DNA of 64,000 nt, from the NCBI GenBank assembly GCA_029266495.1, contig JAQSWS010000049.1:1-64000 (forward strand), written 5' to 3'. The notes beneath the pieces are model-generated. The model was not told where the DNA came from. It made no database searches and saw only the letters and a program-made list of their open reading frames with translations. The first letter of the stretch is position 1. Every line of letters starts with the position of its first letter. The DNA comes from Rariglobus sp. Its GTDB lineage: Bacteria > Verrucomicrobiota > Verrucomicrobiia > Opitutales > Opitutaceae. A program made the translations under genes and the position numbers. Of the stretch, positions 1 through 64,000 are shown one piece after another.

Positions 1-1738
<1,738 letters not shown>

Positions 1739-1810
1739 GCTTGGGCGCCGGGAGCCGGTAACTCCGATTTGGGGTTCCTATTTCGTGTCTCCATGGTTCC
1801 GTAGTCACTC

Positions 1811-2281
1811 ATGATTTTGGTGAACGCCCCTGTTGTCATCTTCGATCCGGCCTTGTCTGTGATCGAACTGCGTGCCGAGCGGCGCACATTGATGAAGCGC
1901 TTGTGGCGCGGTGTGGCGGCGGACGGGACTGAGTTCGGCTTTGAACTGGATGGACCGCTCAAGCACCGGGACACATTTTTCCAGTCGAGCACCGCTCGCT
2001 ATGTCATCGTCCAAGAGGAGGAGCCGGTGCTTGAGGTGCTGATTGGCGATCTGCCCGCATCGGCCACGGCGGGGATCGGGTGGGCGGTGGGGAATCTCCA
2101 TCTGGAATTTTCGTCCGAGGCGACGCGGTTGCTCACGCCGGATGAACCGGCGGCACGGCAGTTGTTTGACCGGATCCAAATTAATTACCTGCCGACTATC
2201 GCGGTGTTTCGCCCGGGTCGGTTTAAACGCAGTGTGAGCGCCCCGTTGGTCGATGAACTCGGACCCAGCCATAAACACTGA
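1811..2281 (+). CDS. ureE: urease accessory protein UreE (nickel metallochaperone)
   Basis: A 156-residue protein that in characterised systems binds nickel and delivers it to the UreDFG-apo-urease complex. It has the two-domain UreE layout: an N-terminal beta-rich peptide-binding-like half, and a ferredoxin-like half around the GWAVGNLHL segment (residues 93-101), corresponding to the family's conserved GN-H region. The C-terminal His tail is minimal (SHKH), unlike the long His-rich tails of Klebsiella UreE, so nickel storage capacity is probably low. The ATG at 1811 is chosen because it sits 72 bp after ureC with no earlier in-frame start that fits. Its 3' end overlaps ureF by 29 bp, which suggests translational coupling. 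Confidence 0.93.
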   Translation: MILVNAPVVIFDPALSVIELRAERRTLMKRLWRGVAADGTEFGFELDGPLKHRDTFFQSSTARYVIVQEEEPVLEVLIGDLPASATAGIGWAVGNLHLEFSSEATRLLTPDEPAARQLFDRIQINYLPTIAVFRPGRFKRSVSAPLVDELGPSHKH

Positions 2282-2972
2282 CGCGCGCTGGTTGGTCGGC
2301 TTGCTGCAAGCCGGCGATTCCTATTATCCAACGGGGGCCTATGCGCATTCGTTCGGGCTCGAAGGGCTTGTGCAGGCGGGGATGGTCAAGGACCGGGCGA
2401 CATTGCGAGAGTTTATCTTTTTGTCGGTGCTGCCGGCATTGCGTCAGGCGGAGTTGCCGCTGGCGTCGCATGCCTATGTGGCATTCGAGCCAACTGCACC
2501 GAATTGGGTGGGGGTCGGCGAACTGTGTGTGTTGTCGCACGCGTTGAAGAGTGCAAAGGAGGCACGCACGGCGACGGAGAATATCGGCCGGCAGCGCGCG
2601 GAGCTGGCGGCGGCGCTGCACGGACATCCACTGGCGGCGGAATATCTGGAGCGCGCTGCGGCGGGCGGGTGGCCGTTTTCATCGGCGATCTCGGCGGCAC
2701 TGGAGGGCCGCGTGCTCGGTGCGCCGCGCGAGGCGGTGCTGGCGGGAGTGATGTATGCGTCGATCGGCGGACTGCTGGCGGCTTCGATGAAGATCATGCG
2801 CATCGGCCAGAATGCGAGTCAGTCGCTGCTCACCGAGGCGCTGGGGCAGGCGCCATCAGTTATTGCGGCGGCGGCGAGCGTGCCGGTGGCTGAAATCGGC
2901 TGGTTCAATCCGTGGCTCGACATCGCGGCGGCAAGGCACGAGACGGCGGATGGCCGGATGTTTATATCTTGA
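2253..2972 (+). CDS. ureF: urease accessory protein UreF
   Basis: All-helical accessory factor (239 aa) that in characterised systems acts with UreD and gates UreG GTPase activity during nickel insertion. The N-terminus reads [20 protein letters not shown], the typical UreF opening with the S/YP-G-aYaHS-GLE pattern. The rest is Ala-rich helix with no catalytic motif, as expected. It starts inside ureE (29-bp overlap) and is followed by a repeat-filled 103-bp gap before ureG. That gap is the only loose junction among the accessory genes. Confidence 0.93.
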
Positions 2973-3067
2973 AGTAGCGAGTAGTGAGTCGCGGGTAGCG
3001 AGCGTTCCAATCATCCTAAACTGCCGCTGCATTTCTACTCGCTACCCACTACTCGCTACTTGCTACT
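2973..3067. repeat. inverted word repeat in the ureF-ureG spacer
   Basis: Starting directly after the ureF stop, the left arm (2973-3002) and right arm (3036-3067) are near-complementary. The core AGTAGCGAGTAGTG on the left pairs with CACTACTCGCTACT on the right. Each arm is itself built of repeated GTAGCGA/GTAGTGA words. The loop is about 33 nt. It could fold as a long hairpin in the urease transcript and separate ureF from ureG translation. I see no U-run of a classic terminator. Confidence 0.8.
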
Positions 3068-3075
3068 TTCTGCCT

Positions 3076-3696
3076 ATGACACGTCCTCCTCGCATCGGCA
3101 TCGGCGGTCCGGTTGGTTCCGGCAAGACCATGCTTTGTCTCAAACTCTGCCAGACGCTGCGCGAGCGCTACTCGATGGCGGTCGTGACCAACGACATCTA
3201 TTGCTCCGAGGATGCGCAGTTTCTGATCCAGCACAGTGCACTTCCGTCCGAACGCATCGCAGGTGTCGAGACGGGTGGGTGTCCGCACACCGCCATCCGT
3301 GACGACACCACAATGAACGAACAGGCCTGCCGTGTGCTGGAGGCGAAGTTTCCCGACCTCGACTTGTTGCTCGTGGAGAGTGGCGGGGACAATCTCACCG
3401 CGACCTTTTCGCCGGAGTTGGTCGATGCGTTTATCTACGTCATTGACGTGGCGGAGGGAGACAAGATTCCGCGCAAGGGCGGCCCGGCTATTCGCCACAG
3501 CGATCTGCTCATCATCAATAAAATCGACCTGGCTCCGCTGGTGGGCGCCGACCTCGGCGTCATGGAGCGCGATGCAAAGGTGCAACGCGGGACGAAGCCG
3601 TTTCTTTTCTGCGACCTCAAGCGTGAGCATAACCTCGACGCCGTGATTGCCTGGATTGAGCGCGAGGTGCTGTTCGCGCGGAAGGCACGCACCTGA
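3076..3696 (+). CDS. ureG: urease accessory GTPase UreG
   Basis: SIMIBI-class GTPase (206 aa) that powers nickel insertion into urease. P-loop GPVGSGKT is at residues 11-18. The nickel-binding Cys-Pro-His motif is at 69-71 ([14 protein letters not shown]). The G4-like NKIDLA guanine-specificity motif lies in the C-terminal third. The ATG at 3076 gives the normal UreG length. The frame stays open further upstream through the spacer repeat, but that extension would encode repeat sequence and is rejected. The stop overlaps the ureD ATG by one base (TGATG). Confidence 0.97.
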
Positions 3697-4529
3697 TGAG
3701 CGGGTTTTCCGGCCATCTTTCCTTGCGTGCCGAATTGCGTCCGGACGGGCGCACGGCGGTTGGCGCCCAGGCATTTCGTGCTCCCTATCATGTGAGCAAG
3801 CCCTACTGGGATGCCGAGACGCGCACGTTGCTGGTGCAGGTGGTGAATCCGACTGCGGGGATTTTATCGGGTGACCGGCTGGAGTCGTCCGTTGAAGTGG
3901 GGGCGGGCGCGGCGTTGCTACTGACGACGCCGAGCGCGAGCCGGGTGTTCAAGATGCGCGAAGGCGAGGCGTTGAGCACCCAGCGTTTTAATGTCGAGGC
4001 GGGCGGCTGGCTGGAGGTGATGCCCGAACCGCTGGTGCCGCACCGTGGCAGTGTATTTCATCAGCGCACGTCGCTCATCGTTGCCGAAGGAGGCTCGGCT
4101 TTTTATGCCGATCTACTCATGCCGGGCCGGGTGGCTCACGGCGAGGCTTGGGAGTGGAACCGTCTCGTGCTTGAGCTCGATGTGCGACACGGCGGCGAGC
4201 GGTTGCTGCACGAACGCTTTGATCAGAACGGGGAGGGATTGCGGGCTCTTGCGGCCCTGGCCGGTGCGGGGGAGGGGGCCTGCTTTGGCAATGCCGTGGT
4301 GCTTGGCGCAGGAATGGATGCAGCGGGAGCGCCGTCCTGGCGCGATGCCTTGCACTCGCTGCACACCGATGGGGTATGGATAGGGGCGAGTCAGCTGCGC
4401 CTGGGCGGCGGCTGGAGCATCAAGTTCGTCGCGCCGGACGGCATCCGGTTAAAACAGAAGTTGGGGGCGATCCGGCGGATACTCGCCGGTCTGTGTCCGC
4501 ACCTGACGTGCGATGCGCGAAAGTTGTAG
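3696..4529 (+). CDS. ureD: urease accessory protein UreD (UreH)
   Basis: Scaffold accessory protein (277 aa) that in characterised systems docks on apo-urease and recruits UreF and UreG. It shows the family pattern: LVQVVNPTAGILSGDRL near residue 47-63, then a GAALLLTTPSASRVF segment and an EPLVPHRGSVF segment (about residues 112-122). Its start is fused to the end of ureG (TGATG), so it is coupled. In many genomes ureD opens the cluster. Here it closes it, and the next gene is convergent. Confidence 0.93.
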   Translation: MSGFSGHLSLRAELRPDGRTAVGAQAFRAPYHVSKPYWDAETRTLLVQVVNPTAGILSGDRLESSVEVGAGAALLLTTPSASRVFKMREGEALSTQRFNVEAGGWLEVMPEPLVPHRGSVFHQRTSLIVAEGGSAFYADLLMPGRVAHGEAWEWNRLVLELDVRHGGERLLHERFDQNGEGLRALAALAGAGEGACFGNAVVLGAGMDAAGAPSWRDALHSLHTDGVWIGASQLRLGGGWSIKFVAPDGIRLKQKLGAIRRILAGLCPHLTCDARKL

Positions 4530-4532
4530 CTG

Positions 4533-4698
4533 GGGGACTCGGCCGAAACTAAAATACCCATTCTGCTTGGGTCTTGAAGCGCGATCCGGCGTCGCCGCCT
4601 GCGGTCATTTACCCTTGGTAAACTTCCCTTGTCGGCTCCTTGGCTGGCACTCCAATCCCGGCGCAGCTTTGGTATTTTGGTTTCGTCCGAATCCCTTA
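4533..4698. repeat. inverted-repeat element between convergent stops
   Basis: The spacer between the convergent ureD and the small membrane gene is bounded by two 24-bp inverted arms. Positions 4535-4558 carry GGACTCGGCCGAAACTAAAA plus TACC. Positions 4671-4694 are complementary with three mismatches. A 57-bp segment (4642-4698) recurs at 45754-45810 with about eight mismatches. It may act as a bidirectional terminator or be a small non-coding mobile unit. Confidence 0.8.
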
Positions 4699-4914
4699 CG
4701 ACTCCGAGCGGGACCGGTAGATCTTGATTGCGAGGATCGTGAGGCCAACGAGCAGCAGGCATCCGAGAGGGAGCTTGGCATGCTCAATCCCGCCGGACAG
4801 ATCCCAAGTCAGACCGTGGCCGCCGTCATGGCCGGGATGGGCGAAGGCGACGGCGGGCAGGAGTGACAGGGTGGCGAGCAGCTTGAAAAAACGGGAGACG
4901 GGGACGGGTTTCAT
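4696..4914 (-). CDS. small exported His-rich single-pass membrane protein
   Basis: A 72-residue protein with a Sec-type signal (basic start, hydrophobic core, cleavage expected after VAFA). A short His-rich segment HPGHDGGHG follows, then one membrane helix (about residues 49-65) and a basic tail. The HPGH opening of the mature part resembles the start of HupE/UreJ nickel permeases, but the remaining helices of that family are absent. It is convergent with ureD, so a link to nickel handling is only a guess. Its stop codon is the last base triplet of the spacer repeat. Confidence 0.6.
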   Translation of the reverse strand: MKPVPVSRFFKLLATLSLLPAVAFAHPGHDGGHGLTWDLSGGIEHAKLPLGCLLLVGLTILAIKIYRSRSES

Positions 4915-4967
4915 AGAAGTAATGTGAGCAAAAAACGAGCCATGCGGCTATGGACATCCCGCCCGCG

Positions 4968-5720
4968 TTAGCGCGCAAGCAGTTGTTTGGTAAGAAACGC
5001 GGTTTGGAGGGAGGCGATTTCCTTGATGCCCTTTTGGGCGAGGCCGAGCAGGCTTTGGAGCTGTTCGTGGGTGAAGGTGGCTTCCTCGCCGGAGCCCTGG
5101 ACTTCGACGAATTTACCCTGGCCCGTCATGACGATGTTGAAATCCACCTCGGCGTCCTTGTCCTCGACATAGGGCAGATCGAGCAGTTCGCGGCCGTCGA
5201 AGATGCCCACGCTCACGGCGGCGACGCTGTCGTTCAGCGGGTTCTCCGGGATGCGTTTGGCGTCGAGGAGCGTCTGGATGGCGAGGCGGGCCGCGAGGTA
5301 GGCGCCGGTGATCGAGGCGGTGCGGGTGCCGCCATCAGCCTGAAGGACGTCGCAGTCGATCCAGAGGGTGTTTTCCCCCAGCTTGCGAAGATCGAGCACG
5401 GCGCGCAGCGAGCGGCCGATGAGGCGCTGGATTTCGACGGTCCGGCCATCGAGCTTGCCACGGGAGATGTCGCGCTGCTTGCGCTCGTGGGTGCTGTAGG
5501 GGAGAAGCGAATACTCCGCGGTGAGCCAGCCGCCGGGGACGCGCTGTTGCTTCATCCAGGTGGGGACCTTGGGTTCGATCGTGGCTGCGCAAATGACACG
5601 GGTCTGACCAAAGGAGACGAGCACCGAGCCGGTGGCATGCGGGGCGATGCCAGCCTCAAAGGTGATGGAGCGAAGCTGATCGGCCTTGCGGCCGTCGGCG
5701 CGGGGGGCGTTTGACGTCAT
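4968..5720 (-). CDS. rph: ribonuclease PH
   Basis: Phosphorolytic 3'-5' exoribonuclease (250 aa) that trims tRNA 3' ends using phosphate. The N-terminus RADGRKADQLR and the SVLVSFGQTRVICAA segment are typical. The phosphate-binding and catalytic region is seen around GGTRTASITGAYLA (about residues 128-141). The C-terminus is of normal length. The ATG is at 5720. It is divergent from the dehydrogenase gene, so the promoter region lies between 5721 and about 5850. Confidence 0.97.
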   Translation of the reverse strand: MTSNAPRADGRKADQLRSITFEAGIAPHATGSVLVSFGQTRVICAATIEPKVPTWMKQQRVPGGWLTAEYSLLPYSTHERKQRDISRGKLDGRTVEIQRLIGRSLRAVLDLRKLGENTLWIDCDVLQADGGTRTASITGAYLAARLAIQTLLDAKRIPENPLNDSVAAVSVGIFDGRELLDLPYVEDKDAEVDFNIVMTGQGKFVEVQGSGEEATFTHEQLQSLLGLAQKGIKEIASLQTAFLTKQLLAR

Positions 5721-5796
5721 AAAGGGGCAGGCTAGCCCCCGCAGACAGGCGACGGCTACTGCAAAATGGAGCGAGAAGCCCCGCTGTTACCCGCAA

Positions 5797-6759
5797 TTGA
5801 CTGCCCAAACGAGTGCAGGGGACCTGAATAATGGAATTGTTTCCCCGCGTGTGGACCTGGTGCCCGGGTTGCATACGAAGACGTCGATCCAGGAGCATCC
5901 CGAACTGCTCGCTGACGTGGAGGTGATCTTTTCAGGTTGGGGTGCGCCGGTGATGGACGAGGCGTTTCTTGCGGCCGCCCCGAAGCTGCGGGCGGTTTTT
6001 TATGGGGCGGGATCGATCAAGGCGATGACGCCGGACGCGTTCTGGACCCGGGGCATCGCGGTGACCAGCGCCTATGCGATGAACGCCATTCCCGTGTCGG
6101 AGTTTACGCTGGCGAGTATTCTGCTTTCGCTGAAACGAGCCTGGTATTACGTGCTCGAAACCAAGCGGCTCGGGGCCTATCCGCCCAAGCTAAAGCCGCC
6201 GGGCGCCTATGGCAGCAAGGTCGGGCTCATCTCGTTTGGCATGATCGGGCGCCTGGTGCGCGAGCGTCTGCTGCCTTTCAATCTGGATGTGTGGGTCTAC
6301 GACCCCTTCCTGACTCCGGAGCAGGCGGCGGAGTTCAATGTGACGCTCGTGTCGCTGGATGAAATTTTTACGCATTGCGACGTGGTTTCCCTTCACACGC
6401 CCTGGCTCAAGCAGACCGAAGGCATGATTTGCGGACGTCATTTTGATCTCATGAAATCGGGCTCGACCTTTATCAACACGGCGCGCGGCGCGATCGTGAA
6501 CGAGTCCGAGATGATCGAAGTGCTGACACGGCGGCCCGAAGTCACGGCGCTGCTGGATGTGACCTGGCCGGAGCCGCCGGTCGCGGGTTCACCGCTTTAC
6601 GACCTGCCGAATGTCGTGCTCACCCCTCATATCGCCGGTTCGCAGGAGACCGAATGCCGTCGCATGGGGCAGCTCATGATCGACGAGTTCGACCGGTGGG
6701 CGAAGGGCGAGCCGATGCGGTGGGCGATTTCGAAGGAGAAGGCGGCGATCCTGGCCTGA
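5797..6759 (+). CDS. D-isomer 2-hydroxyacid dehydrogenase family protein
   Basis: NAD-dependent oxidoreductase of the phosphoglycerate/glycerate dehydrogenase type; substrate unknown. The Rossmann segment VGLISFGMIGRLVRERL carries an unusual SFGMIG in place of the classic GxGxxG. Catalytic Arg is in NTARGAIVNE, and Glu and His are expected around DVTWPEPP and LTPHIAG. The 5' end is unresolved. The frame is open from a TTG at 5686 inside rph, with further starts at TTG 5797 and GTG 5851, none with a clear ribosome site. The first beta strand normally present before the VDLVPG segment is not recognisable. The start given is a compromise, and a 5' deletion is possible. Confidence 0.75.
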   Translation: MTAQTSAGDLNNGIVSPRVDLVPGLHTKTSIQEHPELLADVEVIFSGWGAPVMDEAFLAAAPKLRAVFYGAGSIKAMTPDAFWTRGIAVTSAYAMNAIPVSEFTLASILLSLKRAWYYVLETKRLGAYPPKLKPPGAYGSKVGLISFGMIGRLVRERLLPFNLDVWVYDPFLTPEQAAEFNVTLVSLDEIFTHCDVVSLHTPWLKQTEGMICGRHFDLMKSGSTFINTARGAIVNESEMIEVLTRRPEVTALLDVTWPEPPVAGSPLYDLPNVVLTPHIAGSQETECRRMGQLMIDEFDRWAKGEPMRWAISKEKAAILA

Positions 6760-6761
6760 GC

Positions 6762-6832
6762 CTGGAACGGCGGTCGAATCGGGTCGTCCCAACATCTTGC
6801 GCGATGCTCCGGCGTCCGACTGCCGTTTCCAG
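6762..6832. repeat. hairpin downstream of the dehydrogenase
   Basis: Inverted arms 6762-6776 (CTGGAACGGCGGTCG) and 6817-6832 (CGACTGCCGTTTCCAG) pair over 15 positions with one bulge and one mismatch, enclosing about 40 nt. It lies between the dehydrogenase stop and aroB and may end the upstream transcript, but there is no T-run. Confidence 0.55.
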
Positions 6833-6892
6833 ACTGAGCGGTCGGGCGTGCCGGAGGTTGACCCTGGGCGCTCGCTGACGTTTAACCCGCTC

Positions 6893-7978
6893 ATGGTTCA
6901 GAGCCTTACCGTCAATCTCGGCGAACGCAGTTATCCCATCCATTTCGGCGCGGATGTCGCCCCGGCCGTGCGCGCGGAGGTCAATGCGCTTGTCGCGGCA
7001 GGGCGCAAGGTCGCCATTGTTACTGATCGCAATCTGGCGCGCACCCAGCGCGATGCCCTGCACGCCATGTTTGGCGAGCAACCCATGCTCGTGCTGGAGC
7101 CCGGTGAAGAAACGAAGTCACTGGCCGAACTGGGGCGCGTGCTCGATTTTCTCGCCGAGCAACGCATCGACCGGGGCGGGGCCTTGTTTGCGGCGGGCGG
7201 GGGCGTGATTGGCGATCTCGCCGGATTTGCAGCGGCGTCCTACCTGCGCGGCATCGCCTTTTATCAAGTGCCCACGACGCTGCTCTCAATGGTGGACAGC
7301 TCGGTGGGCGGCAAAACCGGGATCAATCTCAAAGCGGGTAAAAACCTGGTCGGCGCGTTTCATCAACCGCGCGGCGTGTTCATTGGCACGAAGCTGCTCG
7401 CCACCCTGCCTCCACGCGAGTTTGCCGCGGGCATGGCCGAGGTCATCAAGACCGGGCTTCTGGGCGACGCGGATTTGTTTGCCCAACTCGAAAAGGCCCC
7501 GCTCACCGTCGAAAGCCCTGAATTGGGTGCGGTCATCCGACGTTGCTGTGCGCTCAAGGCGGGGGTGGTCGAGGCCGATGAACACGAGACCGCCAGGGAG
7601 GGCGGACGTGCGCTGCTTAATCTTGGCCACACTTTCGGGCACGCCATCGAGCAGGTGACCGGCTACGGCCATTACTTGCACGGCGAGGCGGTGGCGATCG
7701 GCCTGGCGGCGGCGGTCCGCCTCTCGCAAAAACTCGGCCATGTGAACGCGACCGAAGTCGCGCGCGTCGACGCCGTGCTGACCGCTCATGCGCTGCCGGT
7801 GAAGCTGCGCGAACCGCTGCCGCTCGGCCCGTTGATGGCCGCGATGGCGCGCGACAAGAAGGTGCGGGCCGGAGCATTGCGTTTTGTCGTGCTCAAATCA
7901 TTCGGGAACGCGGCCACCCAGGGTGCTGTCGATCCTCTGCTGGCCGAGGAGAGTTTCCGCGAAGTCGGCGCAATCTGA
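6893..7978 (+). CDS. aroB: 3-dehydroquinate synthase
   Basis: Second step of the shikimate pathway (361 aa): NAD- and metal-dependent conversion of DAHP to 3-dehydroquinate. Visible motifs are AAGGGVIGDLAGFAAASYLRG for the NAD/substrate region and VPTTLLSMVDSSVGGKTGIN. The metal ligands come from the segment with NLGHTFGHAIE and HGEAVAIG. The ATG at 6893 gives MVQSLTVNLGERSYPI, the usual start. The upstream open frame is not conserved-looking. The next gene follows after 15 bp. Confidence 0.97.
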   Translation: MVQSLTVNLGERSYPIHFGADVAPAVRAEVNALVAAGRKVAIVTDRNLARTQRDALHAMFGEQPMLVLEPGEETKSLAELGRVLDFLAEQRIDRGGALFAAGGGVIGDLAGFAAASYLRGIAFYQVPTTLLSMVDSSVGGKTGINLKAGKNLVGAFHQPRGVFIGTKLLATLPPREFAAGMAEVIKTGLLGDADLFAQLEKAPLTVESPELGAVIRRCCALKAGVVEADEHETAREGGRALLNLGHTFGHAIEQVTGYGHYLHGEAVAIGLAAAVRLSQKLGHVNATEVARVDAVLTAHALPVKLREPLPLGPLMAAMARDKKVRAGALRFVVLKSFGNAATQGAVDPLLAEESFREVGAI

Positions 7979-7993
7979 ACCCACCCTGCCGCC

Positions 7994-8629
7994 ATGTCCG
8001 CCATCGACGAAGGGATTGTCCGCGAGTATTTCGAGCAGAACGGATTTCTGGTCCGTCAGGTTCGCAAGTATCAGGTTTCGGCGCGCAAAAAAACCGGCGA
8101 CGAGGAGATCGATCTTCTCGTTTACAACCCGGCCTGGCAACGGGGCGCGCGAAAGCCGGATTTTTTTCTATTCTCGAATGAACTGTCGCTGGTGCGGCGC
8201 GCGATGATCGCGGTCAAGGGCTGGCACACCGGTGTGTTCACGCCCAACATGCTGAAGAGTTCGCCGGAGATTTTTCGTTTTCTCGAAGACAACGTCCTCA
8301 AGGAAGCCACGCGCTTTTTTCCCGCGGCCGATGCGACGGAGGAAGGCGATGATCTCACCAAGATTCTCGTGCTGCCGAGCCTGCCGACCCAGGAGCCGTT
8401 TCGTTCGCAGAGTGTCGCCATGCTCAAGGAACGCGGAGTCGATGCGATCATTTCGTTTCGCTCCATGCTGCTCGACCTGATCGAAAAGACCGAGATCAAC
8501 CGCAACTACGGAAAGAGCGACACGCTCCAGGTGATCCGCATCTTGAAAAACTACGACCTGCTCCGAGACGCGCAGCTCGACCTGCTGCCCGAGCGCATCG
8601 TCACCGGCGGGCGTAAAACCAAACTTTGA
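7994..8629 (+). CDS. conserved hypothetical protein, possible nuclease-like fold
   Basis: A 211-residue soluble protein with no signal or membrane segment, wedged between aroB and lpxA; its stop overlaps the lpxA ATG (TGATG). I do not recognise a named family. An early segment, EIDLLVYNP, followed by MIAVKGWHT about 30 residues later, has the spacing of a restriction-endonuclease-like fold (D...xVK). However, the acidic residue of the E-x-K motif is replaced by Ala, so catalysis by that mechanism is doubtful. The C-terminal part is helical and charged. Confidence 0.75.
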   Translation: MSAIDEGIVREYFEQNGFLVRQVRKYQVSARKKTGDEEIDLLVYNPAWQRGARKPDFFLFSNELSLVRRAMIAVKGWHTGVFTPNMLKSSPEIFRFLEDNVLKEATRFFPAADATEEGDDLTKILVLPSLPTQEPFRSQSVAMLKERGVDAIISFRSMLLDLIEKTEINRNYGKSDTLQVIRILKNYDLLRDAQLDLLPERIVTGGRKTKL

Positions 8630-9390
8630 TGCCCACGCTCATTCATCCCTCCGCCATCGTCGAGGACGGCGCTCAACTCGGCGCCGATTGCGAAATCATG
8701 GCCCATGCGGTGATCACCCGGCATGCCGTGCTGGGCGACCGGGTGGTCGTGCATCCGGGCGCGGTGGTCGGCGGAGATCCGCAATACCTGAAATTTGACC
8801 GCGCCACCCCCAGTTTTGTGCGCGTCGGAGCGGGCACGGTGATTCGCGAAAACGTGACGCTTAACCGTGCGATCCATGCGGATCAGGCGACGGTTGTCGG
8901 CGAGCGCTGTTTCTTCATGGCGGGCAGTCACGCCGGGCATGATTGCACGGTGGGCGACGACGTGGTGCTGGCCAACAATGCGATGCTGGCCGGTCATGTG
9001 AGCGTGGGGGCGTTTTCGTTTATTGGCGGGGGCGCGGGCATTCATCAATTTTGCCGGATCGGCGAGAGCTGCATGGTGGCGGGAATCGCCCGCATCACGC
9101 AGGACCTGGCACCGTTTACGATCACGGCGGAGCGCGACGAGGTTTCAGGACTGAATCTCGTGGGGCTGAAGCGCCGCGGGTTTTCGCGCGACGCGATCCG
9201 TGAGTTGAAGGAGGCGTTTCGCGCCGTGTATTTCGGCACGGGCAATATTCGCGGGCTTGCGGCCTCGGCGCTGGCAGGCGGCGGTTATGCGACCGCCGAG
9301 GCGAGGCGGTTTCTGGAGTTTTTTGCTTTGGGGAAACGGGGCTTTGCCCGTGCCTCCCGGGTCGTGGTGAGCGATGACTCAGATGCGTAA
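8629..9390 (+). CDS. lpxA: acyl-ACP--UDP-N-acetylglucosamine O-acyltransferase
   Basis: First enzyme of lipid A synthesis (253 aa), a trimeric left-handed beta helix. Hexapeptide repeats run from IHPSAIVEDGAQLG through NAMLAGHVSVGAFSFIGG. The catalytic His is in the HAGHDCTVGDD segment. The helical C-terminus starts at LVGLKRRGFS. The ATG at 8629 is preferred over the adjoining TTG at 8626. Its presence implies an outer membrane with lipid A. It is coupled to the upstream gene (TGATG) and overlaps pdxA by 17 bp. Confidence 0.95.
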   Translation: MPTLIHPSAIVEDGAQLGADCEIMAHAVITRHAVLGDRVVVHPGAVVGGDPQYLKFDRATPSFVRVGAGTVIRENVTLNRAIHADQATVVGERCFFMAGSHAGHDCTVGDDVVLANNAMLAGHVSVGAFSFIGGGAGIHQFCRIGESCMVAGIARITQDLAPFTITAERDEVSGLNLVGLKRRGFSRDAIRELKEAFRAVYFGTGNIRGLAASALAGGGYATAEARRFLEFFALGKRGFARASRVVVSDDSDA

Positions 9391-10321
9391 GCTTGTTTTC
9401 ACGTGTGGAGACCCGGCCGGTGTCGGGCCTGAGATCATCGAGTCCTGGTTGCGATCGCATCCGGCTGAATCCATCGATGTAACCGTGGCGGGTCCGGCGC
9501 GCTGGCTCGCGACGCTGCCGGAGGGCGTTGAACGCGTGGCGGTGGGACCGGCCGATTATGCGGCGACTCCGGGCGTGCCCGACAAAACGGGAGCACGAGT
9601 CGCGCTTGCGGCAATGGAGGAGACGACGGCGGGTTGTCGCGACGGGCGTTTTTCGGGCGTCGTGACGGGACCGGTGAGCAAGGCTCAGCTGGCGGACGTC
9701 GGTTATCCGTTTCCCGGACAGACCGAGTTTTTTGCGGCCCGATGGGGCGGGGAGCCGGTGATGGCGTTTTGCGGCGGACGATTGCGCGTGGTGTTGCTCA
9801 CCTGGCATCTGCCGTTGCGCGACGTGGGGGCGCAACTCACGCGGGCGAATTTTGAGCGCACGGTGCATGCGGCCGATGCGTTGGTGCGCTCCGAGGGGAT
9901 TGCGCAGCCGCGCATCGCGGTGTGCGGGTTGAATCCGCACGCGGGTGAGGGCGGGCTTTTGGGCGACGAAGAGATCGTCACGATTGATCCGATTCTTGAC
10001 GCGTTGCGCGGTGGTTTCCCGGGATTGTCGCGGGCGCTGCCGGGCGACACGGCGTTTGCGCGGCAGCTGCGCGGGGAGTTCGATGTGGTGGTCGCGCTCT
10101 ATCATGACCAGGGACTCGCGCCGCTGAAGGTGGTTGATTTTGACGAGGCGGTGAATGTGACCCTCGGCCTGCCGTTTGTGCGCACGAGTCCGGATCACGG
10201 CACGGCATTTGGCATCGCCGGCAAGGGCGTGGCGAGCGCGACGAGTTTCGCAAATGCAGTGACGGTGGCCCGACGATTGATTGCGGTGAGGGAAGGGGAA
10301 CTTAAGCCGCGCGTCACTTGA
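9374..10321 (+). CDS. pdxA: 4-hydroxythreonine-4-phosphate dehydrogenase
   Basis: NAD-dependent enzyme of the DXP-dependent vitamin B6 pathway (315 aa). The start [19 protein letters not shown] is a typical GDPAGIGPE motif. FPGQTEFFA and the metal-binding His in [14 protein letters not shown] are present, as is the [15 protein letters not shown] signature near the end. The start lies inside lpxA. A second in-frame Met three codons later could be the real start. Confidence 0.96.
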
Positions 10322-10350
10322 CGCGGGCGACTTCCCGGGAACGGTGCGGC

Positions 10351-11367
10351 GTGAGTAACAAGACGCGCCGTTTAAAAGACATTCCACGGTCGGTGCTCGA
10401 TCTGTCCCCGGTGGTGGCGGGGGGCACGCCGGCGGCAGCGTTGCGCGGCAGTCTCGAGCTTGCGCGTCATGTGGAGACGCTTGGCTACCATCGTTACTGG
10501 GTGGCGGAACATCACAACATGACGGGCATTGCCAGCGCGGCGACCTCGGTGGTGATCGGGCATCTGGCGGCGGGAACAAAGACGATCCGGGTGGGAGCGG
10601 GAGGCATCATGCTTCCGAATCACGCACCCTTGGTGATCGCCGAGCAGTTCGGCACGCTGGAGTCGCTGTTTCCGGGGCGCATCGACCTTGGCCTGGGGCG
10701 CGCGCCCGGTGGCGATCAACCCGCGGCACGGGCGTTGCGGCGAACGCTGGGCACGAGCGGGGATGATTTCCCCGGGTTGCTCGAGGAATTGCGCGGTTAC
10801 TTTCGATCTGCGCGGCCGGGCCAGGCGGTGCGGGCGGTGCCGGGCGAGGGGCTGAACGTTCCCATCTGGTTGCTGAGTTCGAGCGGATTTAGCGCGCAAC
10901 TGGCGGGACAACTCGGGCTGCCCTTTGCGTTTGCAGGGCAGTTCTCCCCGCAGGCGATGGTGGGTTCGTGTGAACTGTATCGAAAGGTGTTTTGTCCTTC
11001 GGATGCGTTGTCCGCGCCGTATGTGATGGTCGGAGTCAACGTGATCGCGGCGGACACCGATGCGGAGGCACGGTGCCTGGCAACGTCGCACCTACAGGCG
11101 TTTCTCAACATGGTGCGTGGCCGGCCCGGGCCGCTGCCTCCGCCGATTGACAGTATGGACGGGCAGTGGTCGCCCGCGGAGGAAGCGGCCGTGGCAGGGA
11201 ATTTAAGCGCGTCGATCATCGGTGGCCCCGAGACGGTTCGCGGCGGGCTGGAATCGCTGCTCGTGAGCACGCAAGCCGACGAGTTGATCATCAACGCGAT
11301 GATTTTTGATCCGGCGGCGCGACGGCGGTCCTACGAAATTGTCGCGCAGGCATGGGATTCAAGGTGA
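10351..11367 (+). CDS. luciferase-like flavin-dependent oxidoreductase
   Basis: LLM-class (bacterial luciferase-like) TIM-barrel flavoprotein of 338 aa, MsnO8 type. Typical features are [19 protein letters not shown] near the N-terminus, [19 protein letters not shown], the [14 protein letters not shown] segment, and a C-terminal [10 protein letters not shown] motif. The substrate cannot be told from sequence. The GTG at 10351 is chosen. An upstream TTG at 10318 would overlap pdxA and add a basic, poorly conserved stretch. Confidence 0.85.
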
Positions 11368-11430
11368 CGCTCAATGCACCGGCAAAACGGTCACGCTTGA
11401 TAAACGCCCGTCCTGATCAATAGTGCCTTC

Positions 11431-11832
11431 ATGTCCGTTGCCGAAGTCACCACCGCCGTTCCATCGCCCGCCGCCGTCCTCCTCGAGGGCGTGCGTGAGG
11501 GCAACGAGAATTTGGTGCGCCTGACGGAGCCGGCGGGTGTCAAGGTGCGTTCACTGGTGGCACGCGAACAGCAGGGTGATTTCCTGCGGATCGCCATCAG
11601 CGGGGGCGGTTGCAACGGCCTGAGCTACAAGCTCCGTTTCGCCAAGGAACCCAAAAAGGGCGACATTCTCGTGCGTTCGGCCGGGGTGCCGGTCCTCGTC
11701 GACCCCAAAACGGCCCTCTACCTCAAAGGCACGGTTCTGGATTTCTCCAATAAACTCATCGCGGGTGGCTTTAAGTTCTCCAATCCCAATGCGAAGGCCA
11801 GCTGCTCCTGCGGCGAGAGCTTTAGCGTTTAA
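11431..11832 (+). CDS. IscA/SufA/ErpA-type iron-sulfur carrier protein
   Basis: HesB/IscA-family protein (133 aa) that carries or delivers Fe-S clusters. The three conserved cysteines are present: one in SGGGCNGLSYKL and two in the C-terminal CSCGESF. The first 30 or so residues are an extension over the minimal 107-aa family members. It stands alone between an oxidoreductase and infC. The nearby lipoyl synthase and PFL-activase (both Fe-S) would be plausible clients. Confidence 0.93.
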   Translation: MSVAEVTTAVPSPAAVLLEGVREGNENLVRLTEPAGVKVRSLVAREQQGDFLRIAISGGGCNGLSYKLRFAKEPKKGDILVRSAGVPVLVDPKTALYLKGTVLDFSNKLIAGGFKFSNPNAKASCSCGESFSV

Positions 11833-11907
11833 ACCGTGGGGCGGGGCCGGGGATTTTCCGTCTTTTTGATGTGCAGCCACTTCTTGGTTGTCTTCCCCCG
11901 CGACCTC

Positions 11908-11924
11908 CGCGAAATCTTTTCGCG
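11908..11924. promoter_or_regulatory. short perfect hairpin upstream of infC
   Basis: CGCGAAA-TCT-TTTCGCG forms a 7-bp perfect stem with a 3-nt loop between the IscA-type gene and the infC leader. No T-run follows. It could be a processing or attenuation element. Confidence 0.5.
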
Positions 11925-11948
11925 ACCCACCCTGCAACCTCCTTATTG

Positions 11949-12035
11949 ATGGCCAACTCGTTTCCTTCGTCGGGCGGCAACCGCCCCGGTTATTATCAGC
12001 GTCGTAACAACGACCCTTTCGCTCAAGGAACCTGA
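11949..12035 (+). other. 28-codon leader frame before infC (leader peptide or displaced infC N-terminus)
   Basis: An ATG at 11949 opens a 28-residue frame rich in Gly, Arg and Asn (MANSFPSSGGNRPGYY, then basic residues, ending DPFAQGT). It stops at TGA 12033-12035, two bases before the first IF-3-like codon in the next frame. It looks like the N-terminal extension I expect on verrucomicrobial IF-3. That makes it either the real infC start separated by a frameshift, or a leader peptide. Just upstream, 11937-11945 reads ACCTCCTTA, identical to the 3' tail of 16S rRNA. Confidence 0.6.
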
Positions 12036-12036
12036 A

Positions 12037-12597
12037 ATCCGCGTCATCAGCCCCGAGGGCAAGCAGCTCGGCATCATGCAGACCGAGCGCGCACTGGCAC
12101 TGGCGCAGCAGTTCAATCTCGACCTCGTCGAAATGGCTGCGACCGCCAAGCCGCCGGTCTGCCGCATCATGGATTTCGGCAAATACGTTTACGAGGAGCA
12201 GAAGAAGGCGAGCCACGCCAAGACCACCGCGACCAAGCTCAAGGAAATCGAGTTTACGCCGCGCATCGCCGGCGGCGACTTCCTCACCAAGATCCGTCAT
12301 GCCGAGGAATTCCTCGATCACGGCAACAAGGTGAAGCTCCGCCTGAAATTCCGCGGGCGCGAGATGGCTCACACCGAGATCGGTTTTGAGGTGATGAACA
12401 AGGCCCTCGCCGAACTTGAAGGCATGGGCCATCCCGACTCTTCGCCAAAGCTGATGGGCAAGCAGATCAACGTCATGTTGACGCCGCTCCCCACCAACAA
12501 GCGCAAGCGCAAATACACCCTCGATGCCGACGAACAGGCGATCGATGACACCGGTTCCGACGAAGGGGCCGAAGAGGCGCACGACGGCAAAGCCTGA
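12037..12597 (+). CDS. infC: translation initiation factor IF-3
   Basis: Binds the 30S subunit, proofreads the initiator tRNA-start codon pair and blocks 50S joining. The N-domain is recognisable from IRVISPEGKQLGIMQ onward, then KPPVCRIMDFGKYVYEEQKK and the KLKEIEFTPRI hinge region. The C-domain is followed by an acidic tail. The domain begins before the first in-frame ATG (12076). The only good fit is the ATC at 12037, which sits 7 nt after an AAGGA Shine-Dalgarno at 12026-12030. Non-AUG starts (AUU, AUC, AUA) are known for infC. The alternative is a frame loss relative to the leader frame at 11949. Confidence 0.85.
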   Translation: MRVISPEGKQLGIMQTERALALAQQFNLDLVEMAATAKPPVCRIMDFGKYVYEEQKKASHAKTTATKLKEIEFTPRIAGGDFLTKIRHAEEFLDHGNKVKLRLKFRGREMAHTEIGFEVMNKALAELEGMGHPDSSPKLMGKQINVMLTPLPTNKRKRKYTLDADEQAIDDTGSDEGAEEAHDGKA

Positions 12598-12611
12598 GCG
12601 GCCCGCCGGTA

Positions 12612-13655
12612 ATGGGCAGGTCCCTGCATACAGTTCTGATGAGCGCGGTTTCGGCCGCGCTCATTTTATTTGCCGTGTCTTCCACCGGCGCCGCGCCGGC
12701 GTCGCGCAATCCCGCGGCGTCGAGCGCCACCCACCTCAAAATCGGTGGAGTGGAGTATGTGGATGCCCGGGTGTTTCTGGCCCGCCTCGGCTTCAAGGCC
12801 GTGTGGATCGAACGCGGGAGAAGCCTCCGATTTCAGTCGGCCATGGCCAGGATCGACATGGAAGCCGACAAGCGTGACGTGGTCTTCAAGGGCCTGCGCC
12901 TGCTGATGGGCGAGCCGGCGGTGTTCCGTGGCAACACGCTTTACCTGAGTCGCATTGATGCGGAGAAGCTGTTCCTTCCGATCCTGAGCCCGTCCTCGGT
13001 GAGCACACCGCCGGCGCCGGTATTGCGCGTCATTGCGATCGATCCGGGGCACGGCGGGCAGGACACGGGCACGCAGAACAAGCCGCTCAAGCTCGATGAA
13101 AAAGCGTTTACGCTGGACGTGGCGAACCGCTTGCGGGCGCTGTTGGTGAAGCAGGGTTACAAAGTCGTGATGACTCGCACGAACGACCGGTTTGTTTCGC
13201 TGGCAGACCGTGCCGAGATCGCCAACAAGGCGGGCGCCGACCTGTTCATCAGCATTCATTTCAACGCGGTGGGGGGCGCGCCGCTCGTGCGCGGGTCGGA
13301 GACCTATGTCATGACGCCGCGCCATCAGCGTTCGACGGGAAGTCCGTTGCGCGACCCGAGCGACAAGGTGGACAATCCCGGCAATCGCAACGATCCGTGG
13401 AATGCGCTGCTCGGTTATCACATGCACGAGCAAATGCTGGGGAAGCTTGGCAGCGTGGATCGCGGATTAAAGCGGGCGCGTTTTGCGGTGCTGCGACTCG
13501 TGAACAGTCCCGGGGTGTTGATCGAGGCGGGGTATCTTTCGAATGAAGCCGAGGCGCGCAAGATCGGCACACCCGCCTATCGCGCGGCCATCGCCGAGTC
13601 GCTCGCGCAAGGCGTGCGTGCGTATGCCCAGGCGATCACGACGGCGAAGCGGTAG
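12612..13655 (+). CDS. N-acetylmuramoyl-L-alanine amidase (Amidase_3)
   Basis: Periplasmic zinc amidase of 347 aa that cleaves the bond between the sugar and stem peptide of peptidoglycan. A signal segment (residues 5-29) is followed by a copper-amine-oxidase-like N-terminal domain (about 40-120). The catalytic domain then starts at VIAIDPGHGGQDTG. Zinc ligands are His147, Glu163 (LDEKAFTLDV) and His216 (FISIHFNA); the catalytic Glu is 305 (GVLIEAGYLS). The ATG at 12612 is 15 bp after infC. Confidence 0.93.
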   Translation: MGRSLHTVLMSAVSAALILFAVSSTGAAPASRNPAASSATHLKIGGVEYVDARVFLARLGFKAVWIERGRSLRFQSAMARIDMEADKRDVVFKGLRLLMGEPAVFRGNTLYLSRIDAEKLFLPILSPSSVSTPPAPVLRVIAIDPGHGGQDTGTQNKPLKLDEKAFTLDVANRLRALLVKQGYKVVMTRTNDRFVSLADRAEIANKAGADLFISIHFNAVGGAPLVRGSETYVMTPRHQRSTGSPLRDPSDKVDNPGNRNDPWNALLGYHMHEQMLGKLGSVDRGLKRARFAVLRLVNSPGVLIEAGYLSNEAEARKIGTPAYRAAIAESLAQGVRAYAQAITTAKR

Positions 13656-13681
13656 GTGTGAACGCGTCCGCTTCGTCCGGC

Positions 13682-15478
13682 TCAGAAAGGCCAGACGCGG
13701 GGGACGATGATCATCGCTGCGGTGAAGCAGAGGATGTTCAGCGGAATGCCGATTTTGAGGAAGTCGGTGAAGCGATAGCCACCCACGCCGTAGACGTAGG
13801 TATTGGTTTGATAGCCGATGGGGGTGGCGAAGGCAGCCGAGGCGGAGAACATCACCACGATGACGAACGGTTGCATGTTGACGCCGAGTTGCGTGGCGAT
13901 GCCGATGGCGATCGGGACCATGAGCGCGGCGACGGCGTTGTTGGACAGGATCTCGGTCAGGATTGTCGTGACGAGGTAAATGGCTCCGAGCACGAAGAGG
14001 GCCTTGTGCTCCGCTGGAACGACGGCTTGCACGCCGTTGACGACCAGGTCGGCGAGCCAGAGCGCGGCGCCGGTCTGTTCCAAGGCCAGGCCGGCGGCGA
14101 GCATGCCATAGATCAGAAAAAGAATGTTCCACTCAATGGAGGCGTAGGCTTCGTTGGTCTTGAGGCAGCCGGTGAGACAGACGACGACGCAACCGGCGAG
14201 CGCGCCCACTTCGATGGGCACCCAGCCGAATGTGGCGGTCGTGATCACGGCCGCGATCACGCCAAGGACGACGGGCATGTTCTTGTGTTGCGAGGTGGCC
14301 GGGACACGCGCGCGGTCGAAGAGCACGAGGTCGTCGCTCTGGCGAAGCGCGTCGATGGCCTCGTCGGTGCCCATCATGAGCACGATGTCACCCGCCTCCA
14401 GCGGAAGGGTTTCGAGGCGTTCACGGACGTTTTTGCCTTTGCGGTGCACGGCCAGCACGATCATGCGGAAACGCTGGCGGAAGTTTACCTCGCGCACGGT
14501 GTGGCCGACGATGCCGGAATGGGGGTTGACCACGGCTTCGACGAGAGAGCCTTCGTGGGCGGCGATCTGCTCCAGTCCGAGTTTGAGTTCGGAGATGAGG
14601 TCGATGCCGGCAACACCCCGGGTGGCGGCGATGCCTTGGGGGCGGCAGGCGAGAATGATGCGATCGCCGGCGTTGAGGCGGATCTTCTCGGGTTCGATGT
14701 AGAGGGCGACGCCGTTGCGCACGATCTCGATCACGCGGATGCCGCGGGCGCGGGTGAGGCCGGCTTCGACGAGGGTTTTGTTGATCGCCGGGGAGTCGGG
14801 CTGGACGAAGGCCTCCGTGATGTATTCGCGCCGTTCGTCCTCGGTGAGGATGGAGGTGAGCATCTCGCGGACGGGCAGGAGGCGTTTGCCGCAGAGCGCC
14901 AGGTAAACCGCGCCGATGATCGTGGTGGGCACTCCGAGCCAGGCCAGTTCGAACATGCCGAAGGACGGCAGTTTTTTTGAAATCAGGATGCCATTGACGA
15001 CGAGGTTGGTGCTCGTGCCGATGAGCGTGCAGGCGCCGCCGAGGACCGCGGCATACGAAAGGGGGATGAGCAGCTTGGAGGGTGCGAGGCTCATCTTGCG
15101 CGCGAGGCCGAGCACGACGGGCAGGAAGACGACGACGACGGGCGTGTTGTTGATGAAGGCGGAGACTCCCGCGACCATCATCACGAGGAGAAACATCACC
15201 ACCGGATAGGACCAGCCGGCGGATCTTTCGATGAAGCCGGAGAGAAGCTCGATCGCACCGCAGCGGACCAAGGCGGCGCTGAGGATGAACATGGCGCCGA
15301 CGGTGATTGGCGCGGGATTGGAGAAAACGGAGAGCGCTTTTTCGGACGAGAGCAGCCCGGTGGCGATAATGGCGACGAACAGGGCGAGCGCGGTGAGATC
15401 GGGCGGAATTTTTTCCCGCACAAAGCTCACCAGTGTGAGGGCGAGCAGGATGAAGATGATGATGATTTCGCTGGTCAT
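13682..15478 (-). CDS. SLC13-family permease with two TrkA-C domains
   Basis: Inner-membrane anion (sulfate or dicarboxylate type) sodium symporter of 598 aa. The N-terminal half has the DASS motif region SAFINNTPVVVVFLP, the C-terminal half TEILSNNAVAALMVPIA. Between them, about residues 205-375, lie two RCK_C/TrkA-C regulatory domains, seen as ALYIEPEKIRLNAGDRIILA and LETLPLEAGDIVLMMG. This is the SLC13/TrkA-C architecture. It overlaps ctaG by 4 bp on the same strand, so it is probably the last gene of the oxidase transcription unit or its own coupled pair. The substrate is not evident. Confidence 0.9.
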   Translation of the reverse strand: MTSEIIIIFILLALTLVSFVREKIPPDLTALALFVAIIATGLLSSEKALSVFSNPAPITVGAMFILSAALVRCGAIELLSGFIERSAGWSYPVVMFLLVMMVAGVSAFINNTPVVVVFLPVVLGLARKMSLAPSKLLIPLSYAAVLGGACTLIGTSTNLVVNGILISKKLPSFGMFELAWLGVPTTIIGAVYLALCGKRLLPVREMLTSILTEDERREYITEAFVQPDSPAINKTLVEAGLTRARGIRVIEIVRNGVALYIEPEKIRLNAGDRIILACRPQGIAATRGVAGIDLISELKLGLEQIAAHEGSLVEAVVNPHSGIVGHTVREVNFRQRFRMIVLAVHRKGKNVRERLETLPLEAGDIVLMMGTDEAIDALRQSDDLVLFDRARVPATSQHKNMPVVLGVIAAVITTATFGWVPIEVGALAGCVVVCLTGCLKTNEAYASIEWNILFLIYGMLAAGLALEQTGAALWLADLVVNGVQAVVPAEHKALFVLGAIYLVTTILTEILSNNAVAALMVPIAIGIATQLGVNMQPFVIVVMFSASAAFATPIGYQTNTYVYGVGGYRFTDFLKIGIPLNILCFTAAMIIVPRVWPF

Positions 15479-16269
15479 GCTTTTCCGGCGCGGCTTTCGG
15501 AGGCCTGATACCAGCGGTAGAAGGCGACAATAAAGACGATGAACGTCACGCCCATTCCTCCGGTTTTCATGATGACGGAACCCAGGAGCTGATCCTCGGC
15601 GGGACCGAATCCGGCGAACAGGCGGGGGGCGTATTCATAGGTGGGATAAAGGATGTCGTTGGAGAAGGCGATGAAGGCGAACACGGGGGTCATGCCGATG
15701 ACCACGCCGACGAGATACAGCATCTGGGTGGCATAGGGGCGGCGGGGGAATTCGGACGACGGGCTGAGGATCGGCCACCAGTAGAAAAGGGCGGCGGCGA
15801 AGAACATGACGTGCTCGGCGATGTGCACCCAGCGTTTTTGCAAGTCCCAGTCATAAAGGGCGGGGGCGTGCCACACGGAATAAACCAGCGTATAAATCAG
15901 GCCGCAGATCAGCGGCTGGGTGAGGAGCCCGAAGAGGGGGCGAAGAGGCGGCCGGGCGGTGACGGTGGAGACCAGCCAGGCGGGCAGGCCGAGCAGAAAG
16001 AGCACGGCCGCCACATACATGATGAGCTGATGCTGCACCATGTGGCCGCTGAGCAGGAAGCGTTCGCCGATCTGGTCGAGCGGGGAACCGACCGCGAGGT
16101 AGAACGTGACAAGCGACAGGTAGAACCTGATGGCGTGTTTGCGGGGGTAGGCTTCGCCGGGGGCGAGGCGTGGGCGCAGGGGCCCGGTGCAGAGTGCGTA
16201 GAGCCAGCCGAGCAGGATGAGTCCCCCGACCAGGTGCGGTTCGTTATGCCAGTGGGTCCAGTCGATCAT
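15475..16269 (-). CDS. ctaG: cytochrome c oxidase assembly protein, CtaG_Bacillus/caa3 type
   Basis: Polytopic membrane protein (264 aa, about seven helices) of the caa3_CtaG family, needed in other bacteria for assembly of the caa3 oxidase, probably at the CuB or heme site. Typical features are FLLSGHMVQHQLIMYV with paired His, VYSVWHAPALYDW, and HIAEHVMFFAAALFYWWP. The ATG at 16269 (MIDWTHWHNEPHL) is preferred over upstream starts. It lies downstream of the structural genes beyond a terminator, so it likely has its own promoter or relies on read-through. Confidence 0.88.
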   Translation of the reverse strand: MIDWTHWHNEPHLVGGLILLGWLYALCTGPLRPRLAPGEAYPRKHAIRFYLSLVTFYLAVGSPLDQIGERFLLSGHMVQHQLIMYVAAVLFLLGLPAWLVSTVTARPPLRPLFGLLTQPLICGLIYTLVYSVWHAPALYDWDLQKRWVHIAEHVMFFAAALFYWWPILSPSSEFPRRPYATQMLYLVGVVIGMTPVFAFIAFSNDILYPTYEYAPRLFAGFGPAEDQLLGSVIMKTGGMGVTFIVFIVAFYRWYQASESRAGKA

Positions 16270-16380
16270 GGGTGGAGCGGGAAGCCTCGGAAGGCAGAGG
16301 CGAATTGACCACAAAAAGCACGAAAAGACGCAAAAGAAGAAGCACGGAGACAGGGATCCATCACCGGATTTTCAGGCGCG

Positions 16381-16408
16381 AAAAAGGCGGCCCGGTGAAA
16401 GGCCGCCC
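16381..16408 (-). terminator. rho-independent terminator after oxidase subunit IV
   Basis: Read on the minus strand, GGCGGCC (16401-16407) and GGCCGCC (16386-16392) form a 7-bp GC-only stem with an 8-nt loop. A run of five T follows (16381-16385). It lies 23 bp after the subunit IV stop and separates the structural genes from ctaG. Confidence 0.8.
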
Positions 16409-16430
16409 GAACGGGTTCCGGCTGGTCTGC

Positions 16431-16805
16431 TCAGGCCGCTCGAACGTTGTAGCTGATCGCGGAGGTTTCCTCCGTGGTGAGCGGCTTGCTGTCTTCCGTG
16501 GCGAAGAGCGCAAGCAAGGCGATGACCGTGCCGCCGGCCAGGGAGAGGCCGATGAAAAACAGGATCGTGCAGAAGAGTTTGTCCCATTTCAGGTGCATGA
16601 AGATGAAGATCACCAGCATGAACTTGACGAGGGACAGGGTGACCAGGCTCGTGACGATGAGCCACTTGGCCAGCGGGATGTAGATCAGCACGATCTCCAC
16701 GCCGGTGATGACGGCGAGGATCATCGCGAGCTGCACGAAGATATGGAACTTGCTGGCTTCGTGCTGACCGTGGCCGGCGGCGGCGGGTGAAGAGGAGGCG
16801 CTCAT
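16431..16805 (-). CDS. cytochrome c oxidase subunit IV (prokaryotic)
   Basis: Small oxidase subunit of 124 aa with three membrane helices (about residues 20-45, 47-72 and 80-103). The middle one carries the KFMLVIFIFMHLKWD motif typical of caa3/CyoD-like subunit IV. It stabilises the complex and is not catalytic. The ATG at 16805 (MSASSSPAAAGHGQHE) gives the usual length; longer upstream frames run into the subunit III gene. It is the last gene before the terminator. Confidence 0.92.
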   Translation of the reverse strand: MSASSSPAAAGHGQHEASKFHIFVQLAMILAVITGVEIVLIYIPLAKWLIVTSLVTLSLVKFMLVIFIFMHLKWDKLFCTILFFIGLSLAGGTVIALLALFATEDSKPLTTEETSAISYNVRAA

Positions 16806-16815
16806 GGGAGGAGAA

Positions 16816-17667
16816 TCAGAGGTATTCGAGCAGGTAGACGGCCGTGAAGATGATGATCCAGACGATGTCGACGAAGTGCCAGTAGAGGCCCATCGACTCG
16901 ACATCGATCGCATTGGCTTCGCCGAATTCGACCGCTTTGCGATCGCGTCCGAGGAACACGAGGGCGATCAGGCCGGCCACGGTCACGCCGATCGCGAGCA
17001 GGTCGTGATGGACGAAGGCGGAGAGCATTTCGCCAGAGAGGCCGTGGTGTTCCTGAAAGGCATGGACGCCGCCGAGGAGGGCCTTGATGGCGGCGACGGT
17101 GACGACGGCAAAAACCAGCAGGTGGATGAAGGACTTGAGGATCCAGGGACGGCCGTCGGCGGGCTTGAACGTGCGGATATACATGAGCACGAGCCAGAGA
17201 ACACCGATGGCAACGTGGCAGCCGTGGGTGCCGGTCAGCGTGTAGAACGTAGACCCGAACATGCTGCTGCTGAGGGTAAGGCCCTTTTCGTGGACGAAGT
17301 GGCTGAACTCATACACTTGGCACGCGAGGAAGATCAGGCCGAAGACGATCGTGCCGAGGAGCATCTTGCGGGTCGCGGGGACGTGGCCCTTCTGGCAGGC
17401 ATTGACCGCCAGCGCCATGAGGAGGGACGACATGAGCAGGATGAACGTCGAGAAGGACGTGAGCTCGAGCGAGAACAGGCCGACGATGTCGGGCTGGTTG
17501 GGCGTCTGGTGGAGACGGTAGATCAGGTGCGTCGAGATGAGCGCGCCGAAGAACATGCAGTCCGACGCAAGGAACGCCCACATGAAGAGCTTCTTGTTGG
17601 GAATGCCCGTCGTGGTGGTGTGATCGTGGTGGTGGTCGATGGCCCCGGCGGCCGCGTGAGTGCTCAT
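16816..17667 (-). CDS. ctaE: cytochrome c oxidase subunit III
   Basis: Seven-helix core subunit (283 aa) of the heme-copper oxidase. The His-rich N-terminus is followed by LFMWAFLASDCMFFGALIST. The signature GSTFYTLTGTHGCHVAIGVLWL sits mid-protein, and the end SMGLYWHFVDIVWIIIF is typical for the family. The ATG at 17667 is preferred over a TTG four codons upstream. It is separated from subunit I by a 67-bp spacer filled by a word repeat. Confidence 0.96.
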   Translation of the reverse strand: MSTHAAAGAIDHHHDHTTTTGIPNKKLFMWAFLASDCMFFGALISTHLIYRLHQTPNQPDIVGLFSLELTSFSTFILLMSSLLMALAVNACQKGHVPATRKMLLGTIVFGLIFLACQVYEFSHFVHEKGLTLSSSMFGSTFYTLTGTHGCHVAIGVLWLVLMYIRTFKPADGRPWILKSFIHLLVFAVVTVAAIKALLGGVHAFQEHHGLSGEMLSAFVHHDLLAIGVTVAGLIALVFLGRDRKAVEFGEANAIDVESMGLYWHFVDIVWIIIFTAVYLLEYL

Positions 17668-17683
17668 TGCTGAAGACAAAAAG

Positions 17684-17711
17684 TTGAGAGCTGAGAGTGG
17701 AGAGCTGAGAG
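17684..17711. repeat. 14-bp tandem word repeat between subunits I and III
   Basis: Two adjoining units, TTGAGAGCTGAGAG (17684-17697) and TGGAGAGCTGAGAG (17698-17711), differ at two bases. This is the same style of degenerate word repeat seen in other spacers of the window. Confidence 0.75.
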
Positions 17712-17734
17712 ATCGGAGGAGCCCGATGGGAAAC

Positions 17735-19681
17735 TCAGTGTTTCTTGTGATTCTTGTCGTCGAGGTGGATGTGGTAGCCGCCGGGGCCTTCGGAGGCCCA
17801 GAGGTAGACGCCCAGGAACATGATCGCTCCGCCGGCGATGGCGCCGATCATGATGTGGTTGACGAAGAAGAGCGCGCCGGTGAGCAAACCCGAGGCCGCG
17901 ATGATCGGGAACCAGGACTGGCTGGGCATGTGGATGCCGCCGTGGGAGGCCTCGTCCGCGGCATGGGCGGCCTGCTCCTTGGCGATTTCGGCCTGATGGT
18001 TTTTCTCATACCAATAGGCGTCGCGGGCATGGACGGTGGGGATGACGTCGAAATTGTGCTCGGGCGGAGGGGTGGAGGGCACGGCCCATTCCAAGGTGCG
18101 GGCATCCCAGACATCGTGGCTGGTCTTTTCGCCTTTGAAGTAGGTGTAGATCATCACGGTGAAATAAATCGCGATGCCGACGCCGAGGATGAGGGCGCCG
18201 ATGGTGGCGATGAGGTTGGCGTCGTTCCAACCCATGTTGCCGTCGTAAACGGCGGTGCGGCGGGGCATGCCGTTCAGGCCGAGGAAATGCATCGGGAAGA
18301 ACGTGATGTTGAAGCCTGAGAAAATGACCCAGAAGGAGAGCTTGCCCCAGAACTCGGAGACCTTGCGTCCGAAGATGAGCGGGAACCAGTAGTGGATGCC
18401 GGCGAGGAGCGCGAAGACCGAGCCGCCGATGAGCACGTAGTGGAAGTGGGCGACGACGAAGTAGCTGTCCTGCTGCTGGGCGTCGGCGGGGGCGGCGGAG
18501 TGCATCACGCCGGAGAAGCCGCCCATCATGAACATCCAGACGAAGCCGAGGGCGAACATCATCGGGGTGCGCATCTGGAGGTGGCCGCCCCAGAGGGTGC
18601 CGATCCAGTTGAAGATTTTGACACCGGTGGGAACGGCGATGGCCATCGTCATGAGGGAGAACGCCGCGGTGGCGACGGTGCCCATGCCGGTGGTGAACAT
18701 GTGGTGCGACCACACGCCGAAGCCGAGGAAACCGATGGTTGCGCCGGAGAAAACGATGATCGGATAGCCGAAGAGGGGCTTGCGCGAGAAGGTGGGGAGG
18801 ATTTCCGAGATGATGCCCATCGCCGGAAGGATGAGGATGTAAACCTCGGGGTGGCCGAAGATCCAGAAGAGGTGCTGCCAGAGAATGGGCAGGCCGCCGT
18901 TGGAGATGTCGAAGAAGGCGGTGCCGAAGGAGCGGTCCATCATCAGCTCGACGAGGGCGATGGTGATCGCGGGGAAGGAGAGGATGATGAGGAAGGCGGT
19001 GACGAGGGTCATCCAGGTGAAGACCGGGAGACGCATCATCGTCATGCCGGGGGCGCGCATGTTGATGATCGTGACGATGAAGTTCAGCGAGCCGACGACC
19101 GAGGACACGCCGAGGATCTGGAGGCCCATGACCCAGAGGTCGGTGGACATGTCATGGGTGAACTGGTTGGAGTAGGCTTTCGAGGTCAGCGGGGCGTAGC
19201 CGAACCAGCCGGCGTCGGGGGCGCCGGACTTCATGAACCAGCCGACGTTGATGACGATGGCACCGGCGAGGAAGACCCAGAAGGCGAAGCCGTTCAGGCG
19301 AGGGAAGGCGACGTCGCGGGCGCCGATCTGGAGCGGCATCATGTAATTGAAGAACGCCGCCGAGAGGGGCATGACCGCGAGGAAGATCATCGTGGTCGCG
19401 TGCATCGTGAACAGCTCGTTATAGAGCTGGTGGGAGATGAACGTGTTGTTGGGGACGGCGAGCTGGAGGCGGATGAGGAGGGCCTCGACGCCGCCCACGA
19501 GGAAGAAGAACAGGGCGGAGATGCCATACATCAGGCCGATCTTCTTGTGGTCGACGGTGGTCAGCCAGCTGACGATGCCGGTCTTGGCGGTCGGGCGGGT
19601 GAGGAGCCAGGAGCGTTTCTCCGCCGGGGGGGCGGTGTGCGTGGCGTGGCCGACGGAGTCGGTTTGGGCGTGTGCGGACAT
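17735..19681 (-). CDS. ctaD: cytochrome c oxidase subunit I
   Basis: Catalytic subunit (648 aa, at least 12 helices) holding low-spin heme a and the heme a3-CuB centre, where oxygen is reduced. The low-spin heme ligand is His94 in FTMHATTMIF. The CuB/cross-linked His-Tyr motif is in FGHPEVYILILP. HHMFTTGM and VAHFHYVLIGG carry the remaining CuB and heme His residues. An about 20-residue polar N-terminus and a C-terminal extension with two extra helices are usual for caa3 types. The ATG at 19681 follows subunit II by 44 bp. Confidence 0.98.
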   Translation of the reverse strand: MSAHAQTDSVGHATHTAPPAEKRSWLLTRPTAKTGIVSWLTTVDHKKIGLMYGISALFFFLVGGVEALLIRLQLAVPNNTFISHQLYNELFTMHATTMIFLAVMPLSAAFFNYMMPLQIGARDVAFPRLNGFAFWVFLAGAIVINVGWFMKSGAPDAGWFGYAPLTSKAYSNQFTHDMSTDLWVMGLQILGVSSVVGSLNFIVTIINMRAPGMTMMRLPVFTWMTLVTAFLIILSFPAITIALVELMMDRSFGTAFFDISNGGLPILWQHLFWIFGHPEVYILILPAMGIISEILPTFSRKPLFGYPIIVFSGATIGFLGFGVWSHHMFTTGMGTVATAAFSLMTMAIAVPTGVKIFNWIGTLWGGHLQMRTPMMFALGFVWMFMMGGFSGVMHSAAPADAQQQDSYFVVAHFHYVLIGGSVFALLAGIHYWFPLIFGRKVSEFWGKLSFWVIFSGFNITFFPMHFLGLNGMPRRTAVYDGNMGWNDANLIATIGALILGVGIAIYFTVMIYTYFKGEKTSHDVWDARTLEWAVPSTPPPEHNFDVIPTVHARDAYWYEKNHQAEIAKEQAAHAADEASHGGIHMPSQSWFPIIAASGLLTGALFFVNHIMIGAIAGGAIMFLGVYLWASEGPGGYHIHLDDKNHKKH

Positions 19682-19725
19682 GGGTGCGTTCGGTCGGTCT
19701 GTCGGTCTGTTTAAAGTCGGGAAAA

Positions 19726-21024
19726 TTACTTGAGGCTGTGCAGGTAGCTCACGAGGGCGCGGGCCTCGTCGTCGTTGATCACGATGTTGTGACCGGTGGG
19801 TTTGCCGGTGTCCTTGTCGAGGTTGATGTAGCCGGCCATGGTGGTGCCGCCGGTCATGGGCACGCCGACAAACATCTTGTTGCCGGGTTTGACCTCGTCG
19901 GGATGGACAATCCAGCGATGGAGGTTTTCCGGCGTGTTTTCGAGGAGGCCGGCGGCGATGGTGGTGCGGGCGCCGACGCGGGTGAGGTCCGGGGCGGTGG
20001 TGCCGTTAAAGTCATGGCCGCGCACGGTGTGGCAGCTCACGCAGGTTTTTTGCTGGAAGAGCTGGCGGCCTTGGGCGATGAGGGCGGGGTTTTCGCCTGC
20101 ATTCACATTCTGCTGTTTTTCCCAGTTGGCGAAGGGCGCGGCGTCGAACTCGGCGGACCAGCCGGGGGCGTTGCGGCCGGGGTTCTTGAATTCGTAGGGT
20201 GCGGCGGGCGAGCCGGTGACGGGAGCGTCGGCGGCGACGGAGCGCGCAGGGGTCTTCTGGCGGGCGACCCAGGTGGCGAAGGCGGCCTCGTCGAGGGCGA
20301 TCACGCGGAAGCGCATGACGGCGTGGGATTCGCCGCAATACTCGGCGCACTGGCCCCAGAAGTAGCCGGGCTGGTCGGCTTCGAGCCAGAGGTGGTTGCC
20401 GCGGTTCGGGATCATGTCGACCTTGCCGGCAAGCTTCGGCACCCAGAACGAGTGAATGACGTCGGTGGTGCGGAGATTGATGCGCACCGGGCGGCCCGCG
20501 GGAATGACGAGTTCGTTCGCGGCGACAAGTGTGCCGGTGCCGTCGATCTGCTCCTTGGGGTATTCGAACTTAAACCACCATTGGTAGCCGATCGCGTTTA
20601 CCTCGTAGGCGTTTTCCTTTCGCTCGGCGGGGATGTCGTAGCTATACCAGATGGACTTGAGGGTGGGGACGGCGATGAAGACGAGGGCGAGGACGGAGAG
20701 GCCGATGAGGCTGAGTTCGATGAGCGGATTGCCGTGGCCCTGATGGGGGATGGCGGCGTGGGGGTCATCGGTCTTGCGTGCTTTGAACTTCAGCGTGGCG
20801 TAGGACAGGATGCTGACGACGATCACGAAGGTGATGCCGGTGACCCACAGGGTGACGTAGAACACGTCGAGCTGGGACTTGGCGACGGGACCGTGGGTGT
20901 CGAACGTCGACTGGGGGCCGGTGAGCCACTGGAACCAGCCGCCGAGGAAGAGCGGCATGGCGGCTACGGCCGCGCAGGAAAGGGCGCGGCGCTTAAGCGG
21001 ACGAAAAAGAGACGTGAAGGTCAT
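19726..21024 (-). CDS. ctaC: cytochrome c oxidase subunit II with fused cytochrome c domain (caa3 type)
   Basis: Electron-entry subunit of 432 aa. Two N-terminal helices (about 55-75 and 102-120) anchor a cupredoxin domain. CuA ligands are visible at His191 (DVIHSFWVP), Cys226, Cys230, His234 and Met237 (CAEYCGESHAVM). A C-terminal cytochrome c domain has CVSCH at 328-332. The fused heme c makes this a caa3 oxidase that takes electrons from soluble cytochrome c or from a bc-type complex. The ATG at 21024 is preferred over a TTG ten codons upstream. It is the first gene of the operon. Confidence 0.97.
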   Translation of the reverse strand: MTFTSLFRPLKRRALSCAAVAAMPLFLGGWFQWLTGPQSTFDTHGPVAKSQLDVFYVTLWVTGITFVIVVSILSYATLKFKARKTDDPHAAIPHQGHGNPLIELSLIGLSVLALVFIAVPTLKSIWYSYDIPAERKENAYEVNAIGYQWWFKFEYPKEQIDGTGTLVAANELVIPAGRPVRINLRTTDVIHSFWVPKLAGKVDMIPNRGNHLWLEADQPGYFWGQCAEYCGESHAVMRFRVIALDEAAFATWVARQKTPARSVAADAPVTGSPAAPYEFKNPGRNAPGWSAEFDAAPFANWEKQQNVNAGENPALIAQGRQLFQQKTCVSCHTVRGHDFNGTTAPDLTRVGARTTIAAGLLENTPENLHRWIVHPDEVKPGNKMFVGVPMTGGTTMAGYINLDKDTGKPTGHNIVINDDEARALVSYLHSLK

Positions 21025-21271
21025 TTGGGCCGGAAGAGTGGGCCCGTTGGTCAAACGGGCGACTGAGAGAGAATAAACGGACAGAGGGTCCGCAAGAGGA
21101 TGGGCATTTCAAGCCATAAAACGATCCATGATGCAGGTAATAAGTTGTGCGGATATGCAGGTATTAAAATTAAATGCCCGGGGTTTGCCCGTTCGGGGTG
21201 AGATTTCCCAACTGCATTGATGACGCGGGCTTGCTTGCGCGTTTAGGGTTGCGCAGCGTCCCGTGGTTTTC
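21025..21271. promoter_or_regulatory. divergent promoter region, oxidase operon / MoxR operon
   Basis: The only AT-rich stretch in this part of the window; it must hold promoters for both directions. It contains a direct repeat ATGCAGGTA at 21131-21139 and 21155-21163 (24-bp spacing), each followed by an AT-rich run (AATAA, TTAAAATT). This looks like a candidate operator. I cannot assign convincing -35/-10 pairs. Confidence 0.5.
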
Positions 21272-22576
21272 ATGGCCTCCGCAACTTCCCCGCACTTTTG
21301 GGCAAGGACGATTTCCGGCCTGACCGTGCGCATCAACGGCGCGTTGTGGCTGGAGCGGTTTTCTCCGGGTGCCTTCGCGGTGGCGGTGGCGGCCTCTATT
21401 GCAATTTATGCGCTTCGGCGGCTGCACGTCGCGACGGACTGGGGCTGGGTCCTGCTGGCGGCGGGCCTGGTCGTGGCAGGCGGCGTATCCTGGCTGCGGA
21501 TGCGGCGGCACCGGTTCTCGCGGACGGATGCACGGGTTCTCCTGGAATACCGGCTGCGGCTCGACACGGGGTTGACGGCGGCCGAGGCGGGACTGGCACC
21601 CTGGCCGGCGCGCCGGCCGGTGCCGGCGGGCATGCTGCGCTGGCGTTCCCCCGCGGTGACCGGCTGGCTGGGTGCGGCGGCGGTGCTCGTGCTGGCAGGG
21701 GTGTGGCTGCCGGTGCCCGCGACGGACTCCGTTGCGGTGCGTCCGATCGAGAAGCCCCCTGCGCTGATGCAGACCGAGGCGTGGCTTGAGGCGCTTTCGA
21801 AGCTGGATGTGATTGAGCCGGCCTCGGTGGAGCCACTGGCCGCCCGTGCGGAGGAGCTGTCGCGACTGTCGCCGGAAAAACAATACGCGCATTCCGGGCT
21901 GGAGGCCGCCGATGCGTTGCGCGAGCAGACCTCCGCCGCCATGCAGGGACTCGCCCATGCATTGGAGAACGCATCGGCCGCGCTGATGCCGATGGAGCAG
22001 GCGGGCTCTCCGCTCACGACCGAACAACTCAAGAGTGTGGGTGAACGCCTGGAGGCGGCCTTGCGCGGGATGCGCGAGGGTTCATTGAAGGTCAGCCCTG
22101 ATTTGTTGAAGGCGTGCGAGGCCTGTGCGGGGAATCCGCGGGCGCTCACCCCGGGGGAGGCCGCGCAGCTCCGCAAGAGCCTCGCCCAAGCCGGCGGACA
22201 ATTGCGCGGAGTGCGGGGCGCGGAAGGCGCGGGTGCGCAGATCGCCGGCATTTCCGGAATCGTGATGATGCCAGGGGCCGCGCCCGGGCAGGGCGGCGTC
22301 AATCGCGGGCCGGGCGAGGCGCCGCTTTCGTTTTCGGATACCGCCAGCGACACGGGACCGGGCAAAACCGAGACCGTTTCCAATAATGATCTCTCGCGCG
22401 CGGCGATGGGTGACCTGCTCGGCACGCAGACCGGCGAGCACGACCTTGATCCGTCCCGCGCCCAAGGGATCACCTCGGGGGGGGCGCCCGCCGCCACGGC
22501 CGCCGGCGGCGAAGCCGTCTGGGTCAACCGCCTTACGCCCGCCGAGCGCGCGGCGCTCTCTTCATTTTTTAAGTAA
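21272..22576 (+). CDS. hypothetical membrane protein, first gene of MoxR-VWA operon
   Basis: A 434-residue protein not recognised as a named family. Two membrane helices are near the N-terminus (about 28-45 and 52-68) and a third near 125-145. A long periplasmic or cytoplasmic tail follows, with Ala/Glu-rich helical stretches (about 165-270, coiled-coil prone) and Gly-rich linkers (about 300-400). Large helical proteins like this often open MoxR/DUF58/VWA operons, which suggests a scaffold role. The ATG at 21272 is preferred over GTG 21263. The moxR start follows five bases after the stop. Confidence 0.75.
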   Translation: MASATSPHFWARTISGLTVRINGALWLERFSPGAFAVAVAASIAIYALRRLHVATDWGWVLLAAGLVVAGGVSWLRMRRHRFSRTDARVLLEYRLRLDTGLTAAEAGLAPWPARRPVPAGMLRWRSPAVTGWLGAAAVLVLAGVWLPVPATDSVAVRPIEKPPALMQTEAWLEALSKLDVIEPASVEPLAARAEELSRLSPEKQYAHSGLEAADALREQTSAAMQGLAHALENASAALMPMEQAGSPLTTEQLKSVGERLEAALRGMREGSLKVSPDLLKACEACAGNPRALTPGEAAQLRKSLAQAGGQLRGVRGAEGAGAQIAGISGIVMMPGAAPGQGGVNRGPGEAPLSFSDTASDTGPGKTETVSNNDLSRAAMGDLLGTQTGEHDLDPSRAQGITSGGAPAATAAGGEAVWVNRLTPAERAALSSFFK

Positions 22577-22581
22577 TCTTG

Positions 22582-23622
22582 ATGCCCATGTCGTCTTCAC
22601 CGTCCCCCGCCGTTTTATCGGAAGCCGAGCTTTCCTCGGCGTCCGCCACGCTCACCCGGTTGCTCGAAACGCTCGACACGGTGCTCTTTGGCCAGCGCGA
22701 GCTGATCGAGCTGGTCGTGATCGGCGTGCTGGCGCGCGGACACATCCTGCTCGAAGGCCTGCCGGGTCTCGGCAAAACCGAACTCGTCAAGGGCCTTGCC
22801 CATACGCTGGGCCTTGATGCCCGGCGCGTGCAATTCACGCCCGACCTGCTGCCGGGCGACATCACCGGCAATCCCATTCTCCAAGAGGTCGACGGACAGC
22901 GGCAGTTCGTTTTTCAACGCGGGCCGATTTTTGCGAACATCCTGCTGGCCGACGAAATCAACCGCGCCTCTCCAAAGACCCAGTCGGCGCTGCTCGAAGC
23001 GATGCAGGAGCGTCGTGTCACCGCCGGCGGCGACACCCATGCGCTGCCCGATCCGTTCTTCGTGCTCGCCACGCAGAATCCGATCGAACTCGAAGGCACC
23101 TATCCGCTGCCCGAGGCGCAGCTCGATCGTTTTCTGTTCAAGGTCGAGGTGACGCGCAATGCGACCGAAGTGCTGCAACGCATCGTGCTGAACCGTGAGA
23201 TCGGCTCGTCGCCGGTCGTCGCCCCGGTGCTGACGCCGGTGGAATTCTCCGCGCTGCTCGCGCAAGTCCGCCGCGTGCACGTGCCCGAGGTGGTGGCCAA
23301 CTACATCGCGCGTCTCGTCAACGCCACGCATCCGGGCGAGTCCGCCGCGGCGTCCGGCGTGCGTTTCGGCGCGAGTCCGCGCGCGGCGCTCGCGCTGGCC
23401 GCCGCCGCGAAGGCGCGCGGCCTGCGTCATGGACGCCCGCATGCGAGTTTCGAGGACGTGCAGGCGGTCGCGCGTCCGGTGCTGGCGCATCGCATCCTGC
23501 TTGATCATGGCGCGCGGCTTGACGGCGCGACCACGGCGGGCGTGGTGGACAAACTTCTCGCGGAGATTCCCGTGCAGTCGAAGCCGCTTCCATCGTCGCT
23601 CGCGGCGGCGAAGATCGCCTGA
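22582..23622 (+). CDS. MoxR-family AAA+ ATPase
   Basis: Cytoplasmic chaperone-like ATPase (346 aa) of the MoxR branch, generally paired with VWA-domain proteins to activate or assemble a partner complex. Walker A GLPGLGKT is at 59-66 and Walker B LLADEINRA at 121-129. Sensor 1 is in VLATQNPIELEGTYPLPEAQ, and the arginine-rich lid has GASPRAALALAAAAKA. The ATG at 22582 (MPMSSSPS) is chosen over the TTG just before it. Confidence 0.95.
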   Translation: MPMSSSPSPAVLSEAELSSASATLTRLLETLDTVLFGQRELIELVVIGVLARGHILLEGLPGLGKTELVKGLAHTLGLDARRVQFTPDLLPGDITGNPILQEVDGQRQFVFQRGPIFANILLADEINRASPKTQSALLEAMQERRVTAGGDTHALPDPFFVLATQNPIELEGTYPLPEAQLDRFLFKVEVTRNATEVLQRIVLNREIGSSPVVAPVLTPVEFSALLAQVRRVHVPEVVANYIARLVNATHPGESAAASGVRFGASPRAALALAAAAKARGLRHGRPHASFEDVQAVARPVLAHRILLDHGARLDGATTAGVVDKLLAEIPVQSKPLPSSLAAAKIA

Positions 23623-23650
23623 GTTTTTCTTCAACAACCCACCTTTCCTC

Positions 23651-25312
23651 GTGAACTGTTTTTTGCTGTTCCGCCGGTTTCGCTCAACGCGGTCCGTTGT
23701 TTTTGTGGCGATGGTTGCATTGGCCGGACTGCACGAGGCGGGGGCGGCGCAAAATGACGTCATGATGCAGCCCGATGCGGAGGCGGCGATCCGGCTGACA
23801 TCGATCAATTCAAACTGGGACGGACTCGGCTGGCAGCCGGTGCTGGTGCGCATCGAGAATCGCGCCCAGCAGGCGCGCACCTGGAAATTCGATTTTAATG
23901 TGGGGGCCGCTCACTACAGGGGTGGGGAAACCGTGATGACGCCGGCCGTCATCACCGTTCCATCCCGCGGCACCAGTGAGGTGGTGGTGTTCGTGGCGGG
24001 ACCGGGACGGTCCTCCTCGGGGAGCTACAACCGGACGGTGTGGTGGGGCGCGGATGTGAGCGGCCCCGGCGTGGCCATCGGCCAGGTCTCCGGCCTCTCG
24101 GGATCGCGCCAACTCGATTTTGCGCAGATTGCGACGACATCGCGCATGGAGGAGGCGGTCCGCCGTCTGATGCCGGCGGCTCCAACCGTCGGGCACGGTT
24201 CGTTGCCCTACGAGGTGGAGTCGATCGACCCGGTGCGATGGCCGGCGGACTGGCGCGTGTGGTCGTCGTTTTCGCATCTGGTGCTGGCGGGCGATGACTA
24301 TGACCGGCTCGACGGAGCGCGTCGCAACGCGCTCCGCGAGTGGGTGGCGCAGGGCGGGGTGCTTTGGATTGTCCCGGACGGCGGCCGCCCGGGTGGCGAG
24401 ACTCCGAAGATCCGCCACGGGCTTGGGTGGATTCACAGCCGGCTGGACACGCTTTGGGCGAGCACGGGAAAGGATGCCATCCTGCGCGCCGAACCCTGGC
24501 AGACGGTTGCCGAATTGATCACGAGCGACGATCGGGGCGACTGGGAGCTGGACCAGCCCATCGTGGCGCTGATCATTTTCCTGGTGATTTTCGGCATCGT
24601 GGTGGGGCCGATCAACGTGTTTGTGTTCGCGCCGGTGTCGCGGCGCCAGCGGTTGTTCGTGACGGTGCCGGCGCTGTCGCTTGGCGCCTCCTTGTTGCTC
24701 GGCGTGGTGATCGTGGCGAAGGACGGTTTCGGCGGCGAAGGTGCGCGCCGGTCGCTGGTCGTGTTGCTGCCGGGCGAGAACAAGGCGGCGGTTTTTCAGC
24801 AGCAGGTCGCACGCACCGGTGTGTTGTTGCGGAAGGAATTTGCATTGCCCGCGGACACGTCGATCTCGTTGGGAAGCGGCGGCTCGCGGGGAGTAACGGG
24901 TTCCCGCGCACTTGAGCGCGCCGGTGACACGGCTTCCGGCGAATGGTTCACCAGCCGCGCGATGCAGACCCACGATCTCCGGCGCATCACGCCGACGCGC
25001 GCCCGGGTCGAGCTGGTCGACGGCGGCGTGAACGGACGCGCGCCGGTCGTGCAATCAAGCGTGACCACGGTGCTGCGGGATTTTCGCTACGTGGACGCAG
25101 GGGGAAAGCGGTGGGCCGCCGAAAGCCTGCCGCCGGGGACGCGCGTGACGCTGTCACCCGTGACGACGGAGGACCGGGGCGACGTCCCTGGATTTTTCAG
25201 GGCCTACGGCGGTGCGACCGATCTGGCGCCGTTGAACACGCACGCGTCCATCCGGTGGAAAGAAGAGACCATCATTTATACCGGCCGCGTGGAGGCGGCC
25301 CGCCAGCCATGA
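23651..25312 (+). CDS. hypothetical exported/membrane protein of MoxR-VWA operon
   Basis: A 553-residue protein with an N-terminal signal (FLLFRRF start, cleavage likely after GAGAA). A predicted extracytoplasmic region of about 270 residues follows, then two membrane helices (about 296-320 and 328-350: IIFLVIFGIVVGPINVFVFA, then LSLGASLLLGVVIVAK) and a soluble tail. The early part contains a beta-rich ligand-like segment and, around residues 150-270, a region compatible with a GATase-like fold (HLVLAGDDYDRLDGARRNAL, GGVLWIVPDGG). Function is unknown. GTG 23651 is chosen; the frame is open upstream only as overlap with moxR. The ABC gene starts inside its stop (ATGA). Confidence 0.75.
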   Translation: MNCFLLFRRFRSTRSVVFVAMVALAGLHEAGAAQNDVMMQPDAEAAIRLTSINSNWDGLGWQPVLVRIENRAQQARTWKFDFNVGAAHYRGGETVMTPAVITVPSRGTSEVVVFVAGPGRSSSGSYNRTVWWGADVSGPGVAIGQVSGLSGSRQLDFAQIATTSRMEEAVRRLMPAAPTVGHGSLPYEVESIDPVRWPADWRVWSSFSHLVLAGDDYDRLDGARRNALREWVAQGGVLWIVPDGGRPGGETPKIRHGLGWIHSRLDTLWASTGKDAILRAEPWQTVAELITSDDRGDWELDQPIVALIIFLVIFGIVVGPINVFVFAPVSRRQRLFVTVPALSLGASLLLGVVIVAKDGFGGEGARRSLVVLLPGENKAAVFQQQVARTGVLLRKEFALPADTSISLGSGGSRGVTGSRALERAGDTASGEWFTSRAMQTHDLRRITPTRARVELVDGGVNGRAPVVQSSVTTVLRDFRYVDAGGKRWAAESLPPGTRVTLSPVTTEDRGDVPGFFRAYGGATDLAPLNTHASIRWKEETIIYTGRVEAARQP

Positions 25313-26307
25313 GCACACCTCTTGTAGAAGTTGAAAACCTGACGCGGCATTTCGGCCACGTGCGCGCGGTCGACGGCGTGTCGTTCACGCTCAACGCCGG
25401 GCAGGTCGTCGGCCTGATCGGGGCCAACGGCGCGGGCAAGACCACGACGATGCGCATCCTCGCCTCGCTCGATGTGCCGGACGGCGGGACGGTGCGTATC
25501 GGCGGAGTGGATATTGTCGATCATCCGAACCGCGTGCGCCGCCGGCTGGGATGGATGCCGGATCATTTTTCCGCCTACAAGGACACCACGGTGGGCGACT
25601 ACCTGGATTTCTTCGGGCGGGCGCATGGCTTGCGCGGGCGGGAACTCGCGAAGCGCGTGAGCGAGGTGATGGAGTTTACCGATCTGGCGCCGCTGAACGC
25701 ACGGCCGATGGATGCGTTGTCCAAGGGGCAAACACAGCGCCTCTGCCTCGGGCGCATGCTGCTCAACGATCCCGAGTTCATGATCCTTGACGAACCGGCG
25801 GCCGGGCTCGATCCGAAGGCACGGCTCGAATTCAAGAATCTCGTGCGCATCCTGCGCGACCGGGGGAAGACCTTGCTCATCAGTTCGCACATCCTGTCGG
25901 AGCTGGGCGAGATGTGCGACACGCTCCTTTTCATGGATGCGGGGCGGGTCGTTCACCATGGCGACCGGCATAGCTTGCAGCGTTTGGATTCCGAAGCGCT
26001 CGCGGTGTTTGAAATCACGGTGCATGGAGACGTGGAGGCGTTGGGGAACTGGCTCGCGGTGCGACCGGGTTGGAAACTCGTCGAAACGCTGCGCACCGGC
26101 GCCCGCGCGGAGTTTGCGCAGTCGGACCCCGCGTCGATCGCGGCCGAGGTGCGCCGGCTCGCGGCCGACCTGCACCTGGTGGAGTTCCGCCGTCAGGAAC
26201 GGCGATTGGAAGAGGCGTTTGTCGATATGTTGCGGCAGGGGGCCCGGCCGGCGATCAAGCCGCCTCCACTGCCGGCGGTGTCCGTCAACGGGGAGATCAA
26301 ATCATGA
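25309..26307 (+). CDS. ABC transporter ATP-binding protein
   Basis: ATPase of 332 aa of the ABC-2/CcmA-like group. Walker A GANGAGKT is at 38-45, the signature is LSKGQTQRLCLGRML, and Walker B is EFMILDEPAAGLD with the H-loop His in LLISSHILSEL. The last 90 or so residues form an accessory domain typical of GldA/NatA-type ATPases. It overlaps its neighbours by 4 bp on both sides (ATGA), so it is locked in expression with the permease downstream. Confidence 0.95.
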   Translation: MSTPLVEVENLTRHFGHVRAVDGVSFTLNAGQVVGLIGANGAGKTTTMRILASLDVPDGGTVRIGGVDIVDHPNRVRRRLGWMPDHFSAYKDTTVGDYLDFFGRAHGLRGRELAKRVSEVMEFTDLAPLNARPMDALSKGQTQRLCLGRMLLNDPEFMILDEPAAGLDPKARLEFKNLVRILRDRGKTLLISSHILSELGEMCDTLLFMDAGRVVHHGDRHSLQRLDSEALAVFEITVHGDVEALGNWLAVRPGWKLVETLRTGARAEFAQSDPASIAAEVRRLAADLHLVEFRRQERRLEEAFVDMLRQGARPAIKPPPLPAVSVNGEIKS

Positions 26308-27800
26308 GCACAGCGGTTGTTATTCCCGTCGCGGAGGCTCCGGAGCCGCGCTTCGATTTTCCTACCTGGCTGCCGCCGATGTTTGTGAAGGAGCTGCGCC
26401 AAGGGCTGCGCACACGCGGCTTCGTGGGCAGCATGGTGGGCTTCCAGGTGGTTATGGTGGTCGCCTTTGTGTGGGCGTTTGCGGTGAATATTTTTGGCGA
26501 GTCCGACGCGCAGGGGACCGTGAACGGTTTCTTTTGGGGCGTGCTGGGGATCATGCTGCTGGTGATCACCCCGCTGCGTGCGATGGCCGGCCTGCGGCAG
26601 GAGATCGACGCGAAGACGCTCGACCTCCTGATGCTGACCAATCTCACCTCGTGGCGCATCGTGCTGGGCAAATGGACCTCGCTGCTCGCGCAGTCCGCGC
26701 TGCTGGTGCTTGCGCTGCTGCCGTATGGCCTGGTGCGCTACTTCTTCGGTTCGGTGGACCTGTTGCAGGACCTGATCGGAATTGCGTCCATGTATCTGGG
26801 CTGCGGAATGCTCACGGCGGTGGCGTTATGGGTGTCGGGTTTGCCCAGGCTGTTGCGCATCGGTCTTCCGATCGGGCTTGTGTTGATGGCTCAGGGAATG
26901 GGCGGATTTATATTCGGCGGCATGGCGCATGGAGGCATGCGTATCACTCCATCATCGGGAAGCGGCGGGGCGGTCGCGTGGCTTATGGTGTTCGATTGCG
27001 TGTTGCTGCTGCTGTTCTGCCTGGTGCAGGCGGTGCGTCGCATCGCGCCTCCGGCGGAAAATCATTCGCCGCTGGCGCGAGGTCTGGCGCTGCTCACGCT
27101 CGCCGCGGTGCCGGTGCTTTATATTTTCGACGGAAAAGAGACGGCGATGGGACAATTGTGGATCGCGGTGGTGGCGCTCGCATTGGTGACGATCATCGAG
27201 ATCTCCAGCCTGCGCCGTCCGATGTCGGTTCATGTGCGCACCTGGTGGCGGCGGGGCCGGATGGGCGGGTGGGTTGGCCGGCTGGTGCTGCCGGGGTGGC
27301 CGAGTGCGGCGCTCTTCACGGCGTTCTGGCTCGCGGTCGCCGCGGTCGGCGCATCCATGGAGCTCATCAAGCTGTCGAGCGCGAGCCCGGGTGACATGGC
27401 GTGGTTGTTCGCGTTGTTGTGGGCGGCCCTGGTGTTCCCGATGGTGTTGCTGTCGTTTGCGCCGAACATCGGACGCCAGGCCCCGCTGGTGTATTTTATC
27501 CTGCAGGCGGCGTTTGGCATTCTGTCCCTCTTTATTGGCAATACTTCGAGTATCAGGATGAGCGAGACGGTGAAGGCGATTGAGTGGCTGGCGCATCTGC
27601 TGCCCGTTTCGAGCTTCTGGCTTCAATTGGAGCCGTTGGCCACGCATCCGGCCTATGACGGGCGCTATTTCACGGGCCAGGCTGTGATGCTCGTGGTGGT
27701 TGCGGCGTTGGCGGTATGGCGCGGGTGGGGTTACTGGAGCTGGGTGCACGCGCAGGGGGCGTCCCTTCGCCAGGAAAAGAAAGCGGTGCCGGCCGGATGA
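26304..27800 (+). CDS. ABC transporter permease (ABC-2 like)
   Basis: Membrane partner of the preceding ATPase, 498 aa with about ten to twelve hydrophobic segments. The N-terminal PMFVKELRQGLRTRGFVGSM motif before the first helix, and ITPLRAMAGLRQEIDAKTLDLL after the second, are the pattern of ABC-2 permeases (gliding or secretion related, NatB/GldF-like). The exported substrate is unknown. The start is 4 bp inside the ATPase gene; the end overlaps the DUF58 gene by 4 bp. Confidence 0.88.
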   Translation: MSTAVVIPVAEAPEPRFDFPTWLPPMFVKELRQGLRTRGFVGSMVGFQVVMVVAFVWAFAVNIFGESDAQGTVNGFFWGVLGIMLLVITPLRAMAGLRQEIDAKTLDLLMLTNLTSWRIVLGKWTSLLAQSALLVLALLPYGLVRYFFGSVDLLQDLIGIASMYLGCGMLTAVALWVSGLPRLLRIGLPIGLVLMAQGMGGFIFGGMAHGGMRITPSSGSGGAVAWLMVFDCVLLLLFCLVQAVRRIAPPAENHSPLARGLALLTLAAVPVLYIFDGKETAMGQLWIAVVALALVTIIEISSLRRPMSVHVRTWWRRGRMGGWVGRLVLPGWPSAALFTAFWLAVAAVGASMELIKLSSASPGDMAWLFALLWAALVFPMVLLSFAPNIGRQAPLVYFILQAAFGILSLFIGNTSSIRMSETVKAIEWLAHLLPVSSFWLQLEPLATHPAYDGRYFTGQAVMLVVVAALAVWRGWGYWSWVHAQGASLRQEKKAVPAG

Positions 27801-28672
27801 CCGCGGCGCCGGCCGAGATTCTTGACGCACGTCGCGCGGGGCTGGTCGCCGCGCAACGTTACCGGCTGCCTTTCGGGCGGCAGAACTGGCGGGGGCAGCC
27901 GGGTGGCTGGCAGGGCGCGGGCATCGGCAGCTCCATCGATTTTCAAGATCATCGCGCCTATGCGCCGGGCGATGATCCGCGCTACATCCATTGGTCGGCT
28001 TACGCGCGCACGGGTCAGCTCACGATGAAGCTCTACCGCGCCGAGGTTTCGCCGATGGTCGACGTGATCGCCGACGTGTCGGGCTCGATGACGTTCACGT
28101 CCGCGAAGGTGTCCCGGTTGGAATCGTTGCTGGCCTTTTGCGTGGAGAGCGCGGACCGGTCCGGCGCGCCGGTGCGCGTGCACGCGGTGAACGGCCGCCA
28201 GGTGAAGATGGTGCCGGTCGAGGCGGTGCGTGCCGGCGACTGGCGCGGGCGGATCGCGGTGACGCCGGGGCCGGGCGCGGCGCCGGGGGCGCTGCCCTGG
28301 CGTGCGGGTGCGATGAAGATTTTCATTTCGGATTTGCTGTATCCGGGCGATCCTTCCGGCGTGCTGGCGGCGATGGCGGCGGGCGGAGGGCTTTCGATGG
28401 TGCTCGCACCGGCGCTCGCGTCGGAGGCGGCGGCTCCCGCGCGCGGTAATGTGGAGCTGGTCGACTGCGAGAGCGGGCTGAAGCGCCGGCAGCGGATCGA
28501 TGCCGCGCTGGCGGAGCGCTACCGCGAGGCGTATGCACGGCATTTTGCATTGTGGATCGAGGCGGCCCGCCGGCGCGGCGTGGCGGTGGCGCGGCTCGCC
28601 TGCGAAGGCGCGCTCGTTGACGTGCTCGGCGGCGAGGCGCGGACGAGCGGTATGGTGGAGGTGAATACGTGA
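27797..28672 (+). CDS. DUF58 domain protein
   Basis: A 291-residue protein with the DUF58 hallmark FQDHRAYAPGDDPRYIHW (residues 49-66). It continues into a VWA-like fold with VIADVSGSMTF (DxSxS metal site). DUF58 proteins are regular partners of MoxR ATPases. No membrane segment is present, so it is probably cytoplasmic at the membrane face. ATGA overlap with the permease. Confidence 0.92.
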   Translation: MTAAPAEILDARRAGLVAAQRYRLPFGRQNWRGQPGGWQGAGIGSSIDFQDHRAYAPGDDPRYIHWSAYARTGQLTMKLYRAEVSPMVDVIADVSGSMTFTSAKVSRLESLLAFCVESADRSGAPVRVHAVNGRQVKMVPVEAVRAGDWRGRIAVTPGPGAAPGALPWRAGAMKIFISDLLYPGDPSGVLAAMAAGGGLSMVLAPALASEAAAPARGNVELVDCESGLKRRQRIDAALAERYREAYARHFALWIEAARRRGVAVARLACEGALVDVLGGEARTSGMVEVNT

Positions 28673-28694
28673 GCGGGAGGACGCCCATTTCGGA

Positions 28695-30488
28695 ATGATG
28701 CCGGTGTTTTCCAATCTCGCCGGGTTTTGGGCGCTGCTGGGGCTGCCGCTGCTGGTGGCGGTGCATTGCCTGCAGCAACGGTCGCGCAGCGAGGTGGTCA
28801 GCACGTTGTTTTTGCTCGAGGCGCTGGCGCCGGAAAGCCGGGGCGGGCGCACGTGGGACTGGTGGCGCACGTCGCGGGCATTCTGGCTGCAGGTGCTGGC
28901 GGTGTTGCTGGCGACCTGGGTGCTGACCGGTCCGCGCTGGGTGCGCGGCGAGTCCGCCCAGACGGTGGTGCTGGTGCTCGATAGCGCGGTGTCGCTGACG
29001 GCGTTTCGCGACGATGCGGTGAAAGCGGCGGAGGCGAAGATCGCGGCGAGCGCGGGGCGCGCGGCACGCACGGAGTGGGTGCTTCTCACCAGCGATCCGC
29101 GCCAGCCGCCCCTGTATCGCGGACCGGAGCGCACGGCGGCGCTTGCGGCCTTGGAGGCATGGCGGCCGCGGCTCGGCACGCATGATTACGAACCGGCGCT
29201 GCGACTGGCGCGTTCGCTGGTGGGCGCGGCGGGTGAGACCTGGTTCATCACCGATTCGCTCGTGAAGGTTCCGCCCGACCAGGCGGCGGTGAGCGTGGGA
29301 CGGCCCATTGCCAATGTCGGTTTTGCCGGTGCAACCGTGGTGAAGGACGGAGAGGGATGGGGATGGAAAGTGCTGGTGAAAAACCATACGGACGCGCCTC
29401 AACGTCGCGAATGGTGGTTTGAGCAGGCGGGCGCGCGAAGCGCGGCGCAGCCGGTGATATTGGACGCGGGCGCGTTGGTGGAGCTGGGCGGACGTTTTCC
29501 GGACGGTGCGGCGGAAGGCATGCTCGTGCTTGAGCCGGATGCATTCACGGCGGACGATCGCCTGCCGATGATGCGTCCGCGGCCCAAGGAGTTGACGGCC
29601 GGCATCGCGCTGGAAGGGGAGGACGGACGTTTTTTTCAGAAGCTGCTGGCGGGGGTCGACGGGGTGCGGGTTGTCGGCACTGGAACAAGTGCGGCCTTGC
29701 GTGTCGCCCGATTGGGCGCGGACGAAACCCCGGCGCCGGGCGCGGCGATTTTACTGCCGCGTTCGGTGCCGGAAACGGCGGAGCGGCGGTTGCAAACGGC
29801 GCCGGTCGTGGCGGAACGCAATGCACTGGTGGCCGATCTCAACTGGCAGGGGTTGCTCGGGCCGGGGGCGGCGGGTTTGCGACGCGGGCCGGGCGACGAG
29901 CCGTTGTTGTGGCAGGCGGATGCGCCGCTCGTCTGGTTGCGTCCGGGTGAGACGGCCGCGCGTCAGCTGGTCTTGAACTTCGACTGGGCGGCGGGCAACG
30001 CCTCGCGGCTGCCGGCGACGGTGCTGCTGTTGCGACGCTTCGTCGAGACGGTGCGCGCGGGGCAGCCGGGGTTTTATGCGGACAATTTTGATGCGGGTGC
30101 GTGCGTGCCGCTGGCGGCGCGGGATCTGGCGGAGGCCGCCGGCAAAATCACGATCACGTTTACCCCTGCGGACGGCGGGGAGGAGACCACGCGGGTGGCG
30201 TCACCGGCGGACCTGGCGGTGTTGCGCGCGCCGGGCGAGGCGGGATTCTTCACGGTGAATCGCGGCGAAACCGGGCTGGTGCGCGGGGCGGCGCAGTTTG
30301 CCGATGCCCGTCAGGGCGACTTCAGGCGCGCGGAGACGTTTGACAGCGGGCGCGGACCGGAGGCGCGGGCGGCGTGGGAACGGGCGACGCGGCCGGATCC
30401 GTTGACGTCGGTGTGGCTGGTGCTGCTTGGCGGGCTGTTGCTGGCGAGCTGGTGGCCGGCTGGAAAACAAGGAGGACGCGCACCATGA
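28695..30488 (+). CDS. BatA-like membrane protein with degenerate VWA domain
   Basis: A 597-residue protein with the usual BatA N-terminus: a helix at 8-25 (FWALLGLPLLVAVHCLQQRS), a short loop with FLLEALAPESRGGRTWDWW, and a second helix (about 55-72). A VWA-like domain starts with VVLVLDSAVSLTAF, where the metal-site pattern D-S-A-V-S is intact at D, S and S. A long soluble region and a final helix (about 573-590) follow. Function unknown; it likely sits in the inner membrane facing the periplasm. The ATG at 28695 may equally be the next codon. It ends in a 4-bp overlap with the following gene. Confidence 0.82.
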   Translation: MMPVFSNLAGFWALLGLPLLVAVHCLQQRSRSEVVSTLFLLEALAPESRGGRTWDWWRTSRAFWLQVLAVLLATWVLTGPRWVRGESAQTVVLVLDSAVSLTAFRDDAVKAAEAKIAASAGRAARTEWVLLTSDPRQPPLYRGPERTAALAALEAWRPRLGTHDYEPALRLARSLVGAAGETWFITDSLVKVPPDQAAVSVGRPIANVGFAGATVVKDGEGWGWKVLVKNHTDAPQRREWWFEQAGARSAAQPVILDAGALVELGGRFPDGAAEGMLVLEPDAFTADDRLPMMRPRPKELTAGIALEGEDGRFFQKLLAGVDGVRVVGTGTSAALRVARLGADETPAPGAAILLPRSVPETAERRLQTAPVVAERNALVADLNWQGLLGPGAAGLRRGPGDEPLLWQADAPLVWLRPGETAARQLVLNFDWAAGNASRLPATVLLLRRFVETVRAGQPGFYADNFDAGACVPLAARDLAEAAGKITITFTPADGGEETTRVASPADLAVLRAPGEAGFFTVNRGETGLVRGAAQFADARQGDFRRAETFDSGRGPEARAAWERATRPDPLTSVWLVLLGGLLLASWWPAGKQGGRAP

Positions 30489-33022
30489 CGTTTGGATCCC
30501 CGGAATGGTTTTTTCTGGTGCCCGCGCTGATCGCGCTGGGCTGGCGGCGGCGTGGATGGCGGTTGCACGAACCGGTGCGGGCGGCGGCGTTGATCTTGCT
30601 GGTGCTTGCGCTGGCGGACCCGCGGCTGCGCATCGGCGGGAGCGGGCTGGATGTGTGGGTGTTGATGGATCGATCGGATTCCGTTGCCGCGCAGGCGGCG
30701 TCGCAAGCGCCCGAGGTGGCGGCGATCCTTGAGCGGGCGAAACGCAGCGAGGACCGGGTGTTTTACATCGATTATGCGGTGGATGCGGTGCGGCGCGATC
30801 AAGGCGACCCTGTGCTGCGCGGCGGCACGCAGCGGACCCGCACGGACGTCGCACTGGAGTTTGCGCTGGCGCAATTCGCCCCGGACCGCGCGGCACGATT
30901 GCTCGTAGTGAGCGACGGATACGCGACGGCGTCGTTGGGAACGACCGCGGAGAAGGTGCTGCGCAGCGGGGTGCCGCTCGATTATCGCCTTTCGGGGGGC
31001 GAGGGTGGACCGGATTACCGGGCGGGGCAGGTGGAGGTGCCGTCACGCGTGCTGCCGGGCGAGGCGTTTCTGGTGGAGTTTTCCATCGCCGGAAATGTTG
31101 ACGGAGCGGTTCCCTGGGAGGTGTCACGCGAGGATCGCGTGGCGGCGCAGGGCGTGGCCCAGGTGCGCGGGGGCGTTGCGCATGTGCGGCTGACGGACCG
31201 GCTCGGCGGAAACGGTGCGGTGCGTTATGTCGTGCGGGTGAAGCCGGCGCAGGATGCGCATCCGGAAAACAACCAGGCGGACGCGTGGGTCGAGGTGGCG
31301 GGAGGTCCGCGCGTGGTGCTGGTCACGAATTATCCGGACGATCCGCTGGCGGCGCTGTTGCGCGCGCAAGGGCTCGCGGTCGACCTGGTGACGGAGCCCG
31401 GACGACTCGTGCCGCCCTCGCTCACGGGGGCGCGGCTGGTGGTGATCAACAACGTGCCGGCGAGCCGGGTGGCCCCGGAATTCCTGGGGGCGCTGGAGTT
31501 CTTTGTGCGCGAGCAGGGCGGCGGTTTGCTGATGGCGGGCGGGCAAAACAGCTTTGGTTCGGGCGGGTATTTTTCGTCGGCGATCGACCCGTTGCTGCCG
31601 GTGTCGATGGAGTTGCGCAAGGAGCACCGCAAGCTGGCCACGGCGATGTCGATCGTGCTGGACCGCTCGGGCAGCATGGCGGCGAGCGCGGGGGCGGGCG
31701 TGACCAAGATGGATCTCGCCAACTCCGGGACGGCGCGCGCGATCGAGTTGCTCGGCGAATTCGACGCCGTCTCGATCCATGCGGTCGACTCGGCGCCGCA
31801 TGAGATCGTCGGGCTGGCGCAGGTCAGCGGAAATCGCGGGCGCATGATTGACGCGGTGCGGCGCATCCAGAGCACGGGTGGCGGCATCTATGTTTATGAA
31901 GGGCTCAAGGCGGGCTGGGCGCAGTTGAAGAAGGCGGAGACGGGCCAGCGGCATTTGATTCTGTTTGCCGATGCGGCGGATGCGGAGGAGCCGGGAGACT
32001 ACAAAAACCTGCTCGAGGAAATGCGCGCGGAAGGTGCGACGGTGAGCGTGATCGGCCTCGGGTCGCCGACGGACAGCGATGCGGCGTTCTTGCGCGACGT
32101 GGCGGAGCGCGGGGGCGGGCGGATTTTCTTTAATGCCAACGCGGGCGACCTGCCGGAGATTTTCGCACAGGAAACGGTGTCAGTGGCTCGGTCGGCCTTC
32201 ATCAAGGAAGTCACGCCGACGCTTGGCACGCCGGGCTGGACGGAGATCGCGGCGCGCACGCCGCAGTGGCCGGCGGCGGTGGACGCCTACAATCTCGGTT
32301 ACCTGCGACCCGAGGCGACAGCGTCGCTGGTGACGACGGACGAGTATCAGGCGCCGCTGGTCGCGGCGTGGGCGCGGGGCGCGGGACGGGTGGCGGCGGT
32401 GGCGTTTCCATTGGGCGGGCCGCATTCGGACCGGGCGCGGGCGTGGCCGGGTTACGGCGATTTTGTGCAGACGCTCACCCGCTGGCTGGCGGGCGAGGAC
32501 ACGCCTCCGGGCATGGCGTTGCGCACGCGTGTCGACGGTGACCGGCTCGCTCTGGAGCTGCTCTATGATGACACATGGGCGGCACGCGTGGCGCAGACTC
32601 CGCCGGTGGCGATGCTGGCGGTGTCGGGCGCCGATCGCAGCAAGGATGAGGTGCGGCCCCTCGTGTGGGAGCGGATCGAACCGGGTCGGTTCCAGGCGTC
32701 GGCAATGCTGGAGCCGGACCGGCGGGTGCGTGGCGTGGTGCGGGTGGGGGCGGCTGCGCTGCCGTTTGGCCCGCTGGCTCCAGGCGGTTCGGCCGAGTGG
32801 AGTTTTGAAGCGGAACGGGTGCAGGAGCTGCGGCACCTTTCGATGCGCAGCGGAGGCGTGGAACGTCTCGACCTTGCGTCAATCTGGGATGCGCCGCGCG
32901 CGGTGAACTATCGTGGGATTCGCGGCTGGTTGCTCGTCGCGTGGCTCGTGTTGTTGCTGACCGACGCGGCGTTGACGCAGCTCGACGTGTCGCTCCTGCC
33001 GCGCCGGCGGTCAGGCGGTTAA
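30485..33022 (+). CDS. large membrane protein with two VWA domains and a glutamine-amidotransferase-like domain
   Basis: An 845-residue protein closing the MoxR operon. Helices at about 8-20 and 31-45 are followed by a first VWA domain with DRSDS at 62-66. A GATase1-like segment (about 278-385: VVLVTNYPDDPLAALLRAQG, then EQGGGLLMAGGQNSFGSGGY) comes next. A second VWA domain has DRSGSM at 393-398. A C-terminal helix (about 819-837) ends the protein. Both DxSxS metal sites are intact. Planctomycete and verrucomicrobial proteins of this type are mostly annotated as VWA-domain or glutamine amidotransferase proteins without known role. The stop overlaps the convergent DUF420 gene by 4 bp. Confidence 0.85.
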   Translation: MTFGSPEWFFLVPALIALGWRRRGWRLHEPVRAAALILLVLALADPRLRIGGSGLDVWVLMDRSDSVAAQAASQAPEVAAILERAKRSEDRVFYIDYAVDAVRRDQGDPVLRGGTQRTRTDVALEFALAQFAPDRAARLLVVSDGYATASLGTTAEKVLRSGVPLDYRLSGGEGGPDYRAGQVEVPSRVLPGEAFLVEFSIAGNVDGAVPWEVSREDRVAAQGVAQVRGGVAHVRLTDRLGGNGAVRYVVRVKPAQDAHPENNQADAWVEVAGGPRVVLVTNYPDDPLAALLRAQGLAVDLVTEPGRLVPPSLTGARLVVINNVPASRVAPEFLGALEFFVREQGGGLLMAGGQNSFGSGGYFSSAIDPLLPVSMELRKEHRKLATAMSIVLDRSGSMAASAGAGVTKMDLANSGTARAIELLGEFDAVSIHAVDSAPHEIVGLAQVSGNRGRMIDAVRRIQSTGGGIYVYEGLKAGWAQLKKAETGQRHLILFADAADAEEPGDYKNLLEEMRAEGATVSVIGLGSPTDSDAAFLRDVAERGGGRIFFNANAGDLPEIFAQETVSVARSAFIKEVTPTLGTPGWTEIAARTPQWPAAVDAYNLGYLRPEATASLVTTDEYQAPLVAAWARGAGRVAAVAFPLGGPHSDRARAWPGYGDFVQTLTRWLAGEDTPPGMALRTRVDGDRLALELLYDDTWAARVAQTPPVAMLAVSGADRSKDEVRPLVWERIEPGRFQASAMLEPDRRVRGVVRVGAAALPFGPLAPGGSAEWSFEAERVQELRHLSMRSGGVERLDLASIWDAPRAVNYRGIRGWLLVAWLVLLLTDAALTQLDVSLLPRRRSGG

Positions 33023-33453
33023 GCGGCGGACGGCCACCACTGGTAGAGGAAAAAATAAACGAGCACGCCGGTGATGCTCACGTAATACCAGATCGGAAAC
33101 ACGATGCGCGCCCAGGTTTTGTGGCGTTCGAATTGTCCGGTGATCGCGAGGGAGAAGGTCTTCGGCACGAGGTAGGCGATGCTCATCGCAAGGAGGATAT
33201 GGGTGATCAGCATCGTGTAATACACGGCGCGGATCGCGCCTTCGCCGCCAAACGGCGTGTGAACTCCGCGGACGAGGACCTTGTGGGTCACGTAGCCGAC
33301 CAGGAAGATCGCCGAGACCACGCCGGCCGACAGCATGAACGTGCGATGAACGTGGGCGTTTTTGGCCCGGATGAAAATAAAGCCCCCCGTCATCAGCACG
33401 GTGGCAAGACCGTTGAGCGCGGCGTTGAAGGCGGGAATGTCGTTGATGGTCAC
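33019..33453 (-). CDS. DUF420 domain membrane protein
   Basis: A 144-residue, four-helix membrane protein of the DUF420 family, often found beside oxidase assembly genes (CtaM-like in Firmicutes). Conserved His residues occur in AHVHRTFMLSA, YVTHKVLVRG and MLITHILLAM, and a basic FERHKTWARI loop is present. GTG 33453 is the only fitting start. It follows ctaB by 11 bp on the same strand; a role in heme or copper maturation of the caa3 oxidase is an inference. Confidence 0.88.
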   Translation of the reverse strand: MTINDIPAFNAALNGLATVLMTGGFIFIRAKNAHVHRTFMLSAGVVSAIFLVGYVTHKVLVRGVHTPFGGEGAIRAVYYTMLITHILLAMSIAYLVPKTFSLAITGQFERHKTWARIVFPIWYYVSITGVLVYFFLYQWWPSAA

Positions 33454-33464
33454 AAGTGAAAAAC

Positions 33465-34364
33465 TCAGGCGAAAAGAAAACGGTCGGCCACCAACGCGCC
33501 GAGTTGGAGCGGCAGCCAGCCGATGGTCGTGAAGAAGAGGGTGCGGGCGGTCTTGTCACGATCGGCGGGACGCAGGAACGCCGCGGCGCGGGCGAGAAAC
33601 CAGACCGCGAGCAGCGCGGTGGCGATTGTGTAGTAGATGCTCCCGAGCCCGAGCGGCTGCGGCAGGAGGCAGACGACGGCGAGTGCGACGGAGTTGACGA
33701 AAGACCAGCGGGCGACCTTGCCGCCTTCGCCATCGCGCACGGGCAGCATGGGGAAGTTTACCGAGCCGTAGTCTTTGCGATAAGTCCACGCGATGGCCAT
33801 GAAGTGGGGGATCTGCCAGAGGAAGAGGATCGCAAACAGGATCCAGCCGAGCGCGGACACGCCGCCGGTTGCGGCCGCCCAGCCGATGAGCGGGGGGAAC
33901 GCGCCCGCGACCGCGCCGATCTCGGTGGACCAGCGCGACCAGCGCTTCGAGGGCGTGTAGATCGCCAGATACGAAATGATCGTGAGCAGCGCGAAGAACG
34001 ACGCGGGACCGTTGGTGTAGGTGAACAACACGCCGAGTCCGCCCGCACACAGGCCGGCGCCGAGCACGAAGGCGGAGCCGGTGGCGACTTTGCCGGAAGG
34101 AATCGGACGGTCGGCGGTGCGCGGCATGACCGCATCGGTGTCGCTTTCCATCCATTGGTTGAGCGCGGCGACGCCGGCGGCGCAGGCGCACGTGCCGATC
34201 ACCAATCCCCAGAATTCGGCCGGATGCCAGCCGGGGCGCGCGGCCGCGTAGCCGACCAGCGTGGTGATGACCGACAGCGTGCTGAGGCGCGGCTTGGTCA
34301 ACTCAAGGTAGTCGCCAAAGCGGGCCTTGGGCGCGGTGTTCTCCATGAGGGCGGCGGCGGTCAT
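33465..34364 (-). CDS. ctaB: protoheme IX farnesyltransferase (heme O synthase)
   Basis: UbiA-family prenyltransferase (299 aa, nine helices) that adds the farnesyl tail to heme b. The first Asp-rich motif NQWMESDTDAVMPRTADRP and the second, YRKDYGSVNFPMLP, bind prenyl diphosphate and heme. YLELTKPRLSTLSVITT is the usual start of helix 1. The ATG at 34364 overlaps the ctaA stop by 4 bp; a second Met six codons on is possible. Confidence 0.96.
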   Translation of the reverse strand: MTAAALMENTAPKARFGDYLELTKPRLSTLSVITTLVGYAAARPGWHPAEFWGLVIGTCACAAGVAALNQWMESDTDAVMPRTADRPIPSGKVATGSAFVLGAGLCAGGLGVLFTYTNGPASFFALLTIISYLAIYTPSKRWSRWSTEIGAVAGAFPPLIGWAAATGGVSALGWILFAILFLWQIPHFMAIAWTYRKDYGSVNFPMLPVRDGEGGKVARWSFVNSVALAVVCLLPQPLGLGSIYYTIATALLAVWFLARAAAFLRPADRDKTARTLFFTTIGWLPLQLGALVADRFLFA

Positions 34365-35368
34365 GCGGTGGTGGGGGCGGCGGTGGTTTCGCGACGGATG
34401 ATCGCGTCCCGATACGACCACCAGGCGACGGTGAAGACCACCGCGAAAATACTGACGCCTCCGATCACGTGCGCAGTGGTGTAGTAAGGGCCGCGAATCG
34501 TCCACACGGCCATGGCGCCGAGGAAAATTTGCAACGCGAGCAATGCGACGATCAGTCCGGCGGCACGTTTAAAACCGCGTCCGACGTCCGGAGAACGCCA
34601 GAGGGAAACCGCCAGCCATGCGAGTGCGACCGTCAGCACGGCGGCGAGCACGCGGTGGGTGAAATGGATCGCCACGCGGAAGTCCCACTCCTGCGGAATG
34701 AGCCCGCCGGCGGGGGTGAGCGGGAACGTGGGGATGGCGAGGCCGGCGTTGTTGTGACGCATGACCGCCGCAACGATCAGTTGAACGAAAACGAGCAGCG
34801 TGCACACCACCGCGAGGCGGCGGATTTTTAGCGGAGTCGGGGCGGTGCCTTCGGGTGCGCCTTCTATCCACGGACGCGATAACCCGGCCGCGATGGCAAA
34901 CAGCACGCAGACATAAACCTGTGCGAGGATGCCGTGCGGGATGCGCAGCATCTGTCCGAGCGACATCTCGAAGCCGGGCACCGCGAGGGAGTCGAGCAGC
35001 ACGCGTTTGCCGCCAAGGATGCCCTGGATGATCACGATGAAGAGGGCGGCCCAGCCAAGACTGCGCAGCCAGCCGCGGCCCTCGCGCACTTGCAGCCACA
35101 CAACCAAGGTGATCGCAAGCAGGCCCATGACGGTGCCGAAGAGGCGGTGCGAGTGTTCGGCGAACTTGTCGATCTCGGTCAGCCAGCCTTCGGGGTTGAT
35201 CGAGCCATTGGACAAGGGCCAGTCGGGGAACGCCATGCCCGCGTGGATGCTGGTCGTGAAGGCCCCCAGGGTCACGACGGCGAACACCCACGCGGCGCCG
35301 AGCGCGGCGAACCACGCGAGGCCGGGCTTGTAGGAAGAGGTGCGGGAAGTGGTCTTGATGGCGGTCAT
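34361..35368 (-). CDS. ctaA: heme A synthase (COX15/CtaA family)
   Basis: Eight-helix membrane oxygenase (335 aa) that converts heme O to heme A. Conserved His residues are visible in EHSHRLFGTVMG, RIPHGILAQVY, IHFTHRVLAAVLT and TTAHVIGGVS, giving the two heme sites. The AFPDWPLSNG loop is typical for the COX15 type. First gene of the ctaA-ctaB-DUF420 unit; divergent from the SCO gene, sharing an 86-bp promoter spacer that contains a TTGACA hexamer at 35420-35425 (SCO direction). Confidence 0.95.
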   Translation of the reverse strand: MTAIKTTSRTSSYKPGLAWFAALGAAWVFAVVTLGAFTTSIHAGMAFPDWPLSNGSINPEGWLTEIDKFAEHSHRLFGTVMGLLAITLVVWLQVREGRGWLRSLGWAALFIVIIQGILGGKRVLLDSLAVPGFEMSLGQMLRIPHGILAQVYVCVLFAIAAGLSRPWIEGAPEGTAPTPLKIRRLAVVCTLLVFVQLIVAAVMRHNNAGLAIPTFPLTPAGGLIPQEWDFRVAIHFTHRVLAAVLTVALAWLAVSLWRSPDVGRGFKRAAGLIVALLALQIFLGAMAVWTIRGPYYTTAHVIGGVSIFAVVFTVAWWSYRDAIIRRETTAAPTTA

Positions 35369-35454
35369 CAGGCTGCGTTGTGGCGCAGGGAAGGGAAATC
35401 ACTACCTGCCGCAAAGCCTTTGACAAATTTTTCCTCGGGGGAATCCGTAGGTAT

Positions 35455-36369
35455 ATGGTTTCTTCCCGGTCACGACCCTTGCTGCTAATGGCAGCCGTCT
35501 CGTTCCTCCTGTTGTTCTCCGCTTGCAAACCGGGCGGCTCTGCGGGCCCGGCGGGCACGGAGACTTCAAAAGAAAAGCGTTATCCGCTCACCGGCGAGAT
35601 CATCAAGGCCGACCCCGAGCGGCTCACCTTGCTCGTGAAGCATGACGAGATCCCCGGTTACATGCCGCCGATGACGATGGAGTTTTCCGTGACCTTGGGC
35701 GACGTCGCCAATGCCCGCGAAGGCCAGCGCATCCGGGCCGAGCTGGTGGAGCGCGAGGATGGGGAGTTCGTCCTGGAAAAAATCTGGCCGGTCGACCCGG
35801 TGGCGGACGCGCAGGTGGGGACGGCCGGCGGGGCGTTGCGCCAGGACACCGCGATTCGCGGGCGCCGCGCCTACCGTGAGGTGGGAGAGAACCTGCCCGA
35901 TTTCGCCCTCTACGACCAGACCAGCAAGGTCGTTTCGCCCGCCCGTTTTCGCGGCAAGCAGGTCATGTTGAATTTCATCTACACGCGCTGTCCGGTCGCG
36001 ACGATGTGTCCGCTGGCCACCGCCAACATGACCGCCGCCCAGCGCAAGGCCAGGGAGGCGGGCGTGACCGACGTCGAGTTTATCTCCATTACGCTCGATC
36101 CCGAATACGACACGCCTGGCGTATTGCTCACCTATGCGAAGCAACGCGGCATCGATACGGGCAACTTCTCGTTTCTCACCGGCCCGGAGAGCGCGATCAA
36201 AGATCTGCTCACCCAGTTCGGCGTGATTGCAAACTTCGATGGCAGCATCCTCCAGCACACCGTTTCGACGCTGTTGATCGATGCGCAGGGAAAAATCATC
36301 TGGCGCGCCGACGGCAGCCAGTGGTCGCCCGATGAATTTGTGCGGAAGATGAAGAGGCCTTCGTCATGA
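35455..36369 (+). CDS. SCO1/SenC-type copper chaperone with N-terminal CusF-like domain, lipoprotein
   Basis: A 304-residue lipoprotein (lipobox LFSAC, Cys24) probably tethered to the periplasmic face. Residues 43-110 form a small copper-binding domain with GYMPPMTMEF, the Met pattern of CusF (Met70, Met73, Met75). The SCO thioredoxin fold follows with FIYTRCPVATMCP, in which Cys179 and Cys185 are spaced CX5C, not the classic CX3C. His268 is in SILQHTVST. It likely loads or reduces CuA of the caa3 oxidase. The ATG at 35455 is preferred because it gives a clean signal; longer frames overlap the divergent promoter. Stop overlaps the next gene (ATGA). Confidence 0.93.
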   Translation: MVSSRSRPLLLMAAVSFLLLFSACKPGGSAGPAGTETSKEKRYPLTGEIIKADPERLTLLVKHDEIPGYMPPMTMEFSVTLGDVANAREGQRIRAELVEREDGEFVLEKIWPVDPVADAQVGTAGGALRQDTAIRGRRAYREVGENLPDFALYDQTSKVVSPARFRGKQVMLNFIYTRCPVATMCPLATANMTAAQRKAREAGVTDVEFISITLDPEYDTPGVLLTYAKQRGIDTGNFSFLTGPESAIKDLLTQFGVIANFDGSILQHTVSTLLIDAQGKIIWRADGSQWSPDEFVRKMKRPSS

Positions 36370-37298
36370 GCACCGCTCACATTGAATCCGCGTCGCCCTG
36401 CGCGCCTCTCCGTTGGCGACAAATCGTGTGGATCAGTGTCGCCGCGCTCGCACTCTACATCGGCTTTCGCCTGCTGCCGACCGGCACCAACCTGCATCAG
36501 CTCGACTTCGACACGCGCGGCCAGGGGATGGTCGAGATGTGCGACCCGGCGAATCCGCAGTTTGTGGCCGTGACCACTGCGCGTTCTCCGGTGACGATGA
36601 CTTTGAGCGGGGACATTCCCGCCACGCCCGGTCGGGAGGCCCGTCTTACGCTCGCGCTCGCCACCTCCACCGGCAAACCGGTGGGTCCGGCCGACCTGCT
36701 GGTGCAACACACGCGCAAGCTCCACCTGCTAGTGATCGATCCCACGTTGCGCGACTATCAGCACATCCATCCGGAGCCGGGCGCAAAGGACGGTGAATGG
36801 ACCTTTACGTTGACCCCCCGGCTCGCGGGCACCTATCGCGTGTTCGCCGATTTTGTTCCCGTGCCCACCGGACGCAGCCTTTACGCCGGGGCCAACCTGC
36901 CCGTCGCAGGCGAGGTGGCGGTCAACATGAACATCCTGTCGTGGGAGGCGGAGGTGGAGGGCTATCACTTCAAGCTCACGCCTTCCGCCCCCGTGCGAGC
37001 AGGCAAAGCCGCCGAACTCGCGTTCACCCTTGCGCGACCCGATGGCGGGCCCGTGCCCTTGGAACCGGTGATGGACGCCTACGCGCATCTGGTGGCGTTC
37101 GACTTGGGCAACAGCGGCTTTGCGCACCTGCATCCGAAGGAGACCTCGCTTACTCCGCCGCCCGATACAACGCGTCCCACGCTCACGTTTCAGATCACGA
37201 TTCCCGATCCGGGCGTGTATGTGATCTGGGCGCAGGTGAAGCTCGCCGGCCGCGAGGTGTTCGCGCCGTTCTGGTTTGAGGTCGCGCCAGCGCTGTAA
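36366..37298 (+). CDS. hypothetical membrane-anchored protein with His motifs, coupled to SCO gene
   Basis: A 310-residue protein with one N-terminal helix (about 20-36) and a long extracytoplasmic part. The latter seems to have two similar beta-rich domains: one with KLHLLVIDPTLRDYQHIHPE followed by GTYRVFADFVPV, the other with AHLVAFDLGNSGFAHLHP followed by GVYVIWAQVKLAG. Each carries a His-x-His near a beta-sandwich edge, which suggests a duplicated metal-binding fold. I do not recognise a named family. Coupling (ATGA) to the SCO gene suggests a role in copper handling for the oxidase. Confidence 0.8.
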   Translation: MSTAHIESASPCAPLRWRQIVWISVAALALYIGFRLLPTGTNLHQLDFDTRGQGMVEMCDPANPQFVAVTTARSPVTMTLSGDIPATPGREARLTLALATSTGKPVGPADLLVQHTRKLHLLVIDPTLRDYQHIHPEPGAKDGEWTFTLTPRLAGTYRVFADFVPVPTGRSLYAGANLPVAGEVAVNMNILSWEAEVEGYHFKLTPSAPVRAGKAAELAFTLARPDGGPVPLEPVMDAYAHLVAFDLGNSGFAHLHPKETSLTPPPDTTRPTLTFQITIPDPGVYVIWAQVKLAGREVFAPFWFEVAPAL

Positions 37299-37305
37299 AT
37301 TCGGG

Positions 37306-37327
37306 GCTCTGAGCGTGAGCTCAGAGC
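37306..37327 (+). terminator. perfect hairpin after the SCO operon
   Basis: GCTCTGAGC-GTGA-GCTCAGAGC: a 9-bp perfect stem with a tetraloop, 8 bp after the stop. Only a weak T-run follows (ATTTC), so it is a probable but not classic terminator. Confidence 0.65.
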
Positions 37328-37355
37328 ATTTCAAAGAAAGTCATGGCCGTCGGAT

Positions 37356-37434
37356 TGTAGCCACGCCCGTGCCGGGCGTGTTCCGTGATGCATCCCTGAT
37401 TTCGAGCCACGCGGCCGACACGGCCGCGGCTACA
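37356..37434. repeat. compound palindromic element
   Basis: Outer arms TGTAGCC (37356-37362) and GGCTACA (37428-37434) enclose two internal hairpins: CACGCCC-GTGCC-GGGCGTG (37362-37380) and GCGGCC-GACAC-GGCCGC (37411-37427). The whole can fold as a three-way junction. Non-coding; it resembles a REP/BIME-type unit. Confidence 0.7.
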
Positions 37435-37559
37435 CCATCCCCAAGCCTCCTTCGGTCTACGCCTCCTCGCAGGACGGACGGCGTGGGCGCCCATATGAGA
37501 AAGATTTCCGCTGCATGCCATGGCTGGGGTGGTGGGGGGCCCCTAGCTTGAGTTTTCAT

Positions 37560-39443
37560 ATGTCCAACGCCGCCTCGGCGATTAATCGCTTTCTGCTTTC
37601 GAACGAGCTGACCATCGCGACCAACCCTTGTGTGAGCCTTGATTTCTGCCTCGATTGGGCCTCGTTGTCCGCGAAAGTGAAGGCCGGTTCAACCGAGGTG
37701 AAGACTCATGCCGCCAGCCGCTTCGAGACGGCCGCCGGAGCCTGGACGCTGATCGAGGACGCACAAGGCAACCACGGCTGGTTGCTGGATGCGAAAAGCG
37801 CCGGCGTGGCGATCGGCACGCTGGCCGGCGGCGTCGCGCTTGGCTCGGGCCACGCCATGTTGTTTCCGGCGACCTGGACGAATCTCCTGCGCCTTAAAAA
37901 CCTCGTTCAGGAACACGATGCCGGCTCCACGATTTTCCCGATCGCCGCGCCCGCGCTCGGTCGAGGGACGCTCGGGATCGGTGCGCGTTTCACCACGCTG
38001 CACTGGCCGGCGGTCGAATGGGCGATGGCCGCGCTGGGAATCGGCGTGACCGCCAACCAAAACTCCATTCCGCGCGAGCTGGTTTACGATGTGAACGCGA
38101 TGCTCGAGGGACGGCTGGACACCGTGCCGTTTCCCTTCATCGGCACCTCCGTGCCCGAGGGGCATCAAGGCCAGAGCGTCGAGGGCATGAGCCACGGGTG
38201 CGTGTTGTCGAAGCTCAAGACCGGGTTCCATCAGCGTAGGATCGCCTGGAGCTTCAATGCCGACCATCAACCCATCGGCGGCAAATTCGATGTGCGTGAG
38301 GATGCACTCGTCGAAGGATGCCTGCTCGCGAGTTATATCACGTTCGATCTCTCGCCCGAACTGGCGCAGACAAAACCGCCCGCCAATCCGGCTGCGTGGG
38401 TCGCGGCCAATGTCGATGCTTCGCTTGTCGGCACGGTGCGCGCCCGCGTTGCCGCCGCCGGCCTCGTGATCAATGAAGTCGAGTTTGCCCACCTGCTGGC
38501 CCAGGTCTGGCCGTCACTTCAGAAGATGAAACGCCGCGATGAAAAATACCAGTCGGTGCGGGAGCGGGCGTTCACGACGACGGCGGGTCGCGCCTATCTG
38601 CGCGAGTTATCGATCGACGAACTGCCCGGCCTCACCACGCCGGAGACGACGGCGATCATGCTCGCGCTGTGCGAGGCGCTCGGGATGAAGATCCATTTCG
38701 TCGCGCCCGCCTTTGGCTTCCAGAAGAACATGCCGTATCCGGACAACGTCGCGTTGCGCGCGCTGATCGAAAAACAATGGGCGGTGTGCAAGGCGTTCGA
38801 CGCGAGCATCGGGTTTCACTCGGGGTCCGGAAAATCCGCCGAGAACTATCAGGTGATGGGATCGGTCACGGGAGGACGCCTCGAAATCAAGACCAGCGGA
38901 CGCTACACCTACGAGATGGGCCGCGCGTTGTCTGCCTCGAAGCATCCGGCGGATCAGGCGCTGTGGCGGGACTGGTATGCGTTCACGGTCGAGCTGGCGG
39001 TCAAGGGGGCGTTCAGCGCCGATGAAACCGAGCGCAAGTTTGCCCGCGTGTTTGTGACCGATGCGCTGACGCTGGAAAAACACCCGGCGGGTGAAACGGC
39101 GTTTGCCGACGAGCGGACGATGCGCGCGGCGCTGGCGGCGCTTACGCCGAGTCCCGAGCACATGTTCTGGTTCGAATATAATTTCCTCTACGTGCTGGCG
39201 GGCGACGGACGTGCCGAAAAAGTCGCGCTCGGCGATCACACGGCGGCGGGTTACCGGCAGCGCGCGCGTTTCTACGCGATCAGCGACGAAGGCCGCCTCA
39301 ACTATACGAAGAACGTGGCGGGTTATATTGTGTTCCTCGCGGAGAACACCGGCTTGGTGCCGGCGGAGCGTTGTGCACGGGCGCGCGAACGTCTGGCGGA
39401 AGCTTCGACGCTCGAAACCCTGCTGGCGCAGATCGCAAGTTAA
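37560..39443 (+). CDS. tagaturonate epimerase (UxaE)-like protein, tentative
   Basis: A 627-residue soluble protein without signal. I tentatively place it in the UxaE-like epimerase group because of the C-terminal half: MKIHFVAPAFGFQKNMPYPD, then IGFHSGSGKSAENYQ, then RLEIKTSGRYTYEMGRAL, a pattern like the family's HSGSDKF and KTAGTNYLEA motifs. UxaE converts tagaturonate to fructuronate in pectin or galacturonate use. It is longer than the roughly 480-residue Thermotoga enzyme. The ATG at 37560 starts MSNAASAINRF; the upstream frame is spacer. It stands alone, with no other uronate gene nearby. Confidence 0.6.
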   Translation: MSNAASAINRFLLSNELTIATNPCVSLDFCLDWASLSAKVKAGSTEVKTHAASRFETAAGAWTLIEDAQGNHGWLLDAKSAGVAIGTLAGGVALGSGHAMLFPATWTNLLRLKNLVQEHDAGSTIFPIAAPALGRGTLGIGARFTTLHWPAVEWAMAALGIGVTANQNSIPRELVYDVNAMLEGRLDTVPFPFIGTSVPEGHQGQSVEGMSHGCVLSKLKTGFHQRRIAWSFNADHQPIGGKFDVREDALVEGCLLASYITFDLSPELAQTKPPANPAAWVAANVDASLVGTVRARVAAAGLVINEVEFAHLLAQVWPSLQKMKRRDEKYQSVRERAFTTTAGRAYLRELSIDELPGLTTPETTAIMLALCEALGMKIHFVAPAFGFQKNMPYPDNVALRALIEKQWAVCKAFDASIGFHSGSGKSAENYQVMGSVTGGRLEIKTSGRYTYEMGRALSASKHPADQALWRDWYAFTVELAVKGAFSADETERKFARVFVTDALTLEKHPAGETAFADERTMRAALAALTPSPEHMFWFEYNFLYVLAGDGRAEKVALGDHTAAGYRQRARFYAISDEGRLNYTKNVAGYIVFLAENTGLVPAERCARARERLAEASTLETLLAQIAS

Positions 39444-39759
39444 GGCAGGTCGGCGTCAATCGTTTCCGTTGGACCAGAGGCGGATGATCCGGAGGTTTCG
39501 TGTTCACACGATTTCACGGTGACCCTGTCGTAGAACCCTACTGGCCAACCCAGTTTGTCACTCAATAAGTGACGAGCTGGATTGATGGAAATCAGGCAGT
39601 GTAAGAACGGCTGAAAGTTTCTTCTGAGGTCTTCAGTGGATACGACGAATCCGCCGGTGCTGCGGCAACTCGTTCCACTGCGTCCTTGATCCGTGCGGGT
39701 TTCGCAGCGAAAAGACCTGCATCAACCTCGGCCCTATCAAAGAAATACTTTTCGTCGGA
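39444..39759. other. 316-bp non-coding spacer with a small palindrome
   Basis: No convincing gene. It contains GTCACT-CAATA-AGTGAC at 39557-39573, a 6-bp palindrome around a 5-nt centre that could be an operator. The frame of the downstream sensor gene stays open back to about 39679 and encodes a hydrophobic stretch before GTG 39760, so the sensor's real start may lie here. Confidence 0.5.
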
Positions 39760-42677
39760 GTGGTTCTACTCGTGGCGACGAGTTCGGCGGAGATTTCGTC
39801 GCCGAGGTTGACCGGTGGGCCGATCGTGCAGGTATTCACGGAAAGGGATTTGCCGGCGCATCCGCACACCCGTTCGGTCGCCATCCATCCGACCGGCCTT
39901 GTCTATGTCGGCACGATCGAGGGCTTGATGGAATACGACGGGCGATCCTGGACATTGATACCGGGGACCGCGGGCATGATCGTGCATAACGTAGCGACGT
40001 CCATGTCCGGTCGGATATTCTACTCCGGTAGCGATGTTTTCGGCGTGCTCGAACCGGATGAGCACGGCGTGCTCGTCGCGCGGCCTCTGCAGGGTGCGCT
40101 GCCCGTCGCCGACCGCGGAGTCGGACACGTCCTGCGTCTGGTGGTGGCGGGCGAGGACGCATGGTTTGCCACGCAGGGGCCGCGTTCGGCGCTCGTCCGC
40201 GTGGACGTGGAAAACCGCATCACCGCGCTGCCGCTGGACGGTCGCTGCACCGCGCTTTTCGTTCACGAGGGACGGCCGCATTTCGTCACGCCCGCCGGCG
40301 CCTGGCGCATCGAGAACAGCGCGATCGAACCCGTGGCGGCGTCCACCGCGTTGCGGACGGCGGGAATTCTTTCGCTTTGGCCAGGGGCCGACGGCGCGAC
40401 GTGGATCGTCAGCGCCGACGGTTTGCGGAGGTGGGTGGGCGGCGAGGCACCGTTGGTGTCAGAAGAGGTGCGAACGACGCTGGCGGGAGACCGCGTCACC
40501 GCCGGCTGCCCGGTGGGCGACGGGCTTTTTCTACTGGGGACGGATGCGAACGGGCTGCTCCTGGTGGGCACCGACGGCCGTATTCGAGCTCGCCACGGCC
40601 GTGATGATCGCGAGGTGCCAACCAGTGGAAAGATTTCCTCGGTCGCCTGCATGTCGCGACGACCAAGGGAGTGTTGGTGCGGGACCAAACGGACGGACGT
40701 TTCATGCTCCTGCCGCAGGGCGGCATCGACGCGTGGTCGCTTGTGCCAACTGAAGACGGGCTGATCGTCGCGGGCGACGACCTGCGGCTGCTCAAGCCTG
40801 ACGGCGGCCTTGAGATGATCGATGAACGACGCCTGGGTTTTCGAGCCGCCCTGCGGCTGCGGCGCGAGCCCGACCGCCTGGTTGCGAGCACCGGACCAGG
40901 CGGGTTGTTGCGACTCTATCGCCGGGAGACGGGGGCGGACGGCGCCGGGCACTGGCGCTTTGAGGCGGAGGTTCCCAACGTGCGGATGCCCTTGTATCCG
41001 TTGGTCGAGGACGAGGCGGGCTGGCTGTGGGGCACGCGTAACCGGCTCGAACTTGTGCGCCTGGATTGGCGCGCGGGCGTGCGCCTCGACGCGAAGCCCG
41101 AACGCATCGGTCCGGGGCGTGGGTTGCCGGAAGCCGGGCAGCCTACGTTCCGCATCTGGATCTTTGAATTGAATGGACGGGTGGAGGCGTGCAACTGGCA
41201 GGGCCTCTGGCGCCATGACCCGGACGCGGATCTTTTCCGGGCCGAGGATCGTATCGCCGGTCTTGATCCGAGCCGGTGGTCGAGGGGTTTTCCTCTGTCC
41301 GACGGATCGCTCTGGATGGCAAACACGCGTCTTGAAGACGCGGCGGCGCTCGCCCGTCGCACCGGCCCGGATCGCTGGCGCCTTGAACCTCTGCCGCGCA
41401 GCGGACTCGAGTCCATCCGCCCGACCGCCGTGGGCGACGACCCGCCCGCCGGCGCTTGGTGGATCGGGCACCTCGGCATCGCCGCATTGGAAAAAACGTG
41501 GCGAGAGCCCGTTCCGCCCCCGCCGGCCGCCCTCGTGCGTGGCGTCACGACGGATAAAGGCCACATCGTCTGGGGCGGCGCGGGGAAAGCGCGCGACGGC
41601 GTGTTGGCTCCAGACGAGGCGTCGATTCACATTTCATTCGCCGCGCCGTTCTTCCAGACGGATAGCGACGGCCGGCTGAACATCACCTATCGCACCCGAT
41701 TGGATGGTGTGGATTCGGATTGGTCGGCCTGGGGGAGCGGCGCACGACGCGACTACTCAAACCTACCGCCGGGCACGTTTCGTTTTCGGGTGCAGGCACG
41801 CGACGAGGCGGGACGTGCGGGGAGCGAGGCGGTGTTCCCGTTCACGCGTCTCGCGCCGTGGTGGCGCACGCCATGGGCTTGGAGCGCTTACGTCCTGCTG
41901 GGCGCGGCCGGAATCGGCGGAATCGTCCACCTACGCACGCTCCGTCTGCGGGCCAGGGCCCAGGCTTTGGAAAAAATAGTGGCCGAGCGCACCGCGACGC
42001 TGCTCCTGCAGAACAAGGAGCTGGCGCGCCTGCACAGACTCGAGCTGGATCAAAAAACGGCCGCGCGCCTGGCGGAGGAGCAAGCCCGGCTCGAGACGCT
42101 CCGCTATCAGCTCAACCCGCACTTTCTTTTCAACGCACTCGCGTCGCTTAACGCCACGCTGCCGGCGGACGCCGGGGCGGCGCGCTCCATGTTGGCGCGG
42201 TTGTCTGAATTTTGCCGGACCACGCTCTATCGCGGCGATGAACGCGAGCTCACCACGGTCGGCGAGGAGCTGCGGCAACTCGGCGCCTATCTCGAAATCG
42301 AAAAGACACGCTGGGGCGATCTGCTTGAGATCGGGATTAATTGTCCGCCCGATTTGGAGAAGACCCCGCTACCCTACTTCCTGCTCCTCCCGCTGGTCGA
42401 GAACGCCATTAAATACGGCCGGGCCACCAGCGCCGACTGCATTGGCGTGCGGATCGAGGTGCGGCGGGAAGACGATGCCGTGCTCCTTCTGGTCTCTAAC
42501 ACCGGCGAATGGATCGCACCCGATGACAAACGCCCGGAGTTGCCCTCGCTTGGCATCGGCCTTAAAAATCTGCGGGAACGTCTCGAGCGGTATTATCCCA
42601 AGACGCATCAGCTCAAATTTTCCCATGACGACGGCTGGGTGAGCGTCATCCTTCGCCTGCAAATCACCGCCCCATGA
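39760..42677 (+). pseudogene. β-propeller sensor histidine kinase (LytS-type), frameshifted
   Basis: Together the two frames encode one sensor of about 970 residues: a short signal, two-component-regulator propeller blades, and a Y_Y_Y domain (ITYRTRLDGVDSDWSAWGSG). Next come one membrane helix (AYVLLGAAGIGGIVHLRTL), a coiled linker, a His_kinase domain with RYQLNPHFLFNALASLNA (His codon 42120-42122), and an ATPase domain with LPLVENAIKYG and SLGIGLKNLRERL. Frame one is sensible from 39760 to about 40640; the other resumes with GRLHVATTKGVLV and runs from about 40641 to 42677. Loss of one G near 40641 would explain it. GTG 40671 could start a truncated kinase lacking most of the sensor. It overlaps its regulator by 4 bp. 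Confidence 0.85.
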
Positions 42678-43462
42678 ATGTCCGCCCCTCCATTCGCACC
42701 CTGATCGTGGATGACGAGCAGACGGCACGAATCGATCTGCGCACCAAGCTCGCCCTTCACCCCGAAGTGCTGATCGTCGGCGAGGCCGCCACCCTCCGCG
42801 CCGCTCGCGCGCTGCTGCTTGAGGCGACCTACGATCTGCTCCTGCTCGATGTGCAGCTCATCGGAGGCGATGCGTTTCAACTCGTCCCCGACGTGCGTCC
42901 GGGCGCGCGCATCATCTTTGTGACCGCGTATAACGAACACGCGGTGCGCGCCTTTGAGATCAACGCGCTCGATTACCTGTTGAAACCCGTGGATCCCGCG
43001 CGGCTCGCCCGCGGACTGGCGCGACTTTCGCATGGTCATTCGCCGCCGGAGGACGATGCACCCGCGGCGCGAACGGGTGGCGTGGTGGGCCTCGACGACA
43101 CCCTTTACCTGCGCTCGGGCGCCCAAGCCCGCTTTGTCCGGGTCGGACAAATCCGGGCGATTAGCTCCCAAGACAACTATTCCGAAGTGTTGCTCGACGA
43201 CGGCACGCGACTGCTTCTGCGCAAGAGCCTGAAAGAGTGGGAGGATTCGCTGCCCGCCGACGCATTCTTCCGGGTGCATCGGACGCAGATCGTCAATCTC
43301 ACCCACGTCGTGCGCTATCAACGAGACACCGAGGAGCGCACTCACCTTTTTTTCGACGGGATCGGCGGGCCGGTCATCTCCAGCCGGCACCGGTGGAATG
43401 AGCTGAAAGATCGGTTGGCCGCGCTGCACGGGGCTCCTCATTCCAAGCCGAGCGCACCCTGA
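42674..43462 (+). CDS. LytTR-family response regulator
   Basis: A 262-residue regulator. The receiver domain has the acidic pair DD at 13-14, phosphoacceptor Asp59 (LLLLDVQL) and Lys in LLKPVDP. The C-terminal LytTR DNA-binding domain (about 140-245) is recognised by AISSQDNYSEVLLDDG, SLKEWEDSLP and FFRVHRTQIVNL. ATGA overlap with the broken sensor kinase makes it the cognate regulator. LytTR proteins bind paired direct repeats; a 21-bp direct repeat lies about 60 bp after this gene. Confidence 0.96.
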   Translation: MNVRPSIRTLIVDDEQTARIDLRTKLALHPEVLIVGEAATLRAARALLLEATYDLLLLDVQLIGGDAFQLVPDVRPGARIIFVTAYNEHAVRAFEINALDYLLKPVDPARLARGLARLSHGHSPPEDDAPAARTGGVVGLDDTLYLRSGAQARFVRVGQIRAISSQDNYSEVLLDDGTRLLLRKSLKEWEDSLPADAFFRVHRTQIVNLTHVVRYQRDTEERTHLFFDGIGGPVISSRHRWNELKDRLAALHGAPHSKPSAP

Positions 43463-43519
43463 GATTACGCGGCGTGAGCCGGGGCTCGCCCCTTGGAGGC
43501 ATGCGGCCGGCGGTCTTTT

Positions 43520-43561
43520 CCTCCATTCGCCACACGCGCACCTCCATTCGCCACATGCAGA
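43520..43561. repeat. 21-bp direct repeat, candidate LytTR operator
   Basis: Two adjoining 21-bp units begin with CCTCCATTCGCCACA (43520 and 43541). They differ only near their ends. They lie between the LytTR regulator and the PEP-CTERM gene. A 21-22 bp period is the spacing at which LytTR dimers bind, but the unit does not show the canonical GTT core, so the assignment is inference. Confidence 0.6.
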
Positions 43562-43646
43562 TGGACGGCTATGTGTAAATTAGTTGTCAATCGACGAAGC
43601 GACTGCGTTCAGAAGTTACGCAAGAGCCTTATATTAAAAAACAAAC

Positions 43647-44357
43647 ATGAACACGTTCTCTTCGGCTTTTCGCCGCTTCCTGATCACATCCGGTGCCATT
43701 GCCGCACTGTTCTCCTCCAGCGCCTCCGCCCAATTGATTTTGAACGGAAGTTTCGAGAGCCAAACCGACGCCACGTTCGCGACCGCCACGACCACGCCGA
43801 GTTCCAGTGTGTTCTCCAACTGGTTCATTGCCACCTCCAGCGGGACGAGCTTGTTCCAGATCGCGAGCACGAACGCCGACAGCGGTTTGTTCCCCAACGC
43901 GATCGACGGCTCGTTGTATATGACCATGAACGGAGGGCAAACCACCGCCGGCGTCGGCCGGATCTATCAGGATTTCGCGACGACGGCCGGCCAGTTCTAT
44001 GAAGTCAGCTTTACCGCCGGGCGCGGCAGTCCCGGCGCCGGTCTCATCGGTGTCCAAGGCGATGTGTTCAACGTCGTCGATGGCAGCACCAGCGGGGGCT
44101 CGCTGGGGACCGCGTCCTCCTCCAGTTCCACCTCCGGTTCGACCTTCTATGTCGAAACCACGTTTGGTTTCACCGCCACCGGCACCACGTCGCGCCTGAT
44201 CTTCAGAGACATCTCCGCCGTCACCAACTCGGTGGATGCTCTGCTGGACGACGTGCGCGTCAGCGCCGTGCCCGAGCCTGCCTCCTCGGCGGCGCTGGCC
44301 GGCGCGGCGTTGCTCGGTCTCGCGACTCTGCGTCGCCAGCGTCGCGCCGCCGCTTGA
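43647..44357 (+). CDS. PEP-CTERM sorted exported protein
   Basis: A 236-residue protein with a Sec signal (cleavage likely after SASA), then a Ser/Thr-rich beta-sandwich region beginning QLILNGSFESQT. It ends in a PEP-CTERM tail: VPEP at about residue 209, a hydrophobic segment, then RRQRR. The tail is processed by an exosortase in species that have one, and such proteins are usually surface or matrix components. The NGSFE...W and DDVRV pattern is common in this group (DUF642-like). The 5' spacer has a TATATT box near 43630. It has its own strong terminator. Confidence 0.92.
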   Translation: MNTFSSAFRRFLITSGAIAALFSSSASAQLILNGSFESQTDATFATATTTPSSSVFSNWFIATSSGTSLFQIASTNADSGLFPNAIDGSLYMTMNGGQTTAGVGRIYQDFATTAGQFYEVSFTAGRGSPGAGLIGVQGDVFNVVDGSTSGGSLGTASSSSSTSGSTFYVETTFGFTATGTTSRLIFRDISAVTNSVDALLDDVRVSAVPEPASSAALAGAALLGLATLRRQRRAAA

Positions 44358-44399
44358 TCGGGCGGGCGGCCTGCGCCCCGCACGTGTCGAGTCAGTCGG

Positions 44400-44431
44400 G
44401 CGCCGTCCTGTTTTCGGGACGGCGCTTTTTT
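44400..44431 (+). terminator. strong rho-independent terminator after PEP-CTERM gene
   Basis: GCGCCGTCC (44400-44408) pairs perfectly with GGACGGCGC (44417-44425) over an 8-nt loop, followed by six T (44426-44431). Confidence 0.92.
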
Positions 44432-44492
44432 GCGTGCCCGGAGAGACGATTGATGAGGTGTTCAGCCACCAATCGAGAATAATAGGACGAAC

Positions 44493-45098
44493 TCATGTGG
44501 AAACTGGAGGCTGCGGGTCGTTGCTAGCGCATGGTTTGGTTCCGTTTTCATTCTTCATAAAGTCCAGAACGGGGTTCAGGATGGATTTCGACTTCAAGCC
44601 GAGGAGGACTGAAAAAGCCCCAGCCTCTTCTTCTGTATAAAGTCCGGATAAGTAAAGAGTGCCTCCGCATGCCGCATCATGGAATGTGACTAACGGAACG
44701 AGCGGGTGGCCGCGCCGGTAAGCGATGAAATGGTCGTAAAAACTAGGGATGTCTTTCTGATGGAGCACATCGTCAGGGAGCTCGAGAATTCTATCGATGC
44801 AGGACTCGGTGATGGAGAACTCGAAAGCACAGCCGTCTGGGTGTTCCGATCGGTTGGCTTCAAATGAAGTGTAGAACTGGGGGAGTTCCTGCCTTTTGAT
44901 TCCGCCCAATCTCAACAATGCCTCCCTAAGCGATTCAGTGGGCTCGTATGCTGCAAAGACTATAATATCACCGGTTTTTAGTAGTTTGGTTACTGCGGAA
45001 AGGAAATCTCTGGGTGCGGGGGCTCCTTCTACTTCCCATACGTCGATCGTTTTAAGCGGGATATCCATTTTTATTCTGCCAACGTTTCGATCAGACAT
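44493..45098 (-). CDS. hypothetical protein in low-GC patch
   Basis: A 201-residue soluble protein, no signal, no membrane helix, no family recognised. It is acidic with mixed alpha/beta character (TGDIIVFAAYEPTESLREAL, then FYTSFEANRSEHPDG, then FEFSITESCIDRILELP). Codon use is visibly more AT-rich than its neighbours, which suggests acquisition from elsewhere. The ATG at 45098 is the natural start; a second Met follows after ten residues. No partner gene with a clear toxin or immunity motif is adjacent, but small soluble proteins in such patches are often immunity or effector proteins. Confidence 0.7.
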   Translation of the reverse strand: MSDRNVGRIKMDIPLKTIDVWEVEGAPAPRDFLSAVTKLLKTGDIIVFAAYEPTESLREALLRLGGIKRQELPQFYTSFEANRSEHPDGCAFEFSITESCIDRILELPDDVLHQKDIPSFYDHFIAYRRGHPLVPLVTFHDAACGGTLYLSGLYTEEEAGAFSVLLGLKSKSILNPVLDFMKNENGTKPCASNDPQPPVST

Positions 45099-45170
45099 AC
45101 GGAGCCTGTATTATCGAACTCATGGAACTTGGACGGCATTGTCTATAGCTGCTGGTTGGGCTTCGTGATT

Positions 45171-45554
45171 TTATTTCTTCTCCTTCTGAAGACGTGCCCA
45201 AACAGCCTCGATGATGATCATCGATGCATCGTCCGGATGCTTTGCCTTGCAGTCGTCCATCAGTGCGCGATTCCCGCGCCATAGCCCGAAACTATTCCGA
45301 ATTCCTGTGCCCCAACCATGATGAAACTGAATCAACTCATCTTTCGATGTCTCTCTGATGATCTTCCGATCTTTCTCGGGCATCGTCGATAGGATGCGTA
45401 TAACAGCCTCGTCGACCGTCTTGGGCCAGCTCTTCTTTTCTTCCTCAAACTTCGCCGCTTCTTCCCTGGCGTCTTTCGATGGTGCGGGCGTCGGCGCTGC
45501 GAATGCCATTAAAGCGGTGAAGGCAAGAACACAAAGGATGCGGAGAGGTTTCAT
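45171..45554 (-). CDS. exported DUF6794-domain protein
   Basis: A 127-residue protein with a Sec signal (cleavage after about residue 19, FAA-PTPA). A charged linker follows, then a domain I recognise as DUF6794: WPKTVDEAVIRILSTMP, ELIQFHHGWGTGIRNSFGLW, and PDDASMIIIEAVWARLQ. Function unknown. The ATG at 45554 gives the signal peptide; upstream starts would add repeat-derived residues. It lies in the same low-GC patch and orientation as the preceding hypothetical gene. Confidence 0.8.
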   Translation of the reverse strand: MKPLRILCVLAFTALMAFAAPTPAPSKDAREEAAKFEEEKKSWPKTVDEAVIRILSTMPEKDRKIIRETSKDELIQFHHGWGTGIRNSFGLWRGNRALMDDCKAKHPDDASMIIIEAVWARLQKEKK

Positions 45555-45753
45555 ATTAGAAGGGACTTGGAATGACTCTCCGGCTGGAATGCTTTGTGGC
45601 TGATCACACGAAATGGACTTTGCTGTGAGCACGTTGTGGGTTGTGCGAGTTGTTGGCGAGGCCTTAGCCGTGTCCATGCAGTCGAGGCGGAACGCGGTGC
45701 GGCGCAGCCGCTCCGAGCCAGCGTGTTGGGGGCAGCGCGCTCCCCCTGATCGA

Positions 45754-45810
45754 AGCTGGCGCAACAATCCCGGCATAGCTTCGGTATTTTGGTATCGTCC
45801 GAATCCCTTA
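45754..45810. repeat. second copy of the stop-codon-abutting 57-bp element
   Basis: About 86% identical to 4642-4698 and in the same orientation. It shares CCGAATCCCTTA at its right end, which touches the stop codon of the minus-strand transporter gene at 45811. The inverted partner arm found near 4535 is not present here. Confidence 0.8.
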
Positions 45811-47118
45811 TCAGTGGCGATTGGCGCTGTCGGCGGCTCGCTTTTGATCGAGGCGGACCAGCACAGCCAGGACCAAGGCTACAGCGAAGCCGATGGATCC
45901 GTAGCGGAGGGTGCCTTCGAAGCCTCCCGTGTGGGCTCGCACCGCTGCCGTGAGCAGGGGGCCGGCGACGCCGGCGGCGGACCAGGCGGTGAGCATGTAG
46001 CCGTAGATGATGGCGAGGTTCTTCGTGCCGAAAAGGTCGCTCAAATAGGCGGGCATCGTTGCAAACCCGCCTCCGTAACAACTGATGATCAGGAACAGCG
46101 TTGCTTGAAATAGAAACGGATGGGTGATCAACGGCAGTGCGAAAAAGGCCAGGCCCTGGATGATGCAAAACGCCATGAACGTCGCGGGGCGTCCGACGAC
46201 GTCGGAGAACGATGACCAGCCAATGCGACCGAGTCCGTTGAACAGGCCCATCAGTCCGACCATCGCGGCGGCCTGCGTTGCGCTGAGTCCGGTAATTTCC
46301 TGCGCCATCGGCGAAGCGGCCGAGATCACCGCGATGCCGCAGGTGACCTGGATGAAAAACAACAACCACAGCAGGATGAATCGCGGGGTCAGCACGGCTT
46401 CGCGTGCGCTCAGGTCGGCGGCAGGTGACCGGTTTGATGGAGTGGTGACGTCTTTTTCGGTGGCAGGGGCGTGCGGACGCACCTCCGGTGGCGTGGACGT
46501 CGCCGCTCCGTCGATCCAGCCATCGGGACGCCAGCCTTCAGGCGGGGCGGCCAGCACGCGGGCGCTCCGCATCATCACGATAAAATAGCCTCCGCCCAAA
46601 ATGAAAAAGGTGTTCGCGAGTCCTGCCGCCGCAATCAAACGCACTGCCAGCGGTCCGGCGAGCAGCGCGCCGAATCCGAAGCCCATGATCGCGAGTCCGG
46701 TGGCGAGTCCGCGGCGGTCGGGAAACCATTTCACCAGTGTCGCCACGGGCGTGATATAACCGACGCCCAAGCCGATGCCGCCGATCACGCCGTAGCCAAA
46801 ATAAAACAATCCGGGCGAGCGCAGGGTGATCGCGAGGCCCGTCAGCAGCAGGCCGCCGCCATAGCAGGCCGCCGCGATCATGCCGCTTTTGTGCGGCCCC
46901 CAACGCTCGACGAAGCGTCCGAGGAATGCGGCCGAAAGTCCGAGGCAGGCGATCGCCAGGCTGAAGGCCAGGGTCACTTGCTCGTAGCGCCAGCCGAGCG
47001 CAGCCATCACGGGCTTGGTGTAGACGCTGTAGGCATAGACGGCGCCGATGGAGCCATGAATGCCCACCGCCGCGGCGGCGACCAGCCAGCGGGTGAGGGA
47101 AGTGATGCGCGGTTGCAC
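45811..47118 (-). CDS. MFS transporter, oxalate/formate antiporter (OFA) family
   Basis: Twelve-helix permease of 435 aa. The N-terminus VAAAAVGIHGSIGAVYAYSV and GYGVIGGIGLGVGYITPVAT, followed by KWFPDRRGLATGLAIMGFGFGA, are characteristic of the OFA group (L-lactate permease/OxlT-like). The central cytoplasmic loop (about 205-240) is Pro/Thr-rich. It is divergent from pflB, and formate is therefore a likely substrate, though lactate or oxalate cannot be excluded. Start GTG 47118 is the only fitting one. Confidence 0.85.
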   Translation of the reverse strand: MQPRITSLTRWLVAAAAVGIHGSIGAVYAYSVYTKPVMAALGWRYEQVTLAFSLAIACLGLSAAFLGRFVERWGPHKSGMIAAACYGGGLLLTGLAITLRSPGLFYFGYGVIGGIGLGVGYITPVATLVKWFPDRRGLATGLAIMGFGFGALLAGPLAVRLIAAAGLANTFFILGGGYFIVMMRSARVLAAPPEGWRPDGWIDGAATSTPPEVRPHAPATEKDVTTPSNRSPAADLSAREAVLTPRFILLWLLFFIQVTCGIAVISAASPMAQEITGLSATQAAAMVGLMGLFNGLGRIGWSSFSDVVGRPATFMAFCIIQGLAFFALPLITHPFLFQATLFLIISCYGGGFATMPAYLSDLFGTKNLAIIYGYMLTAWSAAGVAGPLLTAAVRAHTGGFEGTLRYGSIGFAVALVLAVLVRLDQKRAADSANRH

Positions 47119-47263
47119 GGGCGTCGAGTTAGGTCCCGGCAGCCGGCGGCGCGATGATTTTCATGCCGCAGGGTAATTTGCCAAAATATGCGCAAGAAAT
47201 GACCGGACATGCGCCTCGGTCCGGAGCGATTTGAGGCAAACTGGCGGCCACTCTTTGCTCCCT
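47119..47263. promoter_or_regulatory. divergent promoter region between transporter and pflB
   Basis: A 145-bp spacer with an AT-rich core (about 47155-47195, including AATTTGCCAAAATATGCG) flanked by GC-rich ends. It must serve both the transporter and pflB. No full FNR or Crp consensus is visible; TTTGAGGCAAA at 47230-47240 is a small palindrome close to pflB. Confidence 0.45.
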
Positions 47264-49537
47264 ATGCAACTTCTCGAAAAACCGTCCTCCGTCTCCGTAT
47301 CCGCACCGCACTCTCCGTGGCGCACGTTTGCCACCGGTCTTTGGAACGACCGGGTCAACGTGCGCGATTTCATCCAGCGCAATTATCGTCCTTACGAGGG
47401 CGAGGGTAGTTTTCTCAACGGTTCGACGAAGCGCACGGTGGAACTCTGGGGGCAGATCCGCGAGTTGCTCGCCCGCGAGCGCCGTGCGGCCGGCGGCATG
47501 CTCGATCTGGATACCGCGGTGATTTCTGGCATTTGCTCCCATCCGCCCGGCTATATCGATCGCAACTTGGAAGTGGTCGTGGGACTCCAGACCGATGCTC
47601 CCTTGAAACGCGCCTTCATGCCCTTTGGTGGATACCGCATGGCCGCCGCGGCGGTGGAGTCGGCCGGCCGCACGGTGGACCCTGCGACCACCGCGATTTT
47701 TAAACACCGCAAGACTCACAACGAAGGCGTCTTCGATGCCTACACCCCGGAGATCCGCTTGTGCCGCTCGGTCGGCATCATCACCGGCCTGCCCGATGCC
47801 TACGGACGCGGTCGCATCATCGGTGATTACCGCCGTGTCGCCCTCTACGGCATCGACCGTCTGGTCGCCGACAAAAAGGAACAACTCGCCCAGGCGACCG
47901 CCGCCGGCCTGACCGCCGAACTCATTCGCGATCGCGAGGAGCTTTCCGAGCAGATCCGTGCGCTCGGGGAATTGCGCACGATGGCCGCCGATTATGGCTG
48001 CAACGTGAGCCGCCCCGCCACCAACGCGACCGAGGCCGTGCAATGGACCTACCTCGCTTATCTCGCCGCGGTGAAGGAGCAAAACGGCGCAGCGATGTCC
48101 ATCGGACGCATCGCCACGTTCCTCGATATCTACATCGAGCGCGACCTTGCCGAAGGTGTTCTCACCGAATCCGCCGCGCAGGAGCTCATCGACCAGCTTG
48201 TGCTCAAGCTTCGCCTGGTGCGTTTCGCGCGCACGCCGGAATATAACGAATTGTTCAGTGGCGACCCGACCTGGGTGACCGAGTCGCTCGGCGGCATGGG
48301 CGTGGACGGCCGCACCCTCGTCACCAAGAGCTGTTTTCGTTTTCTGCAGACCTTGCACAATCTCGGAGCAGCGCCCGAGCCCAACCTCACGGTGCTTTGG
48401 GCGGAACGCCTGCCCCAGGGTTTCAAGGAGTTTTGCGCGCGCACCTCGATCGAGACCAGTTCGCTGCAGTATGAGAACGACGACCTGATGCGCGGGTATT
48501 GGGGCGACGACTACGCGATTGCCTGCTGCGTCTCGGCCATGCGGGTGGGCAAGCAGATGCAGTTCTTCGGTGCGCGGGCCAACCTCGGCAAAACGCTCCT
48601 CTACGCCATCAACGGCGGCGTGGACGAATTGCAGAAGGTGCAGGTCGCCCCGCCGATGACGCCGATCCTGGGCGACGTCCTCGACTTCGACGAGGTCAAG
48701 CCGGCCTTCGAGCGGATGATGGGGTGGCTGGCCAGCCAGTATGTGGGTGCGCTCAACATCATCCACTACATGCACGACAAGTATTGCTACGAACGCATCC
48801 AGATGGCGCTGCACGATCGTGAAATCCTGCGCACACTGGCCTGCGGCATCGCCGGGCTTTCGGTCGCGGCGGACGCGTTGTCCGCGATGAAATATGCGAA
48901 GGTGCATGTCATCCGCGATGACTCGGGTCTCGCCGTCGACTACCGCATCGAGGGTTACTTTCCCAAGTTCGGAAATGATGACGAGCGCGTCGATTCACTT
49001 GCGCGCTGGTGCGTCGAAACCTTCATGGCGAAACTCCGCCAGCAGCCGGCCTATCGCGACAGCGTGGTCACCCAGTCGGTGCTCACGATCACGTCGAATG
49101 TCGTTTACGGAAAAAAGACGGGACACACGCCGGACGGGCGCCGCGCGGGAGAACCTTTTGCCCCGGGAGCGAACCCGATGCACGGTCGTGACAGTTGCGG
49201 CGCGATCGCCTCGATGGCCTCGGTCGCCTCGCTGCCGTATCAGGATTCCCAAGACGGCATCAGCTATACTTTCAGCATCGTGCCGGGCGCGCTCGGCCGC
49301 GACGCCCTCGACCAGGTGAACAACCTGAGCGGACTGCTCGATGGGTATTTCGCGTCGGGCGGGCACCACATCAACGTCAACGTGTTTGACCGCGCCACGC
49401 TGGAGGCCGCCATGGCCCACCCGGAAAAATACCCGCAGCTCACGGTGCGTGTGTCGGGCTATGCGGTGAACTTCGTCAAGCTCAGCCGCGAGCAGCAGCT
49501 CGATGTGATCAACCGCACCTTTCACGGCGCCAAATGA
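47264..49537 (+). CDS. pflB: formate acetyltransferase (pyruvate formate-lyase)
   Basis: Glycyl-radical enzyme (757 aa) converting pyruvate and CoA to acetyl-CoA and formate under anoxic conditions. The catalytic Cys pair is 421-422 ([20 protein letters not shown]). The radical Gly is 732 in [13 protein letters not shown]. The N-terminus [20 protein letters not shown] is of the true PFL type, not a diol dehydratase. The ATG at 47264 is chosen; an upstream TTG at 47231 lies in the promoter spacer. It overlaps its activase by 4 bp. Confidence 0.98.
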
Positions 49538-50328
49538 AGACGGGCCTCGAGTCTCCGCCTCCGCCCCCGGACACGCCTGAACCGGTCGCCACCTGCTTTC
49601 GCGTGCCGCAGGGGCGGGTGCATTCGATCGAGAGCGCGGGCATGCTCGACGGGCCGGGGATCCGACACGTGATCTTCCTGAGCGGCTGCCCGCTGCGCTG
49701 CCTCTATTGTCACAATCCCGACACGGTGTGCGCGGAAAACGGCGGCCTTCGGCATGCCGACCAGTTGATGGTCGATGTCGCCCGCCGGCGGGCGTTTCTC
49801 AAAGGTGGCGGCTTGACGATCAGCGGCGGCGAGCCGCTGGCGCAGCCGGGTTTTGTGAAGACCTTGCTCACGGGGGCGAAGGCGCTGGGTCTGCACACGG
49901 CGGTGGACACCAGCGGGCACCTGGGGGCGCGGGTGGACGACGAGATGCTCGCGCTTACGGACCTGTGGTTGCTCGACATCAAGTCGTTCGATCCCGTGAC
50001 CTACAAGCGCGTGACGGGAGTCGACCGCGGGCCGACGCTGGCGTTCGCGCGACGGCTGGCGATACGCAAGCGGCCGATGTGGATTCGCTTTGTGCTCGTG
50101 CCCGGACTCACCGATGCGGTGGAGAACATCGAAGGCGTGGCCGCGTTTGTCGTGGGCCTGGGGCCGGCGGTGGAGCGGGTGGACGTGCTTCCGTTTCACA
50201 AGATGGGCGAGGCCAAGTGGGAGGCGACCGGACGGTTTTACTCGCTGGGCGCGACGCAACCCACGACGCCTGCGGCCACCGAGGCGGCGCGGGCGATTTT
50301 CCGCGCGAAGGGGTTGAAGACGTTTTGA
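49534..50328 (+). CDS. pflA: pyruvate formate-lyase activating enzyme
   Basis: Radical SAM protein (264 aa) that generates the glycyl radical on PflB. CxxxCxxC is at Cys52, Cys56 and Cys59 ([14 protein letters not shown]). [15 protein letters not shown] is the SAM-binding GGE motif, and [15 protein letters not shown] and PLVPG-like VLVPGLTD motifs are typical. The Pro-rich first 20 residues are an extension. ATGA overlap with pflB ensures coupled synthesis. Confidence 0.97.
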
Positions 50329-50344
50329 GGAAGGCAACGGGCAA

Positions 50345-50370
50345 GGCATGCCGCAAGCGGCAGCCCTACC
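50345..50370. repeat. GCAAGC-centred palindromic repeat, copy 1
   Basis: TGCCGCAAGCGGCA (50349-50362) is followed by GCCCTACC. Same architecture as 51626-51649 and 53191-53218. Confidence 0.75.
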
Positions 50371-50379
50371 AATTTCACC

Positions 50380-51570
50380 ATGTTCATACCCGGCACCTTT
50401 GCCCCGCCTTCCTCGTCACGCGCGACGCGCGTCCTGCTCCTCGGGGCGGGCGAATTGGGCAAGGAGGTGGCGATCGAGCTGCAGCGTCTCGGCTGCGAGG
50501 TGATCGCGTGCGATCGCTACGCGGGTGCGCCCGCGATGCAGGTGGCCCATCGCAGCCACGTGTTTTCGATGCTCGATGGTGGTGCGTTGAGGCGGACGAT
50601 TGCCGAAGAGAATCCCGACCTGATCGTGCCCGAGATCGAGGCCATCGCGACGGACGTGCTGGTCGAACTGGAGGCGGCGGGGCGGCGCGTGGTGCCGACC
50701 GCGCGCGCGGCGCGGCTTACGATGAATCGCGAAGGCATCCGCCGACTCGTCGCCGAGGAGTTGAACGTGGCCACGTCGCCTTACCGCTTCGTTGGCTCCG
50801 AGCGCGAGGCGCGGGCGGCGGGCGAGGCACTGGGTTTTCCCTGCGTGCTCAAGCCGTTGATGTCTTCAAGCGGACACGGTCAGAGCATTGTTAAAACGGC
50901 CGCCGGCATGGCGGAGGCGTGGAGCTATGCGCAGAAGGGCGCGCGTGCACGCACGGGGCGTTGCATCGTCGAAGGCTTTGTTCGTTTTGATTACGAGATC
51001 ACCGTGCTCACCGTGTCGGCGGTGAATGGCATCCAGTGCTGTCCGCCGGTGGGCCACGTGCAGGTTGACGGTGACTACCGCGAGAGCTGGCAGCCCTGCG
51101 CGATGTCGCCGGCGGCGTGGGCGCAGGCGCAGGCGATCGCGAAAAAAGTCGTGGGCAATCTCGGCGGATCAGGCGTGTTCGGCGTCGAGTGTTTTGTGTG
51201 CGGGGACGAGGTGATTTTCAGCGAGGTGAGCCCTCGTCCGCATGACACGGGGCTGGTGACGATCGGCAGCCAGATGTTGAGTGAGTTCGCGTTGCATGCC
51301 CGCGCGATTCTCGGGTTGCCGGTGCCGCCGATCCGGTTGCTGCGTCCGGCGCACAGCGTGGCGTTACTGGGGAATGGCGACGGTGAACCGGTGATCTCGG
51401 GTGTCGCGGAGGCATTGGCGGTGCCGGAAAGCCAGGTGAGGCTTTTTGGCAAGCCGGAGTGCCGCGGTCACCGCCGTCTCGGGGTGGCGGTCGCGACGGG
51501 GGAAACGCCGGCGGAGGCGCGCGAGCGGGCACGCGCCGTGGCGGCGGCGATCCGTATCTCGGTGAGTTGA
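50380..51570 (+). CDS. purT: formate-dependent phosphoribosylglycinamide formyltransferase
   Basis: ATP-grasp enzyme (396 aa) that uses free formate and ATP to formylate GAR in purine synthesis, independent of 10-formyl-THF. The N-terminus [20 protein letters not shown] is typical, with [17 protein letters not shown] nearby. The ATP-grasp core has [17 protein letters not shown], and the metal-binding Glu residues are in [20 protein letters not shown]. It lies directly behind pflBA, so its formate may come from PFL. Separated from pflA by 51 bp containing a palindromic repeat. Confidence 0.96.
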
Positions 51571-51625
51571 GGGGGAAACGCGGCGGAGCAAGATTGACGG
51601 CCGCGTCCTGTCCTGAGGCGCCGAG

Positions 51626-51649
51626 GTGCGGCGCAAGCGCCGGCCCTAC
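51626..51649. repeat. GCAAGC-centred palindromic repeat, copy 2
   Basis: GGCGCAAGCGCC (51630-51641) is followed by GGCCCTAC. In the 301-bp spacer after purT nothing else stands out except an AT-rich tract near 51675. Confidence 0.75.
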
Positions 51650-51871
51650 ACCCGGGGCGGGAATGGGTTGTGCACTTTAAATTTTGGGAATGGGGCTTTT
51701 CTGCTGGTTACCTGAGGAATGATTCCCTAGGGATGTTTACCTCCCCTCGGATAAGCCGGTTTGGATGCCGCATTCGATTTTTCCCCTGCTGATGGCTCGA
51801 CTAAACGGAAGTATTTGCTTTGCAACTCGCCCGCCCGGATGGCTCCGGGGCGATGGACTGTGTTTCTAATT

Positions 51872-53156
51872 ATGAGAATCCAAGCATGTGTTTTCAGTGT
51901 GTTGACGGTGGCCTGGCTTGGTTCGGGTGAGGTTGCCCAGGCGGCGATCAAACTCGACGCCGAGCAAGCGGTGTCGCTTGGCGGTGCGTCCCTGCCGCCC
52001 GGCCGCGGGGTGGTGAGCGCCGGAGAAGGTTCGGTGCCGGACACGGCGGCGCGGGCGTTCGACGGGGTGACCCACACCCACTGGCAGGCGAGGGTCGAGG
52101 AAGGCGGAACCTGCTGGCTCGAATTCCGGTTCGACGACGACATCTGCTGGCTGCTCACCGAATACACCCTGTGCAACGGCTACAGTGGCGGCAGTCGCGA
52201 TCCGCAGGATTGGGTGGACGAAGACCTTCCGGGTTCGTCCGAAGGAGGCTTACAACCGCTACCGCCTGACGGTCTCCTCCAATGGCGGCAACATGATCGA
52301 GCTCGCCGAGGTGGGCTTCACGGTGAAGGCGCAGGTGTTGCCCCCGACGGAAGTCCTGGCGGAACCCGAGCGGGGTGGCGCGTCGTTGAAATGGGGCGCG
52401 GTCGAGACGGCCACCGGTTACACGGTGCGACGCGCGATCGACCGGGCGGGGCCCTATGTGCTCCTGGCCTCCGGGGTGCAGACGCTGCGCTATCTGGACA
52501 CGGGACCGTTTCAGGACAGCGACACCTCCTACTATACGGTTTCGCCGGAGGTGGCGGGGATCCGGGGGCCATTGTCGGCCCCCGTGGGCGTGGCCACGCC
52601 GGTGGCTCCGCCGACCGATTTACGTGCGAAGCTGGGCAATGGAGTGGTGGTGCTGGAGTGGGCACCCTCGCCCCGGGCGGTCGCTTATGTGGTCAGGCGT
52701 TCGCTGCTTCGCGAGGGACCGTATACGACGATCGGCTCGCTGATCACCTCGCCGGCCTACACCGATGAAGGGCTGAGTGCGGGCACAGCGTATTATTACA
52801 CGGTGTGCGGCGTGGCCAACGGCAAGGAAGGCGTCGACACCGCTCCGGTGAGCGCGTTGTTTCCGCCCGGCGTGCCGACCGGCCTGGGCGCCGAGCCGGG
52901 CAAGGAGCTGATCACGCTCAAGTGGAACGCGGTTGCACTGGCGGCGAGCTACAAGGTCCTGCGCGCCACGTCGGCCGATGCGCCCAGGGAGGAGGTGGCG
53001 GTGATCAAGGGCGACACGACGTTCACGGACCAGGCGGTCGATTTCAAGAAGACCTACTATTATGCGGTCGCCGCCATGAATGAATGCGGGGTGAGCACGG
53101 AGTCGACCGTGGTATCCGCGAGTCCGATACGTCCGGCGACGTGGTGGCGGAGGTAG
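51872..53156 (+). pseudogene. exported discoidin/fibronectin-III protein, frame-disrupted
   Basis: The first frame (from ATG 51872) encodes a signal peptide (cleavage after VAQA) and the first half of an F5/8-type-C-like domain: AFDGVTHTHWQ, CWLEFRFDD, YTLCNGYSGGSRDPQDW. At about 52216 the sense moves to another frame, which resumes with TKTFRVRPKEAYNRYRLTVS, the end of the same domain. It continues through three fibronectin-III repeats (starting near PPTEVLAEP, PPTDLRAKLG and VPTGLGAEPG) to the stop at 53156. The middle of the discoidin domain is missing, so roughly 25-30 residues of coding sequence seem lost along with the frame. Confidence 0.8.
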
Positions 53157-53190
53157 CGCGGTTTCCGTGGAATCGGTTCCCGCCGGTCAA

Positions 53191-53218
53191 CGAGGCGCGT
53201 CGCAAGCGACGGCCCTAC
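53191..53218. repeat. GCAAGC-centred palindromic repeat, copy 3
   Basis: CGTCGCAAGCGACG (53198-53211) is followed by GCCCTAC. It lies between convergent genes. The stem bases differ from copies 1 and 2 but complement each other, which is compensatory change. Confidence 0.78.
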
Positions 53219-53260
53219 GGATGAAATTTTGCGGCAATACTCCGGCGGCGGCCGGCGGGC

Positions 53261-54082
53261 TCAAAACCGCAGGTGCTTCACGGTGAGTCCCTGGTTGATG
53301 AGCTGCTTGAGGGAATCGATGCCGATCTTGAGGTGATCCTCCACGTAGACGAGGTCGACAGCCGCGTCGCTCTCGATGGTCTTGACGCCGTCGGGCAGCA
53401 TGGGCTGGTCGCTCACGAGGAGGAGCGCGCCGGTGGGGGTTTCGTTGAAGAAGCCGGTCATGAAGATGGTGGCGGTCTCCATGTCGATCGCCATGGCGCG
53501 GATTTTCTTGAGGTATTTTTTGAAGGCGGCGTCGTGCTCCCACACGCGACGGTTGGTCGTGTAGACGGTGCCGGTCCAGTAGTCGCGGGCATAGTCGCGG
53601 ATGGTGGTTGAAATGGCCTTTTGAAGCGCGAAGGCGGGCAGGGCGGGGACCTCGGGAGGGAAGTAGTCGTTGCTCGTGCCCTCGCCGCGAATGGCCGCGA
53701 TGGGGAGAATGAGATCGCCGACTTCGGCGCGGTGTTTGATGCCGCCGCATTTGCCGAGGAAGAGCACGGCCTTCGGGTGGATCGCGCTGAGGAGATCCAT
53801 CACGGTGGCGGCGGTGGCGCTGCCCATGCCAAAATTGATGATGGTGATGCGGCCGGCGGTGGCGCTCGGCATGGGCTTGTCAACGCCCTGCACTTTCACG
53901 CGGTTCCACTTCGCGAAGAGTTTTACGTAGAGCTGGAAATTGGTGAGCAGGATGTAGTCGCCGAACTGATCGAGAGGCACGCCGGTGTAGCGGGGCAGCC
54001 AGTTCTCGACGATGCTCCGCCGGCTGCGCAGGGAAGGCGGCGGGAGCGCCGGCTTGGGATGCTGGGCGGCGGGAGACTTCAC
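53261..54082 (-). CDS. amn: AMP nucleosidase, short form
   Basis: Hydrolyses AMP to adenine and ribose 5-phosphate (273 aa). It matches the C-terminal phosphorylase-like domain of Amn: ENWLPRYTGVPLDQFGDYIL, NFGMGSATAATVMDLL, VLFLGKCGGIK, and AMAIDMETATIFMTGFFN. The regulatory N-terminal domain of the E. coli enzyme is absent, as in the Bacteroidetes-type form. GTG 54082 overlaps the upstream gene's TGA (GTGA), so coupling fixes the start. Confidence 0.92.
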   Translation of the reverse strand: MKSPAAQHPKPALPPPSLRSRRSIVENWLPRYTGVPLDQFGDYILLTNFQLYVKLFAKWNRVKVQGVDKPMPSATAGRITIINFGMGSATAATVMDLLSAIHPKAVLFLGKCGGIKHRAEVGDLILPIAAIRGEGTSNDYFPPEVPALPAFALQKAISTTIRDYARDYWTGTVYTTNRRVWEHDAAFKKYLKKIRAMAIDMETATIFMTGFFNETPTGALLLVSDQPMLPDGVKTIESDAAVDLVYVEDHLKIGIDSLKQLINQGLTVKHLRF

Positions 54083-55473
54083 GGGGCGGAGGAGGTTTTC
54101 GCGGGCGGGGCGATTTCCAGGTCCGCGGCGGGGATGGTGTGCTCCCATTGAAAGGCGTTGGACTTGTCGTAGCAACGAATGACGACGGCGCGGGCGTCCT
54201 TGGGGCCGGTGAGGCGGAGTTGGCAGTAGTTTTGCGTGCCGACGAGGGTGCCCGGGACGACAAGCGGATCCCTGGCTTTTTCACTGGTGGCGGCGTTCCA
54301 CGAACCGCTGGAGAAGGGCGATGAGGTGAGTTCGTAGATGGAGCGGTTGTCTCCAAGGGGGCGCCGATAAAGGCCGGTGTGGTGAACGTCGCCGGTGAGG
54401 AAAATCACGCCGGTGATTTTGTTCACTTGGATGAAATCGATCAGCTCTTCGCGTTCACGACGGTAGAGCTCGTGGGTTTCGGAGCGGTCTTTCACGGAGG
54501 ACTGCACGACCTGGCCTCCGGTGACGATGAACTTGAAACGGTAGTTCTTGAGCGCCTTGGCGTGGAGGAGGGATTGTTTGAGCCAGGTGATCTGACGGTC
54601 GCCCCAGGCGGTTTTGCGGGGATTTTTTTCCTGGTCGAGCGTGGTGTCGTCACGATGGGTGCGGTCGTCCATCAGGAAAAACGCGGCGTCGCCCCAGACG
54701 AACTTGCCGTAGACGCCGGGGTTGTCGGTTTCGCCATAGGTGGGATTGCCCCAGTAGGTCTTGAACGCGGCGAGGGTGACGTCCTTGAACTCGAAGGACT
54801 GGTTGGCGTTGTCAGGACCGTAGTCGTGGTCGTCCCACGTGGCGTAGTGGTGCATGGCCGCGTAGAGTTTTTGCAGGTCGGGGGTGGCGCGATCGTGGGA
54901 GTAGCGATACCAGATGCCGCTTTCGGAGGAGTAGTCGGCCTCGCGGAGGTAGAGATTGTCGCCGCCCCAGAGCGTGAAGTCGGCGCCGCTTTCGGCCATG
55001 TGGCGGAAGATCTCGGTGCCCTTGCCGTAGGGCGTGCCGGGACGATCGTAGGCGGAGTCGTTCAAATAAGCGCAGGAGCCGAAGAGAAAGGAAAAGTCGG
55101 GCGGGGCCTTGCGCCATTCCCAGAGGTCGGTGGTCTTGAAGGCGAGCGGGTAGGGGACGGTCTGGAGCTGCCCGTCGATGGTGAGCGTGTAGGTGTAGCT
55201 CGAGCCCATTTCGAGGAGCGGGAGGACGAACTTCATCGGTTGTCCGCCGGCGGGCGAAACCCAGGGGGCGGTGATGGTTTTCGAGCGGGCGGTCTCGGGG
55301 CGGCCCTCGACTTGGTAGTCGATACGGACTTCGCGGGCGTCCCTGGTTTCAAGCACAATGACGGTTTCGCGGTGCGCACGGTAGCCGAGCATGGGACCGG
55401 AGACGAGGGTGCCGGCGGCCGAGGCGAGGTGAGTGGCGACGCAGAGCAGGGCGAAAAACGAAAACAATCGCAT
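54079..55473 (-). CDS. PhoD-like alkaline phosphatase/phosphodiesterase, exported
   Basis: Exported metallophosphoesterase (464 aa) of the PhoD family. Signal peptide (cleavage after ASA), then an N-terminal beta domain (about 20-120). The catalytic domain has FGSCAYLND, WGGDNLYLREAD, ATWDDHDYGPDN (the DDHD metal motif), and FLTGDVHHTGLY. It releases phosphate from mono- or diesters such as lipids or nucleotides. The ATG at 55473 gives the signal; longer frames run into spacer. Four-base overlap with amn. Confidence 0.92.
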   Translation of the reverse strand: MRLFSFFALLCVATHLASAAGTLVSGPMLGYRAHRETVIVLETRDAREVRIDYQVEGRPETARSKTITAPWVSPAGGQPMKFVLPLLEMGSSYTYTLTIDGQLQTVPYPLAFKTTDLWEWRKAPPDFSFLFGSCAYLNDSAYDRPGTPYGKGTEIFRHMAESGADFTLWGGDNLYLREADYSSESGIWYRYSHDRATPDLQKLYAAMHHYATWDDHDYGPDNANQSFEFKDVTLAAFKTYWGNPTYGETDNPGVYGKFVWGDAAFFLMDDRTHRDDTTLDQEKNPRKTAWGDRQITWLKQSLLHAKALKNYRFKFIVTGGQVVQSSVKDRSETHELYRREREELIDFIQVNKITGVIFLTGDVHHTGLYRRPLGDNRSIYELTSSPFSSGSWNAATSEKARDPLVVPGTLVGTQNYCQLRLTGPKDARAVVIRCYDKSNAFQWEHTIPAADLEIAPPAKTSSAP

Positions 55474-55570
55474 GAGGGCACGATGGGACACAGGCCTCTG
55501 CTGCGCAAAAAGAAACCCACGGGGCACTCCAATCATGGAAAATGCGCGGAGATGATTATGATTTGCAGGC

Positions 55571-55951
55571 ATGTTGGTTTTAACACACACCGGCTGCCTC
55601 GTGATGATTGAATGTATTTCCGACTCCGGTCCGGTGGTCCTGTCGCTCAAAGGGCGGCTCGATTCCACGACGTCCGAGTTGCTGGAAACACAGTTGAGAA
55701 CCCTGTATGCGGAGGGGCATCGCTGCTTTATCCTGGCCTGTGCCGAGTTGAACTATCTGAACAGCGCGGGCCTGCGTGTGCTGATGGCGGTTCGCAAAAC
55801 GCTCGCCCAGCATACCCCGTCCGGTGGCATCCACTTGGCGGAGGCGCGGTCGCATGTGCGTGATGTGGTTCAACTCAGCGGACTGGACGGGCTGTTTCCG
55901 CTGCATGCCTCCCTGGCAGAGGCGAGGGCGGCGGCCGGAGGCACGATCTGA
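55571..55951 (+). CDS. STAS-domain protein (anti-sigma-factor antagonist like)
   Basis: A 126-residue protein made of one STAS domain: GPVVLSLKGRLDSTTSELLE and ELNYLNSAGLRVLMAVRKTL, where the Ser in NSAGLR is the residue phosphorylated in SpoIIAA-type antagonists. It probably relays a phospho-switch, but no serine kinase or phosphatase gene is adjacent. ATG 55571 is used; ATG 55604 (MIECISDSG) would give the minimal domain. Followed by a DUF1275 gene after 17 bp. Confidence 0.88.
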   Translation: MLVLTHTGCLVMIECISDSGPVVLSLKGRLDSTTSELLETQLRTLYAEGHRCFILACAELNYLNSAGLRVLMAVRKTLAQHTPSGGIHLAEARSHVRDVVQLSGLDGLFPLHASLAEARAAAGGTI

Positions 55952-55968
55952 GCGCTTCACCCGGCAGT

Positions 55969-56667
55969 ATGTGGAAGAACATCGCTCCACTGGTGCATTG
56001 GTTCCTTCTGGCCGCAGGCGCGGGTCTGATCAACACGGGCGGATTTCTCGCGTGCCGGCGCTTCGTGAGCCATGTGACGGGTTTTGCGACGATGCACGGC
56101 ATCGATCTGGCGGAGGGCAATTGGGCGGGGGCGGTGTCGATGGCGTTCGTGCCTTTGTATTTTTTGCTCGGGTGCATGTTTTCGGCGTGGGTGGTGGACC
56201 GGCGGATCCAGCGGGGATTGAACCCGCTTTATTCGCTGCCGCTGGGGACAATCGTGGTTTTGCTGGTGTTCGTCGCGGTGGCGGGCGGGCGGGGGTTGTT
56301 CGGGGTTTTTGGTGAGTATGACCTGAAGGCGAATCACCTGCTGCTGGCCTTGTTGTGCCTGGCCTGCGGCATCCAGAATGCGGTGGTGAGCACCGCGACG
56401 GGACTCATCCTGAGGAGCACGCACCTGACTGGCACCACGACCGATCTCGGCACGGGGCTGGTGCGTTGCCTGTGGATGCCCAAAAATTCCCCGGAGCGAC
56501 GTTTGGAGGGGCGATTCAATTGGATGCGCGCGGGGCAGATCGCGGCCTTCATTCTCGGCGCGAGTATCGGTGCGTATGTGTTTCCGAACTGGCATTACCT
56601 CGCCTTCGCGCTGCCGGCGGGACTCGCCCTGGTGTCCGCCGTGCTCATCTGGCTGCGGCACCGCTGA
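55969..56667 (+). CDS. DUF1275 (YoaK-like) membrane protein
   Basis: A 232-residue membrane protein with about six helices, of the YoaK/DUF1275 family. Typical features are AGLINTGGFLACRRFVSHVTGFAT, CGIQNAVVSTATGLILRSTHLTGTTTDLGTGL and a C-terminal helix pair. Function unknown; a transporter-like role is suspected for the family. The ATG at 55969 lies shortly after the STAS gene, which suggests cotranscription. Confidence 0.88.
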   Translation: MWKNIAPLVHWFLLAAGAGLINTGGFLACRRFVSHVTGFATMHGIDLAEGNWAGAVSMAFVPLYFLLGCMFSAWVVDRRIQRGLNPLYSLPLGTIVVLLVFVAVAGGRGLFGVFGEYDLKANHLLLALLCLACGIQNAVVSTATGLILRSTHLTGTTTDLGTGLVRCLWMPKNSPERRLEGRFNWMRAGQIAAFILGASIGAYVFPNWHYLAFALPAGLALVSAVLIWLRHR

Positions 56668-56679
56668 TTTTCTTTACCC

Positions 56680-57336
56680 ATGAATACAGGCAACTCCAAC
56701 GATCCGCGTCGCACGCCCGGGCAGGGGCTCACCAAGGAGGAGGCGTTGCGCCGTATTCTGGAAGGGCACTGGCGCTACCTGGAAAACCGCCGCACGCAAA
56801 AGGACGTGACGCCGCAACGCCTGCAGGAGCATGCCGAGGGACAGTATCCGTTCGCGGCGATTCTGGGATGTGCGGATTCGCGCGTGTCGCCGGAGCTGAT
56901 CTTCGACCAGGACCAGGGCGATCTCTTTGTGGTGCGCGTGGCGGGCAACATCCTCGGTGCGGGCGGTCTCGGAAGTATTGAATACGCGGTGGATCAACTG
57001 GCGGTGAGGTTGATCCTGGTGTTCGGGCACGAGCAGTGCGGCGCGGTGCGCGCGGCCATCGATCATGTGACCGCCCCGGGGGCGATCGGGTTTCTGCTTG
57101 GCGAACTGGCCGAGGCGGTCGATGTGGCGCGGTCGTTGCCACCTCCTTTGCTCGACCGGGCGGTGGAGGCCAATGTGCGCCGGGTGACGCAGCTTCTGCC
57201 GCAGCGTAGCGAAGTTATTGGCCGCGCGGTTGCCGAAGGGCGCGTGCGGATCGTGGGCGCCGTTTACCGGCTCGGGTCGGGTGATGTGGACATTCTTGAT
57301 CTGCGCGACCCGGGCGCCAACGCGCAGGCGCAGTGA
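56680..57336 (+). CDS. beta-carbonic anhydrase
   Basis: Zinc enzyme interconverting CO2 and bicarbonate (218 aa). Zinc ligands are Cys64, His117 and Cys120, with the Asp66-Arg68 dyad (GCADSRVSPE, GHEQCGAV). VVRVAGNILG and SIEYAV are typical of the family. No signal peptide, so it is cytoplasmic. Follows the DUF1275 gene by 12 bp. It may supply bicarbonate for carboxylation or balance urease-derived carbonate. Confidence 0.96.
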   Translation: MNTGNSNDPRRTPGQGLTKEEALRRILEGHWRYLENRRTQKDVTPQRLQEHAEGQYPFAAILGCADSRVSPELIFDQDQGDLFVVRVAGNILGAGGLGSIEYAVDQLAVRLILVFGHEQCGAVRAAIDHVTAPGAIGFLLGELAEAVDVARSLPPPLLDRAVEANVRRVTQLLPQRSEVIGRAVAEGRVRIVGAVYRLGSGDVDILDLRDPGANAQAQ

Positions 57337-57444
57337 GGTGATGGGTGCTGCGGAGCACTTCTTCAGCGGAAACGATTCCGATCCGGCGCGCCCGGCGGTC
57401 GCGCCTACCTCCAAGGCGGCTGCAAGTTTACCTGAGACCCCGGC

Positions 57445-58344
57445 TTAAACCTCCGCCAAGGCGTTGGCGGTGTTGAGGTGTTCGACGCCGGTGTATTTTT
57501 GCGATTGTTCGTCGGCGTGGTAACTGGAGCGGACCATCGCGCCGCTTTCGACGACGCCGATGCCGATGGACAAACCGAATTCCTTCCAGCGGATGAACTC
57601 GTCGGGGTGCACCCAGCGGGCGATCTTCCAGTGCTGCGGGGTGGGCTGGAGATACTGGCCGATGGTGAGGATGTCGGTTTTGTCGGCGGCGATGTCGCGG
57701 AGGGTTTTTTCGATCTCCTCCTCGCGTTCGCCGAGGCCGAGCATGATGCCGGTCTTGGTGGTGAAGCCGCGGGCCTTGGCGTGCTGGAGCACGCTGCGGG
57801 AGCGGTCGTAGCGGGCCTGGACGCGAACGGGTTTTTGGAGGCGTTCGACGGTCTCGAGGTTGTGGTTGAAAATATCGGGCTTTGCATCGAGCACGGTGTC
57901 GAGGTGCTCCATCTGGCCTTTCCAATCGGGCGTGAGGACCTCGATGGCGGTCTGGGGATTCCGGTAACGCACGGCGCGGATGGTCGCGGCCCAGACGCTG
58001 GCCCCGCCGTCCTTCAACTCGTCGCGGGCGACGGAGGTGATGACGCAGTGTTTCAGGTTCATTTTCGCGACGGCGTCGGCCACGCGGGCGGGTTCGCCGA
58101 GGTCGAGCTCGGTGGGGCGGCCGGTCTGGATCGCGCAAAAATTGCAGGAGCGCGTGCAGATGTTGCCGAGGATCATCACGGTGGCGGTGCCGCGGGACCA
58201 GCATTCGCCGAGGTTGGGGCACTGGGCGCTTTGACAGACGGTATGGAGCGAATGGTCGTCCACGAGCTTGCGCACGGCGGAATAGCCGGGGCCGGTGGGC
58301 AGTTTGGCACGGAGCCAGGAAGGTTTGCGCGAAGTGTCGTCCAT
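57445..58344 (-). CDS. lipA: lipoyl synthase
   Basis: Radical SAM enzyme (299 aa) that inserts two sulfurs into protein-bound octanoate. Auxiliary cluster Cys37, Cys42 and Cys48 (CQSAQCPNLGEC); SAM cluster Cys63, Cys67 and Cys70 (CTRSCNFCAIQTG). RSSYHADEQ holds the conserved RSSY motif near the C-terminus. The ATG at 58344 (MDDTSRKPSWLRAKLP) is preferred; the 14-codon longer frame lies in repeat-derived spacer. Located behind lipB on the same strand. Confidence 0.98.
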   Translation of the reverse strand: MDDTSRKPSWLRAKLPTGPGYSAVRKLVDDHSLHTVCQSAQCPNLGECWSRGTATVMILGNICTRSCNFCAIQTGRPTELDLGEPARVADAVAKMNLKHCVITSVARDELKDGGASVWAATIRAVRYRNPQTAIEVLTPDWKGQMEHLDTVLDAKPDIFNHNLETVERLQKPVRVQARYDRSRSVLQHAKARGFTTKTGIMLGLGEREEEIEKTLRDIAADKTDILTIGQYLQPTPQHWKIARWVHPDEFIRWKEFGLSIGIGVVESGAMVRSSYHADEQSQKYTGVEHLNTANALAEV

Positions 58345-58374
58345 CGGAAGAGATTCGGAATAAAAGAATTTTAG

Positions 58375-58451
58375 CCGCCAATGCACGCTAATGGTCGCTA
58401 AATCTTCGGGCAGCTCGGCGGCTTTTAGTGCAGATTAGCGAATATTAGCGG
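58375..58451. repeat. inverted word repeat between lipB and lipA
   Basis: The left arm (58375-58402, with CGCTAATGGTCGCTAAA) and right arm (58423-58451, with TTTTAGTGCAGATTAGCG) are imperfectly complementary. Both are built of GCTAA/TTAGC words. The right arm supplies the last codons and stop of lipB. Confidence 0.7.
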
Positions 58452-59127
58452 GTTCCAAAAAGGCCGGCCAAAGCGCCTGAAACTCGCGGGCGAGCAGGGT
58501 TTTGACCTCGGCGAGGTCGAGTTCGCGGCCGAGTTCGGCTTGAAGGGAGGTGACGGTGCCGTCGGTCGCGCTGATGCCGCAAGGGACAATGCCTTGGAAA
58601 TGGGCGAGGTTCACGTTCACGTTGAGGGCGAAACCGTGGTAGGCGACCCAGCGGCGCACGGCCACGCCGATGGCGGCGATCTTGCGGGTGCCGACCCAGA
58701 TGCCGGTCTTGCCTTCGCGGCGCGACGCGGCAAGGCCGAGCGTGCCCACGGTGTTGATCATGACCTGTTCGAGGAAACGCAGGTATTCGTGGAGATCTTT
58801 GCGCGGGGAGAGGTCGACGATCGGGTAGCCGACGATTTGTCCGGGACCATGATAAGTGATGTCTCCGCCGCGGTTGGTTTTGACGACTTCGATGCCTTCA
58901 CGGGCGAGGTGGTCGGCGGACCAGACAACGTGATCGGCGGCGCCGCTGCGCAGGCCGACGGTGTAGACGGGGTCGTGTTCGGTGAACACCAACGTGTCGG
59001 GGATCTCTCCGACGATGCGTTTCGCCACGAGTTCATCCTGCGCGCGCCAGGCGGGTTCGTAGCGGGTGCGGTCCCAGTCGGTGAGGTGGACGGGAGCGGT
59101 GTGGGTGCACGTGGTGGCGATGGCCAT
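58435..59127 (-). CDS. lipB: octanoyl-[ACP]:protein octanoyltransferase
   Basis: Transfers octanoate from ACP to lipoyl domains (230 aa), the step before LipA. Visible motifs are VFTEHDPVYTVGLRS, NRGGDITYHGPGQIVGYPI, GKTGIWVGTRKIAAIGVAVR with the catalytic Lys, and GIVPCGISATDGTVTSL with the catalytic Cys. The ATG at 59127 gives the usual length. The last residues come from the spacer repeat, hence a non-conserved end. Confidence 0.97.
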   Translation of the reverse strand: MAIATTCTHTAPVHLTDWDRTRYEPAWRAQDELVAKRIVGEIPDTLVFTEHDPVYTVGLRSGAADHVVWSADHLAREGIEVVKTNRGGDITYHGPGQIVGYPIVDLSPRKDLHEYLRFLEQVMINTVGTLGLAASRREGKTGIWVGTRKIAAIGVAVRRWVAYHGFALNVNVNLAHFQGIVPCGISATDGTVTSLQAELGRELDLAEVKTLLAREFQALWPAFLEPANIR

Positions 59128-59206
59128 GGGGCGTTAATCGATAAGCCGATTTACGACGGGGGCAAGCGCCTGTGTTGCGGGCTCAGTCGTCGCGTCACAG
59201 GCTGTT

Positions 59207-60466
59207 TCAGAAGGCAAAGACCGCTCCTGTGCCCACTAATGCCGTCACTACCAGCACTCCTCCCGCCTGCCAGCGCAAGCGGGGTGAACCGAGTCCGGCG
59301 GCAAGGGCGGCTTTGAGCAGGGAGTTGGCGACCGCTGCGATGATCACGGCGTGCGCGGCCAAATCGCTCTCAACCGCACCCGAGCGCAGGTTGTTCGCCA
59401 TGGAGAGGGAGATTGCGTCCATGTCGGTGAGGCCCGAGACGAAGCTGAGCGGCAGCAGCCCCGCCTGCCAGTCGAGCTGGGTGGCGGCTTTGACGAGGAA
59501 CGCGATGATCGCATAGAGCAGCGCGAACTTGATCGCCGTCATCAGGCTCAGCGGGTTGGCCATGGCCGGCGAGGCCACCTCGCCTTTTTCAGCCCGGCGG
59601 GTCCGCCACCAGTGCCAGCCTCCGTATATAAACGCCGGCAGCATCATCGCGGCGAAGGCGGGCATGACGCTCAACGCGAGCGGGGGGCTCAGGAAAAAGA
59701 CCACGACGACCACGCGCGGCAGCATGACGGTGCAGGCCACCACCACGGCGAACGCATAGTCGGACGAGAGCTCCGGTTCCTTGCGGCTGCCGCGGCTGAA
59801 CGCCAGGGTGGACGCCGTGCTGGAGGCGAGCCCGCCGAAGAGGCTCGTCAGCAGAATCCCGGCGCGCGTGCCGAACAGGCGCATCGCGATGTAGCCGGTG
59901 AAGCCCAGTCCCGAGATGAGCACGACCATGAGCCAGGTTGAAAAGGGATTGAAGCCGTCGAACGGACCGAACGCCCGGTTGGGAACCAGCGGCAGGATGA
60001 CTCCCGTGATGGCGACAAATTGCAACGTGCCGCGGATATCCGCCGGGGTGAAGGCGCGCGTCCAGGCATGGAGCGGCTGCTTGATGCCGAGCACCACCAT
60101 GGTGAGTGCTCCGACGACGACGGCGGTCTGCGTATGCCCCCATGCGACCAGGGCGCCGGTCAAAAGGGTGAGCAAGGACGCGGCGAACGACGTGCTGCCC
60201 GGTGAAGTGGGGTCCGTCAGCCGGCTGTGCGCGACCATCAGATGGGCGGCAACCACGGTAATAACCACGGGGAGCGCCAGCGGTGTGTAGTCACGACTGG
60301 CGATGGCTCCCAGGCAGCCGAGGATCGCCCAAAGCGTGTGGGTGCGCACGCCGCCGAAATCGGTTTTTCCGCCATGCTCCGTCTGTTCGCTCCATTGGCG
60401 GATCAGGCCGATGAGCGCCCCGAGTCCGGCGCTGGCGAAGATGGGGCCGAGGAGGGGCGGGGGCAT
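59207..60466 (-). CDS. MgtC/SapB family protein with DUF4010
   Basis: Polytopic membrane protein of 419 aa. N-terminal MgtC/SapB domain: GALIGLIRQWSEQ, GGVRTHTLWAILGCLGAI (the conserved R-T-H/F block). The C-terminal half is DUF4010 with TSLFGGLASSTASTLAFSRGS, and the end LSFVSGLTDMDAISLSMANN is typical. About 12 helices. Possible role in ion or acid stress; substrate unknown. The ATG at 60466. The 193-bp spacer upstream has a strong palindrome. Confidence 0.9.
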   Translation of the reverse strand: MPPPLLGPIFASAGLGALIGLIRQWSEQTEHGGKTDFGGVRTHTLWAILGCLGAIASRDYTPLALPVVITVVAAHLMVAHSRLTDPTSPGSTSFAASLLTLLTGALVAWGHTQTAVVVGALTMVVLGIKQPLHAWTRAFTPADIRGTLQFVAITGVILPLVPNRAFGPFDGFNPFSTWLMVVLISGLGFTGYIAMRLFGTRAGILLTSLFGGLASSTASTLAFSRGSRKEPELSSDYAFAVVVACTVMLPRVVVVVFFLSPPLALSVMPAFAAMMLPAFIYGGWHWWRTRRAEKGEVASPAMANPLSLMTAIKFALLYAIIAFLVKAATQLDWQAGLLPLSFVSGLTDMDAISLSMANNLRSGAVESDLAAHAVIIAAVANSLLKAALAAGLGSPRLRWQAGGVLVVTALVGTGAVFAF

Positions 60467-60556
60467 GAAGGAAGGTTAGACGGGATGGGGTGGCTCGCAA
60501 GTCTCGCGCAGGGATGAGCGAAGCGTTGCCTGCCTGCCTGCAGGCACGGGGCGGTC

Positions 60557-60580
60557 GGGCCGCGAGCTTGCTCGCGGCCC
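60557..60580. repeat. perfect GC palindrome
   Basis: GGGCCGCGAGC-TT-GCTCGCGGCCC: an 11-bp perfect stem with a 2-nt centre, between divergent genes. It may extrude as a cruciform, or form a hairpin in the 5' leader of lysS. Confidence 0.8.
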
Positions 60581-60659
60581 GCGTTGCGGGACACGACGGC
60601 CGCGGGCGGGTTTTTGCGTTTGCGCAGGGGAGGGGGCGGCGCCACGGTTTCCGATTCCC

Positions 60660-62135
60660 ATGAGCGAGACTCCTTCGACCGATATTTCCCACGACCAGCA
60701 TGCGGTGCGCCGCGGCAAACTGGCCGAGATGCGCGCGACCGGGTTCGACCCGTTTCGTGCCAACGTCAGCCCCACGCATTTCTCGCAGGACGCCAAGGCC
60801 CTCTACGTTGAAGGGCAGGACAACGCGGTGACCGTCACGGTCGCGGGCCGTCTGGTGACCTTCCGCGTGCAGGGCGGAAGCTCATTCGTGAAGATCCAGG
60901 ACCAGCAGGGGGTCATCCAGCTCTACTTCCGCAAGGATGTGCTCGGCGAGGAGCGCTACCAGTTTTTCAAGAAAGGCCTCGATCTCGGCGACATCATCGG
61001 CGTGACCGGCACGTTGTTCCTGACCAAGACCGGCGAGATCACCGTGCGAGTCGACGCATTCACGCTCGTCTCGAAGGCTCTCCGTCCGCTGCCCGAAAAG
61101 TGGAACGGTCTCACCGATTCCGAGCAGATCTACCGCCAGCGTTATCTCGACCTCATCGTCAACACCGAGTCGCGCAACCGTCTCATGACGCGGTCGAAGA
61201 TCGTGTCGCATATCCGCCGTTTCCTCGAAGACCGCCAGTTTCTCGAGGTTGAAACCCCGGTCCTTCAAGCCATCGCCGGTGGCGCCGCGGCCCGTCCGTT
61301 CCAGACGCATCATAACACGCTCGGCGTGGATTTCGTGCTGCGCATCTCGCTCGAGCTTTACCTGAAGCGCATGCTTGTCGGCGGTTACGACCGCGTGTTC
61401 GAGATCGGCCGCAACTTTCGCAACGAGGGCGTCTCCCGCCGTCATAATCCCGAGTTCACCATGCTCGAGGTTTACCAAGCCTATAGCGACTATCGCGGGA
61501 TGATGACGCTCGTGCAGGATCTTTTGCGCTCCATCTGCCAGAACATTCTGGGCGTTTCCGAGATCAAGCACGCCGCGAGCGGAGAGGTGATCAATTTCGG
61601 CGGCGAGTGGCGCGAGGTAAGGTATAAGGACCTCATCATCGAGAAGACCGGCGATGCCGGCTGGTTCAGCCGCAGCAAGGAGGAGAAGGTCGCCGGTGTG
61701 CAAAAGCTCGGTCTTTACGCCGACCCGAAGTGGGAGGAGTTCGAGCTGACGAACGAGATCTTCGGCAAGCTGATCGAGCCAAAGCTCATCCAGCCGACCT
61801 TTGTCACGCACCTGCCCAAGGAATTGTGTCCGCTGGCCAAGATCACGCCCGACGATCCGGGCACGATCGACGTGTTCGAGTTGATCATTGGCGGCATGGA
61901 AATCGCGCCCGCCTACTCGGAGCAAAACGATCCCGACGTGCAGCGCGCGATGTTTGAGGCGCAGGCCGGCGAGGAACAGCAGAAGGTTGACCAGGACTTC
62001 CTGCTCGCACTCGAACACGGCATGCCGCCGGCGGGCGGCATGGGCATCGGCATCGACCGCCTGTGCATCCTGCTCACGGGGGCCGAGAGCATCCGCGACG
62101 TGATCCTCTATCCGCAGCTCCGTCCGGGCAGCTAA
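60660..62135 (+). CDS. lysS: lysyl-tRNA synthetase, class II
   Basis: Charges tRNA-Lys (491 aa). The N-terminal OB-fold anticodon domain (about 60-150) is followed by the class II core. Motif 1 is near FLEVETPVLQAIAGGAAA. Motif 2 is FRNEGVSRRHNPEFTMLEVY, and motif 3 is GMGIGIDRLCILLT. The ATG at 60660 (MSETPSTDISHDQHAV) gives normal length. It starts a run with the Lol genes, separated by 74 bp carrying a word repeat. Confidence 0.98.
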   Translation: MSETPSTDISHDQHAVRRGKLAEMRATGFDPFRANVSPTHFSQDAKALYVEGQDNAVTVTVAGRLVTFRVQGGSSFVKIQDQQGVIQLYFRKDVLGEERYQFFKKGLDLGDIIGVTGTLFLTKTGEITVRVDAFTLVSKALRPLPEKWNGLTDSEQIYRQRYLDLIVNTESRNRLMTRSKIVSHIRRFLEDRQFLEVETPVLQAIAGGAAARPFQTHHNTLGVDFVLRISLELYLKRMLVGGYDRVFEIGRNFRNEGVSRRHNPEFTMLEVYQAYSDYRGMMTLVQDLLRSICQNILGVSEIKHAASGEVINFGGEWREVRYKDLIIEKTGDAGWFSRSKEEKVAGVQKLGLYADPKWEEFELTNEIFGKLIEPKLIQPTFVTHLPKELCPLAKITPDDPGTIDVFELIIGGMEIAPAYSEQNDPDVQRAMFEAQAGEEQQKVDQDFLLALEHGMPPAGGMGIGIDRLCILLTGAESIRDVILYPQLRPGS

Positions 62136-62154
62136 GCGCCACACACGTGCCTCC

Positions 62155-62188
62155 GTCATTGGTCATTGGACATGGGTCATCAGTCATT
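62155..62188. repeat. word repeat before lolC
   Basis: GTCATTGGTCATTGGACATG and the following bases repeat the TCATTGG word. It is the reverse complement of the family found at 63468-63497 on the other side of lolC. Confidence 0.75.
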
Positions 62189-62209
62189 CGCCGCTAGCAG
62201 CGGCGCGCC

Positions 62210-63445
62210 ATGCCCTGGTATCTCTATCTCGCCCTGAAGCAGCTCTTCCCGACCGGGAAGCGACTGTCGTTTTTCACGGCGATTTCGATCCTTGGGGTGG
62301 CCCTCGGCGTGGCGACGCTGGTCGTGACGAACAGCGTGATGGGTGGCTTCGGCCACGAAATCCGCCGCATGATCATCGACACGCAGGGCGATGTGCAGAT
62401 TCGTGCGCGCGGGCTGATCGAAAACTCCGGCGCGCTCGTCGATGAGGTCGCCAAGGTCCCCGGCGTCCTCGGCGTGACGCCTTTCGCCGAGGGCGTGGGC
62501 ATGATCGAATACGGACGCAAGCCGGCGTTCCCGCTAATCCAGGGCATCGACGTCAACCGGGTGAACGACGTCATTCCGCTCAACCGTTTCATCCGCGTCG
62601 GTTCGCTCGACGAACTCGACGACGACACGGTGATCCTTAGTTCCCAGCTCGCTTATTCGCTTGGCGTGCAAATTGGCGGCACGGTCACCATTTCGTCTCC
62701 GCTGCTTATTGAGCGGTTGAAGAGCGACGAGGTCTTTCTTCCCCGCGAACTGGTCGTGGTGGGGATTTTCGAAATCGGCCACCAGCAGCTCGACAGCAAC
62801 ACGGTGCTGGTGACGCTCCGCCGGATGCAGGACCTCTACGGCCTTGGCGAGGCGGTGCACGGTCTCAACGTAAAGATCGCGGAGAACCTCGATCCCGACG
62901 CAATGGCCACGCGGATCAACGCAGTGTTGCCCAGGCAATCGGAGATCGTCGCCCGCTCCTGGCTCGAGGCGAACACCGAATTCCTCTTCGTGCTCCAGAT
63001 GGAGAAGAACCTCGTTTCGATTTTGTTGATGGCGATTATTCTCGTGGCGTCATTCTCCATCATGAGTTCTTTGCTCACGACGGTCGTTCGCAAAACCCGC
63101 GAGATCGGCCTGCTGGGTGCGCTTGGCGGAAGCGCCCGCCAGATTGCCGCGTCGTTTTGCGTGCAGGGTTTCTTGATCGGGGTGATTGGCACCGGCGCCG
63201 GGCTGTTGTTCGGCTTCAGTTTCCTGGCATTGCGAAATGATATTTTGCACGCGGTGAACAGGCTCACCGGGAGCCAGGAGGCGCTGGAGCGGTTCTATCA
63301 ATTCAGCAACGTGCCTGCTCACATCGAAACCGTTGACCTGGTGGTGATCATCGTCGGCACGATTGTGATTTCCACGCTGGCCGGTGTTTTTCCCGCATGG
63401 CGTGCGTCAAAGCTCAAACCGGTGGAGGCCCTGCGCAATGAGTGA
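62210..63445 (+). CDS. lolC: lipoprotein-releasing ABC transporter permease (LolC/LolE type)
   Basis: Inner-membrane permease (411 aa) that with LolD extracts lipoproteins for transport to the outer membrane. One N-terminal helix (about 25-45) with TNSVMGGFGHEI at its end, then a periplasmic domain (about 50-260), then three C-terminal helices. SFSIMSSLLTTVVRKTREIG and PAWRASKLKPVEALRNE are the FtsX/LolE signatures. A single permease gene is seen, so it may act as a homodimer (LolF-like), unless another copy lies beyond the window. ATG at 62210. The end overlaps lolD by 8 bp. Confidence 0.93.
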   Translation: MPWYLYLALKQLFPTGKRLSFFTAISILGVALGVATLVVTNSVMGGFGHEIRRMIIDTQGDVQIRARGLIENSGALVDEVAKVPGVLGVTPFAEGVGMIEYGRKPAFPLIQGIDVNRVNDVIPLNRFIRVGSLDELDDDTVILSSQLAYSLGVQIGGTVTISSPLLIERLKSDEVFLPRELVVVGIFEIGHQQLDSNTVLVTLRRMQDLYGLGEAVHGLNVKIAENLDPDAMATRINAVLPRQSEIVARSWLEANTEFLFVLQMEKNLVSILLMAIILVASFSIMSSLLTTVVRKTREIGLLGALGGSARQIAASFCVQGFLIGVIGTGAGLLFGFSFLALRNDILHAVNRLTGSQEALERFYQFSNVPAHIETVDLVVIIVGTIVISTLAGVFPAWRASKLKPVEALRNE

Positions 63446-64000
63446 GACCCTCCCCGGGGGCGGAATGCCCAATGACCAATGTCCGGTGACCAATGGAGAA
63501 ACATGGTCTCCAATCGCCGGAACGAAGGTGATTTTGGAAGCGTCCGTCCTGCATAAAACCTACCTCAGCGGCGAACGCCGGCTGGAGGTGTTGCACGGTG
63601 TGAGTCTCGTCGTGCGAGAAGGTGAAAGTGTTTCCATCCGCGGCGAATCCGGCTCGGGCAAATCGACGCTGCTCCACCTCCTTGCCGGCCTCGATGCGCC
63701 CGACGCGGGCTCGGTGCACTGGGAGGGCTCAACCGACACGGGCGCCGCCCGTCGTGCGCGGTTCCTCGGCATGGTCTTTCAGTCATTTTATCTCATCCCC
63801 GAACTCGATGCGCTGGGCAACGTGCTCATGGCCGCGCGCGTGGCCGGCAAGATCGGCCCCGTCGAAAAAAAGCGCGCGCAGGAGCTGCTCGCCCGGGTCG
63901 GACTGGCGGAGCGGTCGCATCACCTGCCGTCGCAATTGTCCGGTGGCGAGCGCCAGCGCGTCGCCGTGGCGCGTGCCCTCATGAACTCTCCGTGTCTCAT
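63438..64000 (+). CDS. lolD: lipoprotein-releasing ABC ATPase LolD, 3'-truncated by window edge
   Basis: ATPase partner of the Lol permease. Walker A GESGSGKS, Q-loop MVFQSFYLIPELDALGNV, and the signature LSGGERQRVAVARALMNSP are visible before the window ends. The frame is open from ATG 63438 (overlapping lolC by 8 bp), but the first 30 codons encode a spacer word repeat. The conserved part begins VILEASVLHKTYLSG at GTG 63528, which may be the true start or the ancestral one. The stop lies beyond base 64000. Confidence 0.92.
   Translation, partial: MSETLPGGGMPNDQCPVTNGETWSPIAGTKVILEASVLHKTYLSGERRLEVLHGVSLVVREGESVSIRGESGSGKSTLLHLLAGLDAPDAGSVHWEGSTDTGAARRARFLGMVFQSFYLIPELDALGNVLMAARVAGKIGPVEKKRAQELLARVGLAERSHHLPSQLSGGERQRVAVARALMNSPCL
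63468..63497. repeat. word repeat inside the lolD 5' region
   Basis: CCCAATGACCAATGTCCGGT plus GACCAATGGA: three copies of a GACCAATG-like word. The 13-mer CCAATGACCAATG is exactly complementary to part of 62155-62170. Confidence 0.75.

Follow-up and report, generated by a model that had tools for sequence, protein, structure and literature searches.

The +1 frameshift of prfB follows a rule in which roughly 3 nt separate a Shine-Dalgarno-like stretch from a downstream slippery codon adjoining UGA C. Genes for IF3 (infC) that initiate at AUU or AUC under autocontrol by their product include those of E. coli, which has ATT, and Streptomyces, which has ATC, according to PMC5472188; the isolated C-domain of IF3 performs the functions of the factor in vitro, with 30S binding about 100-fold weaker, according to PMC4611024. 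The infC locus described here lies in a window of 64,000 nt (the whole stretch of DNA analysed) on contig C3 of a 4.89-Mb assembly of 172 contigs with a completeness of 99.75%, and the nearest named relatives are Opitutaceae. The locus resembles the autocontrolled infC genes in having an AUC at its first remaining residue with AAGGA ahead of it, and resembles prfB in having an in-frame TGA after a Shine-Dalgarno-like stretch, with the downstream frame at +1. It differs from the former in that its relatives start upstream at an AUG without a Shine-Dalgarno sequence and read the AUC (ATC) as an internal isoleucine codon, and from the latter in that its site is unconserved, with the wrong spacing and the wrong slip codon. 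Compared with infC of other Opitutaceae (TIGR00168, PF05198 and PF00707), it is the same gene without 23 nt and with its frame broken. Judged from sequence comparison, the break is probably an assembly error in an ordinary infC, of which the true start would be ATG 11949, as in relatives.

The main part of the gene is a frame on the forward strand at 12037-12597 (186 codons plus TGA) that matches PF05198 (E 3.3e-25), PF00707 (E 1.1e-28) and TIGR00168 (166.3 bits; cut-off 60); both the N and C domains of IF3 score above curated cut-offs, but a continuous frame from start to stop is lacking. No ATG, GTG or TTG precedes ATG 12076-12078 in this frame, although the 87 nt ahead of ATC 12037 are open as well. 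Further upstream on the same strand, ATG 11949-11951 opens a 28-codon frame, MANSFPSSGGNRPGYYQRRNNDPFAQGT, that is terminated by TGA 12033-12035. Both observations had been made in a first-pass annotation of this DNA and are borne out by the letters. The conserved IF3 domain actually starts ahead of IRVISPEG: an intact congener is matched by TIGR00168 from position 6, the window, when read from ATC 12037, from position 16. The window lacks positions 6-15, the first ten or so conserved positions.

In an alignment of 13 members of the genus, the window has a single gap, exactly 23 nt long, between 12022 and 12023; the 23 nt are present in all 12 congeners, none of which has the frame break. Placements as far as 12025/12026 are equivalent if TCA stood at the beginning of the lost DNA, as it does in two congeners (L007 and L009). 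The congener protein begins MANSFPSSGGNRPGYYQRRNNDPFAHIRRNSRIKEPEIRVISPEGK, with which the window agrees up to NDPFA and again, in another frame, from KEPE. The segment lost between them, HIRRNxRI, is part of the conserved start of IF3, and solved structures align from there. The 5' part of infC in the window (11949-12035) accordingly consists of 25 codons homologous to those of congeners, including MANSFPSSGGNRPGYYQRRNNDPFA, which is identical to L002, and then of out-of-frame codons as far as the TGA, a stop only through frame loss; the IF3 frame reads these bases as part of CCT GAA (Pro-Glu). In the proposed error, the assembled sequence would have dropped 23 nt after codon 25, breaking the frame and running it into this TGA, and the raw reads would be expected to hold the missing bases. 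A loss relative to homologs had been foreseen at about 17 nt; loss and remainder (2 mod 3) agree with the alignment, the size does not. A relative with a continuous frame from the ATG had been named as grounds for refutation, and at the level of congeners the outcome speaks against a special mechanism.

The wider family provides the same picture. Among 56 genomes searched, including the one that holds the window, infC was found in 55, of which 54 are relatives; 29 of these contributed loci and 20 further genomes were fetched (G040, G041, G046, G047 and G055 were left out). With a second collection of 80 named loci, many from genomes already in the first, 110 loci were compared. An in-frame ATG sits 75-160 nt before the domain in 108 of the 110, that is, in all 108 relative loci that have upstream DNA (with many duplicates between the two collections), and also in all 20 further genomes. 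Only the window and L076, whose contig ends 8 nt upstream, have no such ATG, and the absence of an upstream start in the window therefore exceeds chance. AUU, AUC or AUA is the first codon in none of these relatives, ATG being found in 108/108 loci and 20/20 genomes.

The first-pass annotation had offered AUC 12037 as one possible infC start, with AAGGA at Shine-Dalgarno spacing. The AAGGA lies at 12025-12029 (+), one base before the position given there, and its distance of 7 nt from ATC 12037 is as described. The intact gene uses these bases as Lys-Glu codons (AAG GAA). An ATC or ATT is present at the AUC position in 13/13 genus members and AAGGA at its place in only 8/13, being absent from 5 of the 12 congeners. 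As an evolved start the AUC was rejected, the AAGGA and the ATC/ATT being inherited internal codons of a gene that starts upstream in relatives.

A different reading is that the genome has truly, and recently, lost the 23 nt and that translation of IF3 begins at a codon placed there by chance, AUC 12037 or ATG 12076. It is unlikely but has several points in its favour. The AAGGA is correctly spaced from the AUC, and the leader's TGA ends one base before it, where terminating ribosomes could restart; if the deletion is real, the AUC could still serve as a rescue start. Non-AUG starts of infC have precedents (E. coli uses ATT, Streptomyces ATC; PMC5472188), and a shortened IF3 may suffice, given the in vitro activity of the isolated C-domain (PMC4611024). 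Both the N-terminal extension and the earliest conserved residues would be missing from the product, and initiation at ATG 12076, the earliest canonical in-frame start, would also cost the protein the first strands of its N domain. A TCA repeat in ancestors like L007 and L009 could also have permitted slippage. Against a real deletion, the AAGGA and AUC are older than the gap and not conserved as a start signal, the gene shows no decay on either side of the gap, and the essential gene prfB carries an out-of-frame gap in the same assembly.

The absence of decay was evident both in the 25 codons that precede the gap and in the IF3 domain. Domain identity within the genus is 90-95%, and the N-terminal extension is the same up to codon 25. 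Over 170 codons from ATC 12037, dN/dS between the window and the 12 congeners is 0.024-0.112, in a range like that of the congener pairs (median 0.065; 66 pairs). Only 5 of the 170 codons are private to the window, and the one nonsynonymous change among them falls at a position where congeners differ as well. Such undisturbed purifying selection indicates that normal constraint on infC either persists or ended only very recently. This bears on the notion that infC is a true pseudogene, with IF3 supplied by another gene or dispensable: the broken frame fits it, but the undecayed domain does not, nor does the lack of a second infC, and it is highly improbable. Neither a second copy nor the missing piece was found elsewhere in the assembly, and a genome search at E up to 10 returned infC only as its two pieces, both at this locus.

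Programmed frameshifting had been suggested as well: a +1 shift of the prfB kind at ACC-U-GAA would fuse leader and IF3. An SD-like AAGGA followed by a stop, and a +1 reading that regains the IF3 frame, are what such a site would offer. However, of the genomes compared only this one has the frame break (0/12 congeners) and the missing DNA accounts for it, and a fusion of leader and IF3 would still be without the conserved residues. The genome's own prfB has a classic site, GGAGG TTT CTT TGA C, whereas in infC no more than one base separates the AAGGA from ACC TGA A (A-ACC overlap). ACC pairs poorly after slipping. The infC site thus has neither the spacing nor the slip codon of a prfB-type site, and a programmed shift was rejected as almost certainly not the explanation.

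If the infC break arose in assembly, further unexplained breaks are expected, in genes whose combined loss a cell could not bear, and two were found. The prfB gene, which encodes the essential factor RF2 (identity backed by solved RF2 structures, E 6.5e-107), has an out-of-frame gap just 3' of its +1 frameshift site on contig C101 (L131:941-990). Measured between one and the same pair of residues, ten congeners (G001-G006, G008, G009, G011 and G012) have 59 nt more than the window's genome (G000) and G010 has 62 nt more, which makes 11 of the 11 congeners with both pieces on one contig (G007 is cut by a contig end). A helicase gene on contig C13 (L145:4849-5037), with domains PF13307 (Helicase_C_2) and PF06733 (DEAD_2), has an out-of-frame gap of 95 nt when compared with G002, and the place is spanned by one continuous match in nine other congeners. 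All three gaps are out of frame. An assembly error is favoured because it is implausible that a cell would live with both IF3 and RF2 broken, and the finding that prfB is broken too raises its probability.

Several considerations weigh on the other side. Short gaps, here of 23-95 nt, are less common than some other assembly errors. The 3-base TCA repeat, if the lost DNA was like that of L007 and L009 (2/12 congeners), fits a slippage deletion. The base rate of breaks is also low: among 82 of 1,316 G002 ORFs with a whole-gene homolog in 1.08 Mb of G000 (55 in a smaller first run), four were flagged by frame and six by stop. The frame flags comprise infC and the helicase, both true; L210/L143, a false alarm at a two-gene junction that varies among congeners; and L128/L248, which was also flagged by stop and left uninspected. 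The stop flags L122/L249 and L206/L145 were read as false alarms, the stops preceding an in-frame ATG. True breaks found thus number two among the 82 genes, infC included, with L128/L248 and the stop-flagged L128/L148 uninspected and prfB outside the 82. A reverse control that compared 69 of 811 G000 ORFs (46 in a smaller first run) gave two frame flags, the same helicase and L149/L129 (uninspected), and six stop flags (uninspected). Such breaks are rare in this assembly, not everywhere.

The leader of infC is distinctive in its own right. An element directly 5' of the ATG, ACCTCCTTATTG (11937-11948, +), is conserved in the genus, and its first nine nucleotides, ACCTCCTTA (11937-11945), presumably equal the 3' tail of 16S rRNA. 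A search for 16S rRNA returned nothing in G000 or in four relatives, two of them single-contig genomes. The element together with the ATG, ACCTCCTTATTGATG (11937-11951, 15 nt), has exactly one copy in each of the 13 genus genomes, and comparison of positions across all 13 places every copy at infC. None of 80 unique 25-nt infC leaders contains GGAG, GAGG, AGGA or AAGG, compared with 82/440 (G000) and 123/797 (G002) mechanical ORF starts, and the leaders are poor in G (0.114 versus 0.248 and 0.221 at those starts). As a family-wide signal the motif resembling the anti-Shine-Dalgarno sequence was rejected: CCTCC occurs in 8 of 70 unique leaders outside the genus and is not enriched (36/440 in G000 and 47/797 in G002). 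CCTCCTT occurs in 4/70 of these leaders, all four from few clades, versus 1/440 and 4/797, and in the part of G002 that was compared, ACCTCCTTA itself stands ahead of an ATG at a single gene besides infC (L185).

Pairing of ACCTCCTTA with the AAGGA, raised in the first-pass annotation, found no support in the folding of 11925-12060. The minimum-energy fold, in which the two do not pair with each other, is unremarkable (z -0.60), 51 of 200 shuffles folding as well. The motif is conserved in 13/13 genus genomes, with or without a downstream AAGGA (8/13), which indicates that it does not serve that pairing. A bolder idea is that ACCUCCUUA, as an exact copy of the 16S rRNA 3' tail directly before the AUG, replaces the Shine-Dalgarno sequence and acts as a control element that imitates or competes with the rRNA tail on which initiation acts. 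With the following UUGAUG it occurs once per genome in the genus, at infC only; the idea is nonetheless very unlikely. The motif could equally have a promoter or leader role.

About 55-60 nt before the infC ATG, the stretch TTGTCTTC (11870-11900) is invariant in the window and the 12 congeners and is perhaps part of a promoter, but a sigma-70 scan found no promoter there. At the beginning of the window, an Rfam match to 5_ureB_sRNA (136-467 on the reverse strand; 79 bits, cut-off 40) runs antisense to the first part of a gene for a urease alpha subunit (8-1738), and coding conservation may explain the match. A literature search for infC with a frameshift in metagenome-assembled genomes found nothing, from which no novelty is claimed.

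The frame breaks in infC, prfB and the helicase gene of this assembly should not be taken as biology without the reads, and a candidate for an exotic start or a frameshift is dropped from consideration. Among the Opitutaceae relatives, infC starts at an AUG without a Shine-Dalgarno sequence, and the AUU/AUC control of E. coli is not used at this gene. The infC leader element conserved in the genus merits a study of its own.
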